Below, piece by piece: positions 1-23,226 of a stretch of DNA of 23,226 bases. The position numbers and the translations under genes are program-made. The stretch is taken from the IMG/VR virus record IMGVR_UViG_3300032288_000240, positions 1 through 23,226 of that record, one strand, 5' to 3'. Position 1 is the stretch's first letter; each line of letters begins with the position of its first letter. The stretch comes from a virus. The notes below the pieces were generated by a model. It ran no database searches. It was not told the origin of the DNA and saw nothing but the letters and a program-made list of their open reading frames with translations.

Positions 1-864
1 CTGAACGCCCTGTTCGGTCTGGAATATGCTCGTTACGGCGAAGAGCATAAGGAAATCTTTGATACCGAGACTTCGGAACGTTCGTTCGAAGAAGAAACCA
101 AGCTGTCCGGTTTTTCGGCTGCTCCGGTTAAGAACGAAGGTTCTGCCATTGCGTATGACAATGCGCAGGAAGTCTTCACTGCCCGCTACAACCACGAGAC
201 GATTGCTCTGGGTTTCTCGCTGACGGAAGAAGCGATTGAGGACAACCTCTACGATTCTCTGTCTTCGCGTTACACCAAGGCTTTGGCCCGTGCCATGGCG
301 TATACCAAGCAGACCAAGGCTGCGGCAATCCTGAACAACGGCTTCAGCGCCTCCTATCCGGGTGGTGATGGTGTTGCTCTGTTCAGTGCTTCGCATCCGC
401 TGGTTTCCGGTGGTACTAACTCCAACATCCCGGCTACCGCTGCCGACCTGAATGAAACCAGCCTCGAAGCTGCCGTAATTCAGATCGCGGCTTGGACGGA
501 TGAACGCGGCCTGCTCATCGCAGCTAAGCCCCGTAAGTTGGTTGTCCCGCCGAGCCTGATGTTCGTTTCGACCCGTTTGCTGGAGACTGAACTCCGCACC
601 GGCACTGCCGATAACGACATCAACGCTCTGAAGAGCAACGGTTCGATCCCGGAGGGTTACACTGTTAACCACTTCCTGACCGACACCGATGCTTGGTTCC
701 TGACCACGGATGTCCCGAATGGTCTGAAGCACTTCGTCCGTTCGCCCATGGCGAACAGCATGGACGGCGACTTCGACACCGGTAACGTTCGTTACAAGGC
801 CCGCGAGCGTTATTCGTTCGGCTGGTCTGACCCGCTGGGCATGTACGGCTCGGCTGGTGCCTAA
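1..864 (+). CDS. Major capsid protein, Mu gpT-like (5' truncated)
   Basis: The reading frame is open from base 1 to the stop at 862-864, so the N terminus lies outside the window; 287 codons are visible. The protein matches what I know of Mu gpT-like HK97-fold capsid proteins. Visible signatures are a FSLTEEAIEDNLYD helix region, FSASHPLVSGGT, a DERGL segment, VVPPSLMF, a GTADND loop, LTDTDAWFL and a C-terminal RYKARERYSFGWSDP block. It forms the icosahedral shell. The portal, protease or scaffold and terminase genes are presumably upstream. A strong intrinsic terminator follows within 10 bases, fitting a gene whose transcript level is set apart from those downstream. Seen: sequence motifs and position. 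Known: family role. Inferred: that this is the only capsid subunit. Confidence 0.9.
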   Translation: MNALFGLEYARYGEEHKEIFDTETSERSFEEETKLSGFSAAPVKNEGSAIAYDNAQEVFTARYNHETIALGFSLTEEAIEDNLYDSLSSRYTKALARAMAYTKQTKAAAILNNGFSASYPGGDGVALFSASHPLVSGGTNSNIPATAADLNETSLEAAVIQIAAWTDERGLLIAAKPRKLVVPPSLMFVSTRLLETELRTGTADNDINALKSNGSIPEGYTVNHFLTDTDAWFLTTDVPNGLKHFVRSPMANSMDGDFDTGNVRYKARERYSFGWSDPLGMYGSAGA

Positions 865-873
865 GTAAGATTA

Positions 874-905
874 GGGGGAAGGGGATAAAACCCCTTCCCT
901 TTTTT
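874..905 (+). terminator. Intrinsic (rho-independent) terminator after the capsid gene
   Basis: A perfect 9-bp stem, GGGAAGGGG (876-884) with CCCCTTCCC (891-899), closes a 6-base loop and can extend by G-U and A-U pairs at its base. Six T residues (900-905) follow directly. It starts about 10 bases after the capsid stop codon. It is the only hairpin with a T-tract I found in the window, so it probably ends or attenuates the capsid transcript. Confidence 0.92.
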
Positions 906-922
906 CTAATAGGCTGTATGTT

Positions 923-951
923 TTCGCAATCTAGGTTCCTTTACCTGTACT
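923..951 (+). promoter_or_regulatory. Candidate sigma70-like promoter between capsid and decoration genes
   Basis: TTCGCA (923-928) and TGTACT (946-951) each match the -35 and -10 consensus at 4 of 6 positions, with a 17-base spacer. The main argument is context: a strong terminator lies just upstream and a long co-directional gene run starts just downstream, so some promoter or antitermination is needed here. A phage-specific polymerase promoter or plain read-through is equally possible. Confidence 0.3.
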
Positions 952-967
952 GACTGTCCTAGCAGAC

Positions 968-999
968 GTTGTAGAGACGGTACGGGGATGTGCTACAAC
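968..999 (+). promoter_or_regulatory. 5'-leader stem-loop just upstream of a ribosome binding site
   Basis: GTTGTAG (968-974) and CTACAAC (993-999) form a perfect 7-bp inverted repeat with an 18-base loop. The GGAG ribosome binding site (1002-1005) of the next gene starts three bases after the stem. If transcription begins near 958 as the candidate promoter suggests, this hairpin sits at the 5' end of the mRNA. There it could protect the transcript or modulate initiation. There is no T-tract, so it is not a terminator. Confidence 0.4.
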
Positions 1000-1012
1000 A
1001 CGGAGAATTTCC

Positions 1013-1549
1013 ATGGCTATTACTACTTTTCAGGGTCCCGTCCGTTCGCTGAACGGCTTCTATACACAGGGCCCCGGCAGCGTTATCAACCTGCCCAACG
1101 CCACGAACACCATTACGCTGGATGTCGCCACTTATGCTGGCCGTATTATCCGCACCAACGACGCTACGCTGGTTATTACCCTGCCGTCGCTCAATGCCAC
1201 GGCTGACCCGGTTTCGTCCGGTCCCGGTAGCGACCCTAACACCTTGAATAACATGGGTGTTTCCTTCACTTTCTTGGTGGAAACCGCTGCCACGACTTGG
1301 AAGATCATCACCGCTGCGTCGCAGTATTTGGTGGGTTCCATGCTGGTTATCGACACGGACACCACTGACACGGTCAACGGCTTCGCAGCTAACGGCACTT
1401 CCATCCGCTCGGTTAACCTGAATGGCACGACCACGGGCGGCGCGGTTGGCTCCTATGTCACGGTTACGGCGCTGAACTCCACGATGTGGGCTGTTTCGGG
1501 TGTGGTAATCGGTTCGAGCACCATCGTCACCCCGTTCGCCGCCTCGTAA
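1013..1549 (+). CDS. Putative capsid decoration or head-associated virion protein
   Basis: This 178-residue protein follows the capsid gene and has GGAG (1002-1005) 7 bases before its ATG. It is rich in Thr, Val, Ala, Gly and Asn with no cysteine and few charged residues. Alternating short beta-type segments (TLVITLPSL, VSFTFLVET, YVTVTAL) suggest an all-beta surface protein. It has no signal peptide or membrane segment. I do not recognise a named family. The position directly behind the capsid and the composition fit a capsid-stabilising or decorating protein, which is an inference. A small head fibre or fibre-like protein is the main alternative. Confidence 0.7.
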   Translation: MAITTFQGPVRSLNGFYTQGPGSVINLPNATNTITLDVATYAGRIIRTNDATLVITLPSLNATADPVSSGPGSDPNTLNNMGVSFTFLVETAATTWKIITAASQYLVGSMLVIDTDTTDTVNGFAANGTSIRSVNLNGTTTGGAVGSYVTVTALNSTMWAVSGVVIGSSTIVTPFAAS

Positions 1550-1561
1550 CAGGAGGCCAGA

Positions 1562-2047
1562 ATGGCTATGCAATACGATGTCAAGTCTGAGCATTCGTCT
1601 GCTTCGGGTGTTGCGGTTAACTACCGTACTCGCCTGAAGGGGGTCGTTGTATCTGCTAATACCACGGCGGCTACTAGAAACGTTGTTTTTGCGGACAACT
1701 ACGCCCAGACGGGTACCTACAATATCCCCGGCTCTACCACGTGTACGGTAACTATTACCGCCCACGGTCTGGCTACTGGCGATAGAGTTTGGCTAGATTT
1801 CACCAGTGGTTCTGCTGTAGATAACGTCTACGCCATTACCAAGGTAGATGCGAACTCCTTCACGGTTACCACGGCGAGCCTGACTACTTCGGGTAACGTG
1901 ACGATGTACGCGAATGTTCTTTTGGAAGTAGATGCCTACTACCCTGCGGCGTACAACGTCTTTATCCCCGGAGAAGGTATTCTTGCCGAAAACGGTATCT
2001 ACGTGGGTCTGGTTGCTAACTTAACCGCAACCATATTCTACGGGTGA
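1562..2047 (+). CDS. Small head protein with an inserted FCCH-like beta domain
   Basis: 161 residues, with a strong AGGAGG site (1551-1556) 5 bases before the ATG. The ends, MAMQYDVKSEH with YRTRLKG (residues 1-27) and FIPGEGIL with ATIFYG (134-161), match a compact family of roughly 90-100 residues that often follows phage capsid genes. Between them, at about residues 49-116, lies a module with TVTITAHGLATGDRV and VDANSFTV. This resembles the FCCH-like repeats (named from ubiquitin-activating E1) common in phage virion proteins. I read the gene as the short head protein with a domain inserted in a surface loop. Its exact role is unknown; decoration or head completion is inferred from position. 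The nozzle protein at 15544-17676 carries a related module. Confidence 0.72.
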   Translation: MAMQYDVKSEHSSASGVAVNYRTRLKGVVVSANTTAATRNVVFADNYAQTGTYNIPGSTTCTVTITAHGLATGDRVWLDFTSGSAVDNVYAITKVDANSFTVTTASLTTSGNVTMYANVLLEVDAYYPAAYNVFIPGEGILAENGIYVGLVANLTATIFYG

Positions 2048-2051
2048 TGCT

Positions 2052-2792
2052 GTGGCGGCAACTAAGGGTTACGAACTAGCGGGAAGGCGGCTCTTCGTCG
2101 CTCTGCCAGCCTACGATTTCAAGGTTTCCTTGAAGTTGGCGGTGTCGTTGGCTAGCTTTGCCCAGTCCGCAGGGCAGCACGGTGTCAGTATCCAGATAGG
2201 CAGTATTTGCGGTTGTTCGGTGGTTTCCCGGGTCCGCAACCTGCTGGCTAAGGACATGCTGGAGTCCGACTGCACGGACCTGCTCTTCATTGATTCCGAC
2301 ATTAACTTCGAACCGGACGACGTTTTCCGGCTTATGGCTTGGGCTTCGGACCCCAAGAAGGGCATCGTCGCCGGGGTTCCCCGCACGCGCAGCGAAGACA
2401 AGGTCTACATTACCGACCTAGACTACGACGAGAACGGCCAGCTGACCATGAACGGTATGGGCCTAGTACGTGCGAAGCGGGTGGCTACTGCCTTCATGAT
2501 GGTCCGCCGCGAAGTCTTCGAAGTCCTGTCTTCCAAGCACCCTGAGTGGGAATACGACGACAAGCGGACTGACCGCCGCCTGAACGCCATGTTCGACTTC
2601 AAGGTCACCGCCGAGGGCTACATGGGGGAGGACTTCCTCTTCTGTGACCGCGTCCGGGCCGAAGGCTTCGAAGTCTGGATCGACCCCACCATCAAGCTGG
2701 GTCACATGGGCGTGCAGGAGTATAAGGGTGCTTTCGGTACCGATGTCCTCTACCCCATGATCGTCCCAGACCAGAAGGTGTCAAATGGCTAA
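2052..2792 (+). CDS. GT-A fold glycosyltransferase (family 2-like)
   Basis: 246 residues from a GTG start, five bases after the preceding stop; the conserved core RRLFVALPAYD begins at residue 12, so a much later start is unlikely. No strong Shine-Dalgarno is visible. FIDSDINF (79-86) holds the DxD-type metal and nucleotide-sugar site (D81, D83). GEDFLFCDRVR (192-202) fits the acidic catalytic-base motif of GT-A enzymes, and H218 in LGHMG fits a second metal ligand. VVSRVRNLLAKDML (57-70) is typical of phage members. It should transfer a sugar from a nucleotide sugar, presumably in the host cytoplasm. The acceptor is unknown: virion protein, host envelope glycan and modified DNA are all possible. 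Its place among head genes favours a virion target, as inference only. Confidence 0.8.
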   Translation: MAATKGYELAGRRLFVALPAYDFKVSLKLAVSLASFAQSAGQHGVSIQIGSICGCSVVSRVRNLLAKDMLESDCTDLLFIDSDINFEPDDVFRLMAWASDPKKGIVAGVPRTRSEDKVYITDLDYDENGQLTMNGMGLVRAKRVATAFMMVRREVFEVLSSKHPEWEYDDKRTDRRLNAMFDFKVTAEGYMGEDFLFCDRVRAEGFEVWIDPTIKLGHMGVQEYKGAFGTDVLYPMIVPDQKVSNG

Positions 2793-3039
2793 GTCCCCGG
2801 CATGGACACGCAAAGAAGGTAAGTCTGAAAAGGGCGGTCTGAACGCCAAGGGCCGTGCTTCCTACAATGCTGCCAACCCCGGGAAGCCCGGTCTCAAGCG
2901 CCCCCAGCCTGAAGGTGGTGCCCGCAAGAAGTCATTTTGTGCCCGGATGTCCGGGATGAAGAAGAAGCTTACTAGCGCCAAGACCGCTAACGACCCTAAT
3001 AGCCGCATCAACAAAAGCCTTCGTGCGTGGAACTGCTGA
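2785..3039 (+). CDS. DUF6321-like small basic protein
   Basis: 84 residues, overlapping the end of the glycosyltransferase gene by 8 bases, so probably translationally coupled. The start MAKSPAWTRKEGKS, the GGLNAKGRASYN block (residues 18-29), RKKSFCARMSGMK (47-59) and the ending DPNSRINKSLRAWNC match what I remember of the DUF6321 family of phage proteins. It is strongly basic, with two cysteines (C52 and the C-terminal C84). The family has no established function. Its recurrence in late phage operons suggests a minor virion or nucleic-acid-binding component, which I cannot test here. Confidence 0.8.
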   Translation: MAKSPAWTRKEGKSEKGGLNAKGRASYNAANPGKPGLKRPQPEGGARKKSFCARMSGMKKKLTSAKTANDPNSRINKSLRAWNC

Positions 3040-3040
3040 C

Positions 3041-3292
3041 ATGAACGATATTGTTGTTGTGTGGAACGTGATCTTGAGCGGGATAGTGTCGGTTATGGGT
3101 TTCTTGGTTAAGGGCAAGTTTGACGAGCTAGACCGGCTTGGTATCCTTATGAACAGAACCCGGGAAGAGATTGCCCGGGACCATATTACTAGGGCGGAGT
3201 ACAGCCGTGATCTTGACAAACTGGGTGACCGCTTTGATGCGGCTTTTCTACGGCTTGAAACCAAAATCGACGAAATTAACAAAAAAGGCTAA
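3041..3292 (+). CDS. Small membrane protein with C-terminal coiled coil
   Basis: I choose the ATG at 3041, two bases after the previous stop, over an in-frame GTG at 3023 that would lie inside the upstream gene. The 83-residue product begins with a hydrophobic stretch (IVVVWNVILSGIVSVMGFLV, residues 4-23) that should span the membrane. A charged helical region with heptad character follows (KFDELDRLGIL to LETKIDEINKKG). This layout is seen in holin-accessory, XhlA-like and spanin-type proteins, but no lysis gene is adjacent and there is no lipobox. It could instead be a minor virion protein. The gene at 15282-15539 has the same plan. Confidence 0.65.
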   Translation: MNDIVVVWNVILSGIVSVMGFLVKGKFDELDRLGILMNRTREEIARDHITRAEYSRDLDKLGDRFDAAFLRLETKIDEINKKG

Positions 3293-3296
3293 GACC

Positions 3297-3632
3297 ATGA
3301 AGAAATACGCTGACGGTGGTAACGTAGCTTCTGGTACCCCTAACTACGGGTTTAACCAGATGAACCCCGCTTCGGGCCCGGTGGGCACGAATATGCCAAC
3401 CCAGAACCCCGGAATGGGCATTAACCCCCCGGTGTTTAGTCCTCAGGGCCCCATGACGGGTCGTCCGTCTATGAATACGGGTCTGGCTCGCGCTGCTGAA
3501 GTCAGTGGCCGCGCCTTCAAAAAGGGCGGTAAAGTTAAGGCCAAGGCCAAGAGCGCCCCGGCTAAGAGTTCAGCTTCCCGTCGTGGTGACGGTATCGCCA
3601 CAAAAGGCAAGACAAAAGGAAAGATGGTCTAA
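3297..3632 (+). CDS. Small basic KKGG/DGIATKGKTK protein, copy A
   Basis: The true start is the ATG at 3297, with an A-rich AAGG stretch (3281-3288) upstream; the frame is open further upstream but only through the preceding gene. The 111-residue product is lysine-rich in its second half and Gly/Pro/Asn-rich in its first. Motifs in order: KKYADGG (2-8), GRPSM (55-59), TGLARAAEVSGR (61-72), AFKKGGKV (73-80) and, at the extreme C terminus, DGIATKGKTKGKMV (98-111). The same motifs recur in a different order in the next gene, which it overlaps by one base. No enzyme signature is visible. A nucleic-acid-binding or packaged virion peptide is plausible but unproven. Confidence 0.75.
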   Translation: MKKYADGGNVASGTPNYGFNQMNPASGPVGTNMPTQNPGMGINPPVFSPQGPMTGRPSMNTGLARAAEVSGRAFKKGGKVKAKAKSAPAKSSASRRGDGIATKGKTKGKMV

Positions 3633-3985
3633 TGAAAAAGTCTAACAAGAAGATGGGTGCGCTTAAGGACATGATGGGCCGTGCTATGGCTGCTCGCGCT
3701 GGTCGTGGTGCGATGGCCGCTCCCGCTGCTCCGATGGGCATGGGCATGAAGAAGGGTGGTTCGTTCCGCTCTTCCACTGACGGTATTGCCACGAAGGGCA
3801 AGACCAAGGCCAAGCAGGTTAAGATGGCTGCTGGTGGTATTCCGGGTCGTCCCGCGATGACTGGTTTGAACCGCGCTGCTGAGATGAGTGGCCGTACCAT
3901 GCCGACCACGGGTCGCCCTGATATGGCTGGCCGTGCCTATAAAAAGGGTGGCATGGCAAAGGGTGGCATGAAGGGCTGCAAGTAA
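3632..3985 (+). CDS. Small basic KKGG/DGIATKGKTK protein, copy B
   Basis: 117 residues starting in a TAATG overlap with the previous gene. It is Met-, Gly-, Ala- and Lys-rich and strongly basic. Motifs: MKKGGSF (39-45), DGIATKGKTKAK (50-61), KMAAGGIPGR (64-73), TGLNRAAEMSGR (77-88), GRPDM (94-98) and AYKKGGMAKGGMKGCK at the C terminus. All main modules are shared with the upstream protein, but DGIATKGKTK precedes RAAExSGR here and follows it there. That points to duplication with module reshuffling. Function unknown; the composition suggests binding to nucleic acid or an acidic surface. Confidence 0.75.
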   Translation: MKKSNKKMGALKDMMGRAMAARAGRGAMAAPAAPMGMGMKKGGSFRSSTDGIATKGKTKAKQVKMAAGGIPGRPAMTGLNRAAEMSGRTMPTTGRPDMAGRAYKKGGMAKGGMKGCK

Positions 3986-3986
3986 T

Positions 3987-4496
3987 ATGCGCCCTTCTCG
4001 TGGTATGGGGGCCGTTAAGGCTTCCAAAATGCCTAAGGCTAAGACGATCACCCGCAAGGATGATCCGAATGAGGTTACCATGTACGCTAAAGGTGGCAAG
4101 GTGAAGAAGTACGCTGGCGGTAGTCCCGACACGGTTAAGGGAGGCTTTGACCGGATTAGAGACATTATGGACCGCCCGCGTCCGAAGGCTGGACCGAAGA
4201 AGGAAAAGCCCCTTGAGCGCCTGCCTGTTAGCGATGAGGACATCGTGGGTAAGCAGCCTCTGGTTACGGACGACAAGGGGAAGGAATACATCCCCGAAAT
4301 CAACCGTAAGGCCAAGGGTGGCAAACTCAACATTGCCAAGGCTATCAAGAAGCCCGGTGCTCTCCGTGCCAGCCTTGGTACCAAGAAGGGCGAGACAATC
4401 CCCGCCAAGAAGCTGGCTAAGGCTGCTAAGGCCCCCGGTAAGCTTGGTCAGCGGGCTCGTTTTGCTGAGATGCTGAAGGGCTTTAGGAAGAAGTAA
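3987..4496 (+). CDS. Basic protein with conserved KPGALRASLG...IPAKKL domain
   Basis: 169 residues, starting two bases after the previous stop. The N-terminal part carries the local KGG motifs (MYAKGGKVKKYAGG, residues 32-45). A charged linker spans about 55-105, followed by KAKGGKL (108-114). The C-terminal block (about 118-166: KKPGALRASLG, KKGETIPAKKLAKAAKAP, RARFAEMLKGF) is a compact helical motif I know from many uncharacterised phage proteins. The protein is very lysine-rich. The conserved block may be a docking or DNA-binding element, but no function is established. It belongs to the same run of small basic genes as its neighbours. Confidence 0.78.
   Translation: MRPSRGMGAVKASKMPKAKTITRKDDPNEVTMYAKGGKVKKYAGGSPDTVKGGFDRIRDIMDRPRPKAGPKKEKPLERLPVSDEDIVGKQPLVTDDKGKEYIPEINRKAKGGKLNIAKAIKKPGALRASLGTKKGETIPAKKLAKAAKAPGKLGQRARFAEMLKGFRKK
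4485..4490 (+). promoter_or_regulatory. Ribosome binding site supporting a GTG start
   Basis: AGGAAG ends 6 bases before the GTG at 4497, which directly follows the TAA of the upstream gene. This site supports GTG at 4497 as the start of the DUF5872-like gene, whose family homology begins immediately. Confidence 0.6.
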
Positions 4497-4892
4497 GTGG
4501 GCCACACGGATGAGGGCAAGTGGAAACGTGTTGTCGCCAGTGTGAAAGCTGGCGACAAAGGCGGCAAACCGGGTCAATGGTCTGCCCGTAAAGCACAGCT
4601 TGCTACTCAGCGGTACAAGAAGTCTGGTGGCGGCTACAAAGGCCCCAAGACTGAAGCCCAGAAGTCCCTGTCCAAGTGGACCAAGGAGGACTGGGGTACT
4701 AAGTCTGGGAAACCCTCCACACAGGGGTCTAAGGCGACAGGCGAGCGGTATCTGCCTAAAGCTGCTCGTCAGTCCCTTTCCTCGGCTGAATATGCTGCTA
4801 CTACTAAAGCAAAGCGGGAAGGCACAGCCAAAGGCAAGCAGTTCGTTAAGCAACCCAAGTCTATCGCCAGTAAAACGGCAAGGTACAGATGA
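4497..4892 (+). CDS. DUF5872-like protein
   Basis: 131 residues from a GTG directly adjoining the upstream stop. The whole length fits the DUF5872 family as I recall it: WKRVVASVKAGDKGGKPGQW (9-28), SARKAQLATQRYKKSGGGYKG, SLSKWTKEDWGTKSGKPS, GERYLPKAARQSLSSAEYAAT and a final KTARYR. It is strongly basic. The family occurs in phages, large DNA viruses and some bacteria and has no known activity. Near full-length conservation with many invariant Trp, Tyr and Gly residues implies a folded domain rather than a disordered tail. The 3' end overlaps the next start by four bases (ATGA). Confidence 0.85.
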   Translation: MGHTDEGKWKRVVASVKAGDKGGKPGQWSARKAQLATQRYKKSGGGYKGPKTEAQKSLSKWTKEDWGTKSGKPSTQGSKATGERYLPKAARQSLSSAEYAATTKAKREGTAKGKQFVKQPKSIASKTARYR

Positions 4893-5530
4893 CAACGCAG
4901 TTCAGAAACAGTCGGGGTGGAGGGTACGCGACCTCTGCTATGTCTAGGGCCACCCCGCCGTCTTCGAACCCATATGCGCAGGGGTACGTTCGGCAACAGC
5001 CACAATTTAATCCCTATGCGTATCGGCCACCCCAGCCAGTGCAGCAGACGCAGCAGCCTGCTAATCCTATATACCCCCCGCCTCCGCAGCAGTCGTACCC
5101 ATCTCCGACCATGGATTTTTTACAGAATACTATGGCACCCCAACCTGCTCAGCCGGTGACCCAACCCCCGCAGCAGTCGTACCAGCCCCAAGCGCCGGTA
5201 ACTCAGCCTAATAGTGGTTTTTTTGGGTCTATAGGGGGTTACACACCCTCGTATCCGTCGGGACTGAATCCGGGCATGGCCCCGGCTCCGATGGCACCGC
5301 TTGGCGATACGCAACCGCCGTCACAGGCCGCGCCTTCGCCATTTGGTGGTTTTCCTGCGGTGCCTACTGACACCGGATATTACGGGCCGCCTAATCCCAA
5401 TGCGCCCATGGTGCCGATACCCCAACGTGATAGCGGTCTTTTTGCGTCTATGGGGGCAATGTCGCCCGGGTTCAACGGCCCGTACGACCCCAACGTGCCT
5501 TTTTCGGGTTACACGGGGTACAACGCATGA
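4889..5530 (+). CDS. Pro/Gln-rich low-complexity virion-associated protein
   Basis: 213 residues starting in an ATGA overlap and ending in another ATGA overlap with the adaptor gene, so translation is probably coupled on both sides. Residues 20-105 are dominated by Pro, Gln, Tyr and Ser (NPYAYRPPQP, PPPPQQSYPSP, PPQQSYQPQAP). The second half is Gly/Pro-rich with a duplicated motif, NSGFFGSIGG (108-117) and DSGLFASMGA (181-190). It should be largely disordered. I recognise no family. Position between head-type and connector genes suggests a virion or assembly role; a flexible linker or scaffold is a guess. Confidence 0.65.
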   Translation: MTTQFRNSRGGGYATSAMSRATPPSSNPYAQGYVRQQPQFNPYAYRPPQPVQQTQQPANPIYPPPPQQSYPSPTMDFLQNTMAPQPAQPVTQPPQQSYQPQAPVTQPNSGFFGSIGGYTPSYPSGLNPGMAPAPMAPLGDTQPPSQAAPSPFGGFPAVPTDTGYYGPPNPNAPMVPIPQRDSGLFASMGAMSPGFNGPYDPNVPFSGYTGYNA

Positions 5531-6237
5531 CCACTTCAGGCACCACAACCTTTAACCTAGACCTCAATAATCTGGTCGAAGAAGCCTTTGAGCGTTGCGG
5601 TGCTGAGCTGCGCACGGGTTACGACATGCGTACGGCGCGGCGTAGTCTGAACCTGTTGACAATAGAGTGGGCAAATAAGGGGATAAACCTGTGGACCATT
5701 GAACAGGGGTCGATCCCTATGGTTCAGGGTACGGTTACCTACAGCCTCCCGGTGGATACTATTGATCTGCTGGACCACGTTATTCGTACGCAGTCGGGTA
5801 TCAACCAGACCGACATTAACATTACCCGTATCAGCGTAGATACTTACTCCACCATCCCCAACAAACTGACCCAAGGCCGACCCATTCAGGTCTGGATCAA
5901 TAGGCAGTCGGGGGCTACCGAGCCAACCACGGGGGTGACTTACCCGAACATCAATGTTTGGCCTTGCCCCGACCAGAGTAACTACTATACATTCGTCTAT
6001 TGGCGTCTGCGGCGCATCCAAGACGCAGGCAACGGCGTCAATACTCAGGACATCCCGTTCCGTATGCTCCCGGCCTTGGTGGCTGGGCTGGCCTATTATC
6101 TATCCTTGAAGGTCCCTGACGCGCTCAACAGGGTAGAGATGCTCAAGGCAATGTACGACGAAGCATGGCAGCTGGCGGCAGACGAGGACCGTGAAAAGGC
6201 GTCCTTGAGACTTGCCCCGCGCCAAATGTTCTTCTAG
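5527..6237 (+). CDS. Head-tail adaptor-like protein (gp4/gp11 type)
   Basis: 236 residues. The N-terminal helical part (LVEEAFERCGAELRTGYDMR, RSLNLLTIEWANKGINLW), the beta region with VDTIDLLDHVIRTQSG and INITRISVDTYSTIPNK, and the C-terminal helical block (LPALVAGLAYYLSLKVPD, DEAWQLAADEDREKASLRLAP) fit the tail accessory or adaptor proteins of short-tailed phages (P22 gp4, T7 gp11). Those attach beneath the portal and help seal packaged DNA. Both of those are shorter (about 170-200 residues). The fold assignment is from overall pattern, not a decisive motif. A second adaptor-type protein lies at 7026-7688, so the two may form successive rings or have distinct roles. Confidence 0.72.
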   Translation: MTTSGTTTFNLDLNNLVEEAFERCGAELRTGYDMRTARRSLNLLTIEWANKGINLWTIEQGSIPMVQGTVTYSLPVDTIDLLDHVIRTQSGINQTDINITRISVDTYSTIPNKLTQGRPIQVWINRQSGATEPTTGVTYPNINVWPCPDQSNYYTFVYWRLRRIQDAGNGVNTQDIPFRMLPALVAGLAYYLSLKVPDALNRVEMLKAMYDEAWQLAADEDREKASLRLAPRQMFF

Positions 6238-6246
6238 GGGGCGGCT

Positions 6247-6684
6247 ATGCCCAACAGGTTCGCCTCTGGTAAAAAAGCCATCGCCATGTGCGATAGGTGC
6301 GGCTTTCAGTACATGCTGAAGGAGCTGCGGCAGCTCGTCATTAAGACTAAGAACGTGAATATCTTGGTTTGCCCCACCTGCTGGGAACCCGACCAGCCCC
6401 AGCTCCAGCTGGGTATGTACCCCGTGGATGACCCACAGGCCCTACGTAACCCAAGACGGGATACCACGTACCTACAGGCTGGTTTGACTGGTTTGCAGGT
6501 TCTGACGATTAACCCCCCAGACCCCACGGCGGCTATATCTTTTGGTGATCCCTCGGGCGGTAGTCGTGTTATACAGTGGGGATGGGGTCCGGTGGGGCTT
6601 AACAACCCCCTTCAACTTTCGGGCCTTACTGATAATTTGCAGGCTACCGGTGCCATAGGCACTGTAACCGTGACTACTTCCTAG
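6247..6684 (+). CDS. Zinc-ribbon virion protein with C-terminal ATGAIGTVTV tag
   Basis: 145 residues, 9 bases after the adaptor stop. Residues 1-48 hold a probable zinc ribbon: C15-x2-C18 and C42-x2-C45 (MCDRCGFQY and VCPTCWEPDQP). A conserved segment, LGMYPVDDPQALRNPR, follows; this N-terminal part is common in aquatic phages beside adaptor genes. The C-terminal half is Gly/Pro/Thr-rich and ends in ATGAIGTVTVTTS, matching the repeat unit that occurs 13 times in the protein at 11761-12879. Function unknown; a structural zinc site in a connector-associated protein is likely. The C-terminal tag is the notable feature. Confidence 0.75.
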   Translation: MPNRFASGKKAIAMCDRCGFQYMLKELRQLVIKTKNVNILVCPTCWEPDQPQLQLGMYPVDDPQALRNPRRDTTYLQAGLTGLQVLTINPPDPTAAISFGDPSGGSRVIQWGWGPVGLNNPLQLSGLTDNLQATGAIGTVTVTTS

Positions 6685-6693
6685 GAGTACGAG

Positions 6694-6876
6694 ATGGCTA
6701 AGAGCGATATTAAACAGGATAAGGCCATGATTAAGGCCATGATCCATAAGCACGAGAAGAACGCCCACCCGGGTAAGCCGCTGACGAAGCTGGCTAGGGG
6801 CGGCAAGACTAACATGCAATTGAAGACGTTGGGTCGTGGTCTCGCCAAGGTGGCGAACCAGAAGAAGGGTAAGTAA
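6694..6876 (+). CDS. Small conserved basic phage protein
   Basis: 60 residues, 9 bases after the previous stop, with a GGAG-type site (TAGGAGTACGAG) before the ATG. The pattern KQDKAMIKAMIHKHE (7-21), HPGKPLTKLARGG and LGRGLAKVANQ is one I recognise from short phage proteins located between adaptor genes. It is highly basic and mostly helical, with one KLARGGKT motif like the GG motifs of the upstream cassette. No function is known. Confidence 0.72.
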   Translation: MAKSDIKQDKAMIKAMIHKHEKNAHPGKPLTKLARGGKTNMQLKTLGRGLAKVANQKKGK

Positions 6877-7026
6877 ATGGCTACCACCACATACAGACAG
6901 CCTAAGCCGGTGCCGATTAACGGCAATAGCGGGTACCCGAATAACGTTGCTAATACCCAGACCCTGAAGACTCGGGGCACTGGTGCGGCGACCAAGGGTA
7001 CCAATAGCAGCAAAAAGATGGGCTGA
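6877..7026 (+). CDS. 49-residue protein with TRGTGAATKGT motif
   Basis: ATG at 6877 directly follows the TAA of the upstream gene, and the TGA at 7024-7026 overlaps the adaptor ATG by one base. That tight packing on both sides is the main support for such a short gene. The product starts MATTTYRQPKPVPING and ends with TRGTGAATKGTNSSKKMG. RGTGAATKG-type endings are familiar from small proteins of many phages. It is basic, lacks acidic residues and is probably disordered. Its role is unknown; it may be a small virion peptide. Confidence 0.68.
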   Translation: MATTTYRQPKPVPINGNSGYPNNVANTQTLKTRGTGAATKGTNSSKKMG

Positions 7027-7688
7027 TGAACTACGCCACGCTTGTCGAAACGATAGAGGCTTATACTGAGAACGACTTCCCGGACACGGCGGGGTCTGGC
7101 GGTCTTACGTCTGCGGAGCAGGTAGCTACGTTCGTTGGGCAGGCTGAGCAGCGCATCTACAATAATGTGCAGTTGCTCGAACTGCGTAAGAACGTGACGG
7201 GCAATGCCACGGCTGCAAACAAGTATCTGAGCGTGCCGTCCGACTGGCTGGCTAACTTCTCACTTGCTGTGATCGACCCGACTAGTGGGGCGTACGAATA
7301 CCTGCTGAACAAGGATGTTAACTTCATCCGCGAGGCGTTTCCGTACCCGGCGACCACTGGCAAGCCCACCCACTATGCCATGTTTGACCAGACTTCGTAC
7401 ATCCTCGGCCCTACGCCGGATGCAAGCTACGAAATGGAACTGCACTATTTCTACTATCCGCAGTCTATTGTGACCGCTAGCACGTCGTGGTTGGGTGATA
7501 ACTTCAGTTCTGCCCTGCTCTATGGCTCTCTTCTGGAAGCCTATACCTTCATGAAGGGTGAGGCTGATGTCCTTGCTCAGTACCAGAAGCGGTACGATGA
7601 AGCGCTGGCGCAGCTCAAGGAGCTGAGTGAAGGTAAGAACCGTCAAGATATGTATCGCACGACTCAAGTTAGGTACCCCGTCAGATGA
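7026..7688 (+). CDS. Head-tail adaptor protein, SU10 type
   Basis: 220 residues starting in an ATGA overlap. Order of signatures: LVETIEAYTEND, EQVATFVGQAEQRIYNNVQLLELR (a long helix), a beta domain with KYLSVPSDWL, YEYLLNKDVNFIREAFP and KPTHYAMFD, then ELHYFYYPQSI, TSWLGDNFSSALLYGSLLEAYTFMKGE and a final helix YQKRYDEALAQLKEL. This is the layout of the adaptor family named for phage SU10 (gp11/gp4-like), which forms a dodecameric ring between portal and nozzle. It is complete, with no odd insertion. The stop overlaps the next start by four bases. Confidence 0.88.
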   Translation: MNYATLVETIEAYTENDFPDTAGSGGLTSAEQVATFVGQAEQRIYNNVQLLELRKNVTGNATAANKYLSVPSDWLANFSLAVIDPTSGAYEYLLNKDVNFIREAFPYPATTGKPTHYAMFDQTSYILGPTPDASYEMELHYFYYPQSIVTASTSWLGDNFSSALLYGSLLEAYTFMKGEADVLAQYQKRYDEALAQLKELSEGKNRQDMYRTTQVRYPVR

Positions 7689-7978
7689 GCGACATGTCCA
7701 TCCTTTTTGGTGTCGATGTTGGTAGCGTTATGGTGCAGACCACCAGCAACCGTGGGTTTACGCCTGAAGAGATTGCCGAACGTGCGCTAGACAAAATTGT
7801 CTACGTAGGTAGCCAGAGCCACCCCGCTATCCGGGATCAGGCCGAAGCTTTCAAGGACAGTATCCGCAAGGTGCTGGTGTTCTACATGCACGAGGCTGTC
7901 AGGTCTCACAACACGACTATAGCTAACAAGCTCAACAATGCCGGTCACCCCGATCTGGCCGCAATCCTAGACATTTAA
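7685..7978 (+). CDS. Conserved small phage protein of the connector region
   Basis: 97 residues, ATGA-overlapping the adaptor gene. The N-terminal part (ILFGVDVGSVMVQTTSNRGFTPEEIAE) is followed by helices with the conserved AIRDQAEAFKDSIRKVLVFYMHEAV and a C-terminal NKLNNAGHPDLAAIL. I recognise the pattern from aquatic phages, usually next to the SU10-type adaptor, but no function is assigned. No cysteine, signal or membrane segment. It may be a minor connector or assembly factor. Confidence 0.75.
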   Translation: MSDMSILFGVDVGSVMVQTTSNRGFTPEEIAERALDKIVYVGSQSHPAIRDQAEAFKDSIRKVLVFYMHEAVRSHNTTIANKLNNAGHPDLAAILDI

Positions 7979-7988
7979 GGAGAATACT

Positions 7989-8462
7989 ATGGCGATTACA
8001 CAGGCAATGACCACTTCGTTCAAGGCTGAGCTTATGCTGGCTGTGCACGACTTCCGCCTTACAAGCGGCGACTCTTTCAAGCTGGCGCTCTACACGTCGT
8101 CGGCCACTATCGACGCCAATACCACGGCGTACACGTCTTCCAACGAAGTTACCGGCACGAACTATTCGGCTGGCGGCGGCGCACTGGTTAATAGCGGCGT
8201 TACTGCGACTAACACCAATGCCTCGGCGGGTACGGGTTTCACGGACTTCAGTGACCTGACGTTCGGCACGGCTACAATCACGGCTCGCGGTGCGCTTATC
8301 TATAACACCACGCCTTCGGCTAACGGCACGGCGAATACCACGCTGACGAACGCTGCTGTGTGCGCGTTGGATTTTGGTTCGGACAAGACATCCACTGCGG
8401 GTGACTTCACCATCATTTTCCCCGCCGCCACCAACACGACGGCAATCATCAGGATTGCCTAA
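7989..8462 (+). CDS. Conserved all-beta virion (tail/fibre-base) protein
   Basis: 157 residues with a perfect AAGGAG site (7977-7982) six bases before the ATG, suggesting high expression. Conserved elements are MAITQAMTTSFKAELM, SGDSFKLALYTSSATID, the ITARGALIYN strand, CALDFGSDKTST and DFTIIFPAA with IIRIA at the end. This family commonly sits between connector and fibre genes in phages; I know of no experimental function. Composition (Thr, Ala, Gly, Asn) and predicted beta strands fit a fibre-base or tail-surface component. Confidence 0.75.
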   Translation: MAITQAMTTSFKAELMLAVHDFRLTSGDSFKLALYTSSATIDANTTAYTSSNEVTGTNYSAGGGALVNSGVTATNTNASAGTGFTDFSDLTFGTATITARGALIYNTTPSANGTANTTLTNAAVCALDFGSDKTSTAGDFTIIFPAATNTTAIIRIA

Positions 8463-10421
8463 ATGGCACTTGTAGTTGCAGACCGCGTACAAGAGACGAC
8501 AACCACAACGGGCACTGGCACGGTAACACTTGCTGGTGCTTCCGCTGGCTATCAGTCTTTTGCTGCTATAGGCGACGGTAATACGACGTACTACACGATT
8601 ACGAGCGGTAACAACTGGGAAGTTGGTATCGGCACCTACACGTTGTCTGGTACTACACTAGCACGTACTACTGTACTTTCCTCCAGCGCGGGCGGTACTA
8701 CTAAGATCACCCTTAGTGGTACTTCCAACGTCTTCGTAACTTACCCATCCGGCAAGGCGCTGTACACGGACGCCAGTGGTAACGCCATCGCACTTGGCAC
8801 ACCTGCTTCTGGCACCGTCACGAACCTGACCGGCACGGCGTCCATCAACATCAACGGGACAGTGGGCGCGACCACGGCAAATACAGGCGCGTTTACTACA
8901 ATAGTTGGCACCACTACTTCCGCAACCGGTTTTGCCGTAGGACGCCAAGGCACCACCAATCCTGTACTGAACGTAGATGCCTCTACCGCGTCTGTTGTCA
9001 CCGGTTTAAATCTTAAAGGCGCAGCCGCCGCTGGCGGTATGGCGCTATCTGTTACTTCGTCTGGGACGAACGAGAACCTGACTATCGACGCCAAAGGCAG
9101 CGGCACGATTACGCTGAACGGTACGGCGACTGGCGCAGTTTCCACTACTCGCGCCTTTTCCAGTGCTAACCAGACGCTCACCACAACATCCGCCAATTCG
9201 CTCGCTGTTGGCCGTCAGGGGATAACGAACCCGGTCCTTAATGTCGATGCTTCCACCGCATCAGTTGTCACCGGACTGAACGTCAAAGGCGCAGCCGCTG
9301 CTGGCGGAATGGCGCTCTCTGTCACTTCGTCTGGCGCGAGCGAAAACCTGACAATCGACGCCAAAGGCAACGGCACAGTAACAATCAACGGCACGGCTAC
9401 CGGCGCAATTACGCTTAACACCACCACCAGTGCGCCTACATATAACGCCACAACTATCGCATCAGGCTTTCAGTTTGGTGCGGCTGGAGCCTCTGGAAGA
9501 ATAACTGCTACAGGCACCTCTGGTATTTTTAATATGGTGAACAGCACGGGCTCACTCTTTGCTGGCTTGCTGCTTGGTCCGTCCGGCACTGGTTATGTCC
9601 GCCTGAAACCTACAGGAATTGGCGGGACGCTTGAAATTCGCATGGCGGACGACTCTGCTTATGGCCCGTTTAATTCCGCCGCGCATCTCATTACTGCCGT
9701 TACCGCCAATTCTCTTTGCGTTGGTCGTCAAGGCACGATAAACCCGGTCCTTAACGTCGATGCCTCTGCTGTAAACGTCAATACTGGCCTGAACTTAAAG
9801 GGTGCCGCTAGCAACGGCGGCGTGGCCGTGTCCGTTACTTCGGCATCAACAAACGAAAGCGTGACATTTGATGCCAAAGGCACTGGCACAATTACGTTTA
9901 ACGCCACTGGCACGGGTAATGTGTTGGTTAACCGCTTGCTGGACATTAGCGCGTCAACAGCTGGGCAGATTAAGTTCCCGGCTACGGCAAATGCCTCTGC
10001 GGACGCAAATACTCTTGATGACTATGAAGAAGGCACTTGGACAATGGGTGTGTCATTTGGTGGTGCCGCAGTTGGTATTACATACACCCTCCGCGATGCC
10101 AGCTACGTCAAAATTGGTCGCACAGTGTCTATTGTTGGCGGGCTTACCCTGAGTAACAAAGGGTCGTCAACTGGTAACGCAAGAGTGACGGGACTTCCGT
10201 TTACCACAAACACAGGGTCAAATCAGCAGTACGGGTTCAATAACATTGCAGGGCTTGTTAATGTTACTTTTACAGGCCCCGCTGCACTTGGAACATATAA
10301 CACGGGATCAGCGGCTACGCTTGATATAATGGGGAGTGGCGCTTCGGCTACTTTAACAGACACCGTGTTTACCAATACTTCCAGTGTTTATGGCAGTCTT
10401 ACATTCATTTCCACGACCTAA
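8463..10421 (+). CDS. Tail fibre with three 71-residue repeats
   Basis: 652 residues, starting immediately after the previous stop. Residues 1-100 form a conserved N-terminal domain (ALVVADRVQETTTTTGTGT, FAAIGDGNTTYY, VFVTYPSGKAL) typical of fibres attached to short or minor tail structures. The stalk contains three copies of a unit with VGRQG, NPVLNVDAS, TGLNLKGAA and DAKGSGTITLNGT. The C-terminal part (ASADANTLDDYEEGTW, YVKIGRTVSIVGGL, ARVTGLPFTT) resembles widespread receptor-binding tips. No self-cleaving chaperone is visible. It likely forms a trimeric fibre that recognises the host surface. The last third is AT-richer than its surroundings. Confidence 0.85.
   Translation: MALVVADRVQETTTTTGTGTVTLAGASAGYQSFAAIGDGNTTYYTITSGNNWEVGIGTYTLSGTTLARTTVLSSSAGGTTKITLSGTSNVFVTYPSGKALYTDASGNAIALGTPASGTVTNLTGTASININGTVGATTANTGAFTTIVGTTTSATGFAVGRQGTTNPVLNVDASTASVVTGLNLKGAAAAGGMALSVTSSGTNENLTIDAKGSGTITLNGTATGAVSTTRAFSSANQTLTTTSANSLAVGRQGITNPVLNVDASTASVVTGLNVKGAAAAGGMALSVTSSGASENLTIDAKGNGTVTINGTATGAITLNTTTSAPTYNATTIASGFQFGAAGASGRITATGTSGIFNMVNSTGSLFAGLLLGPSGTGYVRLKPTGIGGTLEIRMADDSAYGPFNSAAHLITAVTANSLCVGRQGTINPVLNVDASAVNVNTGLNLKGAASNGGVAVSVTSASTNESVTFDAKGTGTITFNATGTGNVLVNRLLDISASTAGQIKFPATANASADANTLDDYEEGTWTMGVSFGGAAVGITYTLRDASYVKIGRTVSIVGGLTLSNKGSSTGNARVTGLPFTTNTGSNQQYGFNNIAGLVNVTFTGPAALGTYNTGSAATLDIMGSGASATLTDTVFTNTSSVYGSLTFISTT
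8928..9140 (+). repeat. Fibre repeat unit 1 (71 codons)
   Basis: First of three in-frame 213-base units in the fibre gene, from GFAVGRQG to TATGAV. Nearly identical to unit 2 in protein but with many synonymous differences in DNA. Confidence 0.85.
9198..9410 (+). repeat. Fibre repeat unit 2 (71 codons)
   Basis: Second 213-base unit, from SLAVGRQG to TATGAI, separated from unit 1 by 19 codons. Exactly the same length as units 1 and 3. Confidence 0.85.
9711..9923 (+). repeat. Fibre repeat unit 3 (71 codons)
   Basis: Third 213-base unit, from SLCVGRQG to GTGNV. It is more diverged (ASAVNVNTGL, SNGGVAVSV, STNESVTFDAKG) and is separated from unit 2 by 100 codons of unrelated fibre sequence. Confidence 0.8.
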
Positions 10422-10433
10422 AGGGAATAAATT

Positions 10434-10742
10434 ATGCCTCGCATTGCGACAGTTAATCAGCGCGAAATCACTGAAAACGGCACCATACAAATCCGCATTG
10501 CAAAGCAAGTTGTCGATGCCGGAGAAGTTATCTCATCCCTTTGGCACCGTTGCTCTGTTGTGCCGGGTGAAGATGTCGAAAGCGTTATAGCAAACGTGGA
10601 CGATCACATGGCGCAGATGGGCTACGGCCCCGTTGTTGACTGGTCAGGCGTCCGCGCCCTAGTCGCGTCAGAACACACGCCGGAAGTCGTGCAGGCGTAT
10701 CAGGACGCGATGGCCGCACAGGTCGCCGAGCGGGCCGCATGA
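10434..10742 (+). CDS. Small protein downstream of the fibre (possible fibre assembly partner)
   Basis: 102 residues with AGGGA (10422-10426) upstream, ending in an ATGA overlap with the next gene. It is soluble and helical in the second half (VRALVASEHTPEVVQAYQDAMAAQVAERAA), with a basic N-terminal segment (ITENGTIQIRIAKQV). No family is recognised. A small gene directly behind a fibre gene is often an assembly chaperone or attachment factor, but nothing in the sequence proves that here. Confidence 0.6.
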   Translation: MPRIATVNQREITENGTIQIRIAKQVVDAGEVISSLWHRCSVVPGEDVESVIANVDDHMAQMGYGPVVDWSGVRALVASEHTPEVVQAYQDAMAAQVAERAA

Positions 10743-11281
10743 AAAAGACTCTGATCGTCCTCGCCCTTCTCGTTGTGACCCCGGCTGAAGCCTCGCCGTC
10801 CCTTGCCATCTGCCACACCCCCTACGCCTTGTGCGCCTCCAGCGCGACGGTGGCAGTGCCCGGTAAGACGGTGACGGTGAATGGCAACACGTTCCCCATG
10901 GGTGTCTCGGTATGCCCAGTCCTCAAGGGTGCCAGCATTGCCGATCTAAGTCTGATGGGTGGCTCCTGTAAGGCCCCCAAGGGCAAGGTCTGGTCCCTGT
11001 TCAGTAACGCCAAGACCTACCCCGTTGCCCCGACTTGGGCACCCACCACCGTCGTGATCCGCACTTTTACCAGCACATCCAAGCCGGGTGGCGGCTTCTC
11101 GAACATGTGGTCTATGCCCTGCACAGTACGTCCCAAGAAGGTAAACGGCGTGACATTGGCTGACTGCGTAGGCCCCATGAACGAAAGCCCGTGGACATCG
11201 ACCACCGTTCCTCCCGGTGCTAAGATTGGCACAGCAGCCCCTGAAGGCTTCCCAAACCCGGTTGGGGGTAATTTCCCTTAG
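10739..11281 (+). CDS. Secreted six-cysteine protein
   Basis: 180 residues starting in an ATGA overlap. MKKTLIVLALLVVTPAEA is a clear Sec signal peptide with likely cleavage after residue 18 (AEA|S). The mature part has six cysteines (C25, C32 and those in SVCPVL, GSCKAP, MPCTV, ADCVGP). An even count in an exported protein suggests three disulfides. Conserved-looking blocks are GVSVCPVLKGASIADLSLMG, KVWSLF, SNMWSMPC and GPMNESPW. There is no lipobox and no catalytic motif I can name. I have the impression of homologues in aquatic phages beside endolysin genes. It should act in the periplasm or outside: lysis, envelope modification or superinfection exclusion are possible. Confidence 0.75.
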   Translation: MKKTLIVLALLVVTPAEASPSLAICHTPYALCASSATVAVPGKTVTVNGNTFPMGVSVCPVLKGASIADLSLMGGSCKAPKGKVWSLFSNAKTYPVAPTWAPTTVVIRTFTSTSKPGGGFSNMWSMPCTVRPKKVNGVTLADCVGPMNESPWTSTTVPPGAKIGTAAPEGFPNPVGGNFP

Positions 11282-11283
11282 CC

Positions 11284-11745
11284 ATGCAGCTCTCCCCGCA
11301 CTTCACCCTTGAGGAGCTTACCAAGTCTCAAACTGGGGAACGGCGGGGCATTGACAACGTGCCCGGTGCTGCTGCGCTGGATAGTCTCAAGGTGCTGTGT
11401 GAACGGGTACTAGAGCCGGTGCGGGAACACTTCGGGCCGGTCCATATCAACTCAGGCTACCGGGGACCGGAGCTGAACAAGGCTGTTGGCGGCGCAGGTA
11501 CTTCACAGCACTGTCTGGGTCAGGCTGCGGATATCGAGGTGCCCGGGGTTGCTAACGGGGACTTGGCGAAGTGGGTTGCTGCCAACTTGGACTTCGATCA
11601 GGTCATTCTGGAGTGCTACCGCAAGGGTCAGCCCAACAGCGGCTGGGTCCATGTTAGCTACAAAGACTTTGGTAACCGCAAAATAACCCTTACAGCTACC
11701 GTCGTAAGCGGCAGGATGATATACAACCCGGGCTTTAGCGCGTAA
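11284..11745 (+). CDS. Endolysin, peptidase M15A family
   Basis: 153 residues, two bases after the previous stop. FTLEELTKSQTGERRGIDN (7-25) and INSGYRGPELNKAVGG (55-70) are typical of M15A (D-Ala-D-Ala carboxypeptidase-like) phage lysins. SQHCLGQAADIEV supplies zinc ligands H76 and D83, and GWVHVSY supplies H123, so the HxxGxAxD...H set is complete. It should cut the peptide cross-links of peptidoglycan. There is no signal peptide, so release to the periplasm needs the holin at 14864-15274, about 3 kb downstream past fibre genes. Function is well supported; the exact bond cleaved is not shown. Confidence 0.92.
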   Translation: MQLSPHFTLEELTKSQTGERRGIDNVPGAAALDSLKVLCERVLEPVREHFGPVHINSGYRGPELNKAVGGAGTSQHCLGQAADIEVPGVANGDLAKWVAANLDFDQVILECYRKGQPNSGWVHVSYKDFGNRKITLTATVVSGRMIYNPGFSA

Positions 11746-11760
11746 CCAGAGGGGACTAAA

Positions 11761-12879
11761 ATGTTTGGTTTTTTCCCCTTTGCGGCAGATACCTTTGCTA
11801 GCACAGGTGCGGTAAGCAGCGTTTCTGTCTCCGTTAGTGTTACCGGGGTCGAAGGTACCGGTTCAGTCGGTACCGCAGCCGTTCAGGCTGCTGCTAATAC
11901 TACGCTAACTGGGGTCTCGGCTACTGGTTCAGTCGGTACCGTAACCACCCAAGCCGCTGCTAATACTACGCTAACTGGGGTCTCGGCTACTGGTTCAGTC
12001 GGTACCGTAACCACCCAAGCCGCTGCTAATACTACGCTAACTGGGATCGAAGCCACTGGTTCAGTCGGTACTGTAACAGTTCAAGCCATATCCTCAGTTT
12101 CTGTCCTTTTGACCGGGGTCTCAGCTGACGGCTTTGTGGGTACTGTGTCGGTCTCAGTTAGCGGCGCGATTATAGTCTTCCCCACCGGGGTCGAAGCCAC
12201 TGGTTCAGTAGGCACCCCCACTATCTACGCCGCTGCCAATACGAACGTAACCGGGGTCTCTGCTGACGGGTTTGTCGGGGCCGTAACAGTCCAAGCTGCC
12301 CAATCTGTGTCTGTGACCCTTACCGGGGTCTCGGCTACTGGTGCTGTTGGCACTGTTACGGTGGCCTTCCCGGCCTCTGTGTCGGTTACGGGGGTCTCGG
12401 CCACTGGGTCGGTAGGTACTGTAACCACCACTGCTAAGGCCAATGTTACCCCCACTGGGGTATCGGCTACTGGGTCTGTCGGCACAGTTGTTGCGGCTAT
12501 TCCCAAGCAAGTCACCCTTACCGGGGTCTCGGCTACAGGGTCTGTAGGCACAGCTACCGTGTCTTTGCCCAAGCTGGTTTCTGTTACCGGGGTCTCGGCC
12601 ACTGGGTCGGTGGGTGACATAGCTATATCCGGGGGGGCTACCGTCAACGTGACGGGGGTTCAGGCTACTGGCTATATCGCTAATGTGCTGGTTTGGGGTA
12701 TAATCAACGACAACCAGACACCAAACTGGCAGACCATAAACGACTCCCAGACGGTTACTTGGACACAGGTAAACGACGCAAATACAGTAACTTGGGCCCC
12801 TGTTGACGACTCTCAGACGGGTACTTGGGTACAAGTAAACGATGGAAATACAGTAACTTGGGTAGAAATCCCCACGTAA
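11761..12879 (+). CDS. 13-repeat beta-type virion protein (TGVSATGSVGTVTV repeats)
   Basis: 372 residues with an AGAGGGG site 5 bases before the ATG. After a short hydrophobic start, 13 units of the type TG(V/I)xATGSVGT begin at residues 28, 50, 72, 94, 118, 142, 164, 188, 210, 232, 254, 276 and 298. Spacing is 22 or 24 residues and never odd. The C-terminal part has Trp at 312, 323, 334, 345, 356 and 367, exactly every 11 residues, in (I/V)NDxxTVTW units. There is no cysteine and almost no charge in the first 300 residues. Alternating small and hydrophobic residues suggest a fibrous beta stalk, likely trimeric. Location between endolysin and a self-cleaving fibre suggests a fibre or adhesin. 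No enzyme motif is seen. Function inferred only. Confidence 0.8.
   Translation: MFGFFPFAADTFASTGAVSSVSVSVSVTGVEGTGSVGTAAVQAAANTTLTGVSATGSVGTVTTQAAANTTLTGVSATGSVGTVTTQAAANTTLTGIEATGSVGTVTVQAISSVSVLLTGVSADGFVGTVSVSVSGAIIVFPTGVEATGSVGTPTIYAAANTNVTGVSADGFVGAVTVQAAQSVSVTLTGVSATGAVGTVTVAFPASVSVTGVSATGSVGTVTTTAKANVTPTGVSATGSVGTVVAAIPKQVTLTGVSATGSVGTATVSLPKLVSVTGVSATGSVGDIAISGGATVNVTGVQATGYIANVLVWGIINDNQTPNWQTINDSQTVTWTQVNDANTVTWAPVDDSQTGTWVQVNDGNTVTWVEIPT
11842..12690 (+). repeat. Array of 13 in-frame TGVSATGSVGT repeats
   Basis: Thirteen coding units of 66 or 72 bases. Most carry GGGGTCTCGGC followed by ACTGG or ACAGG; variants encode GVEATGS, GVSADGF and GVQATGY. Confidence 0.9.
11890..12045 (+). 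repeat. Perfect 66-base tandem repeat
   Basis: Two identical 66-base copies (11890-11955 and 11956-12021) are followed by 24 identical bases of a third (12022-12045). The lack of synonymous change marks a recent duplication within the older array. Confidence 0.93.
12694..12876 (+). repeat. Trp repeat, 11-residue period
   Basis: Six tryptophans exactly 11 codons apart, in units such as NDSQTVTW and NDGNTVTW. Alternate units are more alike, giving a 22-residue super-period equal to that of the upstream array. Confidence 0.85.
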
Positions 12880-12888
12880 GGACCGAAA

Positions 12889-14106
12889 ATGGCTAGTACC
12901 TACAGTCCCCTAAAAATCCAGTTGATGACCACGGGTGAGAACACCACCACGTGGGGCAACGTTACCAATGTCAACCTAGGCACAGCTATCGAAGAGATGG
13001 TAACCGGGTCGTCGGATGTTACCTTTGCTAGTACTACAGTTACCTTGACGCTGACGGATACCAATGCATCCCAGACGGCGCGTCACCTGCGCCTTAATTT
13101 GACCGGCACTTCGGGCGGCGCACAGAACTTGATAGTTCCCGCCGTTGAGAAGGTCTACCTCGTCAACAACGGTTGCGCTGACGCAATCACGGTTAAGAAC
13201 TCCTCGGGCACAGGCACTGCGGTCCCTGCCGGTAAGACCATGTGGGTCTACAATGACGGCACAAACGTTACGAACGCTATTACCCACCTGACTTCGTTGA
13301 CACTTGCTGCGGCCCTTCCGGTGGCTAGCGGCGGTACGGGGCTGACCTCTACTCCGTCCAACGGCCAGATCGACATCGGCAACGGCACGGGCTTCACTCG
13401 CGCGGCTATCACTGCGGGCAGTGGTATCTCCGTAACAAACGGCTCTGGCACCATAACTATTGCGGCTACGGGAGGCAGCGGTACAGTTACTTCGGTTAAT
13501 GCAAGTGGCGGCAGCACAGGCCTGTCGTTCTCAGGCGGTCCGATCACAGGTAGTGGAACCCTGACACTGGCCGGTACACTGGCTGTTGCTAACGGCGGCA
13601 CGGGTGGAACGTCACAGGCTGCGGCGCAGTCTGCGCTCGGCGTGCCCTCCACTACGGGTTCTGGTGCCTCGGGCAACTGGGTTATTAACGTTACTGGCTC
13701 GTCCGCTAGCTGCACAGGTAACGCTGCAACAGCTACTACTGCCACTACAGCCACTACAGCTAACGCTTTGAACAGCAGTAATTCCTACACTGCCGTGGAT
13801 TTCACGGCCACATCTGACATGCGGTTGAAGGACGTTTATGGCTTTATTACCGATGCGCTGGATAAGGTGGACGCCTTAAACGGGTTCTACTACCGGAATA
13901 ACGATAAGGCTCGCTCGCTGGGTCAGGTCAAAGAAGAGCAGCAGGTTGGCCTGTCCGCCCAAGCTTTACAGGATGTCTTACCGGAAGCTATTAGCCGGTG
14001 GTCGGTTGATCCTGAGTATCTGGTTGTCGCTTATGACCGTGTTATTCCGTTGCTGGTCGAGGCAATCAAGGAACTGCGGGCTGAAGTTAAGGCGCTGAAG
14101 GGTTAA
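12889..14106 (+). CDS. Tail fibre with C-terminal S74 self-cleaving chaperone
   Basis: 405 residues. The N-terminal segment (YSPLKIQLMTTGENTTTWGNVTNVNLG) is a conserved fibre attachment domain. The middle has GGTG-type fibre repeats (LPVASGGTGLTS, VANGGTGGTSQAAAQSALG) and a TATTATTAN linker. The C-terminal part is a peptidase S74 intramolecular chaperone: SDMRLKD gives the catalytic Ser309 and Lys314, and FYYRNND, VGLSAQALQDVLPEAI and VVAYDRVIPLLVEAIKEL follow. In this family the chaperone trimerises the fibre and then cuts itself off just before the serine. About 97 residues would be released here. Fibre role and autocleavage are well supported by motif; the receptor is unknown. Confidence 0.9.
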   Translation: MASTYSPLKIQLMTTGENTTTWGNVTNVNLGTAIEEMVTGSSDVTFASTTVTLTLTDTNASQTARHLRLNLTGTSGGAQNLIVPAVEKVYLVNNGCADAITVKNSSGTGTAVPAGKTMWVYNDGTNVTNAITHLTSLTLAAALPVASGGTGLTSTPSNGQIDIGNGTGFTRAAITAGSGISVTNGSGTITIAATGGSGTVTSVNASGGSTGLSFSGGPITGSGTLTLAGTLAVANGGTGGTSQAAAQSALGVPSTTGSGASGNWVINVTGSSASCTGNAATATTATTATTANALNSSNSYTAVDFTATSDMRLKDVYGFITDALDKVDALNGFYYRNNDKARSLGQVKEEQQVGLSAQALQDVLPEAISRWSVDPEYLVVAYDRVIPLLVEAIKELRAEVKALKG

Positions 14107-14107
14107 C

Positions 14108-14854
14108 ATGGCTGTTTCAAACCCGGCACAGCTTACAAGTGTAAAAACAGTATTTGGCGGTCCCGGCTCGCTTAGTTCCTATTTGGCTGGTGGTACTTAC
14201 GTTCCGCCCGGAGCAACTGGCGTTAATGGCGCTGTCCCAAGCAGCTTGCCGCTGCCGCTTTCTAAGTTAGCTGGAACTTCTGCTACGCCTCCGTTTACTC
14301 CTGTGACAAATACCTACACCACTGGGTCAGGTAACGAAACCGTACCGACAAATGCTTCCAGCCTTACCCTTACTGTGGTTGGCGCTGGTGGTGGTGGCGG
14401 TGGCTCGTATACCGACTTTGGCTCGGATATCTACAACAGTGGTGGCGGCGGTGGTGGCGCGGGCTACTCCACTATAACCAGATCGGTTGCGTCTGGGGAT
14501 TGGGCAACAACGATAGCCTATTCCGTAGGCACAACTTCTGCCATTTCTTCTACCACGACTGGTTCTCTTACCGCTGGCGCTGTGTCTCTGACGGGTGGCG
14601 GGGGTAGTTCAGGCACTAGCGCGGACTCCGGTAATGCTGGTGCTGGCGGTGCTGGAGGCTCTGCTTCTGGTGGCAGCACAAATACCAGTGGCTCCGCTGG
14701 CAGCAGTGGCTCAACCAGTTCCAGTAGTGGCAACGTGGGCGGCGCTGGTGGTGCCTCTGGTGGCACTGGTTACGGCACTGGTGCAAATGGTGCAGATGCC
14801 CCCGGTTCGCCCGGTGCGGTTGGCGGTGGCGTAGTTATCTTTGCTTGGACTTAG
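14108..14854 (+). CDS. Glycine-rich tail-tip / adhesin-like protein
   Basis: 248 residues, one base after the fibre stop. The N-terminal part (GGPGSLSSYLAGGTYVPPG) looks like a conserved virion-attachment segment. From about residue 85 (SSLTLTVVGAGGGGGGS) the protein is a glycine-rich domain with long runs of Gly, Ser, Ala and Thr, ending in GAVGGGVVIFAWT. Gly-rich polyglycine-helix bundles with this kind of start and end are known from phage fibre-tip adhesins such as the gp38 of some T-even phages. I infer a receptor-binding tip that associates with one of the neighbouring fibres. Sequence alone cannot exclude a free-standing fibre. Confidence 0.72.
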   Translation: MAVSNPAQLTSVKTVFGGPGSLSSYLAGGTYVPPGATGVNGAVPSSLPLPLSKLAGTSATPPFTPVTNTYTTGSGNETVPTNASSLTLTVVGAGGGGGGSYTDFGSDIYNSGGGGGGAGYSTITRSVASGDWATTIAYSVGTTSAISSTTTGSLTAGAVSLTGGGGSSGTSADSGNAGAGGAGGSASGGSTNTSGSAGSSGSTSSSSGNVGGAGGASGGTGYGTGANGADAPGSPGAVGGGVVIFAWT

Positions 14855-14863
14855 GAGAGTTAG

Positions 14864-15274
14864 ATGGCCTTTGATCCTGTCTCAGCCGCCCTTGATATTG
14901 GTGGCAAAGTTATTGACCGCGTGTGGCCTGATCCGGCCCAGAAGGATGCTGCCAAACTGGAGCTGATGAAGCTGTACCAAGCTGGTGATCTGGCGGTCAT
15001 GGCGGCACAGACCGATCTTGCCAAGGGCGCGGCTGACATCATCAAAACTGAGGCTGCGGGCGGGTTCTTGGCCTCTAGCTGGCGTCCAATCACCATGCTG
15101 GTCTTTGTGGCCCTGATTACGGCCCGGTGGTTTGGCTTTGCTGCGCCTAACTTGCAGGAAGCTGAGTATCTGAAGCTGTGGGATATCGTCCAGTTGGGTC
15201 TTGGCGGGTACGTAATTGGGCGCAGCGTCGAGAAGATCGTGCCGTCCGTTGCCGAAGCCTTGAACAAGAAGTAG
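14864..15274 (+). CDS. Holin, GTA 3TM type
   Basis: 136 residues with TAGGAGAG upstream. It matches the holin family known from gene transfer agents (3TM holins): an amphipathic helical N-terminal half (KDAAKLELMKLYQ), the signature ASSWRPITMLVFVALI (70-85) with a membrane span to about residue 93, AAPNLQEAEYLKLWDIV, and a second hydrophobic segment LGLGGYVIGRS (111-121). It should permeabilise the inner membrane and let the endolysin at 11284-11745 reach peptidoglycan. Only two clear hydrophobic segments are visible; the third in the family name may be the amphipathic N-terminal helix. Confidence 0.88.
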   Translation: MAFDPVSAALDIGGKVIDRVWPDPAQKDAAKLELMKLYQAGDLAVMAAQTDLAKGAADIIKTEAAGGFLASSWRPITMLVFVALITARWFGFAAPNLQEAEYLKLWDIVQLGLGGYVIGRSVEKIVPSVAEALNKK

Positions 15275-15281
15275 GTGGGGC

Positions 15282-15539
15282 ATGGGTTGGTCAGACGTTC
15301 TCAAGGCGGTAATCCCGATCATTGTAGCGGCTCTGGCTTGGTTGCTGGGGCAAGTGTCGTCGGCCAACGAGCGGCTGGTTAAGGTTGAAGCGGCTATGCC
15401 CGCCCTTATCACCAAGGAAGGCGTCCCCACGGACTCACCGCTTTCTGCGGAACGCCGCGCTATCCTGAAAGAAGAATTGAAGCGCGAAATCAGCGATTTG
15501 CACGTTCGCGTTATGCTGCTCGAACAACTGAAGAAGTAA
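15282..15539 (+). CDS. Small membrane protein with coiled coil, holin partner
   Basis: 85 residues, seven bases after the holin stop, with AGGTGGGG before the ATG. An N-terminal hydrophobic span ([19 protein letters not shown], residues 7-25) is followed by a charged helical region ([39 protein letters not shown]). Position right after the holin suggests a lysis accessory, such as an i-spanin-like or XhlA-like protein. There is no lipoprotein partner gene nearby. It shares its layout, but not obvious sequence, with 3041-3292. Confidence 0.65.
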
Positions 15540-15543
15540 CCCC

Positions 15544-17676
15544 ATGCCCCTGATTAAGCTCCAGTTCAAACCCGGTATCAACCGAGACCAGACTGACTAC
15601 TCCGGTGAGGGTGGTTGGTATGAGAGCGAGAAAATACGTTTCCGTTCGGGCTACCCCCAGAAGCTTGGTGGTTGGGTCAAGGCTACTACCAACTCTTTCG
15701 TCGGCGTAAGCCGCCAGATGTGGAACTGGATCACTACCTACGCGGACGACTTCCTTTCCTTAGGGACTGAGAAGAAGGTTTATATCGAGGCTGGCGGTGT
15801 TTTCTTTGATATCACCCCGCTACGTACATCTTCTCCTACGCTGTCGAGCCCTGACACAAATAACTGCGTGCAGACGGTGTCTGGGTCCCGCAAAGTAATT
15901 ATCAATCTAGGTGTCGCGCACAACGCAGACACTGGGTCCTACGTAACCATTGCCGGGGTTACAGGTACCGTTGGTGGCGTGCCCAACTCTGAAATCAACG
16001 CCAACCACGAGATCGTAGTTATCGACACCGACTCGTTTTACTTTTCGGTTACTACGGCTGCTACTTCTACTGTAGCTTCGGGTGGTGGAACGGCTATCAC
16101 TGTCAGCTTTGAAATTGCCCCCGGTAACGCACTAGCCACAGCCGGTTATGGTTGGGGTACTGGTGCTTGGGGTCGTGATGCTTGGGGTTTGGGTTCTACC
16201 ACTGGCGCGGTGTTTCTGCCGCAACAGGACTGGTGGTTTAACAACCTCGACAACGACCTTGTTATGAACATCCGCGACGGTGCGCCCTACTATTGGAGTC
16301 GTGGTACTGCTACGGACCCGACTGCGTCATTGGCTACCCGGGCTGTTACTTTGCAGGCTATTGCTACGGCTGATGGTTTCGACCCTAATGCGGTCCCCGT
16401 CAAAGTTATGCAGACCCTTGTGTCTCAGCAGGACAAGCATGTCCTTGCTTTTGGTGCGGTGCCTTATGGCAGCACTGACCCAGACGACTTTGACCCGCTC
16501 CTTATCCGGTGGGCCGACCAAGACAATCCCGGGCAGTGGACCCCTGCGGTTACAAATTCGGCTGGTTTCCTGCGTATATCTCGTGGCTCCCGTATCGCCG
16601 TCGCCCTGCCAACACGGCAGGAAATCTTGGTTTGGACCGACACCCACCTCTATACCTTGCAGTTTACTGGTACTACGGACGTGTTCAGTTTGCAGGAATA
16701 CGCAGACAACATCTCGATTATCTCACCCCGCGCCACCATAAGCGCCGCGAGTGTTACGTACTGGATGGGTCAAGATAAGTTCTATGCGTATTCGGGTCGT
16801 ATCGAGACGTTGTCCTGCACCCTGCGAAACCACGTGTTTGAAAACCTTAACTATAATCAGTCGGACCAGATTGTCTGCGGCACCAACGAGCAGTGGAACG
16901 AAGTCTGGTGGATGTACCCCAGCGAGGACTCCAACTGGAATAACAAGTACGTAATCTATAACTACCTAGACAAGATTTGGTACTACGGAACAATCCAGCG
17001 CACCGGTTGGTTGGACACACCCCTTCGGCGCTACCCGCAGGCAACGAATACGGCTGAAGACTCGGTAACAGCGACGATCACTGGGTCTATTGCTACCACT
17101 ACGCTAACCGTCACGGCTGTGACCGGGACAATACAGGTCGGCATGGTTCTGACTGGGAACGGCGTTAGTGCTGATACCTACGTCATTGGGCAGAAGACTG
17201 GCACTACGGGTAGCACCGGTACCTACGAGATCAGCCCGTCTCAGACGGTTATCGCTACTGCAATCACGGGGTCTATTGGCGCTCCCGGTTACCTGTACAA
17301 CCACGAAAACGGTGTTAACGACGACTCTATTGCGATGGAAAGTTCTATCCAGTCCAACGACTTTGATATCGAGGACGGGGAGCAGTTCATGCTCACCAGA
17401 CGTATTATACCTGATATCGACTTCGCAGGTTCCACGGCGACTGAGCCTGAGGCTACGCTTACGATACGCCCCCGTAACTTCCCCGGTTCGGCGTTTGCAG
17501 GTGATGCGTCGGACTCCCAACGGATAATTGAGACTTCGGTTGGTGTGTATACGGGGCAGGTCTTTGTTCGTGCCCGTAGTCGCCAGATGGCTCTGAAGGT
17601 CAGTTCGACTGTTCTGGGGGTCCAGTGGCAGCTTGGTGCTCCACGCCTTGAAGTTCGCCCCGATGGTAAACGCTGA
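15544..17676 (+). CDS. Tail nozzle / tubular protein (gp12/gp10-like) with inserted modules
   Basis: 710 residues. The start ([34 protein letters not shown] broken as [12 protein letters not shown], then [16 protein letters not shown]), the [14 protein letters not shown] region and the beta-propeller-like middle ([48 protein letters not shown]) identify the nozzle or DNA-stabilising family of short-tailed phages (T7 gp12, P22 gp10 type). It forms the tail tube end below the adaptor. Two modules look inserted: an FCCH-like domain at about residues 118-190 ([28 protein letters not shown]) and a TGSI module at 510-579 ([28 protein letters not shown]). The C terminus ([33 protein letters not shown]) is conserved. 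It overlaps the next gene by one base. Confidence 0.85.
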
Positions 17677-18053
17677 TGGCACTTACTGCGTTCAAGCACT
17701 CCCCACTGCCAAACCCGACGCAAGAGTACGACGCCCAGTACGTACGGCAGCTTATCCGGGTGATTGAGCTGTACTTCAACCAGCTGGACTCCCTGACACC
17801 CAACCAAGCCCAGTCTTACACAGCTGATGCGTTTATCGGGGGGACTATTACCCTTGGGAACTACACCAATGCAGAGAAGCTAGCCCTTACCCCGGCTACC
17901 GGGATGATGGTGTTCGACACGACCCTGAACCAGATTAGCGTGTACTACAGTGGTGGTTGGCGGGTCATAAGCACGGTCCCCAGTACAACGGTAGCTCCCA
18001 CGGGGGTCTCGGCCACCGGGTCTATAGGTACAGTTACAGTCTCCACCCCGTAG
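17676..18053 (+). CDS. Short fibre-like virion protein with C-terminal ATGSIGTVTV tag
   Basis: 125 residues starting in a TGATG overlap with the nozzle gene. Residues 1-45 include EYDAQYVRQLIRVIELYFNQ and LTPNQAQSY, a pattern I know from phage proteins following nozzle genes. Next come LTPATGMMVFDTTLNQISVYYSGGWR, a fibre-type motif found in many phage tail proteins. The last 17 residues, TGVSATGSIGTVTVSTP, are one copy of the repeat in the protein at 11761-12879. It is probably a tail-associated structural protein; its function is unknown. A 78-base non-coding gap follows it. Confidence 0.75.
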   Translation: MALTAFKHSPLPNPTQEYDAQYVRQLIRVIELYFNQLDSLTPNQAQSYTADAFIGGTITLGNYTNAEKLALTPATGMMVFDTTLNQISVYYSGGWRVISTVPSTTVAPTGVSATGSIGTVTVSTP

Positions 18054-18070
18054 GGGGTTCGTTTCTAGGC

Positions 18071-18124
18071 TTTAGTTTTAGCGTAGTTGGTAATATAACC
18101 CTAAGTACTCCTTGAGTTTAAGGA
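18071..18124 (+). promoter_or_regulatory. Candidate promoter and RBS ahead of the internal-protein genes
   Basis: The gap 18054-18131 is the longest non-coding stretch after the decoration leader. It is AT-rich and contains TATAAC (18094-18099, 5 of 6 to the -10 consensus). TTTAGT lies 17 bases upstream (18071-18076) and is a poor -35 match. A ribosome site AAGGA (18120-18124) precedes the ATG at 18132 by 7 bases. An imperfect hairpin (18065-18086) overlaps the putative -35. The promoter call is weak; the ribosome site is sound. Confidence 0.3.
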
Positions 18125-18131
18125 CTCCCCG

Positions 18132-20666
18132 ATGAACCCCTTGTCACAGCAGATGCAAGCCCAAGGCCGGGGTAATGACTCGGTTCTGGTGCATATGTCC
18201 CCCCGGGAAGTCGGAGGTTTGCAGGCCCTTGCCATGGCCCACGGCGGCTCCCTAACAACGAACCCTCAGACTGGCCTACCAGAAGCTGGGTTCTTGGACT
18301 CCATACTGCCCGCCATAGCCGGTGCAGTGGGCGGTGCTATGGGTGTAGACCCTTGGATGGCTGCTGCTGGTGCGGGGTTGGTGCAAGGTGCGATTACTGG
18401 CAACCTTGAGAAGGGTCTGACGGCGGGCCTTAGTGCCTATGGTGGTGCGTCATTGGGTCGCAGTTTCAACCCGGAAGGTACTTTTTTTGGACAGCCGATT
18501 GGCACTCCGATACCTACTCCTTCCCTAGCGGGTATTGACTCTGGTGCTGCGCACGGGGATGTGGCATCGAGCCTTACTCCTGCGGAAGCCACGACCAGCC
18601 ATTCTGGCTTCCTGCCTGACGGCAATGCAGGGAGCGACTCGTTCGCGGAGTGGACTGCCGGTTCTGCGCTTACTCCCCCCACCGTCGCACCCACTATCCC
18701 GCTAAACACCCCCACTCCCCCGGCACCGCAGAGTATGTTTGATAAGTTTGGTGCGGCTGCTAGCGCGGGTATTACTAACCCCAACATTGCAAAGTTCGCC
18801 CCCTACGCTGCCGCATTGGGCCTAGCCACGCCGTTTCTGACCGGAAGTGACCAAACCTACAAGGCCCCGGAACCTAAGAAAACTGACTACGCTGGCCCCT
18901 ATAAGCCCGTGCCGCGCGTCATGGCTCTCCCCGTTCGGGATTCTAATTACCTTAGGAACTCTTCGGAGCATATGTTCTTCCCGGATTCCAACCCGTACCC
19001 GGGGTACCTTCCTGCGGACAAAACTACGCCGGAATCAGAGATTGATTTGAATGCGCTAGCAAAGAGACTAGGTCGCGTTGCACCTACTATCCGTATGGCA
19101 GAGGGCGGCTTACTGCCCCGTGCAGCTCCCCGTACTGGCCTGACGGCCCCCGAAACACCCCGGTATTACGGCGAGAGAACTTTTAACTTTCCGAAATCCA
19201 ACTACGTACCTCCCGCCGCCGTTGCCGCTGCCCCTCCTTCGGCTGGCTTGCAGGCACTTACTCAGCAGTACCCTACGGCTACCAAGGCGCAGGTTAGCGA
19301 ACTGGACCGGATGATACAGGCTGGTGGGGACCCCGGCGCTAACTTGTCCCTTATGCAGGCATACAGCCCTGCGGGTAGCATCAAAGAACTTCAGCCGTGG
19401 GCGAAAGAATACAAGGGCGATGCCTACCGCGACTCCCACCCCGTAGACGCCTTTGGCAACCCGATTGGCTGGAGCCTCCCGGCCCAGACCGCCCCGACCA
19501 CGGATGCTAACGGCGTCCCCTCTGGCTGGGACCCCCGGGACTGGGAGAACATGAAGAACTTCAACCCGGGCATGCCAGACCCGGAGTACATTATGAACAA
19601 CCCGTGGATGGGCGGGATGCAGTTTGGCCCTGCTCCGCTAATAAGCCAACTAGCGCCTATGAGTGTGGCTCCAAGCAGCGACGGTAAGGGAAATACTTAC
19701 ACACCCCAGCAGGAACCGCAGTTTACTAGTCGTCGCCTAGAAAATGCTTACGGTATCGGACTTGCTGATAAGGCAGCTAGAGAGGCTGGGGCAGCGAATA
19801 ACCAGACGGCGCTTAACTACGCCCTATATGGTGGTCCGGATGCCCCGGAAGGCGCGGCTACCCCCGAAGGGTTTGCGCCCAAAACTTCTTCCGGTAGCTC
19901 CACGTTCTTGGGCGCTTTGAACAGCATTATACCTAGTCTGTCTGGGTCCAGTGCTGCTACCCGCGCTGCGCCTTCTGGGCAAGACTATTCCGGTATTGGT
20001 GGGACCCTTAGGGGACTTATGGATATGACCGGAGGGCAGTATTTTAATCTTTTCCGTAACTTAGGCGCAGGGCTTCTCCCCGGTGGTACCCTGCTAAACC
20101 AAGGTATCGGCGCACTGCAAGGTGCCACAAACGTGCGTTCGGCTCCCGGGTTCGAAGGTAATAACTTTTTGAACTACCTAACCAGCGGCCCTAGCTCCGA
20201 AGCTGCCGGGGCCAACGTAGCCGCAGGTAATTGGGGTGGTGCTCTTCGTGCTTTGGCACCCTTTAACATTCTAGGAAAACCTCTCCCTACGGACGCAAAG
20301 GCAGCTGGCGGCGTAAACCTTGAAGACGGGTCCTTCGTGGTCGATGCCCGCACGGTGGCTGAGCTGGGTAACGGGTCGTCTGGCGCTGGTCAGGAAGTCC
20401 TAGCCCGCCTTGGTGGTCGTCCTATTCACGGTCCCGGCGATGGCGTAAGTGACTCTATCCGTGCTAATATCGGTGGTACGCAGGAAGCCCGGGTAGCCCG
20501 CGACGAGGTTAAGTTCAGCCCCGAAGCGGTTAAACGTTTGGGTCGCGGTAACCCCAAGAAGGGTGCCGACAGGCTCTACGACATGATGAAAAAAGCTGAG
20601 AAGGCCAGAAAGTCGGCTTCTCGTGGTAAAGACACGGGGCTGCGTGCCCTTGCAGGAGCAAGATAA
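18132..20666 (+). CDS. Internal virion (ejection-type) protein 1
   Basis: 844 residues. The start (VLVHMSPREVGGLQALAMAH, HGGSLTTNPQTGLPEAGF, residues 18-54) is a signature I recognise from large virion proteins of aquatic phages. Residues 55-110 are Gly/Ala-rich and hydrophobic (PAIAGAVGGAMG, AAAGAGLVQGAITG), able to insert in a membrane. The middle is Pro/Ala/Gly-rich with little predicted structure. The C-terminal region (from about residue 724) holds two related motifs, SFVVDARTVAELGNGSSGAG and EVKFSPEAVKRLGRGNPKKG, around IHGPGDGVSDSIRANIGG. A basic helix follows (DMMKKAEKARKSASRGK). Order before two similar genes and after the nozzle fits the internal core proteins ejected by short-tailed phages; this role is inferred. 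Confidence 0.72.
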   Translation: MNPLSQQMQAQGRGNDSVLVHMSPREVGGLQALAMAHGGSLTTNPQTGLPEAGFLDSILPAIAGAVGGAMGVDPWMAAAGAGLVQGAITGNLEKGLTAGLSAYGGASLGRSFNPEGTFFGQPIGTPIPTPSLAGIDSGAAHGDVASSLTPAEATTSHSGFLPDGNAGSDSFAEWTAGSALTPPTVAPTIPLNTPTPPAPQSMFDKFGAAASAGITNPNIAKFAPYAAALGLATPFLTGSDQTYKAPEPKKTDYAGPYKPVPRVMALPVRDSNYLRNSSEHMFFPDSNPYPGYLPADKTTPESEIDLNALAKRLGRVAPTIRMAEGGLLPRAAPRTGLTAPETPRYYGERTFNFPKSNYVPPAAVAAAPPSAGLQALTQQYPTATKAQVSELDRMIQAGGDPGANLSLMQAYSPAGSIKELQPWAKEYKGDAYRDSHPVDAFGNPIGWSLPAQTAPTTDANGVPSGWDPRDWENMKNFNPGMPDPEYIMNNPWMGGMQFGPAPLISQLAPMSVAPSSDGKGNTYTPQQEPQFTSRRLENAYGIGLADKAAREAGAANNQTALNYALYGGPDAPEGAATPEGFAPKTSSGSSTFLGALNSIIPSLSGSSAATRAAPSGQDYSGIGGTLRGLMDMTGGQYFNLFRNLGAGLLPGGTLLNQGIGALQGATNVRSAPGFEGNNFLNYLTSGPSSEAAGANVAAGNWGGALRALAPFNILGKPLPTDAKAAGGVNLEDGSFVVDARTVAELGNGSSGAGQEVLARLGGRPIHGPGDGVSDSIRANIGGTQEARVARDEVKFSPEAVKRLGRGNPKKGADRLYDMMKKAEKARKSASRGKDTGLRALAGAR

Positions 20667-21820
20667 TGGCTGATATGCCCGCCACACAGAATATTACAAC
20701 CACCGCTCAACTACCGGCGTATATCGAACCGCATATCGAGGATATGCTTAAGCGTGGTCAGGCTCAGTCGTATCAGGAGTATACCCCTTACGCTAACCCA
20801 AACGACCCAAATGACCCCTACTTCCAACGCATTGCCGACTTTACCCCGGGTCAGGCTTACGCCCAGCAGCAGGCTTATGACTTGCAGAGGCCGGGTCAGT
20901 TTGGTCAGGCTACCGATCTAGCGGGCGCTGCGGGTCTTGGTTCTTTGGCGGCAAGCCAGTATTCCCCGACTTCTTTCTCCTACCAGAACGTCAGTGCCCC
21001 CCAGCTTCAGCAGTACCAGATGGCTACGCCGGATCAGTTCGGTCAGGCCCAAGCCCAGCAGTATATGTCGCCGTACTTCCAGAATGTACTGGATGTGCAG
21101 AAGCGCGAAGCCATTACGGATGCCCAGAAGGCTCAGTTGATGACCAACCTTGGCGCGGCGCGTCAGGGTACTTACGGTGGTGCAAGGCAGTTGCTGGCTG
21201 GCACGGAGCGCGAACGGGCGCTGGGTACGAACCTGTCTGACATTCAGGCTAAGGGTCTCCAGTCCGCGTATGAAAACGCGCAGGCTCAGTTTGAACGTGA
21301 CCGCAACGCGGGTATGACGGCTGGACAGGCTAACCTTAACGCCCGTCTCGGTATCCAGCAGCTTGGTTCGGGGCAGCAGATGCAGTCCCAGTTGGCTAAC
21401 CAGCAGTATGGTATGGATGCCCAGAAGGCTTCTGAAGCTTCGCGCCAGTTTGGTACTTCCAGTGGTCTTCAGAGTCTTGCTCAGGCCCTTCAGAGCGCCC
21501 AGACCCTTGGTAACCTTGGTAGTTCGCAGCAGGCTTCGGACCTTGCGCGTATTCAGGCTCAGGCTGCGGCGGGCTCGGAACAGCAGGCTTTGGATCAGCG
21601 GTACATGGATCAACGATATGCTGACTTCCTGCGCCAACGCGACTACCCGATGGAACAGTTGAATTACTACAACTCTCTGATCCGTGGTATGCCGATGACC
21701 ATGGGCTCCACGGCGACTACGTACGCACCCCCGCCGTCTATGTTTAGCCAAGTTGCCGGTCTGGGTCTTGGTGCGCTTGGCTTATCTAACCTTTACGGCG
21801 ACTCTTCTAAGAAAAGCTAA
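20666..21820 (+). CDS. Internal virion (ejection-type) protein 2, Gln/Ala-rich helical
   Basis: 384 residues, TAATG overlap with the previous gene. After a Pro-rich start (LPAYIEPHIEDMLKRGQ, PNDPYFQRIADFTPGQ) it becomes a long Gln/Ala-rich helical region. This carries YMSPYFQNVLDVQKREA (about 133-149), GAARQGTYGGARQLLAG, DIQAKGLQSAYENAQAQFER and RDRNAGMTAGQANLNARL, and later YADFLRQRDYPMEQLNYYNS. This chain of motifs is common in virion proteins of aquatic phages, next to genes like its two neighbours. The C terminus has a short hydrophobic Gly-rich segment (VAGLGLGALGLSNLYG). Likely role: core component ejected with DNA. No enzymatic motif is seen. Confidence 0.72.
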   Translation: MADMPATQNITTTAQLPAYIEPHIEDMLKRGQAQSYQEYTPYANPNDPNDPYFQRIADFTPGQAYAQQQAYDLQRPGQFGQATDLAGAAGLGSLAASQYSPTSFSYQNVSAPQLQQYQMATPDQFGQAQAQQYMSPYFQNVLDVQKREAITDAQKAQLMTNLGAARQGTYGGARQLLAGTERERALGTNLSDIQAKGLQSAYENAQAQFERDRNAGMTAGQANLNARLGIQQLGSGQQMQSQLANQQYGMDAQKASEASRQFGTSSGLQSLAQALQSAQTLGNLGSSQQASDLARIQAQAAAGSEQQALDQRYMDQRYADFLRQRDYPMEQLNYYNSLIRGMPMTMGSTATTYAPPPSMFSQVAGLGLGALGLSNLYGDSSKKS

Positions 21821-21829
21821 GGAACGACG

Positions 21830-23226
21830 ATGGAAGCGAAGTCATACAGTATGCAGGCCCCTGAACGTGTTGCCGAAACGTACGGTGGCAACAAGCAGAA
21901 AATTGCTCAGGCCGTTCAGATGGGCGTCATTGATCCTACGACGGGTCTTATGGCTGGTATGTTTATTGACCGGATGCGTTCCGCACAGGCACAGGAGCAG
22001 GCCCCCAACCAGACTGTAGCCCAGCGGGTCCTTGGACCGCAGGCTCCTCCCGCTCCCCCGGCTGGTCTTGGTGCTACTCCGCAAGGTATGCAGATGGCCG
22101 GTGGCCCCGGTCCCCAGATGGCTGCGCCTCCCCAGATGATCCCCCCTGCCCCGCAGGGTCCCGTTCGCATGGCTGTCGGTGGTCTGACGACGCTCCCTGT
22201 GCCTGACGATATGTACGACGAGCAGTCCTTCGCTGGCGGCGGCATCGTGGCTTTTGCTGACGCAGGCGATGTGCGGACTAAACGCCGCAAGGCTCTGATG
22301 GCTGTTATGACCGATCCCGACAGTTCCACCGAAGACCGTATGGCTGCTCGGGTTGCGTTGAACAAGCTAGAAGGTATGGGTCCCGGAAGGACCACCGGCC
22401 CGGGGCTTGCTGACGCTTTGAAGTATACGCAGGACGACCTACCCTCCCAGCGTCAACCTGTTAGTGCGGATGCTTCTATTTATAGCCCGGATAGCGGGGA
22501 GCCCAGAGGCTTCCGCCTCGACCCTGCGGAGTTTAATAGAAACCCGCCACCTTCCAACCTGTTCCGTAACGCAGAAGCTGCTCAGCGTGGTCCGCAGATG
22601 CCCAACTTCTCTGGGTTTGGTGACGCTATTATGGCTGCTAACCTTAGAGAAACGGACGCTACTCGTGGGACTGATGCTTCTGGTGGTATGAGCCTGAGGA
22701 GTCCTGAGTTGGCTGCTATTGACGCTAGGTCCAGAGCTAGGAACGAAGCCGCAGGGCAGGTTCCTTTCCGTGGTCCCGGCATTATGGACTTACTGAACCA
22801 GCTAGATGAAGCCACTGGAGCCCCAGTGGGTGGCACTCGTATGGACCCTTCAGGTTATAAAGAACCGCCAGCTAATCTGTTCCGTAACGCAGAAGCTGCT
22901 CAGCGTGGTCCTCGTATTTTTAGCGACCCCACTACTCTGCGGGGCAAGACTTTAGCTCAAATTGACGCTGAATCCCGTGCCAAAAACGAAGCCGCAGGGC
23001 AGGTTCCTTTCCGTGGGTTTGGTGACGCTGCTGGTCGTATGGCTAGTACCCTTGGTGACGCTGAGATTAATACGTACGGTAATAGAGAAGCTGCTCAGCG
23101 CGACCCCCGCACTGTAGGGTCTATAAACAACTTGGGCGAAACCACTAGAACTCTTGCAGCACAGTTTTCACCCCCGCCCAGTGACCCCACAGGACTTAAC
23201 GCACTTATAGCGTCAAATAACCCCAA
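21830..23226 (+). CDS. Internal virion protein 3 (3' truncated by window end)
   Basis: ATG at 21830 is preceded by AAGGAACG, and the frame stays open to the last base: at least 465 codons, no stop. The start (MEAKSYSMQAPERVAETYGG, IAQAVQMGVIDPTTGLMAGM) is followed by a Pro/Gln-rich stretch (PQAPPAPPAGLGATPQ, PQMAAPPQMIPPAP). Next come RMAVGGLTTLPVPDDMYDE and SFAGGGIVAFADAGD, which I recognise from very large virion proteins of aquatic phages. In those, a lytic transglycosylase domain often lies further downstream; none is visible here. Residues from about 240 carry duplicated segments (NLFRNAEAAQRGP twice, NEAAGQVPFRG twice). Role in the ejected core is inferred. Confidence 0.72.
   Translation, partial: MEAKSYSMQAPERVAETYGGNKQKIAQAVQMGVIDPTTGLMAGMFIDRMRSAQAQEQAPNQTVAQRVLGPQAPPAPPAGLGATPQGMQMAGGPGPQMAAPPQMIPPAPQGPVRMAVGGLTTLPVPDDMYDEQSFAGGGIVAFADAGDVRTKRRKALMAVMTDPDSSTEDRMAARVALNKLEGMGPGRTTGPGLADALKYTQDDLPSQRQPVSADASIYSPDSGEPRGFRLDPAEFNRNPPPSNLFRNAEAAQRGPQMPNFSGFGDAIMAANLRETDATRGTDASGGMSLRSPELAAIDARSRARNEAAGQVPFRGPGIMDLLNQLDEATGAPVGGTRMDPSGYKEPPANLFRNAEAAQRGPRIFSDPTTLRGKTLAQIDAESRAKNEAAGQVPFRGFGDAAGRMASTLGDAEINTYGNREAAQRDPRTVGSINNLGETTRTLAAQFSPPPSDPTGLNALIASNNP
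22559..22593 (+). repeat. Direct repeat A, copy 1 (35 bases)
   Basis: Identical in all 35 bases to 22877-22911; encodes LFRNAEAAQRGP in frame. A diverged third copy (NREAAQRDPR) follows at about 23081-23110. Confidence 0.9.
22742..22773 (+). repeat. Direct repeat B, copy 1 (32 bases)
   Basis: Identical in 32 bases to 22984-23015; encodes NEAAGQVPFRG in frame. Confidence 0.9.
22877..22911 (+). repeat. Direct repeat A, copy 2 (35 bases)
   Basis: Second perfect copy, 318 bases after copy 1 and in the same frame. Confidence 0.9.
22984..23015 (+). repeat. Direct repeat B, copy 2 (32 bases)
   Basis: Second perfect copy, 242 bases after copy 1. The A and B spacings differ (318 and 242), so this is not one simple tandem duplication. 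Confidence 0.9.

Follow-up and report, generated by a model that had tools for sequence, protein, structure and literature searches.

A C-terminal tag shared by small basic proteins encoded beside phage capsid and connector genes

A cassette of small basic genes

The viral stretch analysed here (the window; all 23,226 nucleotides of positions 1 to 23,226 of IMG/VR record IMGVR_UViG_3300032288_000240) raises the question of what a series of very small, strongly basic proteins is doing among the genes that build a phage head. An earlier note on this DNA, made from the sequence alone, listed seven such genes with products of 49-169 residues and suggested packaging with the genome. All seven exist in the capsid-to-connector stretch, and their products have pI values of 10.5-11.6 and net charges of +7 to +28. 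We name genes by their start coordinates in the window; the products of 2785, 3297, 3632, 3987, 4497, 6694 and 6877 have 84, 111, 117, 169, 131, 60 and 49 aa, respectively. The features of the region are as follows.

1-864, + strand: 3' part of the major capsid protein gene, cut by the window start (PHROG 371, major head protein, 7.7e-19)
2785-3039, + strand: DUF6321 protein, 84 aa, net charge +17 (Pfam PF19846, E 1.7e-18)
3023-3292, + strand: acidic protein, 89 aa, pI 5.8, net charge -1 (homologue upstream of the adaptor gene in 32/41 loci)
3297-3632, + strand: tagged basic protein, 111 aa, net charge +15 (ORF call, charge)
3567-3629, + strand: C-terminal tag of 3297, SSASRRGDGIATKGKTKGKMV (DNA core at 3588-3619; chance expectation 0.00)
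3632-3985, + strand: tagged basic protein, 117 aa, net charge +22 (ORF call, charge)
3779-3811, + strand: DGIATKGKTKA, the tag core of 3632, at an internal position 58 aa from the C-terminus (pattern match)
3987-4496, + strand: basic protein, 169 aa, with GG motifs, net charge +28 (41/41 loci; pN/pS 0.20)
4497-4892, + strand: two-module basic fusion, 131 aa (residues 10-48 PHROG 17747-like, 53-131 PHROG 14910-like)
4889-5530, + strand: Pro/Gln-rich neutral protein, 213 aa, no Lys, pI 7.9 (composition)
5527-6237, + strand: portal-adaptor (connector) gene (46% identity to the DSL-LC04 'adaptor protein')
6247-6684, + strand: conserved neck-region protein, 145 aa, Cys pairs by eye (61/61 loci)
6694-6876, + strand: basic protein, 60 aa, of HKHEKNAHPGKPLTKLARGG type (downstream of the adaptor gene in 53/61 loci)
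6877-7026, + strand: basic protein, 49 aa, form-B tag at the C-terminus (56/61 loci)
6973-7023, + strand: form-B tag of 6877, RGTGAATKGTNSSKKMG; other copies read RGTGAATKGxMARGPMA (pattern matches)
7026-7688, + strand: second connector/tail-tube-like gene, flank of the cassette (PHROG 2941, virion structural protein, 2.6e-19; 61/61 loci)

The capsid and connector products are 72% and 35% identical to the major capsid protein and 'portal-adaptor protein', respectively, of the cultured Planktothrix phage Pag-Yong1. Although the basic genes do lie within the head-connector operon, they do not form the single block first described, as the non-basic genes at 3023-3292, 4889-5530, 5527-6237 and 6247-6684 interrupt them. 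Neighbouring genes are mostly closely spaced, with overlaps of up to 8 bases and gaps of up to 4; exceptions are the 17-base overlap of 2785 with the acidic 3023 and the 9-base gap that precedes 6694. The products are basic throughout, but 'Lys-rich' overstates 3297 and 6877, in which Lys makes up only 10-12%. The 3023 protein has, by eye, an N-terminal hydrophobic stretch and a heptad-like tail. Searches found no family for 3297 in Pfam, PHROG or NCBIfam, and none for 4889 in Pfam or PHROG.

To assess conservation, we used 80 loci retrieved with the connector gene 5527, with 41 having at least 2.5 kb of upstream sequence and 61 scored downstream; this set overlaps contigs of earlier sets (L002, L011, L144 and L175; L287 is L003). 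The order of cassette homologues was kept in relatives, which was the outcome of a gene-order comparison that the earlier note had proposed. Upstream of the adaptor gene, homologues of 3987, the most regular member, were found in 41/41 loci, with 4497, 3023 and DUF6321 in 36, 32 and 29 of the 41, respectively. Downstream, 6694 and 6877 had homologues in 53 and 56 of 61 loci, and the genes at 6247 and 7026 in all 61. Values of pN/pS were 0.18-0.41 across four of the small basic genes plus an acidic one (a set that excludes 3297 and 3632) and 0.18-0.25 for the neighbouring connector genes. The cassette genes of this set are thus under purifying selection, and the kept order together with the low pN/pS rules out chance ORFs. 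Judged from the related contigs, the set of small proteins varies across a large group of phages from fresh and marine waters. G005 and G006 have a homologue of 4497, with the other cassette genes absent and no match to the DNA pattern of the tag described below, and CRP-902, which has a related capsid, has no cassette.

A tag common to otherwise unrelated proteins

Otherwise unrelated basic proteins in these loci carry a common tag, consisting of a GG hinge followed by SASKRxDG[IC]Ax[KR]GKT[KR]G[KR]xV, in which DG.A..GKT is invariant. Within the window it is C-terminal in 3297 and internal in 3632, and a variant (form B) is present on 6877; the 3632 protein itself ends in GGMKGCK, resembling a longer-tailed class of the tag. 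We found at least 261 distinct copies in 124 of the 204 loci examined, all from related viral contigs. As the search with 4497 supplied loci L002-L081 and that with the tag pattern supplied L089-L204, prevalence can be read only from the adaptor-collected set, where a tag lies upstream of the adaptor gene in 37 of 41 loci; the four loci with none there include one with more than 5.5 kb of upstream sequence.

Position is strongly constrained. Among the copies listed, 247/260 lie within 30 aa of the C-terminus and 139 exactly 4 aa from it, and of the 51 form-B pattern matches listed, none lies farther than 21 residues from the C-terminus and 46 are exactly 8 from the end. Twenty shuffles of 2063 genes gave no match, compared with 272 observed among the matches listed, a number that includes overlapping loci of the same contigs. 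In 212 within-locus tag pairs from the matches listed, synonymous differences affect 651/1272 codons for invariant residues, and just 6 pairs show none at all. The tag is therefore conserved at the amino-acid and not the base level, and this saturation of synonymous positions rules out recent DNA duplication as the source of the copies.

The tag is also confined in location. Twelve long records carry the major capsid gene and the adaptor gene in line; of their 33 tags, 32 fall in the interval bounded by the two, on the same strand, and no strict tag was found downstream of the adaptor gene in the 80 adaptor-collected loci. Confined in this way to the head interval, the tag resembles a sorting signal, as would suit packaging and co-ejection.

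By contrast with the tag, the bodies that carry it are diverse: among the matches listed, 235 bodies fall into 104 clusters, 86 of them singletons, with 1 to 5 tagged bodies per locus. Some are cassette families, as DUF6321 is fused to the tag in six relatives and the 6694-type protein in L004 and L029. The largest body family matches the N-terminus of PHROGs 22033 and 25121, which are labelled virion structural protein. All 252 distinct tagged proteins listed have a pI above 9, to which the tag itself adds charge; with the tag removed, bodies among the matches listed have a median net charge of +11 per 100 aa versus -0.7 for untagged genes, and 227 of 246 are predicted to be disordered by charge-hydropathy.

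The tag was not part of the earlier note and was found in the follow-up; our literature searches found no description of it. A search of the PDB with the tag alignment gave three matches at chance level (E about 0.4), and tblastn of the short tags against cultured phages, which has low power with such short queries, gave none. One DNA pattern, used for some long-contig counts and for the cultured-phage scan, accepts only AAR after the third Gly, so that copies with Arg at that position escape it. This pattern was absent from 7/7 tested cultured phages with relatives of DUF6321 or 4497, including MinM2, a sister of Pag-Yong1, a result weaker than it looks because the pattern also misses the Pag-Yong1 copy. 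The identical tag copies of G013 and G018 were counted as near-duplicates, and L207, one of four tag matches from the genome collection, is not at a credible ORF end and was treated as chance.

Relation to virion proteins and known internal head proteins

Pag-Yong1, reached through capsid similarity, provides the only cultured copy of the tag that we found. Its protein UMO75986.1 occupies the same slot, between 'minor capsid protein' and 'portal-adaptor protein', and has the C-terminal end ...ASGGMIGRDGCAKRGRTKGRFI; it differs in being the single strict tag in a 65-kb genome, on a 308-aa protein whose body matched no PHROG family. The phage also encodes a DUF6321 protein, UMO76000.1.

Evidence from virions comes through DUF6321. 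The assignment of 2785 to this family, made in the earlier note, stands (67.4 bits against a cut-off of 28.5, covering positions 1-72 of the 72 in the profile), and its AF2 model is all-helical (pLDDT 88.2). Three cyanophage proteins have a C-terminal DUF6321 homologous to 2785: gp29 of S-SCSM1 and gp137 of S-CREM2, T4-like cyanophages in which the protein ends in this domain, and SSM1_115 of S-SM1 (T4-GC 119). Two of the three were found in virions or labelled as virion proteins, gp137 by mass spectrometry with 4 unique peptides (PMC10665884 Table 3) and gp29 through its label 'virion protein'. As gp137 has a net charge of -20 overall and was detected with 4.1% coverage, the basic module itself may not be the part detected. 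These proteins also differ in length (about 490-520 aa) and in being encoded near or between terminase subunit genes, and the tag is absent from the sequences examined. Packaging, as first proposed, thus gains indirect support from DUF6321 carriers in or labelled for virions, and from the virion structural label of the PHROGs that the largest body family resembles, but the mass spectrometry concerns carriers that lack the tag. A term search of one cryo-EM and one purification study of T7-like cyanophages found nothing on the DUF6321 gene.

The commonest tagged proteins have a body of the PHROG 16759 family, a module also found in phiKZ-like KTN4 gp204, BUCT555 and PhiPA3 gp316 (the last placed there by one comparison only). 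In those phages the proteins differ in being stand-alone genes of 52-58 aa, with no virion label in KTN4 or PhiPA3; in BUCT555 the module directly follows the portal gene, two genes before the major capsid gene.

A close precedent for such an arrangement is the internal head proteins of T4 (IPI, IPII, IPIII and Alt), which are diverse small proteins sharing only a short targeting peptide. These proteins are reported to be encapsidated and IPI* to be injected (PMC3012670, PMC5694885). The T4 signal differs in being N-terminal, 10-20 residues long and cleaved by gp21, whereas the present tag is C-terminal or internal and contains GKT; the feature in common with T4-type proteins is a short conserved peptide on unrelated proteins. 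To our knowledge, no prohead protease is known for tag-bearing phages. The Dar proteins of P1 (DarA, Hdf, DdrA, DdrB, Ulx and DarB) are likewise internal head proteins resembling the proposed cargo, and we know of no short terminal tag shared among them. They are described as co-ejected and tied to head assembly; a difference from the cassette is that they enter the head in an order for which DarA and Hdf are needed (PMC12810830).

Proposed function and alternatives

That the cassette products are small internal head proteins packed with the genome, the tag serving as the loading element, is the reading we favour, and we consider it about as likely as not. Weighing against it are the position of the tag, which is not that of the T4 signal, the lack of the tag in the DUF6321 carriers seen by mass spectrometry, the pattern-limited negative result in seven cultured phages, the absence of the cassette from CRP-902 and the four adaptor-collected loci with no tag upstream. 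By analogy, the tag is best read as a C-terminal counterpart of the N-terminal capsid-targeting sequence of T4. It would dock small basic proteins onto a component of the head under assembly, be it scaffold, inner shell or portal/adaptor, giving unrelated basic bodies one common loading route, like that of T4. The tagged proteins themselves would then be in the virion, packed with the genome and probably leaving with the DNA, and once ejected their bodies may act on DNA or the host. A broader version, which we hold tentatively and at somewhat under even probability, is a general C-terminal packaging code of ~20 residues that loads interchangeable basic effectors, with bodies gained by fusion and the cargo ejected. 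The interval between capsid and adaptor genes would be an expandable slot receiving new bodies by fusion to the tag, and the ejected cargo would protect DNA or act on the host.

An unlikely alternative is that the products are assembly factors, the tag binding portal/adaptor or cement while the basic proteins aid head-neck joining or packaging and then leave. Tagged genes do lie directly before the portal-adaptor gene, 6877 adjoins the second connector gene in the window and is found downstream of the adaptor in those 56 of 61 loci, and the predicted disorder of most bodies would suit flexible assembly factors; however, the bodies are too variable for an assembly interface, with 104 clusters among the matches listed and 1-5 per locus, and CRP-902 makes a related head without the cassette. 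This phage also counts against genome condensation, which we regard as distinctly unlikely and in which histone-like proteins would supply counter-charge and the tag would merely be part of a nucleic-acid-binding surface. The strong positive charge of the bodies favours this idea, as does the report that Lys residues of T4 internal proteins contact packaged DNA (PMC3012670), but nonspecific binding would need no invariant C-terminal DG.A..GKT, and by arithmetic each of the seven proteins would have to be present in ~860 copies to fully neutralise a 53.7-kb genome (G001). Searches of Pfam, PHROG and NCBIfam matched no cassette protein to histone-like or HU-like families.

More doubtful still are late host-directed proteins (for lysis or take-over of host RNA or the nucleoid) that are never packaged and whose tag targets a host structure. 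Fast body turnover resembles host-directed arms races, and single cassette-type modules occur elsewhere beside non-structural genes, such as a DnaA-like gene in HTVC035P; confinement of 32/33 tags to the head interval and DUF6321 carriers detected or labelled in virions argue otherwise. That the tag is a nucleic-acid element, a ribosome-binding or recombination site translated incidentally, is highly improbable. A tagged gene frequently shares a few bases with the start of the gene that follows (spacing of -1 in 49/260 and -4 in 28/260 of the copies listed) and AAAGGAAAGATGG precedes the next ATG in the window, but the bases of the tag are not kept, its Gly codons are mostly GGT/GGC and would not form a Shine-Dalgarno, and its synonymous positions are saturated, on which ground this reading was rejected. 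The Walker A pattern is GxxxxGK[ST], which GIATKGKT fits; even so, we give next to no weight to the tag as a short P-loop of small NTPases, as family searches of window proteins and tagged bodies matched no NTPase, the bodies are unrelated, and the common position 4 residues from the C-terminus leaves no space for the helix after a P-loop.

The tag accounts for a slot crowded with unrelated Lys/Gly-rich genes. If it is the loading signal proposed above, internal and probably ejected proteins would be recognisable from sequence in many uncultured phages, a class of 'hypothetical proteins' could be tested for roles in early interactions with the host or its defences, and a short handle comparable to the T4 targeting sequence would be at hand for loading chosen proteins into phage heads. 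Even as an assembly-partner motif, it predicts that the tagged proteins bind one and the same partner in the head.

Modules of the 4497 protein

The second family named in the earlier note, DUF5872 (PF19197), did not hold for 4497: its score of 15.4 bits (E 0.029) is below the cut-off of 27.5, and the Foldseek match of its AF2 model (pLDDT 87.6) with a Chrysochromulina ericina virus protein from that family, at E 0.027 and TMq 0.51, leaves it at most a distant relative. PDB sequence searches with 2785 and 4497 gave no useful match, and a Foldseek fold comparison with few PDB chains (5 and 25) reached best Z values of 2.0 for DUF6321 and 3.0 for 4497, too weak to indicate either a known or a new fold. 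Homology of the C-terminal module to the 'KW' module of cyanophage virion proteins was not supported, with an hhalign probability of 26.5%. Better fits are PHROG 14910 (1.8e-34, profile positions 5-79 of 80) and PHROG 17747 (2.3e-14, positions 25-63 of 63, its second half only). In MEP401, a separate gene encodes the 17747 module and adjoins a second one that matches the C-terminal part of 4497.

A cassette between capsid and neck genes

Spanning an entire IMG/VR record, the 23,226-base window opens partway through a gene and is thus a piece of a phage genome. The truncated gene encodes a major capsid protein (PHROG 371), with closest cultured relatives in MinM2, Pag-Yong1 and Pra-JY27 (72%), HTVC023P (64%), DSL-LC04 (62%) and CRP-902 (58.5%). 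In DSL-LC04, CRP-902 and Pag-Yong1, homologues of gene 5527 (genes are named by start coordinate) carry the deposited label adaptor or portal-adaptor; together with the capsid gene, this homology places the cassette in the stretch from capsid to neck genes. The seven small basic reading frames described in the earlier note all exist, but not as an uninterrupted basic run, as four other genes intervene:

2785, + strand, DUF6321 protein, net charge +17
3023, + strand, interrupting gene, acidic product
3297, + strand, basic protein, +15
3632, + strand, basic protein, +22
3987, + strand, basic protein, +28
4497, + strand, basic protein, +23
4889, + strand, interrupting gene, Lys-free, Pro/Gln-rich product
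5527, + strand, interrupting gene, adaptor
6247, + strand, interrupting gene
6694, + strand, basic protein, +13
6877, + strand, basic protein, +7

The DUF6321 match was confirmed, but the DUF5872 match reported with it scored under threshold. Gene order, which the earlier note had proposed checking, is kept across relatives, with homologues in the same order in many contigs, and the cassette homologues measured are under purifying selection (pN/pS 0.18-0.41). Positions were counted in a set of 80 loci retrieved through the adaptor gene, 41 with enough DNA upstream and 61 downstream. Upstream of the adaptor, 3987 was present in 41/41 loci, 4497 in 36/41 and DUF6321 in 29/41; downstream, 6694 occurred in 53/61 and 6877 in 56/61. 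Predicted folds of DUF6321 and 4497 had good local confidence (pLDDT 88.2 and 87.6) with pTM of only 0.54 and 0.57, and searching solved structures with them gave no informative match.

Unrelated proteins share a C-terminal tag

In the cassettes of close relatives, many unrelated genes turned out to end in a near-identical peptide, for example KKMAKGGSTASKRADGCATKGKTKGRFV, here called the tag; the rest of each protein is its body. Within the window, 3297 ends in a copy and 3632 has an internal one (two DNA-pattern matches versus none in 100 shuffles), and scanning IMG/VR with the DNA pattern gave at least 120 stretches. In total, 261 distinct occurrences were found in 124 of 204 loci examined. 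For 247 of the 260 with a closed end, the distance to the C-terminus was 30 residues or fewer, and for 139 it was exactly four; the scan pattern does not force this placement. Invariant columns in an alignment of 58 representatives comprised one G of the GG hinge and DG.A..GKT.

The 6877 family ends in a related form, RGTGAATKGxMARGPMA; in 46 of 51 matches to this pattern the distance to the end was exactly 8 residues, and in the others no more than 21. A second architecture occurs in small proteins of five loci (L106, L141, L158, L186 and L204), with the tag near the N-terminus, then LGDSGPxxAIQxGGKGG or similar, and 45-48 residues beyond the tag core. Two relatives without the strict tag have tag-like ends: RGGGAAVRGMGFKGVF at the C-terminus of HTVC023P gp51 (L213:6981-7364) and RGMGCATRGGG at the N-terminus of a DSL-LC04 protein (L214:1315-1542). 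Judging from these, the motif family may extend beyond the copies counted.

Tag copies lie between capsid and adaptor

Capsid and adaptor genes were in line in twelve long records, namely 11 viral contigs (31.9-63.8 kb) and a contig from a metagenome-assembled genome. In these, 32 of 33 tag copies fell between the two genes on the same strand, the single exception lying just beyond the adaptor (G014). Two further contigs were consistent with this pattern: G009, with three copies upstream of the adaptor and the capsid at the opposite contig end, and G010, with two copies and no capsid found in the contig. A reversed control pattern gave zero matches in the long-record scans. In the adaptor-collected loci, a set chosen independently of the tag, a tag lay upstream of the adaptor in 37/41 loci having 2.5 kb or more of upstream DNA (85 copies) and in 18/19 having 5.5 kb or more; the downstream side yielded no copy. 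The 65-kb genome of cultured Pag-Yong1 has exactly one copy, ending UMO75986.1, whose gene lies between those for 'minor capsid protein' and 'portal-adaptor protein'. Tagged or cassette-type genes are absent from the corresponding interval of CRP-902.

Diverse bodies, constrained tag

With the tag removed, the bodies are unrelated: clustering 235 of them at E 1e-3 gave 104 groups, 86 with a single member. The tag also links different cassette families, because it is found on DUF6321 in six loci and on the 6694 type in two. Even without it, bodies are basic (median +11 per 100 amino acids versus -0.7 for untagged genes), and the charge-hydropathy rule predicts disorder in 227/246 bodies versus 538/1651 untagged proteins.

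The tag is conserved at the protein level. Same-locus copies differed synonymously at 651 of 1,272 codons for invariant residues, and just 6 of the 212 pairs lacked any difference. This divergence rules out both a recent DNA repeat and a nucleotide signal.

Candidate roles of the tagged proteins

We propose that the tag would act as a C-terminal loading signal, with the bodies as putative cargo; in the leading alternative, tagged proteins would serve as assembly factors at the neck. As for links to the virion, PHROGs labelled virion structural protein match the commonest tagged body family, whose BUCT555 relative is encoded immediately after the portal, with the major capsid gene two genes further on. 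In the literature searched, we found no published proteomics covering a tagged protein. S-CREM2 gp137, listed as detected in the virion by mass spectrometry with four unique peptides (PMC10665884, Table 3), ends in DUF6321, as does S-SCSM1 gp29, whose deposited label is 'virion protein'; 45 proteins are reported for the S-SCSM1 virion (PMC9602691). Support from gp137 for the basic module is weak, because the whole protein is acidic (net -20) and coverage only 4.1%. Parts of these long cyanophage proteins have counterparts among the single modules of pelagiphages; HTVC023P gp52, for example, matches PHROGs 12753 and 3477, both also matching S-SCSM1 gp29.

Bulk DNA condensation by the cassette proteins is less likely, because by arithmetic neutralizing a 53.7-kb genome needs ~860 copies of each of the seven. 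The tag's GxxxxGKT resembles a Walker A motif, but the family searches matched no NTPase.

In the literature searched, DUF6321 was not mentioned, DUF5872 appeared in one paper, as a table entry, and literal tag strings were not found; results listed for packaging signals, capsid targeting and internal proteins described no such tag. NCBIfam had zero models for ten proteins tried. Sorted internal head proteins are a known kind; a C-terminal, widely shared signal for their putative packaging would be new.

Other features of the window and its relatives

A glycosyltransferase-like gene (2052-2792; PHROG 1574, Glyco_transf_21 marginal) lies between decoration-like genes and the cassette, with a homologue upstream of the adaptor in 24/41 loci. 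Repeats of TGVSATGSVGTVT type, probably virion surface repeats, occur in one protein (11761-12879), with one further copy ending protein 17676-18053. By eye, the C-terminus of 12889-14106, SDMRLKDVYGFITDALDKVDALNGFYYR, resembles an intramolecular tail-fibre chaperone (peptidase S74 type).

Homologues of 4497 (~77-82% amino acid identity) occur in five contigs without other cassette genes (L014-L016, L022 and L024), and the tag pattern was absent from both of those checked; from its distribution, this module seems to move between unrelated phages. An HNH-endonuclease-like gene, recognized by eye within one relative's cassette (L008:6200-6727), suggests that the slot also acquires mobile genes. 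The MinM2 DUF6321 protein (OQ594354 9188-9433 = L086:4001-4246) is annotated 'RecA-like recombination protein', a label that looks wrong. MinM2, Pag-Yong1 (OL906435) and Pra-JY27 (PP438419) each span 65,014 bases with the same capsid scores and three different deposited hosts, and may be one phage.
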